Source of the DNA: Scedosporium boydii
Lineage: Eukaryota; Ascomycota; Sordariomycetes; Microascales; Microascaceae
Assembly (NCBI GenBank): GCA_002221725.1
Contig: NJFT01000089.1
Coordinates: 83,560-147,559 of the forward strand
Direction: 5' to 3'
Length of the DNA: 64,000 nucleotides
Part shown: positions 1-64,000 of the stretch, piece by piece
Layout of the letters: every line of letters starts with the position of its first letter
How positions within the stretch are numbered: the stretch's first letter is position 1
Notes under the pieces: model-generated
The model's database searches: none
Seen by the model: the letters and a program-made list of their open reading frames with translations, nothing else
What the model was told of the DNA's origin: nothing
Made by a program: the position numbers and the translations under genes

Positions 1-3000
1 AATCCGTGTCGTTGAATCTCTCAACTGTCTTGTCCCGATCGTGTCCGGGTGTACTTGAAGGTAAGAACCAGGGCATTGTTCTGGATCTCCCTGCAGCTCA
101 CATGATTCAATTGTCCTTCGTGCGTCTATACCTGACCGACTCGGAGAAACCACCCTTCAATGCTTGGATGCACCGGGATGTTTGAAAGGGGTTACTCGAG
201 AACCAGCTTCGGCGGATCGGTGCGAGCGGCCGCCGGTATCCAATCACCCAAGTCATATATATTGTGGGCTTGAGATGGGCGAAATTGAGAGTAGAACTCA
301 AGCGAGAAGCTGATGAGATTGGAAACTGAGAAAAGGTAGTGAGGAGGGCAAATGTTTATTGTGGGAATAATGGTGGAAAGGACGCGAATTGAACCAGGCA
401 ATATATAAGCGGCATAGCGTATATACGCCCCCGCGTCGAATTTAATCGTTCCAGTTCTCGAGGACTCGATGAGACAGCTGCGTATGTGTGGAAAGCCGCT
501 GAATACTAGAGCCGCTGACGGTGCTGCAGCGCGCGAGGGTCACGACCTACGGCACAAACCGGTCGGCTCTCCTGCCAATATAGATCGTCTAGGAGGCGGC
601 GCATTGGGGAAAATGTGTGCCGCTTCGGGATCGCGTATGCCGGTGGTATACATTCTCGATTGCAAGAGGACTGGTTTGAGCTGTCCAAGCGATACTGGCC
701 GAGCGTAAACCATGCGAAGACTGCCGAGATATATAGGTTGTCGTCAATAATCCTGACTTGGAAGATGCGCCGTAACTCCCAAGCACGAGCCTCCTTCGTG
801 GATCATAGTGTATGTATGTCCTGCGTGAGCGCCCGGTAAGATATATGTTGGGAATAAACGTTCTTGATTAGGAAGAGGAAATTTCTTCCTTGGGAAACCA
901 GTTCCCGACAACGAATCAGTTCCTTGGAAGAAGTGTCAAAGAATCCGGCACCTCACCGCCTAATCAGGGCTGGCTGTCAACAATATATAAATATTCGTAT
1001 TCGGTGAGGACACACTTTCGATTGTCTCGTTCTTTACACTAGACGTGATAGAAGGGTTCGATGTTTCAAAGGAAATCGTTTCTGCAGGAGTGTTATCATA
1101 TGTAGTTTGGATGCCGGCGATGCCTAGCCGGGGCGGGGAAATGAAATCATACCTGTTCGGCGTCTTAGAACCCGGGAATGTTGAATAGGTTGCATATCGT
1201 TACTGATGAGGAGAGGATCTGGTACCGACATTTGGCACTTATCAGTCTCGCCTCAGCTCTACCGCAGCTACTCATGAATGAAAAGTCCAGTCCTTTCCGT
1301 AAACGGTTGGGCTCGGGGACGAGCAGGGCTTGCAATCTCGGATCACATGGCCCAATCTCTAACCTTGGGTCCGCATATTTCCTCCGGTACACGCATGCTG
1401 GCGATGAGGGCTAGGAGCAACGGAGAGTAGGACTCTTCGAAATTTGACTTCAGGGAAATTGCTAGTGCAAAATTCGAATGGGATGTTATTGTCCCCGTTT
1501 CCCTGGTCTCTGAGGCACCCCGACTTGAGAGCGGCCACTCCATTACCATCTATTAGGCGTAGGCCTGAGCTTGAGGTTAGAAGGTAATTGCATCCCTGTG
1601 GCTGCAGTAACGAACCGCGTACTTGATGCGCTATTGCGAAAGTGAGGAACTTGGCTGTCGAGCGGGTTGACGTCGGTCGGAGTGGCTATTTGGTCCCACC
1701 TTGTTTTGGAAGTGGTCGATATTTAACACCTAAGTTGTCGAGGATGGTATCGAGCGAGTCGGTGAGCTTGTAGTCAAGCCGTCTAGCCCAGAGAGCGGTT
1801 CCATACTTTAGTCTAATATGTTTGTTACACATAATAACTGAATATACTTCCAGCCCTAACTTGGTCTCGTAGTCGGGTAACCGAAGTAAGTGGCCGCCTC
1901 CTGCTATTAACCAGACACTGCCCAGGACTGTATTTCTTCAGTAAGGCAGCTAATCCTCGGTCTTCCATTAGCCAACCCTTTTTAGTTTGGCGATCTCTGT
2001 GGAGTGTTTGGCTGACGGCAAGAGGCGAGATTAGCACGTAGGGGTGTAGTCTCCCCGAGAGACATTCCCCCTGGTGGTACTGTAACCACGCAGTGCGACG
2101 GCCAACCCCGCCCAGCCCTCGCCCTTGGGACTGATTTGGAATAATCGCGAGGCGACGGCAGTCAGTGACCCTTCGCTCTCGAGGCCGCGGGTGCCCTTTT
2201 ACTGTTAGGGCATCGCCAGTTCGCAAACTAGACTTGACTCTTTGAGTCAGGGATGGAGTGTGACGAGGCACGACGAGGGAATGATATTGCTTCGTGTTAC
2301 CCACAACAAGGACAGACGCTCCGGGGAATAGTGTCGCAGCGGTCGTTTCATCCTTTTTTTGATCTTTATCCACGATCAAAAGTTGGACGACAATTCATCT
2401 CATCGCGGTCAACGAATCGGGATAATTTATCAATGGCGAAAGGCGTCCAACAAGAACAGCCGTCCGATTGCAGCACCCACGCCATAATGAGGCTGCAGTA
2501 CCGTTGCACTATATTGTCACCGGGGCCTCTGGCATATGGCTCAACTGCGACGAAGATGGCGGCGACAAGATAGTCGAGGATTTATTCTCTCGCCGAGCCT
2601 GGGACTATGGCGATATCGACAGGAGAATGGGCAGTAACCGCGAGGCGTATTTTCAGAGTATTTGCCTCAAGATAAAGTGGCCCGGATTTAGTGGGGACAA
2701 GCCGGAGAGCTACTTCCCCACTCATTCCTCTCCGGAGATGCGTAGCACCGACAAGGTTGCTGGTTTGGACACCTTCCTTGAAGACGACGATATTTCCTGG
2801 ATGACAAAGGAGGTATCCATCGGGACGCGCTTCTAAAGGAATTAGACGAGTCGGCGAAACCTTCTCAGATATCCGAGTGGTCGTTTATTCTGGCTTCTGG
2901 TCTTTGCTTTTTTCTTGCTAAGTTGATATAACCATTGTAGAAGCAGGACCAGGCAACGAACCAGGGAGAATGCAGGTCTCCCGGTGCATGCTCGATTCTT

Positions 3001-3285
3001 CGGTGAATACAAGGTGAATTTTGATTCCTTACGTGCATCTGCCAAGCCGTCCATGATTCGAGGGAGAGTGTGAATGAGGCAGGGATTGCGTGCCGCCGGA
3101 AACTTATTTGCAGAATACACCTTGAGAGTCGATGAAAGTCAGCGTTGATAGGGATGTTTGACGTTGACCTCTAACTCACATGAACTCACATGACATGATT
3201 GCAGCCATTGATCTTTTCGACCAGCCTGAGGTAGGAGAAGGAAAGTTGGAGGAAAAATGTCCGTGATTAGAGGGCCATTTGAAAA
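1..3285. other. gene-poor left end, no supported gene
   Basis: No reading frame here carries a motif I recognise. The longest open frames (minus strand 1825-2379, 184 codons; plus strand 2468-2836, 122 codons) lack family signatures and have no plausible spliced extension. The 2468-2836 frame has acidic, fairly protein-like composition and could be a relic exon, but nothing identifies it. The stretch looks like intergenic or decayed DNA. Confidence 0.5.
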
Positions 3286-4391
3286 TCAGATCGGTAGGCC
3301 GCGGCAGGTAGACGGGGAATTGGTCTGAGTCGCCTGTATTCCCGTAGTTTCAGCATAGGAGCAGCATCGCTGAACGGCGATCATCATGCTCTGGGAGCCA
3401 GGCGCAAGGGTGAGACAGGCGACAGGAGGCTTTGAGTTCCTCCAACAGACTCTCCGCAGTCCGCACTGGAAATTGCGCTGAAAATCGTCGATGGATCTCT
3501 TCCCAATCCCTGGCCAGACCGTCCGCCATGAGTCGGAGAAGCAGAGCGTCTTCCTCCCCCGCAGTTCTAGAACTTCATGTTGTTTAACGAACTCTCTAAA
3601 TTCGGGAGATAACAGGTCATCGGTTATGAAGTTGGCTTGTGCGCCGGTATCCCGTAGGGCCATAACTTTAGATAATTCTTGCTGGGGCATTGGATCTTCG
3701 TGGTCGATGGCGGATAAAGAGATCGTACATTGCACAGAAGGTAGGGCGAGCTCCTCGCGGTTGGCTATGATGAAGAAGTGTGGGTTGGCGGGAGGTGGCG
3801 GCGGGGTGTTGGTAATGTCGCCGAGGAAGTTCTGCTTCAATTGGGCCCTCTCCTTCTGAGCCAAAGGCTTCGGCACACCTGCGGATTCTAAAAGACCCAT
3901 AGTTGAGAACGCTCGCGTGTGGTAACCGAGGCGCGAGGCGCTCACGATATGCCAAGAGCACACTTCTCGCCCCCCATAAGTTGTGTCCGTGGCTGGATGG
4001 GCTCGTTCATTTCCTAGTCAGCGCCTTCGGGCAGGCCACAGTCCCATACAACTAGATCCTTCCCCTTACCCCGACCCCTATTAATGATGGCTACGGCGCA
4101 GAAATGCCACGCCTACTTGTCCCACTCATCGGTGTCAAGCCCAACCCATCTTGGGCTGTAGCTCAAGAGGGCGGCCCTGATGGCCCTGGACTTGTCGTCC
4201 TTGGCGCAGAGGAAACTATCGATGGTATCCCGACCTTCGGCGTAGGGAAGGCTCGGCGACCAGTTGGCCTCGTCGGCGCCATGGCGAAACGAAACGACGT
4301 TTGGGTGGATATAGATTAGTGAATCTTCTGCAATCTCCCTCAGTGTCTTTGAGAGCACATCCGCCGTCGCTGTGGGGTCGATAGTAGCCAT
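3286..4391 (-). pseudogene. retropepsin-like (aspartic protease) gene remnant, decayed 3' half
   Basis: A minus-strand exon (4391 to about 4117) gives a clean 90-residue start ending near SPRWVGLDTDEWDK. A second segment (about 3990-3560) holds a Pro-rich stretch, then the core ALRDTGAQANFITDDLLSP, where D-T-G-A followed by a hydrophobic strand is the retropepsin-type catalytic motif. Past about 3555 the aspartic-protease frame stops resembling a protein. A different frame (about 3555-3340) then gives a Myb/SANT-like helix set (EEDALLLRLMADGLARDWEEI, then FPVRTAESLLEELK) and meets a stop. No phase-compatible splice joins the first two pieces (donor at about 4116, acceptor near TGACTAG at about 4010). 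I read it as a broken or recombined gene. It could instead be two adjacent gene fragments. Confidence 0.4.
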
Positions 4392-4419
4392 TGCGTAAAG
4401 GGGGCACGGGGCGGAGAGG

Positions 4420-4452
<33 letters not shown>

Positions 4453-6315
4453 ATTTCTATATAGGTGCGACGGAGTGAGGATGGGCGAGATTATGGGCGA
4501 GATGTTAAGGCGTATGCCGCCTGCGAAAGGGAGTAGATGGGGTGAGGAAGGATGAAATGTTCGACGATGATTTCGGCACAGACGAGCGAGAAGGAAAAAG
4601 CTTTGAGCACTATCCTTCGCTCCCTATACATTTCCTGGGCCAAATTGACCTCATATCCTTTAAGAATTGGACTACTATAGGGAATTTCTGAGGCAGAGGG
4701 ATCCCCAGGCCGTCAAAAAGATATGCCGGTTGAACGCGTAGTCGTTGTGAGACTATGACCCTATCATCAAGGGGTTCCGAGATGTCGGAGAAAGAATCGA
4801 GGCTTTTGAATTGATCGTTTGGAAAAAAACGGAGGACAGCAGCAAAGTGAGCTTCCAGGTGCAGCGGTCGTTTAGATCCTCCAGGCAGCAGCTGTTCAAG
4901 TGCTTCATCCCTTCCTCTGCTACATCGAGTTCGTGGCCTAAATAGAGTCTAGCTTCTCTTCGAACCACCTCACACATGCCTTTCGTCTTGTTCTTCCAAC
5001 AGGAAGTGGCGAAAGAGACTGAGGTCGAGACCAATCGGGAAAGTCACCGATGGTCGTGCAACGGGGGACGAGGAACCGCTGTCTCAGCTCGGAAGGGGCA
5101 TCATGGAAACGCTTCCAATCAGATAGGGAAGGCAAGCACCCACGACACCATTTCGTTTCTCTCCAGTGCAGTTTGCGCCAGACATGTTGGGCAGGTGAGA
5201 CTTCTGAAGAGGGAAGGCCCATTAGCCCCTGCCTGTGAGATGCTTGTGATCAGGAACAACATTTTGCTCTGTTCTTCGATCATCGCAGAGCTCTTTGCTG
5301 TGTGAAGTAAAGCATGTCTCTCGCTCCGAGGAGAGAGTCAGAATTCGTTTCGACACGGCACGTCAGCGGACATGCGGATGAAAGTCCAGCCGCCGTGAAA
5401 CCATAATGTTAAATGTTTCAAGTCTAGGGTGGAAGAAGGGGTGTGTGACTATGTGTGACTTGTGTGCCACATCATCAGATTTTTTCGAGGGATGAAGAGG
5501 AGAGGGTTTGGGTTGGGGGTTGGGTTTCTTTTATAGATGCCTGGAGGACGTGATGATTACAGCATCTTCCCTGATAATTTCGATAAAGTGAATCAGAAGG
5601 GGGATTTCCACATGCCAAATCACATTCCTCAATGACTCTGTGAATCACCGTTGTGAATATAGGTTAAATGACAACAACAAAGGCAATCAATACTTATCTG
5701 ATGCTCTGCTGATTGCCTAGCGAATCACACAGCTTCCCTGGCAGTCCGCTGCTGATTGCTCCTTGCAAATACAGGCAATTATATCAAGCATGCTCTCATG
5801 TTTGCCATTGTGGCTTTGGTTCTGGTAGATTTTGTTGATATGATTGATCACATCCACCATCGCCATGTATCCTTTTCCGGCTTGATATCGCCAACTGGAT
5901 GGGTTACTGGCCATCTCCATCGAGCTCATGGCGCCAGTTTGGATCCCGGGCTTGTAGGGAGGCTGTAAGTGATGGCACTGGAGGGTAAAGACGGTGCTTA
6001 AAATGGTGGGGGATGATGTTTGTGGTGGCCGATGGTGATTGAGGAGATTCCTGATGGCAATCGAGAGGTATCTTTAAAGTGATGGGTAATGGCAGCGAAG
6101 GGAAGGGAATGATCACGGTTACCACGATGTAGATATCTTGACTGGTTGAGACCTTGTTTTCCTAGCGAAAGCAATCTGGTATCCGGGACCTGCTCTTCGT
6201 CCCTTCCTCAACCAGCTTCCCTACCAAGCAACTGGCTCCTTCCCCGTGTCAATCCCCAAAACTTCCCTCCTCGTACTTTATAATTTAGAATAAAGCAGCG
6301 AGATATCACCGAAGC
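4392..6315. other. intergenic, one coding-like patch
   Basis: No supported gene. Minus-strand frames at 4753-5034 and 4938-5222 look weakly protein-like in two overlapping frames but show no motif; they may be a decayed exon. The rest (5250-6300) is promoter-like or featureless DNA. Confidence 0.4.
4421..4452. repeat. compound microsatellite (TA)8(GA)8
   Basis: Sixteen bases of TA repeat run directly into sixteen bases of GA repeat, just upstream of the start of the minus-strand retropepsin-like remnant. Confidence 0.95.
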
Positions 6316-6545
6316 CAGCTGGCTGACGCAGTCGGTTGGTGACAGCAACCGTAACCTCCGCACGGGGAGAGCTTAGGTTCGATTCCGGTCGCGCACAAGT
6401 TCTTTTCAGGGGGCCATGGGATGCTCGGTCACCAGGGATCTGGTAAAGAAATATCTCGGTTAATGGAGATCCCCATCTGGGACTTGTCCCAGTGGTCCAG
6501 ACGGGAGGCGCGACTGTAATGGCTAGGGCCCCTTTATTTTTTTTA
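6316..6545 (+). mobile_element. candidate tRNA-derived SINE
   Basis: Two internal RNA polymerase III promoter-like boxes lie in the right order and spacing. The A-box-like element TGGCTGACGCAGTCGGTTGG lies at about 6320-6339. The B-box GGTTCGATTCC at 6376-6386 matches the consensus GGTTCGANTCC exactly. About 160 bases of non-tRNA body follow, then a T-rich run at about 6535-6544 that could act as a pol III terminator. The acceptor and T-arm stems do not pair well enough for a real tRNA, which fits a tRNA-related SINE or relic. Target-site duplications were not found by eye. Confidence 0.4.
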
Positions 6546-8183
6546 AATTTCAATTTTCATTGTTTCTTTTTTTTTCTCTTCGTCTTTTGCCGCCGTATAT
6601 CCTAGTCACTCGGAGGTTTGGCAGAGGCCCAAGTCATGATACTGGCCGGGTCGCCTAATGGTTCGTCGATAACTTGGCATGGTCTTCATTTGAGGTCGGG
6701 CCTCGAGGCAGAGGAAGAATACACTTACGTCTGCTGCACGCGTCGAGGGGCAAACCACAAGGAATGGCGCATTTGAACCAGTCTCGAGACGCCTCTGTTA
6801 GGAGACGAATGGATATACTGAGAACGACAAAGGACGTTATATACGTCGCCCGTCGCCGGACAGGATTTCGCCTTAGCAGAACCACTGCCTGGAGTATGTT
6901 CGGACGACGTCCACTGATTGGTCCGCGACCCTGCTGCGTGGACTTGCACTATAACTGCCCGATGGAAGTCCGCGGACTAAAGTGGTATCTCGCGACTGCT
7001 GTTTAGGTAACAGAAATAGTGAACATATAACCACGGTGCCTATGATAGATCTCGTGTCTGGTACAAAATCGCTAGGACCAAGAGAAATCGCCACCATGAT
7101 CGGCCGTTTATAAAAAGGGCCGAGGCCGGTGGAGGGGCAACTGTCTCGGCGTCAATGTACGCAACGGCCTGGAATGTGTAGCTCTCCCCTACTGGGTGGT
7201 CTCCCTCCGCATTTACGAAGCAGAAGCCTAGTTTCTGCGCTCGGAGACCCGCCAGGTGCTTTGCCAGTTTGTAGACATGCCGGGTAACCGACTGCGTCAA
7301 GGCGGTGAGGCGATCCTCATGCGTGTCCGCTCTGTGCAGTGGTTCGAATATATATTATATAGGCGCTATACACGATCAGATCCGAACTGAGGTCTGAAGA
7401 GGACGTGCGTTACATAGAACTGAAAAAGCCTCCTCCCATGCGTGGCTGTACGATAGTGGAGTTAGGAAGATGCTCAAACTTCCGCAACATAGTCTCTGTC
7501 CTCGGATGTCGGCCTGACTGTTATCGGAGTTCTCATAGTGGCAGAATGTGCCAGCCTAAAAACGTGCGGCATACCTAATATGGTGTGCGCCCCGGCATCT
7601 TCGTTCTCTCTTAGGGAGGAGACTCCGAGGGTCGAGTTGGCCAGCTGGCTGTACTGGGCCAAGCGCTCGTGCCTCTCCCGCTCAAATCAAAACACCAAGG
7701 TGAGACTTTGATATGGTAGCAGGAAATTCCGCGCGTGATAACGGGTGATCGTTGGTGACATGTCTCTGAAAGAAAAGGCGAGCTATTAAGGATAGAGGCG
7801 AACCAATCCTCAGGCCTCGGGGGGGATCTGCAAAAGGTTAGACGTCTTCTGAGGGAAGAAAGAGAGATATTACTCCAAAGCACCGCTTGAGAGATGTCTG
7901 GAAGATTGAACAAGCAATGCTCGTACCTGCAAAAGCACACGACAAACAGATCTTCTGAGTCGGAAAAGAGACACGGGTCAGATAAGGCTCAAGCTTCAGG
8001 CCCAAGAGACACTCGGTTCCCAGCTGGATAATGCTGCCACAACTAGGACCATTCAAAGAAGGCAGACGATGGGATCGACACAGGCAATAGCAAAGTCATC
8101 CTATTGCTATTTCCTGGTCAAGTATCTTCATCTTGTTGGTTTGGTGTTCCAGTGATTCTTGTTGTAATATAGATACTTGGGGG
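6546..8183. other. no supported gene; coding-like patches on the minus strand
   Basis: Minus-strand patches at about 7300-7040 (containing GFCFVNAEGDHPVGESYTFQ) and 7690-7570 (containing LAQYSQLANSTLGVSSLRE) have protein-like composition. I cannot join them into an intact gene or assign a family. They may be relics of a gene related to the island to the right. Confidence 0.35.
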
Positions 8184-11100
8184 CTATCTGCCCTCTACTT
8201 TTCCATCCTCGACCACTGGGCCGCGTCGCCTTTGTTTTCTGAGTGTCCTCTCCTCCCAACAGGCATTAACCGATTCGCACACTGACTCGTAATCCTCATC
8301 CAGAACACTCCCTACTATAAACACGCGAACGTTATGCTCCACCGTCACTAGTTTGGAGTAATTTACCCTCGAAGCTGCGGGGAGGCTTTCACCGGCCACA
8401 TGAAATTTAACTCTGACTGTTGGCCTACCCAGCTTCGGTTCCTCGGGGAGAAGACGCGGCTTTTGGCCAGCCATGACGATAATTCCGTGTCGGGCGGGGT
8501 TAACTCCTGCTTTCTTGCAACCTTTACCGCCATACGTGAATATAGGACTAGATGCGTGTTAGTTGATGATCTCGAGAACTGAAACCCCAGGCCCAGTACA
8601 CATGAGCCGACGGTATAGGGCAAGGAGCAGGCACAAGAGTCTGTACATACACACATGTGCAGTGTCCAAAATCGTTTCCAATAACAATGAAACGCCTGAT
8701 TCCCACAAGAATGGTATTCGAAGAAGAGCCACCCAGATCTACATTTTTCTCTGACAAAGTGTCATCGACAAAATTCTTTTCGGAAGGTTCCGGCCATAGA
8801 ACTTTGAAAATCTTTCGCATTCATATTAGCATCCACCGTACATATGCAGGATAAACATGCGGCAAACCTACCGTTCCAGGCTGAAATTTGTGGGAAGCCT
8901 CAACTCGGTACCCTTTGACGACATTACATTAGGTGAGTTCAATAACGGGTCTCGGCTGACTCACTCGTGTCAAGTATCTCGGGATCCTTGTTCGAAGGGC
9001 CGGCGATATGGGTCCGCCACACTCGCATACCCCTCGTGTGTTGCCGTAGCCCCTTCTTCTGGGAAGTCGTCAACATCTTGAGACAATATGCCGAAGTCCA
9101 CTGCTTCTAGAGAATCGTCAACATCGCGAAACAATATGCCCAAGTTATATTCTATACGATACCTTCACCAGCTGACTGGAATGTGGAAGGCTGATCGGAA
9201 TGGATTTCATCAGGCTTGCTTTGCTCGTCGTGAACATCCGACTCTTCGTCTAGTACCGGGCCCCACTTCGTTTCGATAGTACCTAGATTTGTCAGTACAA
9301 GTATAAAATGCTTATTCGTGCTGTCTGATCAATAAACCGACCGAAGTTGTCCTGGCGCTGACGATAGTATCTGGAGTATGTTTTGGACCAGTGCCAGTCG
9401 CCCCATACGCTCCAGATCTGATGTTTCCGACCCGTGCCTTTTCTGAGTCTGTGGCTGGAGTGCTTAGTGTCTTCCACTGATGTTGGAGGGCAGTCTAGTG
9501 CGTTTTCGGCGGGGTTCTCTTGCAGACTATCTTCATTTTCCGAGGATATTTGTTCTGGCAGTTTGTTGGGCTCGGAAAGACGTAGACTCATTACTGTTGC
9601 CCAATCCAACTCAAATATGTTCTCATCTAAAGGTTCTGGAAGGAATGACTCATTATAGCCCTCGAAATCTGGGTCCAAATCCTGGAAGTCGGAAGGGACA
9701 GGCAGGAAAACCCACTCCTCGTCGAGAAGAGTCGACGGACGTTGGCCAGCCCCCGACCCGTCGTCTGACTCGTCGTCTAGGTACGCGACTGACATGAATC
9801 CGAGCTCCTTGATATGGCATGCAACGTGGTGCGACAATTTCCTTCGAAAATCAGCATCGAGATCGTCACGGATTTGGACGGGACGTTTTGCTTTCCGCTT
9901 TGGGAGTTCGTTGAAGGCGTCCTCTTCAACAAGCCATGGTGCGATTAACGCGATTTCACGAGGCACGCAACCGCAAATTGGACAAGTGTATGGCAGCCTA
10001 TCTCGCCGTACCTCGCACCACTCTTTCAGTAGGGTTACGTCGGACTGGGTATCGTACTCGGGGTGCTGCTTCATGACGTGCCTGTCAAAGGCCGCCTCAT
10101 CGTCGAAGTTAAGCACTTCGTGGTTTGTACCGCAACACCAGAATGGAATCCCATGGATAGTTTCTGCCCAACGGGGTGAGTGGACTTGGTCCATATGACG
10201 ACACCAGTCATCGAACCGCGAAAAGAGCTGCGGCGGCTCCAAGCATTGCTCAGATATACAAGCATATAACTTTAGATCATTATCAACGTGCCGTCTGAGG
10301 GCATATAGCAGTCAGTTTCAAGAAACATTGCAGAAAGAAATATGGAGAAGCGAAGGTAGGTTTAATACTCCCATAGTCTCTTATCCATTACAATCTTCTC
10401 TCCAATCGGGTGTGTGCAATATGGGCAAGTTACCACCTTCGCGGGAGGTTCAATCCTGGGTGGTTCGGGGTACCGAATATCTTGAAGCGGAACGGATATA
10501 GTGGAGCGAGCGGTTCCGGCGGGATCAGCATCTCGATATTTCCGCAGTGCGAGCCGCGAATCTGGCATCGTTGGCTCAGAGATGGACGGAGGTACTAGGC
10601 GACTAAGCCTGGGAGAGCCCCGAAATGGTATCACGCATTTGCCCTCGTCCTGTGTAGGTAGGATCAGCCCATCGTTAAGAGGATTCGGAACTGGGGTTGG
10701 CCTCCCTTCGAGTTTAACGGTGCCCGCGTCATGGTTGCGTGGGGTGCTCAGCTTTTCTGCATGACTTCGCAGGTACCGAATCCTGAAATATCTAAAGGAG
10801 ATGGACGCTGCTAATTGCTTGCAAAGCGATAGCGGCGGGCCGGTGTCCTTGCCCTGGTTCCTGGCTGAGGCCATAAACTTGTGCTTAAGACGGAAGCAGA
10901 TGAGATCCTGGAGGTCACCGTCATCCTCCTTATTCATGAAGGCGATAATCCTCTGGGTCAAATTGCTGGACGACGTCTGACGCATCGCCACACCTAGTCG
11001 ATGCAAGCTGTCGAGGGCAGCTTCCAACGCTTGCAACGTTTCCACCAACGGCGATGACACGTTTTCGGAGGACCCCCGGACCATACTCTCGATAAGCGAT

Positions 11101-11499
11101 GCTGGAGACTCGGACCCTGTCTTCTCATTTTCAATCGCCACGGCTATAAAATAGTGTCAGCTCGGAGCGGCAACGTTGGCACCGGGCCTCATTCCCCAAA
11201 CAAAGAGTAGAGACACGAGACTGACTACGGATCAAGTTCCGTTTTGCTATCTCTAACAGCTGCAGGACCAAGGTTCGCAGAGAATCGCTGGTCCTTAGCC
11301 GGGAGTCCAGGGATATCGACTCTTCGGCGAACACGCCGAGATAGGACGCCCATTGCTGGAAGTGTTGGTACAGGACGTCCACGACGGGAAAGCTGGCCAG
11401 AGACCTGTCGCTGAGAAGGTCGTGAAAAGCATCTTCGCACAATCTGCCGAGGTTGTAGATTTCATGGCTATCGGCCATTGTGAATCTTCTATGGTCCAA
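8184..11499 (-). CDS. C2H2-type zinc-finger (acuF-like) protein fused by splicing to a C-terminal DUF6590 domain
   Basis: Minus-strand exons by frame continuity: 11499-11229, 11143-10369, 10294-9342, 9282-9163, 9106 to about 8990, about 8910-8872, 8811-8651 and 8547-8184. Introns are 56-85 nt where defined. The start is either 11499 or the second Met at 11478 (MADSHEIYNLG), which looks like the usual start. The N-terminal helical region (RLCEDAFHDLL) and the Cys/His segment (CPYCTHPIGEK, then LKLYACISEQC, HMDQVHSP, HVMKQHPEY and YTCPICGC) match the fungal family often labelled oxidoreductase acuF-like C2H2. The last exons read as DUF6590: FQPGTIFKVLWPEPSE, RRFIVIGNDFGHCTC, YGGKGCKKAGVNP and RVNYSKLVTVEHNVRVFIVG. 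One junction is unresolved: frame 9106-8970 runs into TGA at 8970-8972 and the next acceptor is near 8910. The gene is therefore a fusion with an unclear small intron, a gene with one premature stop, or two neighbouring genes. Molecular function is unknown; such proteins are common near fungal NLR genes. Confidence 0.65.
9067..9146 (-). repeat. 48-bp direct duplication in the DUF6590 gene linker
   Basis: A 32-base segment starting TCGTCAACATC at 9067 recurs at 9115 with few changes, giving a 48-base (16-codon) period. On the minus strand it encodes FGILSQDVDD and a second copy, GILFRDVDD. The second copy lies inside the intron I predict between 9163 and 9106, so the exon model there is open to question. 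Confidence 0.6.
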
Positions 11500-12074
11500 G
11501 CTAGACCTAGAAACTCCCCATCAGAATTCGAATCATAAATAATACGGTGACATGCTTTTGAGGTTCTGCTCTATAGAGGGTATAATGGGATACGAAAGGG
11601 CAGTACGGATTAGCCCGGGTAAGAGATGGCATCCCCGCTCAACAGTTTTCGGTACAAAGAGGGTACCTATTACCTATTTGCCTGCGCTGGAGTTAGAAAG
11701 ATCAAGTAGGTGCGTTTGAATATGCAGTTGGTGGCCCAATCAAGTCGTTCACTTCAGCCCCAGCCTGGTCACGTCTTCATGAATCCGTCGGTGTACTGGT
11801 ACCTCTGCGAGCGGGGTAATGAATTGTTGCTCTTTACGGGTCAGAAATTCTTGCGGGAGTCGATGTTGGGTCTGATCTCAATGTTGATGCAATACCTGGT
11901 CCTTTATCATTTTGCCAGATAGCGATTGACGGGCGAAGCCATCGGGGCTGGAACGATGCTACCACTCTCTATCTATTATGACCCGCAGTCTTTGCTGTTA
12001 CCCAGCCCACACGTTAAATATTGCCATCGTACTCTCTAACTGCTTCCTCAACCGCCCTTCAACACTTTCGCCTC
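11500..12074. other. divergent intergenic region between the C2H2-DUF6590 and DUF7580-subtilase genes
   Basis: This stretch of about 575 bases separates two genes that diverge, so it should hold both promoters. A short plus-strand frame (11710-11922) is open but has no motif. It could contain an extra 5' exon of the protease gene, whose predicted N-terminus looks short. Confidence 0.5.
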
Positions 12075-15000
12075 ATGATGCTAGCCGGATCCAAACACTG
12101 GGCTCTGTTCCAGGCCATCTCTCCCCTCTTCACATCCGACATACCCTGGTCCTCAGCAGGGCGGAGCGACGCGGAAACTACTGCCGTCCAGGAAGCCGGG
12201 GCCTTGTTGAGGGCCCATATCAGCGAAATACCCTTCCATGTTCCGCAAGATGCTGCGTTCTCCGATCAGACCCTATCCGATTTTACAACAGCCCTAAAAT
12301 ATTTGCTCTTAACACTTGAAGGTTTAGTCCTGCAGAGCGTTCTCGATGACGCGACTGCTCTTGGGGAGGTAAGCATCTGGAATCGCATGCACAACTTCAG
12401 GTGGTATCAATCGCTCCTAGGCTAAGCTTCACAGAGTCAGGCCGACCCCGTCGAGGAATACCCCAAGCTCTCTGCGCTGAGCTTATTCATCAGAAATGAC
12501 AACTTCTCCACAGTTTACTGTCATCGCTTTCTGTATCTGAATCAGAGGGCTGCCTTGCTCAAGGCCACTCGCTCACGCGCCGAGGGCTCCTTGAAGAATG
12601 TGAAGAAACTGTTTCAAGACTCGGCATCCCTGTCTAAAGATGGGTTCGTTGCTGGGAACCATCTCCCGCCATCATCTCAACCTCAATACAGCCAAATATT
12701 TAGGGACTGCTCAGATACCTTGTTTAACACCCTGGAAAAAACCCTGCGGCCATGTACATCAATGTCCTCTAAACACAAGGCCTTCTTTCACCTGAAGGCT
12801 TCGCCCAATCCTACAATTGGTGGTTCTTCCGCGGAAGTGGATCTATTATTAGCATTATGCCCTCAGGGGAACCCTTGCCAAGAGGTTCGGTTCACCGTTC
12901 CCAACCATACGTAAGTTGTGCAAAGATGCAAAGATTGATGCATGGAATCACGGACAACTCACCAAATACAGCGGTTCGATTCCGGCTGCGATGGCCGAAT
13001 CTCACGAGCGACTTATCGAGGACGTCTGCCAAGTTGCCCGCGAGGCATACGAACGCCAACAAGTTGTGAGAATATACGTCCACGACAACAAACTGCACGA
13101 CACTTCTGATTTCGACGAGGAGCCGAGCAACCCAGAAGCGGAACACACAATATCAATTTCTTCCCTCCTAGACAAACAGGTCTTGCGGGACCGCTTCAAG
13201 TTTCCGCTTGTTCACAAGAGAATTCTAGCCCTAACTCTCGCCCGAAGTCTATTAAACCTTTACGAGGGGCCGTGGATACAGACAGACTGGTCTGCCGAGC
13301 ATGTTCTCTTTGCATATGACACTAATAAGAGCCGCGTTTACGATATCCACCAGCCATATTTGCCTTGTACGCTCTCGTCGGAGCATGAATATCAATCAAC
13401 AGTTAGCGATCCTCTACACAACAACCCATTGATCCTCTCTTTCGGAAGACTGCTCATGGAAATGGATAAAGGGGAACGTATCGCGATCACAAAAACCGTG
13501 AGGTCAAGACCGAGCCTCTACCGAACACTTGTGGCCGAATTGGATGACTGGGGCAAGGAGCTTCTAACTTCATACTACACCCAAGCTGTTGAGGGATGTT
13601 TGAAGTTTCCGAAATGGCTCCAGGCGAACAGGGGCATGAGCCGGGAACTTGCCTACCGCAAAGTCATCTTAGAGAAGATTCTGCATCCCCTGGAGCTTGA
13701 AGTTAGGACGTTTTCAAATCAAGGAGCGGGATCTCGAGATATAGATTTGATTCACAATAACATAGCGCCACCGGACATCGCTAGCCCTTTGGTCCGTACC
13801 TCGAGTATACGGGGTTCAACAGTCGCCGGTTACACCGCCGTCTCAGCAAGAACGGATGCTCCCACGACCACCATGGGCAGAGTGTCCAGGAGCGGGGCAA
13901 TGACCTCCTCTAGAATAAGCCTAGAGCAATCACAAACGAGTCACAGCACTAGGTCCTCCACATTAACTATTAACGCGTCGCGTTGCCCTCCAACTTCACT
14001 GCGCACCCACTCCTCCTCAACCACCAACGCCTCTCTAGCCACGCGCTCCTCCCCAGTTAGTCGTCCCTCTCTGGCCAGCCGCGTTTCTCCAGAATCGACC
14101 CGAAGATTTGAACAACCTGCGCGGCAGCCGAGTCCAAGTGTCAGGTTTTCTTCGACCTCACGGCGCACTCAAATCTCATCTCGGCCCGAAAACGCAAGAG
14201 ACATGCCGAACTTTGTACGCACATGTACCTTCATGTTCAGTGAGAGTGAGATGGAGCTATCTGAAGACAAGTTGAGTTTACCACTGGCCGACCCTACTCC
14301 ACTAGGATCAATAGCATTGACTCGACGCAGGAAAACCCGTGCCAAAGAATTTCTGAAGAGATTTGAGGACTTTCGGTTATGTAACATCCACCGGTGTTCG
14401 AAGACAGCAAGAGTGCGGATTGTTGTCTTAGATACGGGCCTCTCTCACAATGACATCCGAATCCGTGCTCTGAAACGAGTCATAAAGGACGGCTGCCGGA
14501 AGAGGGAGAACATAAACTACAGAGACCCCATCCGGGAGGAGCGAAATTTTGTCGCCGGTAGTCCCGATCACGATGAAGATGGCCATGGAACCCATGTCAT
14601 CGGGTTGCTGCTCACCCTTGCGCCGGAGGCAGACTTGTATGTTGGCAAGATCTCCCGAGGAAAGAAGTGCGAGACCCAGGACCAGGGGATGGCTGCGGTA
14701 AGTATTTTGCATTGGATCCTCATGCGTGGCTATAACTCGGACGAAGTACTAATTGTTCTCTTCTATAAGGCGCTGAGGTGGGCCGTCGATGATGTTAAAG
14801 CGGATATTATATCCATGTCGTTTGGATTCGAAGATGATGCAGGCTGGGATGATGATATGGACAAAGCGATTAAGGAATCCTTTACCGCCGGTAGGATCGC
14901 ATTCGCAGCTGCATCAAACTACGGTGGGAACTCATGTAGAACGTATCCAGCCAAGGCTGAAACGGTTTTCTGCATTCACGCGTCAGACGGCCACGGCAAC

Positions 15001-15363
15001 CCGAGCGGATTAGATCCCACACCGATACGTGGCGACTACAATTTTAGTACGCTTGGAGTGGCCGTGCCGTGCGGCGATACGGGAGGCAGGGAGATCTTCA
15101 AGACGGGCACGTCGTATGCCACGCCGGTCGCTGCAGGCCTTGCTGCTAACATCATAGACCTCGCTGACTGGTTGGCCGAGGCGGGAGAGCTGACCTCCGC
15201 CCAAACGAAGAAGCTGCGCTCATATGAAGGCATGAGGAGCGTGTTTAAGCTTATGGCCCCCAGCCGTCGACAAGACTACGATTATGTCGCGCCTTGGAAC
15301 CTGTGGAACAGGAGAGTAGAGGAAAGAATAATATGGGGCAAAATTAGAGAGAAACTCTCTTAA
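12075..15363 (+). CDS. DUF7580 - subtilisin-like (S8) serine protease, candidate gasdermin-activating protease
   Basis: Exons 12075-12368, 12435-12910, 12972-14697 and 14770-15363 keep frame and give 1029 residues. Residues about 285-500 match the fungal DUF7580 pattern (LALTLARSLLNLYEGPWIQTDW, then NPLILSFGRLLMEMDKGE). A Ser/Thr/Arg-rich linker follows (about 510-650). The S8 domain is at about 735-1015, with D744 (VVLDTG), H795 (DGHGTH), oxyanion N882 (AASNYGG) and S947 (GTSYATPVAAG): all catalytic residues are present. The last intron (14698-14769, 72 nt) is in frame with no stop, so it is easily mistaken for coding sequence. Removing it restores the family sequence MAAALRWAVDDVKADIISM. 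There is no signal peptide, so it is probably cytosolic. It converges with the gasdermin-like gene, 72 bp between stops. In Podospora HET-Q2, a subtilisin-like protease, cleaves the linked gasdermin HET-Q1; the same role is inferred here. An extra 5' exon is possible. Confidence 0.82.
14698..14769 (+). other. in-frame intron inside the subtilase domain
   Basis: Donor GTAAGT at 14698, branch-like ACTAATT at about 14749 and acceptor ATAAG ending at 14769. The length is 72 nt (24 codons) with no stop. Left in, it would insert a 24-residue block (about VSILHWIL to VLFYK) into the conserved strand-helix between the catalytic His and Ser. Splicing gives an uninterrupted subtilase consensus. Confidence 0.8.
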
Positions 15364-15435
15364 ACATTCGATAGATGGGCTGGAAGATACCCCAAAGAAC
15401 ATAGTAATGGATTTATGATACTTGGAATTGAAACA

Positions 15436-16281
15436 TTATCCTAGAACTCTGGTACAGATCCACATAGATTCATCTTGATCGTCGAAAACTGTTCCTTCAA
15501 CTGTTTGCACTAGGTCATCAAAATCGTCTTCGCCAATTTCGTCTCCATCCAGATCTAACTCCGGTATATCATCCTCAGGGAAGGTCCGGGAACCATCTTG
15601 CATAGTGGCACCTTTGGTATGGACTTGCTGTTCGACCCTGCCATTTTTATATCTAATCTTCCTAAACCTCAAAGCAACGACGCAATCGTCACCTCGTGTG
15701 AAGGACATGCCCTGCATGGCGGTTCGAGCGAGCTCGATCTTCGGGCCAAAGACACCAATCCGCCCAATGACGCTAGCAGCGCCGAGGCTCCGGGTGGACG
15801 TATGCCGGGAGTCAGCCGCTACTTCTCGCCCGACCTTGATCCCCGTGATCATATACACGGGCACGCGGAACTTAGTCGTTCGCATGTACGCACGCACTTC
15901 CGACCCTGCCATGCTGGAGCGGATATAATCCTCAGTGGGGTTGAAGTACGTGGTCTCGAGACATCCGAACCTGTACTCTGTATCATCATCCTCCTCGACT
16001 CCTACCTCGGTGCGCGCTCCGAGGCCTAGCGTTAATGCCAAAAACTTGGCCCAAACGCCGAATTTGCCATGAAGGAGATCATTTCGAGTCGCCGTGAAGC
16101 CGTCCATCCTGTGTGGACCGTAGATCTCGTTCGAGGAGATTGGGAGGTGGTCCGCGATGTTTATGGACTGCAGAAATGTCGGGTCCTCGAGGATGTGGCC
16201 GAGATCAATAGGCCCAGCCGGTGGCGGCGGAGTGGTTAAGTCCGGCACGAAGACGAACGTTTTTCTGATTTTGGCCATCAT
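15436..16281 (-). CDS. putative fungal gasdermin-like pore-forming protein
   Basis: A single-exon frame of 281 residues; the start is the first or second Met (16281 or 16278). The N-terminus (MAKIRKTFVFVPDLTTPPPP, then IDLGHILEDPTFLQSIN) matches my recollection of the fungal gasdermin (RCD-1/HET-Q1) start: a hydrophobic strand, Pro-rich turn and an xDLGxILxDP motif. The middle is beta-rich and basic (KFRVPVYMITGIKVGRE, VALRFRKIRYKNGR). The last 45 residues or so form a strongly acidic tail (PEDDIPELDLDGDEIGEDDF). Length is close to that of HET-Q1 (about 280 aa). Fungal gasdermins have only a short inhibitory C-tail, removed by a clustered protease; here a subtilase gene lies 72 bp from its stop codon on the opposite strand. 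The inferred role is membrane permeabilisation and regulated cell death after cleavage upstream of the acidic tail. The family call rests on pattern, length and neighbour, not on alignment. Confidence 0.7.
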   Translation of the reverse strand: MMAKIRKTFVFVPDLTTPPPPAGPIDLGHILEDPTFLQSINIADHLPISSNEIYGPHRMDGFTATRNDLLHGKFGVWAKFLALTLGLGARTEVGVEEDDDTEYRFGCLETTYFNPTEDYIRSSMAGSEVRAYMRTTKFRVPVYMITGIKVGREVAADSRHTSTRSLGAASVIGRIGVFGPKIELARTAMQGMSFTRGDDCVVALRFRKIRYKNGRVEQQVHTKGATMQDGSRTFPEDDIPELDLDGDEIGEDDFDDLVQTVEGTVFDDQDESMWICTRVLG

Positions 16282-17033
16282 TCCGATATACTTTTGGCTT
16301 CGGGAGTGTACTCTACTTTCACCTTAAGATAGAGCTTTCCACGAGGTGTTGAGGCTAATAAATCGAACATAGGAGATCTTTGTTTCGTACCAGTACTTCC
16401 ACCATCCACGCTTACGGAGCCAAGAGAGATGGGGCCCTCGCATTGCGATGCAGAAGCAACGTGGGGCAACTAGATTGGTCGATGCCATTTCGAGGCGACT
16501 CGACTGAACGTACTGGCCTTCGATATCTCTAAAGAAAATGCTCTAGAGGAGGATGATTCGCTTGTCAAGGTTCCCCTTTTCCCGTTTTATTTTTCAAGTC
16601 TTCAAAGTACTTCCCCATGTCCCGTGCCTCGGCTACATCTCACTGCATCTATAATTTAATTAGGGCGCTTCTTCTAAATCAATGAGAGAAGAGCGCCTAT
16701 CGCGGCGAACTTACCGAACACGCAGGGCGTGTCCCACGAGGCGTCAAGGATGGGTCGGAGGGTAACTCTCCTCTCATTTCAGAGGAGCGTCGCATTCCTC
16801 AGGCGATTTTCCTAGGGTAAATATCTATATAACTTCCTTTTCGTCTTACCTGGCGTCGGTGTAATTCTCCTGTAAACGTCACCTAACATACTGCCGAGTA
16901 GCAATGTGCGACTAATACATCCATCTCCAAAATCAAGTTCAAGCCCCATATGAAGTCAAGACATGACGGATTGATGCTACAGATACCACACTGCCGAAAC
17001 GTCAAAGACCCAAATGTTTCCAAACATCGTCGT
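16282..17033. other. intergenic region upstream of the gasdermin-like gene
   Basis: About 750 bases between the gasdermin-like start and the CorA-like stop, probably the promoter of the former and the 3' end of the latter. No open frame of interest is seen. Confidence 0.6.
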
Positions 17034-18508
17034 TTATAGCTTTTGCCCGAAGCGCACGATAAATTTATGCAGTGCCTGCCACCCCAGTGCAATAACGACA
17101 ACTATCGAGAGGAGCGGTATAGCCGTCACGAAATATACCCAAAAGAGCCTTTCTCCCGGGCCATAGCCTTCTGCCATGCTAAAGACACTAGCGACCCACG
17201 AGAGCGGCACAAAGATGAGGGCGATGTAAGTCAAGCGCTGGACATTCGAGGCTTCTCGTAGCTGAACCATTGACGTTGCTACCGGCAGCATTTGCTCGAG
17301 GGAGCGGCTCTGGTGATCAATTTGGCCGCGAATGAACTCTACATCCTTGAGTACCATCTTCCACCGCATTTTTTCACCTTCGCGCTCTAACCAACACTCG
17401 ATGAAGTCGGAAAGTAGGGCCAACTTATGGTTGCTTTGCTTAGTTCGACGGCGCCAGCGCTGTAGGTCGATGATGTCGTCATCGTGGAGTCGATCTTGAA
17501 TACTGCGCAAAGAATACTCGTAGTGCTTGACATAGCGGCTCAAGACGTGAGTGTACATCATCCACTCAGCTATAACTACCCTGACCGGGTAATATCCTAG
17601 CTCCAAGATAGTCGGATATGATCTTGAAAACTGCACAGGGTTGTAGGTGAGGTAATGTAACAGCGCAGGAAGCATTGAGCTATGATCCCACTGTCCGGCA
17701 TTCGTCGAGGAGGTCCGAAACGAGGAGAACGATATGGGTTGCGAGAAGTCTTCGAACCCTCCTTGTAGGACTTTGCTTTGAAATGCTCTGCAGGACCCAG
17801 AGGTAGATGTCTCGATTACACGGCTCACAGACGGGTCTATCAGCATGACACCTGGGTCAAGTTAGCCTAAGCCAGTCGTAAGATCGACCTTGGGTATAGG
17901 AGAGGCATACAAATCCAAGTACAATCTAGTTTCTTGACAAGGATAGAACAGCAACCGCGTGCGAGACCCAGCTGACGTTCTTCAATAGGTGGCAGTCGAC
18001 GCACGTTGCGGTGGATGTTTGATGCAGTTCTTAACGTGTACGGAACGCTCTTGTACAGGCCTGCGCTACCAAGGTCAATGACCTGTTGATAGTGAATGTT
18101 GAGATAGCCCCTTTCCGCGAACAGCGATGGAGGGAAAGCCAAGGATGGCGGAGGTGGCGCCTTTTCAATGCCACTGAAATCGGTGCTTATATGGCTAGCA
18201 AAGAATAAGGGATCTATATCCAGTTGTTCTCCCAGAATTTTCATGATATCCGGCTTGACATCTTCGACGAGCAGAATACGGCCTAGTACCGTGCGGTCTA
18301 TAGAGCGAAGCTTTTCAAGTTCCTCTTCGGCGAACGGTGCTGGCTGCGTTGCGGGCCCTCTATCTCCAGGATAATCGATAGAGAAGATGGTACTTTTGGC
18401 AAGCAAGGGTTTAGATGAGAGGTACTTTGCTAGCCCGGCAAGGCATGGGTTGTTTCGGTATCGTGATGCTACGAAATCGCTGTACGATGGGATCTTCTTG
18501 GCTTCCAT
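17034..18508 (-). CDS. CorA-like two-transmembrane protein without the GMN motif
   Basis: Exons 18508-17911 and 17851-17034 join in phase across a 59-nt intron (donor GTATGC, branch GCTAAC, acceptor CAG) and give 471 residues. The long N-terminal cytosolic part begins MEAKKIPSYSDFVASRY and ends in a charged helical region (RGQIDHQSRSLEQML), the usual stalk of fungal CorA-like proteins. Two membrane segments close the protein: YIALIFVPLSWVASVFSM (about 407-425) and LFWVYFVTAIPLLSIVVVIAL (about 438-458). Canonical CorA transporters have GMN between these helices; here the loop is AEGYGPGER, so Mg2+ transport is doubtful. Such divergent CorA-like proteins are frequent in Pezizomycotina accessory genomes. 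Its place between the gasdermin-like gene and the NLR suggests, but does not show, a membrane-linked role in the same response. Confidence 0.75.
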
Positions 18509-18944
18509 CCCTTAGAAAGCTTGCTGCCAAAAAATATTGGTCGTATGGAGGCTATCACAGAAGTTAACGAGAGGAAACTCCGAATCATAGAAAGCCTTGA
18601 ACAGACATTGAACTCGAGCGATGAGTAGGGTCCAACCCCGACGTCCGAGCCTGGTGGACTTTTTCCACTTTTCCCTGGCTCGTATTCCGGCTTGGAGCTG
18701 GGCGCTTATTTTTTCCACTTGAATTAAGCCACAGCTGGGCTTGGCGCTCCCATTGGCTATCTCTACCTCGTACGTTGTCGCATCATTCAACAGGATTCAG
18801 CTGGAGGCAGGGATGCATATGAGGTCCTTCGTACCCCTCCTCATTTCACCTGCCCTCTACCGTCCCCTCTCCCGTTCCTTGTTCGGGCTTTCTCTAGGAT
18901 AGCTTCTGTGCTTGATGAGGTCACCACCCGCAGCACCATGAAAC
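18509..18944. other. divergent promoter region, CorA-like gene / NLR gene
   Basis: About 435 bases separate the CorA-like ATG (minus) from the NLR ATG (plus), so the two may share a bidirectional promoter. A 92-codon minus-strand frame (18512-18790) ends just before the CorA-like start and may be 5' leader sequence or a chance frame. Confidence 0.5.
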
Positions 18945-21900
18945 ATGGAGTTAGCATCCAGACAAGACTGTGATGTTGATTCCATTTCGGGCGACATAAG
19001 AATACCTTTACAATCGAAAATCGACGACATTCATTACGCAAGTGCACAAGATGGGGATCTCAAGGATTTCTTCATCAAGGCAGTCTGGCCCAGGCTAGTG
19101 TCGGATTACGAAGGCCTTGTAGAAGAAGTGAAAAGGCTGTGCCGCGATGAACTGCAAAGGCGAGGGATTGCGTTCTGGATCTACGGACGAGTGAAGGCGG
19201 CGGAATCAGTTGAGAAGTCTATTGAGCGTCGACAAGCCAAACGCACCAGCAAAGGTGAAGAGGCATACAAATGCGTGGAGGAAATATTCCATGATGTGCA
19301 TGATCTCGCCGGTATCCGGATCGTGCTCAGGTTCGACTCGGACACGGAAACGGTTCGCGATTTTATCCAGGATCGATTTAAAGTCCGGGGTTCGACGGAA
19401 TTCAAGCCTGACCGCGAGGTGTCTCCGGATCAGCGGTGGATTCCACGATTCGGATCGTACGCAACAACAAACTATCACGTCAGACTCGGAAGCCAAGACG
19501 TCGGACCGCCACTTGCCCAGTTCCAGGGCATTTTGTTTGAGATTCAGCTTACTGATATTGGGAACCACCTACACAATGAACTTGCACACCCCTTCTTGTA
19601 TAAAGGAACGCCCTCGGATCTCAGCGCCGGGGATGGTATCGTCCTGGATATAACTCGTGGGCTCGCCCGAACATATGCGCTTTGCCTGATGTACTTCAAA
19701 GACAAGCAGGGAAATAAGCTTGGCAAAAGCGATCTTGAGGATGAGCTAGGGCCGGTGTTGGCGAAGGCGATGGAGCCCGATGAGTCGCACGCTTCGATAC
19801 AAGGCTCAAACTTACCGTCGCCAGAGGCTACGATAGACGCGGCATCTGAATTTATCGAGAATTTACTCCAGAGAGCCGGGAAAGATATGGGGCTCAAGGG
19901 GATTGGAAATTTACTTCCACTCCCACCGCAGGGCTGGGAGTCACTCACTGACCTCAAACTGTGGCTTGTTCGCGGTCTTGAGTGGGTCCTCATTATTCAA
20001 CTCGCCTTCAGAATCTTGAAGCTAATGTTTTGAGGATAGTAAGATCCGGAATGCGGACCAACCCACAGTCAAGCTTCCAACCGTCCGCAGTGCTTCATAC
20101 GATAGTGGGGAGGACGAGCACCTTGCTTTTTGCCAAGCCGGCACCCGGGTGGGTGTACTGGAAGAGATCAAGAACTGGATATACGGACCCGAAAAGGAAA
20201 CGATCTTGTGGATATACGGCACTGCGGGCATTGGAAAATCGACGATTAGCCGAACAGTTGCGCATAGGTGTGACGAAATGGGCGTGCTAGGGGCCAGCTA
20301 TTTCTTCAAGCGAGGGGAAGACGACAGGAATGATCCACGTCGTATCATTCCGACTCTAGCAACACAACTAGCAGTTTCAGTTCCAGGGTTTAGAAAGGCT
20401 CTAAGAGACTCCCTAGACGACCCCCAAAACGAAGGGATCGAGAACAAAGCTATGAGAAAACAGTTTAACGCTCTTCTATTGAACCCAACTGGCCGGGTTG
20501 TCGAAACCACACTAACTAATGATGCATCGTCGCGAACGCGCCCCGTTGTTATTGTTATCGACGCTCTAGATGAGTGCGACTCCGAAATCCATGAGACCCT
20601 TCTATTGTCGCTACACAGATTAGGCTCCATTGAAAATATCCGATTCCGCGTTGTGCTTACTAGCAGAGAAACTCACCAAGTCGAGGTCGTTGTACGAAAA
20701 CTCGCTACACAACAAGCATGTCGCACTCTCCCCCTGCATCAAAAGTTCCAGGAGCAAACGCAGGTTGATGTCTCCAAGTTTTTCGAGGCACAATTCAAGC
20801 GTATTGCAAAGGACAACTTCCTGGATGGATGGCCCAGCCCCAGCGAGCTCAAACGCGTAAACGAGCTCGCAAGCACTCCTTCGCCACTCTTTATCTACGC
20901 AGCGACGCTTTGCCGCTACCTCGATGACGGGACTGGGCGACAGCGTCCCAAAACTCGATTGGAGCTTTGGCTCAAACAGCAGGATCGCAGGGCTTCACAA
21001 GCTTCACAACTTCATCAGATTTATCTCCCAATATTGGACTACATTTTCTTTGGTAGACGCAAGGCCAGTGACAAACCAGAGCCGCTTGACGAGAGAGAAC
21101 AACTAGAGCTGCGAAAAGTACTCGGCGCCCTTGTCTTCCTTGCTACTCCGCTCCCTTCTCGAGCTATTGGGGATCTACTAGGTCTTGAGCAAGGGGATAT
21201 TGAGAATTACTATCTCCGCAATCTCCACGCAGTCGTATACGTTCCAAAAGATCCGACAAGACCTGTACGCCTTTTCCACCAGTCATTTAGAGATTTCCTT
21301 GTTGGTTACAACGGAGAACACCAAGAGTACTTTCAGGTCGATAAAATCAAGGCCCATAGGTGGCTTGCACGAGGGTGTTTAAGTGTCATGCGTAGCCTAC
21401 TGAAACGAGACATTTGCAATACCCAAGATCCTGGCATTCTGAGGCAGGAAATAACAGACGAGGCCATCAATAAGCATATACCGCCGCACCTCCGATATTC
21501 CTGCCTTTTCTGGCTCCACCATCAGCTGGTTCTGGACGTGGAAGCTGTGCAAGAGTTCATCTGCACGCATCTTTTGCACTGGATGGAATGCATGTCCATT
21601 CTAGGTCAGTACGGGGACTGTGTAAGGCTGCTTAGACGTTTGCTCGCACTTTGCCAGGTAGGTCGACAACCGGTATAATAACCCTGGCTCCATTCCCTGC
21701 GCAGCTTTCATTCCTAATATCAAATTGTTTCAGTCAACCCCATCCCTTGGCGTAAATCATGATTTCTGCCAGCTACTAGAGGATGCGGACCATTTTGCCA
21801 CGATCCATGCAACAATAATGCAGCGTGCGCCGCTGCAAATATATGCCTCAGCACTCGCGTTCACCCATAAGTCGAGTCCGGTGAAAATGCTTTTTTGGGG

Positions 21901-24724
21901 ACAGAGATGGCCATTTCTCAAAATCGCCGAGGGCATCCAGCAGTCTTCCTGTCGCACGCTGGAAGGCCATACTCGATCGATTACATGTCTCGCCTTTGCA
22001 CCCAACGGGAAGACAGTCGCGTCTGCGTCGGCTGACTGCTCAATACGCCTCTGGGATACAGATCTGGGCTTGTGCAGAATGTCCCTCGACACAGACTCCA
22101 CTCCAACAGACCTTGTTTTTTCCTCTGACGGTACAACGCTCATGTGTGTTGCCGGACACTGCGTGTTGAGTTGGGATATTGTAACCGGCACGCTCCAGGA
22201 TAATGACCTTCCCGATCTTCCGGAAGAAGGGCATCAATCCTTCTCACCCGACGGCCGGATACTGGCCGTTGTTACACCGTGCACGTGGCCTGTGGAAATC
22301 GGCCTTCGATTTCTTGACCCCTTCGATGATATTCATATTTTGGACGTCGCTAAACGTACTCTCAAAACCACCGTAACCACTAGCAAAGTGGATCTATTAG
22401 CATTTTCTCCAGACGGCACTCGGTTAGCATGCAGCTCGATTGACGGATCAATATCTCTCTGGAACATATCAGCTGAGGCCACTCAAAAATGGTGTTTGAG
22501 GCCTTTACGCTCCCCTTACAGCATTGAAGGAATTGCTATTTCCTCCAACAAGGTCATCTTGTCCTCGAATTATATGCACGCCATTCGAATCCTAGACTCT
22601 GTTAGCGGCAAAGTTGATCGGATGATTCACCTCCCTGGAATATTTCCAACAAGCATGATATTTTCATCGCACGATGAAACCATAGCAGGAGCCTGCGAGG
22701 ACGGGAAAATACGCATCTGGGATAGTGCAAGGCCCGAGAATGGGCTTGTGCTTGGAAGCGCACACAGAGTAGCCCGGATGGCTTGCGCCCCCAATGGACG
22801 AATGATTGCATCGGCTTCAGGTGACCACGCAATACGACTTTGGACTGTTCCAGCCGGCTGGAGAGATATTAAACAGCCCTCTTATCGACCCAATGATCGT
22901 CATGCTAGGTATATCGCCCTTTCACGAGACCATGCAACAATTGCGTTAAGCTTGGGGACCACTATTCAACTATGGGATGCCGAGACAGGCCTTGAGCGGC
23001 TCCGTCTGGTAGCAGATCATCGGAAACCAGTGGACTCCGTTGCTTTCTCCCCGGAAGGTAGAGATGTCGCCTCATCTTCATCAGGCGTTGTCTGCCTCTG
23101 GGATACGAGAACGGGTGAACAGAAGCAAGCCGTGACCTCTCCTAGCGGGAATACGAGTCGCACAGGCCCAGCATTTGACGCTGATTGGACTGTCTGCGAC
23201 GTTGCCTTTTCACCTAATGGTCAAGTTATCGCTTGCGCATCTGAGAGGGGACTACGACTCTGGGACGCCAAGACAGGCATCTTTCAGTCCACGCATAAAT
23301 TCTCCAACTTTAAATACTCGAGCGGGACTCACATTGTATCACGGGATGGGGGACTTGTGATAACATGGAGCGAATATGAGTCGTTCTTCTGGGATACAGG
23401 AAATGAAATAGTGAACGGCCATAATAATCTCAGGACGTCGGAATCTAGAAAGATCGCTATCTCTCCCGACGGCACCTGGTTGGTAATTCCAATCGGGGAA
23501 TTCATTCTCCTTACGGATTCCGCTACGAGAACTCGCCGTTCCTGGATCTGGAGGGGCTACCCATTCCTGCAAGTGTTACAATTCTCATCAGACAGCATGA
23601 CACTCGCCACGACAGACAAGAATACGATTCACCTATGGAGCGCTGTTACTGGAACCCACCTTCGTACGCTACAAGGCCATGAATTTTGGGTCAACGCCGT
23701 TACCTTCTCTCCTGATAGGAAGAAATTGGCATCAGCTTCGTATGACTTGACTGTCCGACTCTGGGACCGCGAGGCAGGAAATCTGCTATATACATTTCAT
23801 GATACGGGGAGTTTGATCCACTTGCTTGCATTCTCGCCCGATAGCAGGACACTTACCTGCTGCTCTCACAAATCCATTTGTATTTGGGACTGTGATAACG
23901 GTAGCGTGCTATTGGCACATAAGCTCGATGATGGTGAGACGGATAACGCTGTCACCACAATATCACCAAGAGGCGGGAAGGTTGCCTTGGCTTCAAGCAA
24001 CGGAAGGCAGTGGGTGGTCAACATATGGGAGACATCAGTCAATCTCCGCCATCGGCCCACTGTGGTTGAAAGCGACAAAATCCACGGACTGGTTTTCTCG
24101 GCCGATGAAACCACACTGGGAGTATCTTTGTCAAATTGTACGCAGCTCTGGGATGTGGCGACTGGCCAAATTAGGAACAGCATTCCTGTCGCCGGATACC
24201 ACCGGCGAATAGCACTTTCACCTGATGGCAAAGTGGCCGCTCTAATAGGTCATTTTTCGTTTAAGCTTGAGCTCTGGTACACTGGGGCGAACCAGCTCAA
24301 GCTAATGGGGCAATTTGGGTTCAGACAAGGATACGTCGCTGAATGCTCATTTTCGCCAGTGGGGACGACGCTTGTCATGAAAGGGCCAAGTGTTTATGAC
24401 TTCTTAATCTATACAATCGGAGACTTCGATATCGAGAAGCAAATGCCCAGCCGGAGTAGGCTTCAACTTCCACGCCACCAGCGTCAGTATTTCCAGAATT
24501 CAGTGCCAAATAGCGATATCGAGGTCTCCAATCCCTTCTGCGGCCAAAGCGACCTGAAGAACAAGCTCATGGCCAGCGGGGAATGGGTGTTCCGCCAGGG
24601 AAAGCGTGTGTTTTGGCTCCCCAAGGATTACAGGGTTGAGTGTAAGGCTATGGACGATCATACTGTTGCCTTAGTAGGTCCGGACGGAGATTTAACAACC
24701 TTAAGATTCGACTTCAGGCAGTAG
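18945..24724 (+). CDS. NOD-like receptor: RelA/SpoT-like N-terminus - NACHT - WD40
   Basis: Exons 18945-19981, 20040-21657 and 21734-24724 keep frame and give 1881 residues. Residues about 40-230 are RelA/SpoT-like: FWIYGRVKAAESVEKS (conserved R, K, S, K), HDLAGIRIVL, FEIQLTDIGNHLHNE and HPFLYK, so key synthetase residues look kept. A NACHT module follows with Walker A GTAGIGKST (about 406) and Walker B VIVIDALDECD (about 517). The C-terminal half (about 955-1870) is a long WD40 array (GHTRSITCLAFAPNGKTVAS, GHEFWVNAVTFSPDRKKLAS). Its repeats differ strongly from each other, unlike the near-identical repeats of HET-E-type NWD genes. Intron 2 (GTAGGT to CAG, 76 nt) is strong. Intron 1 (19982-20039, GTGGGT to TAG, branch CTAAT, 58 nt) is chosen because it alone joins the frames into LPTVRSASYDSGEDEHL, normal pre-NACHT sequence. 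The inferred role is ligand sensing by WD40, NACHT oligomerisation and activation of a nucleotidyltransferase effector. Confidence 0.88.
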
Positions 24725-24899
24725 CTTAATAATACTATATATTCACTCTTCTTCTTTCTGATGTATAAGTCGACATAACTCTCCTATGCCGATACTCCCC
24801 TACACCACACAGGTGCGGCCATTCTTTACTCTCCAGTTACAAGGTAGAAGGCACAAAGGAGACGCTGTTGGGCTCGTACGCTATCATCAGATACCGGTC

Positions 24900-25860
24900 C
24901 TACAGATCGCAGCGCACCCATAAGATATGTGACGAAAAACACCGTATTCGTTGGCCTCTCCAAGCCACCCAGCTGAATCCTCCGTCGTATTCTACCTCGA
25001 CATCTAGGCACACGTTGCGCCTCTGCTCCTCCGATGGTGTGATCTCGATACGGCACGCCGTCATGCCTCGGGCTCTTTTCCCAAAGCGGGTTGATATGAG
25101 GGGCCGGTCGATCGCAAGTCCCACTCCGGGACTGTGTACCTATTCCCTTGAGCATGCGGCATACTCAATACGGCCGCGGACCACAACCTCCACGAAGTTG
25201 GTACCGCTGGTGTCGCCATCGTTGGCAACCCCAATCAGATTGTCGACCGTGGTGGAATCCGCCAAGGCTATCGTCTCGGCGTAGGTCGCCAATATTACAT
25301 CGGTTTCACCTCCTATGAGGTAGCAGACAATAGACACGGCCGTAGAGTCGTCTAGTGAACATGCTAGTCTCATAAGCCACAAGGCTCCGAAGCCGTGAAC
25401 CCCCCAATAGCCGCCTTGCTGCATCTCAATGACTTGCCGCATATCAGTAGCTTGCTGTGTTTTAACGCATCGCGAGGGCGTAAGGGAGCTAAGGCGTCTA
25501 TAGTCTGATTCTTTCCGCACGTAGTAGACGATACTTGTGTAAGTTGGGCCTCCCGCGATGAGCGTCCCCGAGGCGGAGAACGTCATGGCATGGGTATTTA
25601 CGCAACTCGCCTCGTACCGGAGTACGGATCGCCTGGAGGCAGCGTCGAAAAGGAGAATCAACGGGGGATTGGTGTGTTTCACCAGAGCAAACAGCATGCC
25701 ATGAGAGTTGAGCGCCAGTGCGGTGATGTACACCGGGAGCGTCGTCTCGACGTGCGTCCAGTCTCGAAGGTCTACCAGAAACATCCTGCGTTTTATGGCC
25801 ATGAGGCCAAGCCTCGAGTCGGGGGAGAACGCCCAGCTGCTACAGCTAGGCTTGCGGCAG
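24900..25860 (-). pseudogene. WD40-like beta-propeller gene fragment with an in-frame stop
   Basis: A minus-strand frame runs from about 25860 (FRCRKPSCSSWAFSPDSRLGL, a typical WD40 strand) through LFALVKHTNPPLILLFDAAS and AMTFSASGTLIAGGPT to a TAG at 25140-25142. It continues in the same frame to 24900 as VGLAIDRPLISTRFGKRARG and beyond, with protein-like composition. Upstream it is closed by TGA just before FEDFRCR. It is probably the tail of a decayed NACHT-WD40 or similar gene; the single TAG and the missing 5' part argue against function. It converges with the intact NLR, 175 bp away. Confidence 0.5.
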
Positions 25861-26095
25861 CGGAAATCCTCGAATCAAAGACAAGAAGTGCCCCGGAATT
25901 GCAGCTTGACCGACGCAGTTGCCATTTCCCAGAGGTCGGCTCGGTCCGCACGCTGGGTTCCGCAGAGTTGAAGACGGCGACGACGAGCAAGCGGATCCAC
26001 CAAACTCGGACATAGGACCAAAGAAGGCGTGCGTGCGTGTCGATAAAATGGCAATTCCTTCGCGTGCCCATTTTGGAAGCTGGATTTTAGCGCTT

Positions 26096-26467
26096 ACTCA
26101 CGGAGCTTCCGATTAGAATGCCTGAAAAAGAAAAAACATGTCAGCCATCGATTCACATCCATCACTGTAGGCACAACTGATTACTGTTTGGGGATGACAG
26201 GATGGGGGAAATAGACTTACCAAGACCAAACCCAACGTAAGGAAGGCTTGTAAAGAGCGAGAGCCACCAGCTTTCCAGCTCATATTTACCCTTCTTCTCA
26301 TTGAAAACACCGAACGTGCGTTGAAAGGAGTCCATAGCCTGCGTGGAATTGAACCCTTGCTGATCAAATCCAAAGTTGAACTGGGAAATGGAAATAACCA
26401 TGATGGTGAGCGTCAACGGCAAGTTGAATGTCTCGCGGATCGCGAGAGACCTGAAGGCGTTAAACAT
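26096..26467 (-). pseudogene. N-terminal fragment of an MFS sugar transporter
   Basis: Minus strand, ATG at 26467. The frame reads MFNAFRSLAIRETFNLPLTL, then ISISQFNFGFDQQGFNSTQA and LFTSLPYVGFGLG, the start of a fungal hexose/maltose-type permease (first membrane segment and the GFDQQGFN loop). A GTAAGT donor at 26220 and a pyrimidine-rich acceptor give a 20-nt exon (26121-26102: ILIGSS) that continues the transporter, followed by another GTGAGT donor. Beyond that no transporter exon is visible; the next sequence is the WD40-like remnant. The gene is therefore 3'-truncated, with about 90 of some 500 residues left. Confidence 0.65.
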
Positions 26468-29060
<2,593 letters not shown>

Positions 29061-30240
29061 TTGGCAACTATTCCCCAGGAGTCATGTAAAACGAGGTGCC
29101 GGTTGCTTAGAGGAGGATACTAGTGCTTGCATCAATATTTTTTCGTCCAGCCTAGATGCAGGACCAGGAATAATAAAAGAAAGATATAGTATAGACTATT
29201 TTCTTCATGATATCCGGCGATCTGGCAAATTACCACCTACACGTAGATACATCTACATCGAGGTGGGAAAGGAACTGCCTAGGAACTGGGAGTAGCTTAG
29301 CCAGTAACATTCCAATGGAAAGTTGCAGAGGCAGATGGTGCTTGGGAGACAGGTACCACGACAAGCGTCCACACGCTGTGAGGAGTATTGTAGAAGACAT
29401 CCCGAGGCCACGAATCATGCGACTCCGCACCCACAGCGCGATTGCAACAAGCTCTCCGATTCAGTCGATCGAGATCCGAGTTAAAGGGGGAAAGTGACAG
29501 CGCGCTAACCGACGACATCCGACAGCTGTCTTAGTCTTCCATTTCAGGCATAGACGAGCTACACCTCAGACAAATTCGTTTGAGGGTATGAAATGGTTAT
29601 GAAATGGTTATAAAGCTAGAATACTGCCGGGGTTGAGTAATCGGAAGGGAAATAATAGGCTACCAAAGATGAAACCGACCCAGCTACCCTATCCCACACT
29701 CCGGATCACAGCTCAACACACTAGAGCCATCATAGCATCAGCATCACCACTAGTTCTACATGGACGCTAGCACCTACTGTGCCATCATCTAGTCGGTATG
29801 ACGCGCGAGGCGTTAGTAGATCCCAGCCGCGCGGTTACCTATTCGACTCTGAGATACCACGCCCTGCATCCACCGTGCGTATCTGCCGTTCAGAATGGTC
29901 GAACTCATTTTAACCGAGTGGCTTAAGATGCAGATGCTAGGATGCTCTGTCTCAACGATTGGTGATGAACGCCGTAGTATTCGAAGCCTTAGGAATCAGC
30001 TCCTGCATCACTGTGGCAGGTGGCCAGGGGCCGTCTGCCATTGGAGACAATGCCTCGTTCCACGGTCTTGGCGTACTGACTTTATCAATTCGTGTCAGAT
30101 CCGTGATTTCTTTCTGATTTGATTGAATCAAAGAAGTTGGCGAAATGGGACGTGGCAACGCCGTGGCTGACGGACGAGGCGGCCATGCGGCCTGTATTGC
30201 AGTCCCCATACTGAAGTCCTTTGGCCCGCATAGCCGTTGT
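29061..30240. other. intergenic, no gene seen
   Basis: About 1.2 kb between the sulfatase and the Rho-type GTPase, which converge. A short tandem ATGAAATGGTT x2 occurs at about 29588-29610. Nothing else is supported. Confidence 0.55.
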
Positions 30241-31165
30241 CTATAGAATTGAACACTTCGACGATCTGCCTTTAGAATGCGTAGAGCGCTGTGGCCGTGG
30301 CCCAAGCGCAGCGCTGCGAAAACAGAGCAGATTAGTTAACAAGTTCGAGTCATGGCTGGGCACCCTATTTATGAGACTTACCGCACTGCTTCGTCGAACA
30401 CAGCTGACACGTTTTTGTGGGTTAACGAAGAGCATTCGACATATTTGTGAGCCAAGATTTCCCGGGCAAGGGCCGAAGCATGCTCATAGGATACAGGTGC
30501 TATGTGCTTGTTCTTCAAGTTCATCAAAGTGGCGGCGTCGTCGCGCAGGTCGAGCTGGGTCCCGACAAGCACGATAGGTGTATTTGGAGCAAAATGTTCA
30601 ATATCGTCTAACCACTGAAATGAATACATTGTTAGCATATACGAAGCGTTTCGATATACACGGTCTGCGACGTACCTTGTGCTTGACGTTTTCGAACGAG
30701 CAGGGCTGGACTATAGAAAAACATACGAGGAAAACATCGGCTCGCGGGAATATCTCTCGCCATGTTCGGGTTTTCAGTATGTAGTCTTCTTCAGGAAACA
30801 CAGTATCCCAAAGGGAAAGGCCGATTGGTTCGCCACCATCAGCCTTTCTCCTTTCGGCATAGTTGTCAAATCTGTGTGAAAGTGTCGTCAGTCTCGGGGA
30901 ATAAAGCGTTAACCTTGCTTATGAGAGAGAAGCAATGGGGCTGACGAACACACTGGGAATATAGTCGTGAGGAAATGCCTTTGTCGTGTGCGAGATAAGA
31001 AGGCATGTCTGTGTGGGGTGTTAATCTGCGGAAGTGGTGTTTGCGGACATTGTTACACGCTTGTGGCCTACCTTGCCAACATTACCGTCCCCAATCACGA
31101 CACACTGGGGCAGTCAGTCAACGCGACACACAGCGACAGGAGAGGCTCACATTCAGGGATTTCAT
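30241..31165 (-). CDS. Rho-family small GTPase with altered switch II
   Basis: Six exons on the minus strand: 31165-31151, 31104-31072, 31008-30950, 30871-30676, 30614-30382 and 30313-30241, giving 202 residues. G1 GDGNVGKT (residues 10-17) is split by an intron. Then come effector region FPHDYIPSVFDNY, NKxD-type box GTQLD, the Rho-specific insert region (DAATLMNLKNKH), ECSSLT (G5) and the C-terminus RSSKCSIL, a CAAX box ending in Leu and predicted geranylgeranylated. The G3/switch II segment reads LWDTVFPEEDYILK where Rac/Cdc42 have WDTAGQEDY: the Gly and the catalytic Gln (Gln61) are missing. Intrinsic GTPase activity is therefore expected to be weak. One donor (GTTCGT at 30949) is non-standard but gives the only in-phase join. 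A membrane-bound regulatory GTPase is inferred. Confidence 0.8.
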
Positions 31166-32249
31166 GACTGGATGAACCCTGCCGTACGCTGTTGTGCTGC
31201 AGAAGCGGAGGCAGGTCTCAGTAGCAGAAGGAAGTGTCTCGAAAGAGCAGTGGGACAAAGCAGCAGGCCTTTTCGTGATGTCCCTACTTCTCCTTTTATA
31301 GTTGGCGTGTACCCCTGAATGGTCACGAGTCCCCAGTCTGGCATGTTCCATCCCGGACGCTAGTCCAATGGACCCACTTGCCGACCACGAGGGGCGACAG
31401 ATAAATAAGTTTACTAGGAGTCGACTAGGACCTATTCAACCGCAATGCATGTTTCCGGGGGCCTTTCAACAGGTGTATGTCAGTTTTCCGTTCTTTTCAC
31501 ACATTCTTCCTGTCTGACTCGAAGGCAGATGGCCCAGCCAAGAGTCAATTCTGAACCTGTAAGCTGTGTAATGATAATACGAACATGCCTGTTTTCTTCA
31601 AATCCTCGTCGACATTATTAGCAGCAACGCAGCTTCGCAAGTCTGGATCCTCTACTTTTCCTTGAGTTAGTCGGTACTGGCTTCTATAGCGCGCACAGGA
31701 TCCCCAAGTCTTCTGAATCCTCCTTTGAGTATAGCCAGAATGATACTTCAGTTCTGGGACTCCAGATCTCAATTGCAATAAAGGGGCCTACCCTAGCTCC
31801 CTCGAATGTGCCTCGGGCCAAGATGCCCAAGATCCGTTTCTTGCACAAAGCTAATTGGCCCGCAATGCATGCACAGCCTCCCTTTTCTGCTCCTCTCGAC
31901 AACAGTTGCATGCGAATTTTTGGCGAAAGAGAGTAAGATTCTTATCCTTTCCCACGGGGCACTGTCAGGCAATAACGCTGTCCACTACGAAGTAAGTAGA
32001 ATCTAATCAAGCAGCACCAGCATCCACGCCCTACAGGATACCAAGCTGCCAAGCTGCCAAGAAGAAAGTATCCATAAGCAGGCGAAACATTATGCCGAGC
32101 ACAAGGATGAATTTGCAGGCTCGTGCGGAACCTATCTGAGTATGGTATTATAAATCCCAGCGCTTCTCTGAGCAGGCATATCTGGAACCCCACCCCAGTG
32201 GACCGAGCCTCATCAGGCAATCCAGTCCCACGTCCCCGGCTCAATAAAG
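31166..32249. other. intergenic, no gene seen
   Basis: About 1.1 kb between two divergent genes (the GTPase on minus, the next gene on plus), so it should hold both promoters. No supported coding or RNA feature. Confidence 0.55.
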
Positions 32250-33494
32250 ATGGACACTGAACTGAAGATCGACCCGAGATTCGCCGACATTCTCGAGACC
32301 TCCGCGCTCGCTTATGAAGCAGAAGAGCACAGTGCTCACGAGAAAGCGCTCGCCTTGCACAACGATGCGATCAATAGATTGACTGCACTCGCAAAGAAGG
32401 GTGGTTTCTTTTCTTTCCTGTCGCGTGAGAAGCGACTTTTGAAGAGGCAGGTCGAGACAAAAATCGGTCTACATCGGGAGCGGATCAAAGCATTAGGGTC
32501 AAAACTGGCGGTGCCAGCAGTGACAAGTTCAAGCGTTGCGCGTGAGCTTGGTGCGACGGATGGCACGGCGGAAGCCCTTTTACAGGCTGCGTCCGTGGGC
32601 GATATCACTGATAACACACCACTTTCTCTAGTAAGTTTTGTTCACTCGTTTCCACAACGGATGCCTAGCACCGCTACGTAGGCGTGAATCCTGCCAAGGC
32701 CCCGGTGGGGGACACGAGGTTCAAACTTCATTAACGGGGTATCGTGTCGACAGGTAGAAATCCGCCACCCTCAGGATGATCACTTACCCCTAGAAGCGGC
32801 CATGGCAACTGTCCCTCCCGGCGTCCCCACTGAGACCTGGGTCGTCCGACGCGCGGGAAACACCGCGGCCGCCCTGGAGAAAGGATACTTCTTCACGGTC
32901 AAGGACGCCACCGAGACCAACACACTCTACATGCTCGAGGCTCCTATTATGTACGGCGCTCAGGTGCCTTTTGCGCGACTTTCTCGCGCAGGCGAATATC
33001 CACACACCGCCGCCCTGATTAAGCTCTGGCGGCCGGCGCCCATGCAAACCCTAGGGACTCGTATCCTGCACAAAGGCAGGCCGTTAGAGGTCGATAATAA
33101 CCTCCTGCAGGGGCCTGTCAAGGAAAACCCCGACGTGCGAGACCTAAGCCCGTGGGGACCTCGGCGCTTCAGCTACGGTTCGCGCAACTTGGTGTGGAAG
33201 CCCAAGTACCCAGAGAAGGGGCGCGAAGACGGTAATTTCGAGACTCTGTACGAGTACAACAGGACATGGGTCCGGTCTGACGGGTCGGGGAGGATGGATG
33301 ATGATGCGTGGGACGGGAGAATGCAGCCAGATACTCCGCTATGCTGGAGCGATCCCGTACCGAACATAATTGTCGATTTCGTATGGAAGATTCATTTCGT
33401 TGGGGGATTAGATCCGCTTTTCAAGGAGCATTTAATTGCGTCGCAGTTGGCAAAGATGGCGGCAATGGCTGGAAATTCGCTCGACTCTATATGA
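32250..33494 (+). CDS. two-exon protein with MIT-like N-terminal helices, function unknown
   Basis: Exons 32250-32630 and 32754-33494 are joined by a 123-nt intron (GTAAGT to ACAG, phase 0) and give 373 residues. The N-terminus is an antiparallel-helix pattern like a microtubule-interacting-and-trafficking (MIT) domain: YEAEEHSAHEKALALHNDAI, then SREKRLLKRQVETKI. The C-terminal 240 residues (ETWVVRRAGNTAAALEKGYF, FSYGSRNLVWKP, VPNIIVDFVWKIHFVGGLD) form a beta-rich globular domain that I do not recognise with certainty; a tubby-like or LOR-like fold is conceivable. No signal peptide or membrane segment. The frame is clean and composition normal, so it is probably a functional gene. Confidence 0.7.
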
Positions 33495-33663
33495 GGTTTT
33501 TATTCTGTACCTAAGGGGACACCTGATTGGAGATTTTGCGGCGGGACAAAGCGACGGCCTCGTGTCGAGCATTCTGGGGAAGTCTTCTCAAGTTACATTT
33601 TTGTGGTGTGCTTAGCTTTGGAAGGGTAACAGGTTCTCTCTTACACTCTCGCCGCATCCGCCC

Positions 33664-33717
<54 letters not shown>

Positions 33718-34947
33718 TCTAACCTCACGAATCCCTAGCCTCTGTCTTTTTATTCGAGCCAATCTTGAGCGAATACATCTATGGGTAGCACAGCTCCACC
33801 AGAGAAAACTCTATATTTTCGGGCTGCCTCCACCAGTGATCCAGTACGGAATCCCCTTCAGTATAGGACCGCTGACAAGGCTCTAAACTTCTCGAAGCCT
33901 TTCTAACCAGTCCATGAAAGAAAAGGCCGCAACGAGGAGACGAGAGGTCCAGGAGACAAAGGGTTGCTGACAATTCTGCTCCTCTAGAGCCATAATTTGA
34001 AGACATCCATCGATCAAAAGAGCGGTTGGGAGTGGCTGCATCTTCGGACGAAATTTCACAACCGCAACATCTAAGAGACAGGACCGAGCGCAAACAACTT
34101 GCCCTAGAGAAACATACGAAAACACCCGAAATCTATCGATCCTCGAGCCAACATAAGATTACCCCAATATTCCGGTGTGATATGAAGGCCACGAAGAACA
34201 ATTCTTCAAAGACATCGTTATAATACAGCCCACCGCTCTTCGTGCAGACGACTACAAAGGAAATACCTGCCGCCAAAGAGCAGCTCAATGAGATAATTCT
34301 ACTAAGAGATCATGAGATAAGGGTTTAGCGCTCTGGAACGCGTTGTTGTTCGGGCCTTAGTCACGGGACATAGGCCATTCACAACCGGTTTTATTGGAAT
34401 ATCTAGCTTGCTCGGACTTGAAAGAGGGGGAAACTTTGTTATGTGAGAAACGTCAATGTCAAATGTCAAAATCAAGTTATCAGGAAGCAGTTTCGTAATT
34501 ATATGCGTATTTGAAAGACGATGAAATATTTAGAAGCGTGCACATTTTGGAGGATTCCCTTTTGGATGACATATCTGCCCGGCAGGGGAACGGTTTATGA
34601 TGCATGAGATCACGTCGTGTTAATTCACCGCACTGCGTTGCGAGCTGTTTAGTGCCTTGGATGTGTCGTGACCGCGGCAAGTACTTGAAAACTGGATAGA
34701 TGGCAATTTTTTTACTTTTCGAATCTCAATTCGCCGTTTTTTTTTTTTAAAAAGAGGTATCAGTAGTATAGACCCTCAACTCCAAGTTACAAAAACAAGA
34801 GTTTACAGCAGCTTTTCCTTTTAGTAAGGATTCGGCGAGTAGGCCCGGAAACCAAACAATTGGATGTGGGCACAAACCGGAGACAATAATAGCCAACCTG
34901 ACCTCCAAAGCGTCCCCACCCTGATTATCGGCCGAGCGATCGTGTTT
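33495..34947. other. intergenic, holds a long TC repeat
   Basis: About 1.45 kb between two convergent genes. Apart from the dinucleotide repeat at 33665-33712 no feature is supported. The open frames across the repeat are repeat artefacts. Confidence 0.6.
33665..33712. repeat. (TC)24 microsatellite
   Basis: An uninterrupted TC dinucleotide tract of 48 bases. It creates spurious open frames on both strands (poly Ser-Leu and poly Arg-Glu). Confidence 0.97.
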
Positions 34948-35535
34948 CTAGCTAGTTTCCTTGATGTGCTCCAAAAAGGCCTCGATCCTCACCCGATCGG
35001 CGGGGATATTGAGGTCCAGAGTGCCTTGGTGCACAGGTGACAGGTGATCCGTTCCTCCATCGCCGCTTCGTTTCCATTCGTAAAACCGGACCTTCGCGCC
35101 AATTCCCACCGCACCGTGGAGGTTACCACCGTCGCCGTCGCCGTCGCCGTTCTGGTTGGAATTCAGCTGGCAATACTGGGCGAGATGGCTCTCGGCGTCT
35201 TGCCACCCTGCGGGGTCGTCCTCTGTGCTGCTGCCCCTGCATTCGACGATGAATACCAACTTCTCGGAAAAATCGTCCCCGTCGCCACGCAGTATGCAGC
35301 GGACCTCCACAACAATGCAATCGGCTTCGTGGCCTGTTTGAAGCGGGACGGCCTTGGTTTCCACGGCGAACGCACTCTCTAGAAAAGTCCCTCCGCCGAT
35401 GGGAGTGACAAACCATTGGTGCAGAATATTCGCCCAGAGTATCTGGACGGGACGTTCCGTGGGAGATCCGGCCACCACTCGCAAATTGCGCCGGAGGCTA
35501 AGGTTATCATGGTGGAGGATCTGCCCCTCGGCCAT
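34948..35535 (-). CDS. small fungal protein, possible PD-(D/E)XK nuclease-like fold
   Basis: A single-exon frame of 195 residues starting MAEGQILHHDNLSLRRNLRV. A helical start (VQILWANILHQWF) is followed by ESAFAVETKAV, ADCIVVEVRCI and LVFIVECRG, then a helix WQDAESHLAQYCQLN. This order (Glu, Asp on a strand, then E-x-(K/R) on a strand, then an alpha-helix) is that of the restriction-endonuclease-like fold seen in a common family of fungal accessory proteins. The usual Lys of the ExK motif is Arg here (ECR). A GGC/GAC-type repeat at about 35120-35152 encodes an Asp-Gly tract (NGDGDGDGG) in a loop. Function is unknown, and the fold assignment is by pattern only. Confidence 0.55.
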   Translation of the reverse strand: MAEGQILHHDNLSLRRNLRVVAGSPTERPVQILWANILHQWFVTPIGGGTFLESAFAVETKAVPLQTGHEADCIVVEVRCILRGDGDDFSEKLVFIVECRGSSTEDDPAGWQDAESHLAQYCQLNSNQNGDGDGDGGNLHGAVGIGAKVRFYEWKRSGDGGTDHLSPVHQGTLDLNIPADRVRIEAFLEHIKETS

Positions 35536-36259
35536 TGTATCGCTGGCATGAAAGTATAGAGACTGTTATTAGGATGACGTTTCTCTTCAAGGTGGCGGCA
35601 GGGTTGAATGTGGGGCGGCGGGCGACCGCTATCTTTTATAAACTTGGTTGCACCACGGGAACCGTCGACCATTTATGGGGTGCCAGCAATCATACCACCA
35701 ATCGTATGTGCCAGCAACCCGTACCTGTTGCCCGCCTGGTAGCGTTTTAAGTCTCCGCCGAACAGCTCGGACCAAAACAGTGCAGGATGCCCGCAAGCTA
35801 TTTTTATTTCTGGCTATGTGGTTAGGGGAACATGTCGGCTCAGCCCACCACTCACTATCTCGCATCCTGAGAGAAACAGCCACAGGTGAACCCCGCAATA
35901 CGAACCTGCTGTACCAATACGGTTGTTTCTAGTTTTCGTACTCCGTCTTCCGCTCTCTGCAGATTTGATAACCTTACGCTTGCAAGCCCTCCGGCAGGGG
36001 AACTGAGAAGTCCGAACCACGCACAGCAACCCCGAGCGCAGCGTGGCGGGCGAGGGGATGGCATGCCACCCACCCACCCTTATTATTTTGGTAAGCAGTG
36101 CTTCTTCACTTTCGCGTCGCTCCGGCTTCACGCGTCAACGCGTTACCTCCAGAGGCTTGAATGGCCGTATGTGACTATGTGACGCACAATTAAACAAGGC
36201 GACGCTGTCAGGGGTGTCAACTACTGCCAGCAATTGGCGCGTGGCACTTGAAACGATAG
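35536..36259. other. intergenic, no gene seen
   Basis: Upstream of the small minus-strand gene. Several overlapping short frames exist but none carries a motif. Confidence 0.5.
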
Positions 36260-36325
36260 GAAGAGAGGGGCGTATTTCAGTGACCATAAACAGCTCCATG
36301 GTCACTGAAATACGCCCCTCTCTTC
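36260..36325. repeat. perfect inverted repeat, 28-bp arms with 10-nt loop
   Basis: The left arm 36260-36287 (starting GAAGAGAGGGGCGTATTTCA) is the exact reverse complement of 36298-36325. The loop is AAACAGCTCC. If transcribed it would form a near-perfect hairpin. It lies in intergenic DNA far from any gene end. Confidence 0.95.
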
Positions 36326-37014
36326 TTCCGACCCCACCCCCCCTTGGACCAGCCACCCCTCCCTTTCCGTCCTTGTTCCTCACCCAATTAGAAGAAGAGA
36401 TCATTCATAGACCCTTGCCATTTGCATAACACATTTCAAATGCATGATCGAGACAGCCAAATGTGTGATCTGGTGCACGAGGATAATAGCGTTCACTTCT
36501 CTATCGTCTGCCCGGCCTTGAACTGCGGAAATTATCGGACAGTTGGGGAAATTCAATATCCCGCCAACTTGCTCAGCTTCACTCCGACCCGTTGCCCTGC
36601 AGTTGGTGCGGGTACAAAGCGTACATAGTAGCAAGAGACTTAAAGCCCTCAGTTGCGGCTTAAGGGTCGTCTACTTCAGTTTATCTTCTGCTTTCCACTG
36701 GCACTTACATTACTACTTTCCCAGATTTTATCTTAAAAGCTGACACTGAATATTCAGTGCATTCTAAACATTAACTGGTATCAAACTTACAGGTAATATT
36801 TCATGACCTATTGCGCCCTATATTGATACGTTCTTAATTAAATATGCCGTTCTTTCTCCTGAATCTACGATGTCCTATGAGTCTAGATCCGCACATTCTC
36901 CGAGTATTCCGCGACCGCTTCCCCGGGCGCTGAGCATCAAACAACTCGCTGCTCGAACACGGCTATGGGACATGGCTGAAGAATGACGGAGGTGTCTAGA
37001 ATATCACACACTGG
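36326..37014. other. intergenic, no gene seen
   Basis: A C-rich stretch follows the hairpin (36329-36350). No supported feature. Confidence 0.5.
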
Positions 37015-37586
37015 CTACGCCCTCTCTATCTTTATATATTCCATTTGGAAAAAAATAGGACGCTTCTCCGATTTCACAAGATACCTCTCTCCTACTGACT
37101 GAGTGCAGACTCCCCATGATGCCTCGAAAGCGACTCCAGCAACCGCGAAAGCGCCCCGCGCGGCACAGGCCGGTCGAAACAGTATCGTGGACACGAACAA
37201 GTCCGCCCACTGTCCGCCGAATCTCCTGACGGCCAGCATCGTCATCCAGATGTAGAATGCAATAAGGTTACCAATAGCTTTGAGCTGCTCTATCGATAGA
37301 AGTAAGTGTAAATTTCAGTTCCATTTGCCCCTCGATATTGTCCATTTCCTAAGCCGATACTGGGGAGCATGTAGACATGCAGGATAAACCGTATCGGTGC
37401 GAGCACGCCAACTGCAATGGCATGAAGGCGGTTAGTTGCCCAAAATCCTCGCGAGACGCGAGATTCATGTTCACAAGATGTCTGTTGCCGCAGAGACTTC
37501 TCCCAACGATAATATCTCCTCAGGTCTAACCCTTGGGTGGGCGACAATTCGAGACCCTCGATTCGCGGAGTTGGGACCTTGCGCAA
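37015..37586 (-). pseudogene. possible membrane-protein remnant
   Basis: Two minus-strand pieces look coding. 37586-37290 contains RGFWATNRLHAIAVGVLAPI and a hydrophobic continuation. About 37300-37015 reads EQLKAIGNLIAFYIWMTMLA, then WADLFVSTILFRPA and ARGAFAVAGVAF, both with membrane-segment-like hydrophobic runs. An acceptor-like CGATAG precedes the second piece, but I cannot find a matching donor with confidence. The family is not recognised. Confidence 0.3.
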
Positions 37587-39019
37587 TAATCTCCACGTGA
37601 GTCACTGACCGTATATCTGACGTTTGGATGTTTATGTCTGCACGCCAGAGCTCAAACCAATATACAAATTTTCCCCCCCGAGGACCGCTTTCAAGAATGA
37701 TGCCTTATGGCTGACAGTCAGAACTTGAGGCTGCAACGTAGCGGTAGTGCCCATAAGTTGCGTCCTATAGCTGCTGCGGCCAAGTTACGCTGACAAGATA
37801 TAAGCTAGTGTTATATTTGGGAAATGATGCTATCTAGAGTAGAATAATGTCCCTCCGGTAGGTGCCATCAATAGCCCGCCCATATCCATGCCCACTCCAC
37901 AAGAGGCGAATATCTTGGATACTCACAATGAGCATTAATATCGCCTCGATCTCTATTTCTGTTTGTTTGGAAGGGAGCCGGTATTGCCACTTATGACTCC
38001 CCTATTGGTAGGTGAGATGGATGTCTCTGGGATCTTGGTCACACTGTCGGTTATGTGTTGGTCCCGTACATAGCTCAGGCCATTCCAGGGGTCATCAAAG
38101 GGACCTTGGGCAAGCCAGAGATCGAGCGGACTCCCGGAATTGGCCAGTGATGGCCCGTTCTTGTGGGAGCGGGCGGCGGAGGAGTGTTGCCTGAATATTT
38201 ATGAGTATTAGAGAAGGACGGCAACATGAAGGACGATGCTAAGAACTTACTGTCTTGGGACCTTCAACATGCCACCTTCTAGCTTGCTCAAATCTGCCTC
38301 GTGATTACTTTTCTTCTCCATTTTGAGTGATAGACGTGAAAACGTAGGGAACTAAACGGGTTGGCGAGGATGGATGCTGAGGGGGGGATCTATGCCTAAC
38401 GTGGAGAGGCTGTAACTAGCTTTATAGCCTCTGGGTGGCTTCTCCTCACCTCTTTCTAATTGGGACCACTTTGTCTGGGCGGACAGATGACATACGGCCG
38501 CGATACAGACCCCGCTTGAAGCATTTAATTTCTCTGCACTCAAAGAGAAGCTTGGGTGACTATGTGGGTTGATCCAGGAGCAAATCGCCCAGGATACAGG
38601 GCTCCTGCGTATCTGGCCCCAGACACCGATCCAACTCGGGCCCTACTAAAGTTCCTGGTATGGGTGAAACGTTGGCGTCTAGTCTTATTTATCAAAACCA
38701 CCGAAGCAGGTGTGGGCCGGGAAGTCATGGCTCGGTCAGGTTCTAGCTCACACTCGCTTCCATGTTTCTTATCATATACGTGTCTTATTCACTGAGGGCA
38801 ACATTTGTGAGTACCTAACGAGAAAGGCAATTCTATTATAGCATTAAGCCGCCCAAAGGATTGTTTCACCTGTAACGGACCGTTCTCCTTTCCCTCTCGA
38901 GCCTTCTCCCTTGCGTCTTCGTCGCTTCTCCCGTTGTTTCACCGTTTTCCGTCAAGGAAGAGCACAGTCTCCCATCGGCATCACGCCAAGTGCCTCTCGC
39001 TCGAGAGCCTCAGCATGAG
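37587..39019. other. intergenic, no gene seen
   Basis: About 1.4 kb without a supported frame, RNA gene or repeat. Confidence 0.5.
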
Positions 39020-39514
39020 TCAATCGGATGAAGCGCAGTATAGGGAAGAGATGCAACAAGGATTATTAGACATAGGTTGCCGATATGTGAGGCCAAGAGA
39101 CTCCAGGAGCTCCACCCAACGGCGTGTCTGGAGACATTCAAGCTCTCTGAGAGGCGAAGGAAAACCATACTCCTCATCCATCCTCTTTACTTCGTCAGTG
39201 TAAGGACAGATGTATCCGAATTCGTGAAGCACTTGACGATACCTCAGATCTGAAGTGTCTCAGCTTTGCAGATTCAAGACAGCGTCCGAAATTCTGAGAC
39301 GTTCGCTGCACATTGACGATTCTAGTTTCAACAGTGACCGATACAGACTATACCTTGCCGTTCGCTGTCGGTCCTCTTGGAGCCGTGATGAGGCAACGAT
39401 TTGGTTCGGACTAGTAGTGTCGCAGCAAGAACTTCCTATAATAACATTGTTCGTCATAAAAGCCACTTCTTCAACCATTCTGAGTGTCTCTTCTAGATGT
39501 GGTGATGTATGCGA
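39020..39514 (-). pseudogene. unidentified reading frame interrupted by one TGA
   Basis: A minus-strand frame from about 39514 reads HLEETLRMVEEVAFMTNNVI, then RTARYSLYRSLLKLESS, reaches TGA at about 39260 and continues in the same frame as RYRQVLHEFGYICPYTDEVK to 39020. Composition on both sides is protein-like and the frame is unchanged, so it looks like one decayed exon. Open minus-strand frames at 39544-39915 and 39912-40151 may be further parts of it. No family is recognised. Confidence 0.3.
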
Positions 39515-39544
39515 AATAGGAGCCCCGGAAACTGCAGGAGGACC

Positions 39545-40839
39545 TAGATGATGGTCACTGCTAGGGACCGGGGGGAATGCACTGTATTACAATACGCGAG
39601 TCGCAGAGGCATTCCAGGTGCGAACGGGTGTAAAGTTACGGCAGTTCTTGGGCAAAAGATGAGGAAAAGTCTGCCATTTTGGTAGTGTTGTTCGACGGCT
39701 TTGGCCGTTCGCCTGCGAATGTGGCGTTGTCCCGAGTGGCGCATTCCACGCCAGAGCCCTCGCAAGCCGTAGACCTCAGCTTCCAGTACGAGGCTCTGGT
39801 CGTCTAGAGAGCTGAGCATGAAAATTCCCGCTTGCGCGCTTCTGCTAGAAGAAATGTTGAAGCCGATAGCGTCCTCCAACAACCGCCCCAACAACATCTT
39901 CGTATAGGATGTCAAATGTTTCCAGAAGGCTGTCTAACTCGGCTGGCATACTGATGGATATAAGAGGTCGTCAGCGAAGCTAACCTTCTGGGAGCCATCA
40001 CAGTGATCAGTTCATACTGTAGCACAGCTCTTGAGGCAGAGATTGGCGCAAGATGACACAGATTCTTCTCCTTCAAGCGTGGAACTGGGACGCCGGTTTT
40101 GCTACTAGACATGGTGCTGCCGGTTAGAGGATGGGCGGCTGGGACAAACAAATATCTAAGCTAATAAGAAGGCGGTTGTTCGGCGCCCAGAACCTGCATG
40201 ACATTCTCCCTCACTTTTTTAGAGGGGCTCTTGGGGCCACCAGATATTGATGATGTGTTGGCTGCCGGGTTAAGCTTCCTGCATTGGTCAGTCCAAGTCG
40301 AAAAAGTGGCCCCAAAGTGGCAGATGCAGGGGCGTCAATCATGGCCCCAATCTCGTGTTTGGAAATTACCATTGTTAACATTCCTAGCATTGTAGGATTT
40401 GACACCTATCGATGTCCCTGTGCAGGTACCGCTTTCCTATGCAGAGTTGTGTACTCGCTGGGGCCAATTTACTCAAATCCAGCTGAAGACGCACCCCTTT
40501 TTTTCGGTTTCACTGCCTGGCTGCGTGCGCCCGTCTTTCGGGCGATTCATCTGGGGCTGTTTTCTTTGCGACCATTTTCTACCCTGGCCTGGCTGGCCGC
40601 TGGCGGCTCCGAAGTATAACGCTGGGAATATCAAGCTTCGGTCGGTCCCTCCGCCTCTGGCTTCGACAACTCCCAGCGCCCCTAACAGCACAACAACAAC
40701 TGTTGTAATATATCGCTAGGCATCTCTGCAGCCAGGGCGCGTCTGTTCACCCTTCGCTGCTGGGTCGCGAGGCGATCTGACCCCGCGGCGGCCCCATTCA
40801 GCGGAGCCACAATGATCATCGCCTAGATCAAGCTGCGCG
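39545..40839. other. no supported gene
   Basis: Several open frames on both strands, none with a motif. Part may belong to the decayed minus-strand gene to the left (39.0-40.15 kb). Confidence 0.4.
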
Positions 40840-41823
40840 AGGCCCTTTCGGAAACTACGAAGAACACGTATACAGCTTCAATGACTTTCCTTCGCCGTTC
40901 GACGTCCTTGATGATGGCTGACGTGGGCCTCTAACGGAGTCACTGCTCAGAGTTGTTCGTTTTCCCCACTCGGATGCGCAGACGTTACCGCCAGAGCATT
41001 TGACAGCGGCCGAGGTTAGCTCCACTTCACAGGCGGATTTTGACCTTAACAATACCGTTCACTGGATGGGATAGTTCTATGCCCTTTTCGCACCGACTGG
41101 GACTGCGCCAGTGGCCTTCAATTCGGGCACAGCCAGCGAGTCGATGCCAATTATCACGACCCAATCTAGCGCGTCTTGGCAATTACCGCCGTGGAAAACC
41201 AGCTTCTCACCAACTCCGACTAATAACAACCGACAATCGGAGACGGAGCAAGGCTTGTACGACAGCATATCCAACGAGCAACTGCACACTGGCGCATCGT
41301 CTTCTGCTTCTCGGTCGTCACTGTCCGCTGGGTCTACGCAAGTCGCACCCATGGATCCGAGGACGATACACACCGACGCAACGGAGCAGAAGCCGAATGA
41401 TCCGAACCAGGCATACACCTGCCAGAGGGGATGCACCAAGGTATTCACGAGTCCAAAGGACGTCCAACAGCACTACAAGACGAAAGCCATGGCTGAGGGG
41501 AATTCAGGATCTACAGACGCCGCTGTGGCTTTTCCAACTCTCGCAAAGACCACTACCGCCGGCACCTGAAGCAAATGTCCTGCATTACTCGCCATCGCCA
41601 GCCTTATTTGTATTGCATCTGCTAAGAGGCAGAGGAAGAGAACAGCCCCGAATGGTATTTACAACATGTGAGCCCGTGTAAGGCAGGACGCAGAACCCCG
41701 GGACGACCCTTGAAAACGGCATGGCCAGTCGTCACCCGAAAAGAATTATCGATGTTTAGGGCAACCGAGCCACCCATCGTGCTCGAAATCACAACACAAA
41801 GGAGATCAATATTGAATGGATGA
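40840..41823 (+). pseudogene. C2H2 zinc-finger transcription factor pseudogene
   Basis: One plus-strand frame reads FGNYEEHVYSFNDFPSPFDV, then TGA (40919-40921), then AQTLPPEHLTAAEVSSTSQA, then TAG (41072-41074), then a Ser/Thr/Gln-rich stretch typical of fungal regulators and a finger YTCQRGCTKVFTSPKDVQQH (about 41415-41475). After about 41480 the frame shifts; the new frame gives FRIYRRRCGFSNSRKDHYRR, then a TAA (41623-41625) and further residues to 41823. Three stops plus one frameshift mark a pseudogene. TGA and TAG here could arise from CGA and CAG by C-to-T change, but RIP was not tested. Confidence 0.65.
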
Positions 41824-43927
41824 AAGAAATTCGGCGACTGGATTTGCGTTTCTTGTTTTCTTTCCTTGAGATCACCTCCCTAGTCTGATCTGCATGACCT
41901 TTACCTCACTTTCGGATATTCGCATATGGCTTGGTCCGCTGTACGATCAAGCTCAGTCACAGTCCTTGTCTACTTCATCTCTTGTTTACGTTAGTTAGCG
42001 TTGGTTTTGTAGTCCCGATTATCACAGAATTAAGCCTACCACAATTCAACCACGGTCATGCGTGGAGGGTTGCTGGTAGCAGTCTATGGATATATTCCTG
42101 TTTGTGGAACCAGATATCCAACTCCTTCCTCACTCCCTCCCTCCTTCCTCCTTCAGAGTCCTTCCGTTAGCTTCTCCTTTGTTACGAAGTTTACCCTTCC
42201 TTTTCAGTGTGATTAAATAAAGCCATGAAGTTAAGCTTCTGGATTACCGTTCCATGAGAGAGGGTATTAGTGCTTTCCCCTTTCCTTTGTCCTCGCTCCC
42301 TTATCGGATGATGTCGCTTAGATTCCCTGAGCTTTCTTGAGTTGTTATGTTACTCGATTTGCGAGCTAACATCTTTAGGAATGCATTGAGGGTTAACTGG
42401 ATTCATGATGTATGTTTTCGATCGCGATGCCTTAGGGATAGTTTTCTATTGTCATCTCAGTATTAGAAGAAACATCGCGGGGATTTTTGCTCTCCTGTAA
42501 TGTCGTTCACTGTAAAAACGGTTGGCGTAGCCTGTTTTTGCTCGAAAAGTTTATTGTGCCGTATCTCGTTCTAGTAAGATGGATGTCTCCTGAAAAGCCT
42601 CACCTTGTGTTCCGAGCCACCCGAAGAATCGCAGTAAACGCTGAAATCAATAATAACAGCTTCCACATCCATGTAGCAGTACCTAGTAAAGGATGTCCTC
42701 AAAGGCCATCGGATCGGCGTATAGAAGGGAAATGATCAAACCCCAGGAGACCAGATCGAAGACTGGAATGCCAGATTGTTACAAGATAATAAACGGGTAC
42801 GAAAACAAGACCAAAAGCGTAGCTATCCCCAGGAGTACCGAGGCAAAGTAGAGAGGTGGCATCTGTCAATCTCTCGTATTGGTCCTTGGCTGGCTTGGCG
42901 GGCTTGGCTATCCTCAACTCTCTCGTCAAGGCCGTCCTATAGACGGTGCTGCTTTTGTTGTACTACTACCTGCAGAGTGGATCAACTTTGAGATCTCGCA
43001 ATTGCAATGGATCCACCCACTTGTGGTGGGAGTCCAAACTTGTACGTCCCGTCTAGAGCTATATCTACGCGCTTCAACCGGAAGGACTGGGCTGTGCACT
43101 CCCCTTCTCGCATACAATGGGAGTCTTAGGTTGGCAAGAGTTGGGAGACGCAGAACCGCGTCTGTGCTCACGGACTGTCCAGGCGATGGACAGGGTCGTA
43201 ATTATGTACTCTAACCCCCGCTTCTCCTCGAATCAACTATTATTTTAAATGTTTTTTTTTCTGGAAAATTTAAATCCCTCGATCTCGACCAGAGTGCTAG
43301 CCCTGAGTCCTATTCGATACCACTGCCGACGTTGTATCCGAATGAGGAAGTCCAGATTTGGGTGTGTTTGCATTACCGTTACTCGTGCAATGGAGTGGCC
43401 AACTTATTATCAGAATGTCACCTTCATATCTTTACGAGCACAACTTTATCCTGCCGCCTGTTATGTTCGTTAATACCGAAAACGAAATCTGCCTACCTTT
43501 CGATGCTCTCGCCCGGATATCCCGCAAGCCGACCCCACATAGAGTCAAGTTTATATTTTTCCTTTACGCGATCTGATGTAGTAGTGACGCTTGGCTCCGG
43601 GAAACCTCTAGAGTCTAGACTGAGGATAACGCAAAGCAAAGAAACAGAGGGCAGTTAGTCGAGTCTGGACATTTACTCGAACATCATGTTCATTTTGGTC
43701 CACCGGGTTCCCAACGTGGACCAATGACTGCAGCAGTGCAGCTATACGTGAAAATGATGTATTCATTACCAGCCTACTTGTTCATATTATTTCTGTATAT
43801 TTATAACCCGGACAGCTTAAGTTACTAGGTCTTATGGGGAGAGTTTTCCCTTATACAGCTCACAAATCCGTCTGGTGCATTCTTCTCGATCCACCCACCA
43901 AACCGTAAACAGCGACTCACCAGAAAC
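41824..43927. other. intergenic, no gene seen
   Basis: About 2.1 kb ahead of the flavoprotein gene. Short pyrimidine-rich tracts (42125-42160) and no supported gene. Confidence 0.55.
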
Positions 43928-45358
43928 ATGGCAGCCACCACACAATATGATGCGATCATCATCGGCTCAGGTCAAGGTGGAGGACCTCTAGCGAATGCCC
44001 TTGCCAAAGCAAAGAAAAGGACCGCCCTGATCGAGAAAGTGCACATCGGAGGCTGTTGCGTCAATGAGGGCTGTACGCCCACCAAGACCATGATCGCTTC
44101 CGGGCGTGTCGCGTATTTGGCACATAGGGCCCCAGATTATGGTGTACAAATACCCAGTCAGAAAGGAGAAAAGAACGAGATTGCAGTCGATATGACCAGG
44201 GTCCGCCAGCGAAAGGACGATATCGTTAACGCTTTTCGAACGGGAATTGAAAAGGGATTGAAACAGTCAGGGGTGGATGTTCTCTGGGGCGAAGCGAGTT
44301 TTCTGGATGCGAAGACCTTGAAGGTGGCAATGCTTGATGGGAGTGAGAAGCTGGTTCAGGGCCACCATATCATCATCAACACTGGCGCTCGACCGGCGCG
44401 TCCGAAGACTGAAGGGATAGAGAAGATTGAAAGCGAACGAGTTCTGGACTCCACATCGATTCAAGAATTGGACGAGGTGCCTCGACATTTAGTTGTTATT
44501 GGGGGTGGATATGTTGGAGTGGAATTTGGTCAATTGTTCAGGAGGCTCGGATCGGACGTGACAATTGTCCAACGTTGCATACGAATTCTACCTCGCGAGG
44601 ATCCAGAAATAGCGGATACCCTGTTGAATATCTTGAGAGAGGATGGCGTGACCGTATTTACGGAAACAACAGCCGCCGGCGTTTTATCCTCTTCCCCTGA
44701 GGGATTTAGCCTCTCGTTAAAGACAAAATCCGGCATGGAAACCCTCACAGGTGCCACACATCTTCTTCTCGCAGCCGGCCGAGTTCCAAACACTGATACC
44801 TTGAATACCGAAGCAGCGGGAATAAAAATAGACAGAAAGGGGTACATTGTGTGCAATGAATTCCTTGAGACGTCTGTCCCTCTGATTTACGGAATGGGTG
44901 ATGTGAAGGGTCCCCCAGCATTCACACACATCTCCTATGACGATTTCCGAGTCCTCAAATCTTCACTACTCCCTTCTGAATCGAGGCTCTCTATTGCAGA
45001 CAGGCTTGTGCCAAACGTGGTATACACGGATCCACAGCTTGCTCACGTTGGACTACACGAGCACGAGGTGCGAGAGAAGCACCCCGGAAAGAAGATCATG
45101 ACCGCCGCAATGCCCATGAGCTCTGTTGCCAGAGCGCTGGAGACAGATGAGACAAGGGGCATGATGAAAGCAGTTGTTGATGGAGTGACCGGACAGATCC
45201 TTGGATTTTCATGCCTCGGGCCCGAGGGTGGAGAGTTGATGAGCGTCGTGGAAGTGGCTATGATGGGGCATCTTCCATATCAAAAGTTGGAGAGTGCGGT
45301 GTTTGCACATCCGTCATTTGCGGAAAGCTTGAATAACCTCTGGGGTTTTTTGAAATAA
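43928..45358 (+). CDS. class I pyridine nucleotide-disulfide oxidoreductase (mercuric reductase / dihydrolipoamide dehydrogenase-like)
   Basis: An intronless frame of 476 residues with the usual family length. The N-terminal FAD-binding site is DAIIIGSGQGGGPLA. The redox disulfide is C44-V-N-E-G-C49 followed by TPTKT. The NAD(P)-binding Rossmann motif is VVIGGGYVGVEFG (about 190-202). The second FAD motif is LIYGMGDVKGPPAFTH. The C-terminal dimerisation domain ends AHPSFAESLNNLW with the His-Pro and Glu of the active-site dyad. It has no N-terminal heavy-metal domain and no obvious mitochondrial presequence, so it is probably a cytosolic reductase of unknown substrate rather than the dehydrogenase-complex E3. 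No partner genes lie nearby. Confidence 0.92.
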   Translation: MAATTQYDAIIIGSGQGGGPLANALAKAKKRTALIEKVHIGGCCVNEGCTPTKTMIASGRVAYLAHRAPDYGVQIPSQKGEKNEIAVDMTRVRQRKDDIVNAFRTGIEKGLKQSGVDVLWGEASFLDAKTLKVAMLDGSEKLVQGHHIIINTGARPARPKTEGIEKIESERVLDSTSIQELDEVPRHLVVIGGGYVGVEFGQLFRRLGSDVTIVQRCIRILPREDPEIADTLLNILREDGVTVFTETTAAGVLSSSPEGFSLSLKTKSGMETLTGATHLLLAAGRVPNTDTLNTEAAGIKIDRKGYIVCNEFLETSVPLIYGMGDVKGPPAFTHISYDDFRVLKSSLLPSESRLSIADRLVPNVVYTDPQLAHVGLHEHEVREKHPGKKIMTAAMPMSSVARALETDETRGMMKAVVDGVTGQILGFSCLGPEGGELMSVVEVAMMGHLPYQKLESAVFAHPSFAESLNNLWGFLK

Positions 45359-46760
45359 GTGATTTCCGTCATGTTTTGTCTATCGCCCAGTATGTATGGT
45401 AGTCTTTGGAATGATCTCAAGTGCCTTTCCTGTTGTCATCCAGAATAACTCTAATTACGGATGTTGTCTGTGCTAAGAACACCCCGCGCATGTGATGGCA
45501 AAGATAAGGACTTGTGTCTAAATCTCGAGAGTAGATCTGATGGAGATCTTGAAGCTGTAGAAAATCCTATATGAAGGGAAGTCCACTTGTTCTCCCCCCT
45601 CCTTTTGTATTCGAAGCAAGTCCAATGGTCAATTCGTTCCCTCTCAGCTTAGTTCGCGCTCTTACAGCTTTTTTTTCGTACTTGTTGATGTCAGTTTAAC
45701 ATCCTCATGAACAAGTGAGGAAACCTTCCATAAAGGACCGCAGAAAAGGGGCGGTCGAAAATGAAGAGGACGATGCAATGGTTATTATCGGGACTGCTAC
45801 GGTTAGGGTGGGTCGTGTAGTGCCCGTTATCAGATAACCAAGGCGGCCAAGCGGTATTTACGGCTGGTATGAGGAGTACGTATTGGAGTGTAGGGGTGCA
45901 GTGTTACTTGAATTGACTACTAAAGCGCCTTAGAAACCGGATAAAAGGTAGAGACTGTGGGTTTATAAACATTCTCCTTCCAAGACGCTGGCTCAGTCAG
46001 GTCTCCCTGCAATCGACCTACCGAACTCCCCTTCGACCGATCGATCAGACTTAGCCCTGTCTGACTTCTCGACTAACATCTTTGTGCCACGCGATCATCC
46101 TCTCGGCCTGTTCAGACTCCTTCCCGCGGCCCGGCCGCAGCCAGATCGTGGCACCTATATCCAGACATCCCATATATTTTAGCAGGGAAACTAAGTATCT
46201 CATCCAAACTCCGCTGACACCAGCGACTCAAGCCCCACAGCCAAAAGAGCAGATGTGGATCTGCGGGGAAGAAGGGGGAGAAGGGTCATGATTGTGGGCG
46301 CGGAGACCCCGGAATTGTAAACTAGTTCCCAAATAGACCGAATCCGGTGCCGTTGTGGGCCCGGCACGACCCATGCTCAATCTCCACGTGCCACTCGGTG
46401 GGTGAGAGAAGTGGATCCAGACCCGGCATGGACCGGGCCCACAATCGTGTGTGACCCAACCACAATGCAGCGACTCCTTCACGATGTCAAATGGGCCAAC
46501 GGAAGACTATTCTGGTGATTCAAATGCCGTCGACAAAAAGCGGAAGGTCGCGGTCCTGCCTCTTTACCTCGGCAAGCTAGGGTAATATAGATGTCTGCCT
46601 ATCAATATATATATATATATAAATATATATTTCTTACTGCAAGATTAATGTCCTTGGGGAAACACACTGCCGTTGGCTCACCTGCGTTTACCCTAGAGAT
46701 TCATCTCCCAACTCTATCGTCCCTAGACACACCCCGCTACCATCCCCCATCTCGCTGAAA
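45359..46760. other. intergenic, with an imperfect GC-rich inverted repeat
   Basis: No gene. GTGGGCCCGG at about 46355 and CCGGGCCCAC at about 46433 form an imperfect inverted repeat about 75 bases apart. A (TA)n tract lies at about 46604-46630, about 130 bases before the crotonase start. Confidence 0.55.
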
Positions 46761-47612
46761 ATGGTCGATACGGAGCCTCACGCGGTCCAGGTTAGCAAGA
46801 CCTCGGACGGCATTACCACTATTACAATCAATCGACCACATCGGCGCAATGCGGTTGACGGCCCAACCGGCAGGAAGCTGACCGAAGCTTTCCTTGCCTT
46901 TGAACATGACCCAAGCCAGAAAGTGTGCGTTTTTTACGGCGCCAACGGCACGTTCTGCGCCGGATTTGACCTTCACGAAGTTGCCAAGTACAACAACAAC
47001 AACGGGCAGGCGAGCAGCGAGTACAAGGGTCCCATCATCGATGCCGACCATCGCGTACAAGGACGCAACATCGGACCCATCGGCCCGTCCAGAATGCAGA
47101 TTAAGAAGCCCGTCATCTGTGCGGTGTCGGGATACGCTGTTGCCGGGGGTCTTGAGCTTTCCCTCCTCGGCGACATCAGAGTCGCTGAGGAAGATGCCAT
47201 ATTCGGCGTCTTTTGCCGGAGGTTCGGTGTACCTCTTATCGACGGTGGTACGGTCCGCCTTCAAGCGATCGTAGGATTGGGAAGGGCCTTGGACATGATC
47301 CTCACCGGTCGCGGTGTCCCGGCTCAGGAAGCACTTCAGATGGGTCTTGCGAACCGCGTCGTTCCAAAAGGACAGGCGTTGGTCGAAGCCACAAAAATTG
47401 CGAGACAGCTCTTAACGTTCCCTCAAGCCTGTATGAACGCCGACCGTGCCAACTGTTACTACTCTGCATACAACGCCTCGTCATTTGAAGATGCGCTGAG
47501 GAACGAATTCGACCAGGGCGTTAAGGTGATCACGGAGGAGAGTGTTGCAGGTGCGGCAAAATTTAGTGGAGGAGCAGGCCGACACGGCGCATTCGAGAAC
47601 CCGAAGCTCTAA
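46761..47612 (+). CDS. enoyl-CoA hydratase/isomerase family protein (crotonase)
   Basis: An intronless frame of 283 residues. The crotonase core is present: ITINRPHRRNAVDGPT, oxyanion-hole segments GTFCAGFDLHEVAK and KPVICAVSGYAVAGGLELSL, then RRFGVPLIDGGTVRL and GRALDMILTGRGVPAQEAL. The first catalytic Glu is kept (GGLEL). Where hydratases have the second Glu (in the PE of FGxPE) this protein has VPLIDGG, so it may act on a different acyl-CoA reaction. No C-terminal peroxisomal SKL-type signal (it ends NPKL) and no clear presequence. Confidence 0.9.
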   Translation: MVDTEPHAVQVSKTSDGITTITINRPHRRNAVDGPTGRKLTEAFLAFEHDPSQKVCVFYGANGTFCAGFDLHEVAKYNNNNGQASSEYKGPIIDADHRVQGRNIGPIGPSRMQIKKPVICAVSGYAVAGGLELSLLGDIRVAEEDAIFGVFCRRFGVPLIDGGTVRLQAIVGLGRALDMILTGRGVPAQEALQMGLANRVVPKGQALVEATKIARQLLTFPQACMNADRANCYYSAYNASSFEDALRNEFDQGVKVITEESVAGAAKFSGGAGRHGAFENPKL

Positions 47613-48420
47613 GCTGTTGGACGAACGGTTTTCCCTATACATGAGTAGGATATAGTAGCCTCGCGCAAAATGGATGTCATATTCCTGATAAAACCTAAGA
47701 AGTACACTCCCCGGCTTGGTGAACACGTCGGAGATAAGATTTCAGTCGAGGTTGAAAATGCATCCCTGCATGCGCTTTACATAATCAATAGCTACTGTTA
47801 GAATTTACCTCTCTATTTTTATTTTTATTTTTTTTTTTAACTACCCCATTTGCTTCCTATGGAAGGTCGGACGGGGGGAGACATCCGCGGCTGCATAGTG
47901 AAATCGTGGCCAGCTACATGAGGCGAGACAGACCTCTTTATCCGAGATGCTGTATAGGACACGGAGGCTAAAGGGAAGCTGCAGCATGAGTGGGGATGGC
48001 CTCGGTTATATCGGGTGATGCTATGGTGCTGTGAATATTTTGCTGACAACATTGAATGGTTGGTAAATGATGACTGGGGGATTTGGCCCCCAAGGGAACG
48101 GCCCCCAAGGGAACAGTAATCATATCTACTTGAGTTGTGGTCGGTCAGACAATTGCTCGCATTTGATCCAATCATGGACTGGAAACTGAACCAGGTCTAA
48201 GCCTCAAAGGATGATGTAATTAGATAAGCAGAGGGACTGTACAGAGAACAGGCCAATGTCGAAAAGCACTTTACTCTTTATCACCATCACTCCCCGTTCA
48301 TCGTTCATCGACAAATTGAGAATGGGCCGCCAGGTACTTCGTACCTTCTGATAATCAAAGTCAAATGATTTTCAAGCAGAATCCCCGAGACCAGCGCCAA
48401 CACCAGTCAAGCTCGGCGGC
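47613..48420. other. intergenic, no gene seen
   Basis: About 800 bases with a T-rich low-complexity run at about 47812-47840. Nothing else is supported. Confidence 0.6.
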
Positions 48421-49578
48421 ATGTCGACATCCAAGGCCCATCTGCAAATTTACACCACCCCGCCCAACCCAGAGGATGGAAGGGATTTCCACGTTTTCCC
48501 CCAACTCCCTTTCGAGCTCCGTCGAATGATATGGACAAAGATTCTGGAGCGCCCGCGTTTCCTCAGGATACACCTTGACCACAGCACCACCACCGCTGGA
48601 AGCACCTCAACTGGGGGGGAAAACGGCTATCGTGTCCATGTGGATACACGCCGGCTGCTTAGCAAGTTGCTCCGAGTAAATCGGGAATCGAGGCAGGTGG
48701 CCTCAGAATTCTACCGAGTCCGTATGCCCTGCACGTTTATGAAGGATGGGGTAGACCGCAGTAACAGTCATTTGACCGCCCAGGAGGGGTACCTTGCCTT
48801 CAATCCCGAGTACGACTTCCTTTACATTACATCGAGATCACTCTATATAGCCCACTTCCTATATGACCTCAAGACAACCTACGACCCTCGTCATATCGGC
48901 CTACGCAATTTAGCAACTGAGCAGAACCTCCTAGTTTTACTGCTCTACTCACTCGATCTTCCGAACCACGTCGACGCTAAAGTTAGAGAGACTGTTAGAA
49001 GCATCTGTTCGCAGCTCTACCAAGTCTTCTTCGTCAACATAGCATCGGCCGGACGCCAAGTCCATCGCCGTTTGCTCGGACTATTGCTTGACCACGACAC
49101 ATTCAACCGCTCCTATCCCATCATGGCACAAACGGGCCCGTTCGAGCGTCTACACCGAGATCTGCGCGACATAGCCCACGATCTCAACCAAATCTTAATG
49201 CTAACGTTCCGGCCTCACGGGACTGTTAGCGTCTGGAATCAACTTTTTAATAAGCTGGAAATATTCGCGGACCACATATCCTACCGTCTTCTCCTAGCAT
49301 GCAAACCGAGCCTACCACCTTGTCAGATCAATGACCGTGAATGCGCAAATGCGTTCCTAGAAAAGGAAGACGAGATGTGGATGGAGGCGAACCGGGATGC
49401 GCAAGAACTCGACCCTCTAAACGACGATCTTGAACGGGCAGTGAAGCCTGCTTTCGGCTTCTGGTTGTTTCCGCTCGAGGCACTGGACGCTTTTCCGGAG
49501 GACGGGAGACCACTATATGAAGGCTTCATGTTAGACATGACGAAACACTGGCCCGAACTAGCGTTGCTAAGTATATAA
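48421..49578 (+). CDS. 2EXR domain protein
   Basis: A single-exon frame of 385 residues starting MSTSKAHLQIYTTPPNPEDG. The 2EXR domain starts at about residue 22: FHVFPQLPFELRRMIWTKIL, then RPRFLRIHL, and continues through LLRVNRESRQVASEFYRVRM, the usual second half (a leucine-rich LLxVNRESR followed by a helix). The domain is widespread in Pezizomycotina, often in large paralogous sets, and resembles F-box-like adaptor regions. No biochemical role is known to me. The C-terminal half is helical without a recognised motif. The frame is intact. Confidence 0.85.
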   Translation: MSTSKAHLQIYTTPPNPEDGRDFHVFPQLPFELRRMIWTKILERPRFLRIHLDHSTTTAGSTSTGGENGYRVHVDTRRLLSKLLRVNRESRQVASEFYRVRMPCTFMKDGVDRSNSHLTAQEGYLAFNPEYDFLYITSRSLYIAHFLYDLKTTYDPRHIGLRNLATEQNLLVLLLYSLDLPNHVDAKVRETVRSICSQLYQVFFVNIASAGRQVHRRLLGLLLDHDTFNRSYPIMAQTGPFERLHRDLRDIAHDLNQILMLTFRPHGTVSVWNQLFNKLEIFADHISYRLLLACKPSLPPCQINDRECANAFLEKEDEMWMEANRDAQELDPLNDDLERAVKPAFGFWLFPLEALDAFPEDGRPLYEGFMLDMTKHWPELALLSI

Positions 49579-50108
49579 GGAAAACTTTCCGGACTGACTG
49601 CGGAATAAACCAATGAAAAGAATTTGCGAACCCTAAGTAGAATTTGACCCAATTTGTCGATGCTTAAATGTAGGAATGATATTTGGCTGTGGATGGCCCT
49701 TGAGAAAAAAGGACGGGACCTAGAAAATGTCCGAGGCAGAATCGGCATGGAAGAAATTAACAATTCTCGTGTAAGTGGATGGTAATGATCTACCGATCTC
49801 GCTGCCTGGCGAGCCTCACATTCCCACCTCGGATCAAGTTAATCAACGGAAGGATCGTAATTTTTTTCTTTTTCCTCGTTCCTTTTCTCGATAAAGCCTT
49901 CTGTGTGCCCGATAGATTGAGATCTTCCTCCAGCCCGCCCATGCAGCACCGGGTGCGTTTCTGCACTGCAACGGGGCCGGCGGGATCCGCGTTTGGAGAT
50001 GGAAACTAGAAAATGGAAAAATTGGAATAATGGAATAATGGATGGAATCATTGCGAACGCTTAAAATTGCAAATTGGCCTCGAAACATCAGAGCCTTTGC
50101 CTTCATCA

Positions 50109-50149
<41 letters not shown>

Positions 50150-51990
50150 CGCCCTGCCCTCCAAACACTGGAGTGGCTCTACTACAGCAGAGCCAACACG
50201 AAGAGAGGCGAGTCTTCTCCAACCCATCTCCAACACAGCCAATCGCCCATCCATCACTAACAGTATCACAAGCTCGGTTCCGTGACATCAAACATCCCCT
50301 CCATTCCATTGATGAGACTTGGCCCGAATGGTATTCGAATTCGTACCCTCTCGCCATTCTCTCACGGACCGAGATAAGGTGATAAGAAACTGGGATGAGA
50401 ATAGGTCATACATTGTAAACTACTTTGTACTTCGTAGTGTATTGATACCCGACTCCCAAAGTAAAAGCTACTCGTCGAACTTGAGTCGTCTTGTCCAATC
50501 CAGAATTTATTCGTCTGTGTCACTTGTCACACCTTATTGCTCCCCATGGTCTGTTGACTCTTCACTCTTGCTCTTCCATCAGGGTTGGCCTCGCTAAGCC
50601 CGCCTGCCTGCTGCCAGCTTCGATGCCTTTCCTCAAGAGCCTGGGGTTCGCCCATCAGTAAGCACAGGCCTTGGTTGCGCATCTTGCCACCTCTTCATGT
50701 GCCCCCGGAGCTTAAGCTATGTTTTAAACCGAAGATATTGGCTCCGTGAAGTGAACTGAGCAAATTGTTAGCTCATGGCCTTTTGTGCCCTGTTCTGCAT
50801 CTTTAAAGGTTGACATCTTTACCCCCTAGGCTTAATTAACAATGTCTTTCCATTCTTGTAGATCTCTTCGATTCATTGGAACCATCACCACCTCATGCCC
50901 ACCCCACCATTGTCGTCGTCGTTGGCGCTGGTAACACCGAACGCGACTAGGGGGGAATCGGGTCCTCTTTTCTGGAGAAGAGGTTAAACTATGTGATTAT
51001 CAGCCCTGCTTAGTTTGCCGTGCATTTGTGATGTGATGAGCTGATATTTCTTAGGTCCTCCCACCACTTTCCATTCTAATTGGGCTGATTTCGGACGACC
51101 CCCAAAAGTCTGGTTCCGTTGGTTTCGATATCGCATTTCCACACTTCGTTCTTGGCCCTCTAAACTAAACTAGTTTAACATGAGAGGGATTGAATAGAAG
51201 CAAAGAAAAATCTTGTGGTTCAGATCTTAGGTACTGAAACTAACCTTCCCTCCCCCTGTGCCTTTCTGTTGTCGACAACATGAAATTATTGGATGACTCG
51301 CTGAGATATTGGAGATAGCTTCTTCCCCCCTCCTCCTCTCCATTAGCTGAGCTGTCTTGTCGTTTTTAGTGTGTGTATTAAGCTTCTGGAGGGCGGCTTG
51401 CATTGCAACCTTCGACCCTTTTACACCTTCCTCAATCTTCTCCTTGTGCTTTTTTCTCCCCGCTCCCCCTTGTCTTTTTGTGAAGGGGGGCGATGTGATT
51501 TATTTTTAGCTATTAATAGGTAAGTCTTATTATAGGTAACCTACTGTTAAATATAGGTACTCTTAAGAGTTTGTATGTAATGTTGTAGTGGGTTATGGGT
51601 TAGATGGGTAGCCTGCTATAGGTTAGTAAGCTCCTAGCCTACCTGTGGGCAATGTTGTAATGGGCGGTGGGCGGGTGGTGGGTGGGTATTCTGAGCCCTT
51701 ACCTGCGTCCTGTCGCCGAGTTGTAAGGGAATGAATGATAGGTGGCTAGAGTAAAATAGCAGGCTATGAAGATGATGAGACACGAAATAATGATATTATG
51801 AAATACACGGCTAGCAAGGAGTTAACGGTGAGGCGTTCAAATCTAGTATAATGAGCAATCCGAAGGTTTTATCCTATAATAATGTACTATAATTATTCTC
51901 CAGTGATCGCTCCTACCTAACTTGACAACTACTCCTGAAACATACGTGTGTCCCTAAGTCTTTGGCGAAGTAAAAATATGCACGGGTATC
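49579..51990. other. long intergenic stretch, no gene seen
   Basis: About 2.4 kb. It holds the poly-T run at 50113-50149. A TA/GGTA-rich segment at about 51510-51670 (repeated TAGGTA and TAGGTT words) looks like decayed low-complexity DNA. No supported gene. Confidence 0.55.
50113..50149. repeat. poly-T run of 37
   Basis: Thirty-seven consecutive T. Read on the minus strand it is a poly-A tail-like tract, so a retroposed element on that strand is conceivable, but no element body is recognised next to it. Confidence 0.95.
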
Positions 51991-52314
51991 AATGTTAGTT
52001 TACACAACCCACGGCCTGCAGCCGGGCTCAAAGAACTACGTGGCCCCAGCGAGTGTTCCATCATCACTTTAACACATATCCCCATGCTTGCGGGTCTAGA
52101 CAAGGGACGTATCCCTATTAGCACACCCATACGCGGAACCAAAGCTCATGTCCTTGGCGATGATGACCTTCTAGTTCCCCATAATGAGGTCGGTGAGCTA
52201 TGTATTAGGGGCACTAGTGTCTGCTGTGGGTATCTCAACAATGAGGTTGTAGCCTCTTTTCCCAGCCCTGATGGAGAAGGTTGTTGGCTGTCGGACGTTA
52301 TGGGAGCTATTTGA
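51991..52314 (+). pseudogene. fragment of an AMP-binding adenylation domain (NRPS-like)
   Basis: The frame reads RGPSECSIITLTHIPMLAGL (in place of the usual YGPTE), then RIPISTPIRGTKAHVLGDDD, LVPHNEVGELCIRGTSVCCG and YLNNE. These are the A5-A7-like motifs of adenylation domains: YGPTE, GELxIxGxxVxxGYLN. The frame ends at TGA 52314, where the A7/A8 motifs should follow, and no upstream A1-A4 part is visible. Only about 105 residues survive. It is a relic of a nonribosomal peptide synthetase or NRPS-like reductase. Confidence 0.65.
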
Positions 52315-52426
52315 AGGGTTGCCAGGAAATTCTGATGATTGATGGCACCTTATGGTGGTGAATAAAGAATACTATACATAACAAAACATACGATTCTAGA
52401 CTGCCCGCACCATGTTCGCCCTGGTG

Positions 52427-54545
52427 TTATTCTAGATGTAGTCTTCCCGGTAATATTTTAATCCCGGTAACACCAAACACAGTCTTGTAAGGTCTACCTT
52501 CGTCATTCAGATATGAAAAGTGTTGACGATCCAATGCTGCCTGAAGTGATCTCACAATACCATCCCGGGAATCCATCTCCCTACTCGCAAGCGCTGCGGC
52601 AAATGCCCGCTCAAACCAAGTGGCGGCAGCGTCCCAAGTCCTATAATTCTGGTAGACTAGGCCGATGGTGATATGCGTCCAGATCGTCCGTTCGTCGTCA
52701 TACCCAAATGTCGCCGTGGCTTTGTCTGCAGCGCCCTCAAATATCCCGTTGACCTCGCCGTCGTATGCACCCTTGAGCATGTTGGCCGCAAGCTGGAGGG
52801 ACGCCTCCATGAACTCAAATGTCTCGAAATTGTCCTTGTTCCAATCGTAGAGGTTCCAGGCTTCCCATAAGGCGTGTTCAGCATCTCGAAATGCTGATTC
52901 TCTTTTCCCTACTGCGCCAAGCGTTTCGTACAGTCTCAGGAGTTCACTTCTGGCGATGAGATTCTGCTTTGCAGAGTTCCTGTCTCTCGGCTGCAATGCG
53001 CACTGAGAGATAATAGCCAAGAGAATGCCCTCGGAAGCTTCGATTTTAGCATCTATACCTCGTCTGGCAACGCCGAGGCCATGTTCCACACTCTCGGACC
53101 CAGCGCTGCCTAATATAGACTGAGTAACGAGGGAAATCTCATTGTCGTTGCCCAGCATGAGTTTGCTCCTTTGGACAGTCTTACCCTTGCGCCTCCGCCT
53201 AACACCAATAGAGTCACGCGGCCTGTTGCAATGAGCGGAGCGTGACTTGCGTATCTCATCCGCCCGAGCAAGAAGGGCCATGGCTTCGTTGTGTCTACCC
53301 CAAGCAGTCAACATTTCCACTGCGTTGAGGACAACTTGTTGGGTTGCCTTGCTTGTATCACCAAGCGTGTCGACATGGTCCTGGATTACATTCTGAATGA
53401 TGCGAAGTGCATCCCCCACTCGTTCTGTTTTCACATATAGGTCGGCAAGGCTATACGCGGCTTTCTTTGTGTCGTCAGTGGTAGCGCCTACTAGTTCCCG
53501 TAGACCGTTGAATGCTCTCCGGAATTGATCTTCGGCCTCATGTACTTTACCATCCTCCATAGACCTGAGGGCAGACTTCCATAGGTTAAGATAGTCGGTG
53601 CTCGTATAACCCTCGTCGGTGATCAGACATATAGTAGTGGGCTTATCGGTGGTGGTATCCTCGGATTCGGTGTCCCATTCAGTCTCCTCGGCCAAAAGTT
53701 GAACTCTATCATTGTCCTCTGTCTCAACCCCGGGGGATTGGGCGGGTACTGCCGGTGTGGTGTAGCTGACGTCTGCTGGAGTTTCCATGTCTATGATAGG
53801 ATGGATTAGTACCACGTAAATTGGGATCCTAAATTTAGGTCTTATACTTACTGTCACTATTTTCATCTACTAAACTTCCCTTAACCCTTGAGACAGTGCT
53901 CTCAGCACGACCACTATCCCACTGCCGGCCACCAAAGAAGAAAGAAGTATCCTTGTTCTCGTCCCGCTTCCTCTTTTTCGCTTTCAATACCATGAAAATG
54001 GCCTTGTCAGCTGGCAAATTCTTCTGCCATCCCCATTCCTTGAATTTGGCCTTATATAATTTTTCCCTTTAGAATGGCTATAGTTAGAGATCCTGCTGGC
54101 TATGAGTTGTGAGTCATGACGTAAGAACTCACGAAGCATAAAAGGAATGAAGGTCTCTCATCAAGGCTTGAGTTTCCTTGAGTGTCTTATCCTGGTCAAT
54201 GTAGAGCCTACGGATCATATCCTTGTGTCCCGCCCAATCGAGATGTCTGTATCTTGACCGTCCGTTAGGTGGCCTACCCGTGTCCTCTCCGGTAGGTAAG
54301 ACGGCAGGCTCTTCCGTATCCTCAAGGTCAGGCATAGCCATATCAAGCTCGGACGCGCCGTATTGTCGAGCAGAGAACATTTTGGGGCTATGGCGGGCGG
54401 ACTCCTCTGCAATTTGTGGGCCCTGTGATGGGATTGACGTTCCAGGTCCCGTTTGTGACCTCCCAATCTGACCAGTAGTATCAGTGAGTTGGGGGGTACT
54501 ATAATCAACTGGGAGATCATAGAAGGTAAAATATTGAGCGTCCAT
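52427..54545 (-). CDS. Clr5 domain - TPR-like protein
   Basis: Exons 54545-54133, 54066-53852 and 53790-52427 join in phase and give 663 residues. Introns are 66 nt (GTGAGT to AAAG) and 61 nt (GTAAGT, branch TACTAAT, TAG). The Clr5 domain spans the first junction at about residues 98-160: DWAGHKDMIRRLYIDQDKTL, then ALMRDLHSFYASEKLYKAKF and KEWGWQKNLP. This is the usual W..HK..I..LY / L....M...H.F.AS..... YK.....W pattern. A basic segment KAKKRKRDENK follows. The C-terminal part is helical-repeat (TPR-like): WKSALRSMEDGKVHEAEDQF, KKAAYSLADLYVKTERVGDA and others. Clr5 was named in Schizosaccharomyces silencing factors, and Clr5-TPR proteins are numerous in filamentous fungi. It is likely nuclear; target unknown. 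Confidence 0.82.
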
Positions 54546-56172
54546 GGTTGCTTATGGCTAATCGACTGCAGGGGTATTTTCTTGAACAAATTTCTCAGAA
54601 GAAAAGGGTATAAAGCAGTGATGAGGACTTGGATGTGGAGTACATAGTTCTGCAGCGTCCGAAGCATATATACCTCGTAGAAAACTTTTGGACCGGGCGC
54701 GACTTCTGGCAGAAGTTCCAAAAAGTACTCAAAAGGGAGCCTCTCCAAAGCCACGGTGGCGCCCTTGGCATTCCTGACCACATCCGCAGCTTATTTGTAC
54801 TACCCACGGGCTGCATTTGCGGTTGACGTGTACGTACGTTTCTGTGCGATCGAATGTAGCCCCTCGTATACATGTTTCGGAGCCTGGTACATTTCGACAC
54901 AGAATACGGTACCAGCGCGCCAGGGCTAATGTTGCCTTCTATTGGGCACCAAGTGTTGTTGCCCATTGTTTAATAGTGGGAGAATGAGACGAATAAAGTT
55001 CCCATAAGTTCCCCCGCATCCTTCACGCATCGCAAGGCTCCTCTTTTCATTTGGGTCAGAAAGCTGGGGAAGAAAGGTCCCAAAAAGACCGACTCAGACC
55101 TTTGCGAAAACAATGCTATCAACTCGCATTTCGATCGGCCTGCGAGCTCAATCTCGACCGACGGATTTGAATAAAGTTCCCAAAAGTCAGACGGGGAAGC
55201 AAGAACTAAGTAGTAAACCTAGTAATCAACGTATATTTAAGTCGAGATAAATCTGATTTCCTCCGTAGTTCTCTATCTCATTCATCTGCGTAGCCCAAAT
55301 CATCTCGCCTCTCTATTAGGATACAGTACCAGTAACGCTTTCCTTTTCGACACACTACGTTAGGGTACTAGACAATTGGCCTCAGCCCATGTAAGTCGCA
55401 TAAACTTCATATGCCTTATGATATCTGTCTTACACCCGAACCCAAAGCTAGTTTACTATTATGGGTACTTCACTACTGGCAGCGGAGACTACTCTTGACA
55501 TATGGGTCTCGAACTCTCGTGAATTCCTCTCGAAGAGGCCGCATCGGGCTATCAGCCCCCCATCTCACGCAGTTACGCCCATGCAGCGTTGGCTGTGTGA
55601 ACGACAGTGCGATGGGCCCTACCACGCAATTCAGAGCGTAAAGGTTGTCTATGGAGGGTTGGAGCCTGATGGTGGACAAAGTGTATTAAGGGGATCAGAT
55701 GGGGGGCCGACCGCCAGCAATGCAGCCTGGCGACCAGAAGGAAGTGCTGTGACTGGCGGTGCTCAGAGCTGACATGGTTTGGGATTGGGTTGCAATGGGG
55801 GTCAGCGTACGTGTACCCGACTGATATGTAACTCCATGTCCTTTCGTAGTACCTCGGTACTCCCGACCGCATTCGACGTATTAAATTTGGCATGACACTA
55901 CACTAATGTACCGACACATATTTGCACATGTTTTCGACACGTAGTCCGGTGTCTCAAAGCAGGGATTTTGAGCTGGCTGGTAGGTGCAGGCAGCCTGGTT
56001 CGTGATCCTTGCACACACACCACAGCAGAGCCTGGTTCTTCTCCGCGCGATACCACTCGCAGTTTAACTCTATATATTGTACAAAACTACCGCTTCCATT
56101 GTTTACTTACACATGTATATCTCCCACCCACCTTTGCCTCCCTTGGATTGTCAATACCACGTGTAACAAGAT
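54546..56172. other. intergenic, divergent promoters
   Basis: About 1.6 kb between the minus-strand Clr5 gene and the plus-strand AAA gene. A minus-strand hydrophobic frame upstream of the Clr5 start (about 54781-54560) and a plus-strand 103-codon frame (55461-55772) show no motif and are not supported as genes. Confidence 0.5.
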
Positions 56173-58526
56173 ATGACAGCAACTGAGAAAACTCGCTCAA
56201 GACTGTTGGCGAGACGAGGGTGGAAAATCAAGAGAACACCAGGGCGCAGAGTCAGGTTTGCCCTCCGTGGGAGGCACTACAACGGTTCAAAGTCTGAAAA
56301 TGGCCACGAAACGCGTCGGTTGACTTCTGGATCACAACCGACAAGCCCATCCGAGCCGACACGCCCATCCGAACCGACAAGCCCATCTGAACCATCGAGC
56401 CCATCTGAACCATCGAGCCCGGGGAACCAGATTGATGACCTTGATCGTCCAGAAACAGACCACGACGGAGAAGATTGTGAATTGCACATCTACGAGTCAC
56501 GTTTGGATACTCGCGGCGAGGCGGTCTTCCTACGGATTGGCGTACAATCGAACATCAACTCACAACCCAATAAGAGCCACCGGGCTAGCCTTGTTCTAAC
56601 CAGGTATTATGATGCCGATCGAATGCTAGAGGACACCATCTTGAGTATACAGTCACCTTATATAATCAAAGCCCTGCAGACCGTGATCAATACATATCCG
56701 GGCGTCGATTTGTCCTCGACGAAATGTATCCGCCTCGAAGCACCGGCAATGTGCTTGTTCCATTATCGCGAAGAACTCAAAATATATGCCGATCAGTCGG
56801 ACGATCCTAAGGTCAAAGCTCACGTTGGTCTTTGTCTTCAGTACGTCGAAAAGTCTCTACACCGCGAAATTGAGCTCTGCCCAATAGATGTGCCGGGCGG
56901 TTCTACATACTTTGAGATGGATTTTGAGCATCTGTGGACCATATTCAAACCTGGATGCCTCATCTACGAAAAGTGCAGAGAGATAGAGAGGGTGTCACGC
57001 TTGATTAGTATTCAAGGTTGCCATGAGGAAGGAGACAAATTGTACTGCTGGATCATTTCGGCGCACCTGATCAGCTACGACGGTGACGACTTTGGTCATG
57101 TCCGCCGCGAGACGAATATAATTCGTTACGAAGGACGTACGCCGGTCAGCAAGTTGAAGGCTTTCCCGCTACACTTCCATAGCGAGAAAGACCGTATATG
57201 GCATGAGTTGATGGAAAGAGGGAAGAGAGTGGTGTCGCTTGAAGGCATTCACCATTGCTTCTACGATGGCATGGCAAAGGCCAGGGCCGCTCAACATCCA
57301 CATGGCATTACTGAACGATATGTTAGTTTTCTCCTGGGTCTAGTTTTTACAATGCTAATTCGGCGGTAGGTTAAACACAGGATCATGTTGGACGCTGCAG
57401 GCTACTTGCGGCATGCCCCCTTTGATATATGGGAAGGTTTTGACAGCAGCTGTCGGATTTTCAAAACTGCCACCGACGAACATCTTGAAATGTCGGATGA
57501 AGAATACCTCATTGTTCAACCAGAGATGCTTGGTTATTCCCTAGTCAATAAAAGTTGGCTCGTGTTCAATGTTAACCACATCCGCGAGGCGAGCTTCGAT
57601 TCTGAAGCCTTCGGCAAATTGCTCTTCCCCGAAGAGAAAAAGAGAATTCTTCTTTCCCTTATTCAGCATCATGGAAGTCTAGGCGACGGCTTCGATGATT
57701 ATATTCAAGGCAAGGGCAAGGGGTTAATATTCCTACTTCATGGGCCACCCGGAGTTGGTAAAACCTTCACTGCAGGTTAGTATTACCGTCCTGGAATAGT
57801 CTGACGCTGCGCTCATTTGATAGCATACTGATCAAAGGTGGAAATAACCCGTTTCTATAATAGAAAGCATCGCTGAAATTGCAAGACGCCCGCTCTTCGT
57901 CATCAACAGCGGCGACATGCGTGGACTAAACCACACTGCGACGGAAGATAACCTCTCAACCGCTCTCAAGTTAGCGGCAAACTGGAACGCAATAGTTTTG
58001 CTTGACGAAGCCGACGTCTTCATGCAAGAGCGTGATCTGGATTCGATAATGAGAAATATGCTTGTGTCAAGTACGTCGCATAGCTTTTATCAGGACCCGA
58101 TGCTAATGGTTCGCAGTGCTTCTTCGTGTTTTGGAGTACTTCGAAGGCATCATTTTCCTCACCACAAACCGCGTTTCCGCAATTGATAGTGCGTTCCAAT
58201 CTCGCATCACTCTCGCTCTAGCATACCAGCCTCTATCTCCCGACGCGCGTCGACTACTGTGGAAGGATATGATTTCGAGAGCTTGCTCCGGTAACGGGCC
58301 CGCCTGGTTGACGGAAGTTGTCTTGGATAAATTGGTCGACAATGACGTAAGCGGTCGGGAAATCAAGCACATTGTGCGGATGGCATACTCTTTGGCGCGA
58401 AGTGCTGGGCGGGATCTCCAGGCGGCCGACCTCTTCCTGGGTCTGGAAGCAAGAGTCAACTTCGCTATCGACTTTCGTCAAGGTGTGGAAGGTGCTAGGG
58501 AAACGAAGGGCCTAAACCGAGAATAG
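56173..58526 (+). CDS. DUF7025 - AAA ATPase
   Basis: Exons 56173-57321, 57370-57775, 57864-58070 and 58117-58526 keep frame and give 723 residues. Introns are 48, 88 and 46 nt with GTTAGT, GTTAGT and GTACGT donors. A basic N-terminus is followed by an imperfect Ser-Glu-Pro repeat (SEPTSPSEPSSPSEP, about residues 56-80). The middle region (LVLTRYYDADRMLEDTILSI to FEMDFEHLWTIFKPG) matches DUF7025, common in fungal AAA proteins. The ATPase has Walker A GPPGVGKTFTA, Walker B VLLDEADVFMQER, sensor-1 IIFLTTNRVSAIDSAFQSRI with arginine finger, and a lid KHIVRMAYSLARSAGR. The last 20 residues look unstructured. It is probably a cytosolic or nuclear remodelling ATPase; such proteins form large families in Pezizomycotina. 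Confidence 0.88.
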
Positions 58527-59387
58527 TATCTGTATTCGCATGGGTAACCTACGGTAGCTTTTCGTAGTATAACATATAGGTTTTCTGGATATCATATACC
58601 GCTATTGCTTCTTATGAGCTATGCTTGGCGGTACCCAGTTTTGCAATGATCGGATGGGGGAGGGGGGAGAAACTTGAAGGAGAAAGGGGGGGGGGGGCAA
58701 TGGGAGTTAGACGCGGGGTGAGCTGAAGCATGGCCTGGAGCCGTGTTTTATTTGTCGCCGAGGCCACCAGATGGGGCGCATTCGGTCGGCCGTTCAGGGG
58801 CAGCCGGCCATCGCAGTGACCGAAATCTGCAGCTCTAAGCCAATAACTGAGGCAACGCAGCATCGGGGCTGATGAACAGGCAACTTACCCCGCGCTGAGA
58901 AGCGTGCTGGCTCTCCGGCGTCTGAGAGTTGGCACATAAACGAGGCAACAAGGAGGGGTGGCATCGACACACCCTCACGGTCGCAAGGCGAACCGCAGCG
59001 ACAAGGAATTTCAATGAAGTGTCTTAGTTCACCGGAACCTCCGGTGTCGGTGAGCGGTACTTCGGATGCGGCTCCCTTGTCTTAGGCATGTCACGTGCCC
59101 CTCCATTTTCGTCGTATCCATGAGCGGGAGTCGGTTATTCCTCTCCTTCCTGCCGCCCGGGATTCTTTGGTCAACCCCAACTGGCCTTACTGTTCGTCTT
59201 GATCTTGAGTTCACAACAGCCTTGTAAATCCTCCACCCCTCGCCTCTTGGTCGTACTACTGGTCCTTGTACTAGAAAAGCATCGTCAATCCCCCACTCGC
59301 AACTGTCCGGTCGTCTCCGGGGTTCAGCTCGGACACGAACCGACAAATAGCGTTTCACCGTCCTGCAACGGCTAGGAGCCAGGCGCC
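58527..59387. other. intergenic, promoter of the Zn2Cys6 gene
   Basis: About 860 bases with a run of 12 G at about 58687-58698. No supported gene. Confidence 0.55.
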
Positions 59388-61882
59388 ATGAGCGAGCGTC
59401 AGGCGAAGCGTGTCCGGCGGGCGTGCCTAAACTGCAGGTATTCTCTGGTCCCAGCAATCTTATAAGGAGATCTGCTCTTTCTCTTCCTTTTATGTTTTTG
59501 GCTTCCCATATATGTCTTTGCCATTCTCAGTCTGCAATAAGCACTTTATTAGGCCACAATGAGTGCATAGGCTAATGTAATGCAATATTTGATTCTTGTT
59601 AGGCGTAAGAAAACACGCTGTTCTGGAGAGCGGCCCGTTTGTGCTTTCTGCGCTAGACTCCAGCAAGTCTGTCAATATGACGACGGCTTCTTCTTCTTCC
59701 CCACAGAAGATGCGGTACTCGAAATCGAGAACGCACAACCTCGCGTTCCCACCCCGAATACCGCGGATGTGATTGTAAGAGATCTGGCATCCCCATTTTC
59801 TTATGATGTGTCCCTATCCTCTGACTCTGACCCGCACGCTGACCCCTTGACTGAAGGCACAAACTCTTGTTGCAAGAGTGGCAACGATCGAATCCCAGTT
59901 GAGCATGATGGACCCTATAAGGTTAGTTCATGACCCGAGCTATTTATCGTCCCCTTGCAGGCCGCCTGATAGTGTATGCTAGCAGTGCTATCCCCTCATA
60001 TTTCAATGACTCGGAACACCATTCGTCCGCGCTGAACGTACTCATTTCTCAAGGCTACCCTTCAACTTCCCAATCATCCCAATCATCAGATCCAGTCAGA
60101 TTCAGTACCCTACCTGAACCAGCTGTAGTTGAGTCTTTGGTCGATACGTATTTCCGGTACTGTCACTGTCAACCCTACTGTTATTTCCAGGAAGCCAACT
60201 TCCGCCATCGCCTCTCCAAGAATGCTCTTCCTCATTGGTTATTGCTTGCCGTCATTGCGACCGCTGCCGGGTTCTCCGACGATGAGGTCTTCCAGGGGAG
60301 ACAAACTGAAGCTTCGGACTGCTTCGCCTCATTCGCCTGGAAGGAAATCAATGACAGGATGTTTCAGGAAGAGGACTTCATGACTATCCACACGGTGCAA
60401 GCGGTAAATATGCTTGCAGTCATTGATTTTTCCGGTAAGGCCGTCATGATTTCCAAGAACAACTTAATATTACTCTTCTCCCATTTACCGATGTACTGTC
60501 AGTCATGACCTGACAATAGACCCGTCACGGGCGAAACAGCAGGAAGATACAAACAGTCGTGGGTCAAGATCGGCCTCTCGGTCCGCTATGCTCAAGCCTT
60601 GGATCTTCTTTCAGAACCGGATTCAACCCTACCCATGTTGACTCAAGAGGAACATCGGAAAACTGCGTGGTCGGTATATTTGCTTGACAGGATAGTTTCC
60701 TGCAGCCCGGAGCGCACACCCACTTTACAAGATGCCGATTGCACACTAAGTCTACCCGTGGAACCCGAATACCTGGGCGGCGCCGGCATCGAAAGAGTCA
60801 CGCTCACGCGCTTGGTGGAAAATCCCGAATGTGCCGGAAACCTGGGGTATTCGGGCGTTTTATGCATTATTACCTCAGCGCTCGGTCGGATCCAAAGGTG
60901 CTGGCTACGGCGGTCGGTCCGGCCAGGCGCTCACCTCCCCTGGAATTCGCGTAGCGAGTTTGCTTCCATCTACAGCACCCTCCTGACTTGCGAATCTTGC
61001 CTCACAGGAAGCTTAACTGATTTTAACGCAGCTCTTGATAGTGAAATTGCCAACGCGGTTGACGAAACCCAGATAGATCCTGCATTGGGGTTTCTGTGCA
61101 TCTCGCACGTACTCTACTTTCTCAGCCAATGTCTACTTCATCATCCCTTCCTGATCCGCCATCACCTACAGTCAGCCAAGGCGCCGATTCCTCCGAGCTT
61201 CCTTCGACGTGCGCTCACAACGTGCCATGAGAATGCTACCGGATTATCACGGCTACTACAGACTATCCTGAAGCGACGGTTGTGCGTTTCCAGCTTCATT
61301 GGCTATTGCGCAGTCGTTGCTGGCAGCACTCACCGTCTATTTGAAAGCCACGACGACTTGGCTATACAGGAGTCGTCCCGGAATATGTACAAGGAAGCAT
61401 TAAACTTCCTTTACCAAGCACCGGGACGCTGGCGGCACTATCCGCGCCTGGTGAGTCGCTCAGCCATATTTATCAGTGTATCAAGACGTGACCCGAAAAC
61501 TCTTGTAATTGCTGATCTATTCCCGCCTTCCTCTTCCAACCTCTCATAGGCCCGAGCCCTTGCAGAGTTCAAACCTGACCCGGCGGCCACATCAGATATG
61601 GTCTGTCCTTCACTCTATACCAGCATTTCCCCTCATCCGGATGCGGAGGCAATATGGAGGCTCCTCGACTACGGCAGGCTGTCCGAGCAGGGGAGGGAGT
61701 CGACGGGAGCCAATTACGTTTCTGTGCCAACGCACAATCTTGTTCCGCAGGAATGGACGCCTACTTTTCAGACACCGTTGCCGAATTTCGACATGACAGG
61801 CTATGGAAACGAATTATTAGGCGTAAACCTGGATGGACTGCTATCTGTAGGAGCGGCAGCGGAGGGGGATACGTCAATATAG
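59388..61882 (+). CDS. Zn2Cys6 fungal transcription factor
   Basis: Start ATG at 59388 (MSERQAKRVRRACLNC). Intron 59438-59602 splits the zinc cluster, which after joining is C-x2-C-x6-C-x6-C-x2-C-x6-C (CLNC, RRKKTRC, SGERPVCAFC, ARLQQVC), complete. The middle homology domain (Fungal_trans) is seen in VESLVDTYFRYCHCQPYCYF, HWLLLAVIATAAGFSDDEV and, across intron 60435-60539, QSWVKIGLSVRYAQALDLL, then HRKTAWSVYLLDRIVSC. The last intron is 61451-61549 (GTGAGT to TAG); the protein ends at 61882. The join between the exon ending near 59921 and the exon open from about 59960 cannot be made in phase with usual splice sites and a normal intron length, so that junction is unresolved (unusual intron or one frameshift). 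It probably regulates genes outside the window; no metabolic cluster is visible. Confidence 0.8.
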
Positions 61883-64000
61883 CAGCACCTCTGCCTTTTC
61901 AAGTGGCCGAGTATAGCTCGGGGAAACACCGACTGCGCTCATTCTTTGGAGGCTCACGCGCGTTTCACAGACTCGAAAGTCACTGGTTTCGGTGGCTCCC
62001 GAGTATCGGGTTACATTTCGTTTGGTTAGTATTAACTAAATTGGTTCTGAAAACGCTAGGATAAACTGCACTCTATGTAAGCAGTCTAACCATGTATATA
62101 TTACGAGCACGCATAACTCTCCGCTCCCTTTTTATATACAATACAATACTTAGAATTTTAGCAGTGGTAGTCGTTGCGTTTGACCACAGGTAAGCCACAC
62201 GATATATCAGGCTGTCCAGGTGCCTACCCAGAACTAGACCCAACTACAGCCATAGGGAAGTTACAACACACCAACGCAGGCCGCACTCCAACAGCAACAA
62301 TACTAAAATTATAGTGCTTTACCCCCTCAGCAGCCAAGTAAGTAGCACTATTCTTATCAACAACCCCAGAAATACCAAGCCCAATCGACTGTGCTGCAGA
62401 CACCACAGCTATATGCATATACCTAGGCGCAGCCGAAGAGACCCTGGCAGCGGAATGTCCGAGCTGGCATCTTGTTCGCAGATGGAACCGCGGTTGAGAG
62501 CGCTACTGACTTTCTAGTGGGCCGGTCAACATGTCCTAGCAACTGAGAGAGTTATCAACGTTCAGTACCAGTCTATAGGAGTATGGAAAAGGGCCGGCAG
62601 AGAGCGACGCAGCTTCAGTTATCGGCTATTCCGCAGGTAGTTTGTCGGAGCCGAGCAGCACAACCCAACAACACAAACGGGTCTGTACTGCCCTCTCACA
62701 AGGATAACTGACAGTGTCCGGAAGCCACACCACAGATAAGAAATGGCCCAATGGCCATTGGGTGGTCATAATGGTCAAGAAGGACGTCGGGAAGTCAATG
62801 ATCAGTCGGAATCTGCATCGGGAAACATCACATCCAAAGAAGAAAGAAGAAAAATAAAGATAGAAAAGAAGTAGTATTAAGAAGAAGATCAGTGAAAGAA
62901 TGACTTCTGCAGCACCTCTTAGGCCGCCAGGAAACGGCCAATTGCTCTCTACTGCAATGCCGCCCTTCGCCTTCTTCTGCGCTGCTCTTCTTGCCTAAGA
63001 TGTATTCTATGAAAATGGGGGGCCGTCATTGCCTTTTATGTGTAAGTGAAGGTCGGGTGTTTTCCACTTCCGGCTTCCGTGGCGGCACCGATCTGCAATG
63101 TGGGGCCGCCGCCGCCAGTCGCCCTACGCACCAACACAATAGCCTCATCTATATTTCAGCTGCCCAAGGTATTTCGGTGTCCACTACTCCGGAATTCCAT
63201 TTTGGGCGAGAATATAACCTGCTTGGCTTCGGAATGCTTCAATTCCACTTGTCTGTCCATGATTGGCCACGAGCTTTTGGAGATATGTTGTCGAGGGGCA
63301 AAGCCAGGCAGACGAGGTGCTGGTTGAGGATGAAGCACGCGACAGGCCAAGATCTGAGGATCCCGCTTCAACCACTAAAGCGGACCAAATATATATCGGA
63401 GCCTGGACCAAGTGGCTGCGGCCACCCAGAAGAACATGACTTGTCGGAATCGGCCACGCCCCTAGCCTGCCGCCATTGGCGGCAACCGACAAAACAGCCC
63501 ACACCAGAGGAATGAACCTCGGAGGCGTTATCGGTAAAAACGTCAAGACCAAAGCAGGGCCCGAAGTGAGACCGAGCGAACGACTATGAAGGGGCCGAGA
63601 TGGACATGGTTATCCGTCGTTGAGAAGTCGCGGGTGACGTTCTGAAGATGTTTTTTAAAACGAGAGCTGTCCGGCGAGCAGGGAATCCGAGATGGTGTGA
63701 GAAGATGGCGTGGCAGCCAGGCCTATCACACTGAGTCTCTGCAACAAACCGACCATTGAACCTAGCAACTTGATTGTCCTCCACAAATTTGCAGGCAATC
63801 ACTTCCCTTCAGCATTGCGCGAAAGACCGTCCTTCCAGCATTTACGTTTCGAGGTCTTGGAGTCCCGCGGCATATCGCGGAGAAAAGGTCAACCGAAGGC
63901 CCGCCAGCCACCTGCAAATGAAAAGGAAAAGAAATGAAACCGGAAAACGAAGAGAACGCCATCTTTAAACACTGGAGTGCTGAAGACGTCCAGAGGGGTC
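61883..64000. other. gene-poor right end, no supported gene
   Basis: About 2.1 kb. A 16-base palindrome (CCCAATGGCCATTGGG) lies at about 62747-62762. Open frames at 62991-63515 (plus) and 63184-63552 (minus) overlap each other and carry no motif. An R/K-rich purine tract at about 62835-62890 looks non-coding. Confidence 0.45.

What the first reader, a model, noticed from the sequence alone, without database searches (positions are those of the whole stretch)
12075..16281. Tail-to-tail DUF7580-subtilase and gasdermin-like gene pair: a likely protease-activated cell-death module
Seen: a 1029-aa protein with an intact subtilisin triad (D744, H795, S947, oxyanion N882) ends 72 bp from the stop of a convergent 281-aa single-exon gene. 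That gene has a Pro-flanked start, a DLGHILEDP motif, a basic beta-rich core and an acidic C-tail of about 45 residues. Known: fungal gasdermins (RCD-1, HET-Q1) are about this long, are switched on when a short C-tail is cut off, and are usually encoded next to a protease gene; in Podospora the linked HET-Q2 is a subtilisin-like protease. Inference: this pair is a HET-Q-type module in which the N-terminal DUF7580 region is a sensing or regulatory part, and cleavage falls between the core and the acidic tail (near residues 225-245).
Basis: partly seen in the sequence, partly recalled or inferred. Interest (0 to 1): 0.88.

Follow-up and report, generated by a model that had tools for sequence, protein, structure and literature searches.

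The report
Fungal gasdermin, its protease, and partner
This stretch of a fungal genome carries a likely cell-suicide switch, a pore-forming gasdermin next to the protease that probably cuts it on, and the protease has a kinase-like regulatory part and a recurring zinc-finger partner gene that may be the upstream sensor.

Summary
The 281-aa gene is a fungal gasdermin: its family profile matches solved RCD-1 (1e-19) and HET-Q1 (3e-9). The convergent 1029-aa gene is DUF7580 plus an intact subtilase. The only other gasdermin detected in this genome is also tail-to-tail with a DUF7580-subtilase. So the pair is a HET-Q1/HET-Q2-like module, a kind known in print.

DUF7580 looks like a pseudokinase: profile and fold searches return kinases, MLKL and IRAK4 first by sequence. 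A divergently transcribed zinc-finger gene upstream belongs with it: 13 of 14 zinc-finger-family loci found in this genome sit head-to-head with a DUF7580-type gene. In 11 of those 13 pairs no subtilase was found; 8 of the 11 begin with a conserved hydrophobic MSG[FIL]E[IV]AG segment that both protease-fused ones lack.

My reading: a zinc-finger/pseudokinase chassis whose executioner is swappable, here protease plus gasdermin. Cleavage, pore formation and partner function are inferred, not shown.

The parts
15436..16281 (-). Fungal gasdermin (RCD-1/HET-Q1 family), 281 aa, single exon
15439..15606 (-). Acidic C-terminal tail of the gasdermin, residues 226-281 (6.3 kDa), proposed inhibitory piece
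   Evidence: pI 4.05, net charge -17; PEL.L and DDF motifs kept in close relatives; inhibition is inference
15580..15582 (-). Candidate cleavage neighbourhood: codon of F234, at a position that is often hydrophobic (F/L/V) in close relatives
   Evidence: Read by eye from alignment A1 and residue list; compare HET-Q1 F238 (PMC12881547). Inference only
12075..15363 (+). DUF7580-subtilase gene, 1029 aa, exons 12075-12368, 12435-12910, 12972-14697, 14770-15363
   Evidence: Spliced translation, one stop; relatives P0018-P0020 with DUF7580 and S8
12687..13710 (+). DUF7580 domain, kinase-like (probable pseudokinase), interrupted by intron 2
   Evidence: Pfam 8.5e-45 and genome search; family profile ranks MLKL/IRAK4 first (E about 0.04); fold of a paralogue matches kinases
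13819..14301 (+). Ser/Thr/Arg/Pro-rich linker between DUF7580 and S8 (residues 540-700)
   Evidence: Composition count
14413..15207 (+). Peptidase S8 domain; D744 at 14431-14433, H795 at 14584-14586, S947 at 15112-15114
   Evidence: Pfam 3.5e-17; triad positions
8187..11478 (-). Third gene: divergent zinc-finger-family protein (exons 11478-11229, 11143-10369, 10294 to about 9334, further 3' pieces at 9328-8969 and 8315-8187; 3' end unresolved)
   Evidence: Spliced model (its last residues are probably intron read-through); tblastn of Scedosporium SAPIO_CDS4926, 86-92% over the main exons; family profile

Best explanation
The locus is a self-directed cell-death module of three genes. The gasdermin is held inactive by its acidic tail. 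The DUF7580-subtilase is a receptor-protease: its kinase-like (pseudokinase) part holds the S8 domain in check, and on a signal, probably delivered by the divergently encoded zinc-finger partner, the S8 domain cuts the gasdermin near residues 226-240 (candidate after F234), frees a piece of about 5-6 kDa, and the basic core oligomerises into membrane pores that kill the hyphal compartment. Shown here: gene structures by sequence, gasdermin family and fold, intact S8 residues, kinase-like DUF7580 family, recurrent zinc-finger/DUF7580 pairing. Inferred: cleavage, inhibition by the tail, pore formation, signal flow from the zinc-finger protein, and the biological trigger.
For: Gasdermin identity. 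Protease with intact residues. Same tail-to-tail pair at the second, 32%-identical gasdermin. Kinase-like DUF7580. Zinc-finger partner: 13 of 14 zinc-finger loci head-to-head with a DUF7580-type gene. Literature for the kind: PMC10197012 section 15 and PMC12881547 section 20.
Against: No cleavage, killing or interaction data. The HET-Q1 match ends near profile position 226, so the cleavage region itself is not aligned to HET-Q1. Gasdermin and DUF7580 models have low overall confidence (pLDDT 54 and 56), and Foldseek gave no DUF7580 match at E <= 0.001. The DUF7580-to-kinase profile match is individually weak (E 0.04). The zinc-finger protein could serve DUF7580 for another purpose, such as transcription, and not as a sensor. 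4 of 17 DUF7580-type loci and 1 of 14 zinc-finger loci are unpaired. RCD-1 itself works without cleavage. The protease of the Fusarium loci was not recovered by my capped search.
Confidence: 0.75

Rival explanations
1. It is an ordinary two-gene fGSDM/HET-Q2-like pair and the zinc-finger gene is an unrelated neighbour that merely shares a promoter region.
For: Two-gene fGSDM-S8 clusters are the described norm. The zinc-finger gene's function is unknown and none of its three window pieces has a Pfam match up to E 1.
Against: 13 of 14 zinc-finger-family loci in the genome pair with a DUF7580-type gene, 11 of these without any detected gasdermin or S8; about 0.06 such pairs within 5 kb would be expected by chance (my arithmetic from 14 and 17 loci in 42.9 Mb). 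Tags and contig lengths point to linkage in S. apiospermum and F. proliferatum.
Confidence: 0.2
2. The gasdermin is activated RCD-1-style, by meeting a divergent allele, and the protease does something else.
For: The closest solved relatives by sequence are RCD-1 proteins, which are not cleaved.
Against: RCD-1 proteins are 244-257 aa, whereas this one has a 56-residue acidic tail; both genomic copies are linked to an S8 gene, and the window's protease has intact catalytic residues.
Confidence: 0.1
3. A decayed or non-expressed module: the end of the gasdermin gene is out of register with relatives, and the 3' part of the zinc-finger gene is disrupted.
For: The C-terminal residues differ from those of the close relatives; about 650 bp interrupts the similarity to SAPIO_CDS4926 near 8969-8315.
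Against: The rest of the gasdermin is 93% identical to a relative without internal stops; the protease triad is intact; only the last residues of the gasdermin are affected.
Confidence: 0.07

Closest known systems
HET-Q1/HET-Q2 of Podospora anserina and fGSDM-Q2L two-gene clusters
   Same: Gasdermin with a short tail beside a subtilisin-like (S8) protease gene; significant profile match to the HET-Q1 pore chain
   Different: het-Q1 and het-Q2 are idiomorphs of one locus, here both genes sit together; this protease carries DUF7580, and there is a zinc-finger third gene
RCD-1-1/RCD-1-2 of Neurospora crassa
   Same: Closest solved structures by sequence and fold
   Different: RCD-1 is shorter and is activated by co-existence of two allelic variants, without cleavage
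MLKL/RIPK-type necroptosis proteins and fungal HeLo/HELL-kinase proteins
   Same: DUF7580 family profile ranks the MLKL pseudokinase first, weakly; the C47 paralogue is HeLo plus DUF7580
   Different: In the window the presumed executioner is a C-terminal protease acting on a separate gasdermin, not an N-terminal helical bundle

Membership tests
Fungal gasdermins (RCD-1/HET-Q1) | Sequence homology to characterised members | tested here: met
   Profile E 1.3e-19 (RCD-1-2), 2.7e-9 (HET-Q1); single sequence 3.7e-7
Fungal gasdermins (RCD-1/HET-Q1) | Gasdermin pore-forming fold | tested here: met
Fungal gasdermins (RCD-1/HET-Q1) | Short inhibitory C-terminal tail removed by a protease | tested here: inconclusive
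   A 6.3-kDa acidic tail is present; inhibition and removal cannot be tested here
Fungal gasdermins (RCD-1/HET-Q1) | Membrane pore formation and cell death | not testable with these tools
   -
HET-Q2-like (Q2L) S8 proteases | S8 domain with intact catalytic residues, clustered with an fGSDM gene | tested here: met
   second copy
HET-Q2-like (Q2L) S8 proteases | Cleaves the linked gasdermin | not testable with these tools
   -
Kinase-like/pseudokinase superfamily (for DUF7580) | Kinase fold | tested here: met
Kinase-like/pseudokinase superfamily (for DUF7580) | Loss of catalytic residues (HRD, DFG, VAIK) | tested here: inconclusive
   No HRD or DFG motif seen by eye in the alignment; not scored formally
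het-Q-type allorecognition locus | Idiomorphic or allelic incompatibility between strains | not testable with these tools
   No strain population data available

The most novel reading that the evidence does not exclude
Filamentous ascomycetes carry a previously undescribed two-protein signalling chassis, a zinc-finger sensor (sometimes with ankyrin repeats or a kinase domain) encoded head-to-head with a DUF7580 pseudokinase, onto which evolution plugs interchangeable executioners: an N-terminal MLKL-like membrane helix in most copies (necroptosis-like), or a subtilase that switches on a gasdermin (pyroptosis-like). In Fusarium the zinc-finger-kinase would act on the pseudokinase as RIPK3 acts on MLKL.
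Probability: 0.4. Interest if true: 0.88.

Novelty: new variant of a known kind. Interest (0 to 1): 0.72.

Why it matters
A 2025 review calls the stimuli that activate the putative sensors of these fungal death pathways a major open question and asks for work on what regulates the gasdermin-activating proteases (PMC12881547 section 20). This locus gives a concrete regulator to test, a pseudokinase with a zinc-finger partner, and suggests that pyroptosis-like and necroptosis-like death in fungi share one upstream receptor type. It also gives DUF7580, a family of unknown function, a likely fold and a genomic partner.

Tried and rejected
Rejected: gasdermin as a chance resemblance. Dropped before the zinc-finger count: C82 (a different 1177-aa protein sharing the C2H2 stretch) and C4 (a short tail similarity). 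Tried and weak: Pfam evidence that the MSG[FIL]E[IV]AG segment is a HeLo-like domain (best PF17111 E 0.009, below cut-off); the HELL comparison is recalled, and only C47, which is unpaired, has a HeLo hit. Pfam alone does not call DUF7580 at C20 or C258 (no hit) and is just below cut-off at C53 (26.3 of 27 bits); these rest on home-made profiles. Tried: more gasdermins in the genome with two further queries, only the same two found; very divergent ones could be missed. The capped protein searches for the protease and the zinc-finger protein scored only the 7987 and 7993 candidates sharing most words, so their 3 and 4 hits are not a census. Literature: in the listings of searches, and the passages I opened, nothing describes DUF7580 (0 papers) or a zinc-finger/DUF7580 pair; Clave et al. 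2022, the key paper on Q2L architectures, is not held and may describe kinase-like fusions, as the review hints.

Full report
WHAT IS THERE. The window lies in a 42.9-Mb genome of 442 contigs. Among three relatives of the protease found, the nearest named one is Scedosporium apiospermum (74% identity over 49% of the query), so I take the host to be an ascomycete near Scedosporium (inference). The 281-aa ORF at 15436-16281 (-) and the convergent 1029-aa spliced gene at 12075-15363 (+) are as described, and D744/H795/S947 with N882 is exact. The 815-aa ORF scores 8.5e-45 for DUF7580 and 3.5e-17 for Peptidase_S8.

THE PAIR RECURS. This genome has one other detectable gasdermin (32% identical, contig C96); two further queries found no third. 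It too is tail-to-tail with a DUF7580-S8 gene (L003: protease pieces 4583-7279 +, gasdermin 7411-8241 -). Clustering of fungal gasdermins with S8 proteases is known: about 80% are protease-linked, about 63% with S8 (PMC10197012 section 15, read). The gasdermin-protease pair is therefore a new member of a known kind.

A THIRD GENE. Upstream, divergently transcribed, is a protein with a helical-looking N-part, a CPYC knuckle and C2H2-like fingers (675-aa model of the main exons). The C96 locus has the same kind of gene in the same place. A profile from four such genes (window, C96, C26, C37) was tested on the upstream stretches of eight further DUF7580 loci: it hit 5 of 8, all divergent (C36, C3, C85, C33, C15), and missed C101, C43 and C47. 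In reverse, searching the genome with three zinc-finger proteins (window, C33, C3) hit 14 contigs: the three query loci; C15, C37, C36, C26 and C85, already known as pairs; four new members, C20, C53, C258 and C50; and C82 and C4, which I set aside. Of the four new ones, C20, C53 and C258 had a divergent DUF7580-type gene, and C50 did not (its upstream neighbour is a SAD_SRA gene). Leaving out the query loci, that is 8 of 9 accepted members paired (8 of 11 if the two set aside are counted). Two more DUF7580-type loci gave one pair (C49) and one without (C91). Starting from DUF7580 and leaving out the four seeds, 6 of 10 are paired. Final tally: 13 of 14 zinc-finger loci paired; 13 of 17 DUF7580-type loci paired (unpaired: C43, which may be a relic; C91; C101; C47). 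Ten of the 14 zinc-finger loci were first seen by looking beside a DUF7580 gene, so the reverse search is the fairer figure. The zinc-finger call at C258 is weak by profile (E 0.027 and 0.094) and rests on the DLRPWIC/C2H2 pattern and (E 0.0048). None of 24 S8 stretches (17 places) outside the two modules had the zinc-finger domain, though their flanks were only 1.5 kb. By chance about 0.06 pairs within 5 kb would be expected (my arithmetic from 14 and 17 loci in 42.9 Mb).

SWAPPABLE EXECUTIONERS. Of the 13 paired DUF7580 genes, two (C89, the window, and C96) carry S8 and a gasdermin; the genome search for S8 lists no match on the contigs of the other 11. Of those 11, eight begin with MSG[FIL]E[IV]AG and a hydrophobic segment (C26, C37, C36, C3, C33, C15, C20, C53); C85, C258 and C49 have other hydrophobic starts, read by eye. 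The motif was not found at either S8-fused locus nor in 155,659 bases of other loci held, overlaps included. That this segment is a HeLo-like, MLKL-like killing helix is recalled and only weakly supported (PF17111 E 0.009 in C20). The zinc-finger proteins also vary at their C-termini: ankyrin repeats in C33, a kinase-like stretch in C85 (8e-8), and a kinase with its main motifs in place by eye in F. proliferatum and F. fujikuroi (Pkinase 2.9e-16 and 2.8e-18), which could still be gene-prediction fusions.

OTHER SPECIES. S. apiospermum: zinc finger SAPIO_CDS4926 and DUF7580-S8 SAPIO_CDS4927 have consecutive tags. A near relative: gasdermin P0001 (93%) and zinc finger P0022 share a contig length of 47,478. 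F. proliferatum: gasdermin BFJ72_g361 and zinc-finger-kinase BFJ72_g364, contig length 1,926,525 for both. Thelonectria olida has a DUF7580-S8 protein. These adjacencies are read from tags and contig lengths, not from sequence.

MECHANISM AND NOVELTY. Most likely the zinc-finger protein or its ligand releases the pseudokinase-held S8 domain, which trims the gasdermin tail. The gasdermin-S8 half is known. A zinc-finger/DUF7580 chassis was not seen in print in searches of an open-access library that lacks the key 2022 paper; the 2025 review does mention proteases fused to 'predicted kinase-like domains' and HELL domains fused to kinase/pseudokinase domains (section 20 read; passages), so those fusions as such are anticipated. 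In PMC12258605 (passages only) C2H2 fingers appear inside NLRs. PMC13304501 (passages only) mentions zinc fingers only for metacaspases.

Noticed in passing
window 18942-24721 (+): A fungal NLR-like gene beside the module: RelA_SpoT, then NPHP3_N/NACHT, then WD40 repeats in three adjoining ORFs, about 2.7 kb from the gasdermin start; suggests a defence-gene neighbourhood.
   Followed up: partly
window 17034-17846 (-): CorA-like gene between the gasdermin and the NLR-like gene.
   Followed up: no
window 15436-15460: The last residues of the gasdermin ORF are out of register with its close relatives; allele, assembly error or decay not resolved.
   Followed up: partly
window 8315-8969: About 650 bp interrupts the similarity to SAPIO_CDS4926 in the 3' part of the zinc-finger gene; short tail pieces of that gene also occur at contig C4 (L060).
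   Followed up: no
L068 2022-2585 (+): The one zinc-finger family locus without DUF7580 (C50) lies beside a SAD_SRA domain gene, a possible different partner.
   Followed up: no
L055 538-3585 (-): Zinc-finger protein with ankyrin repeats and a weak TPR match, paired with a DUF7580 gene: sensor-like architecture.
   Followed up: partly
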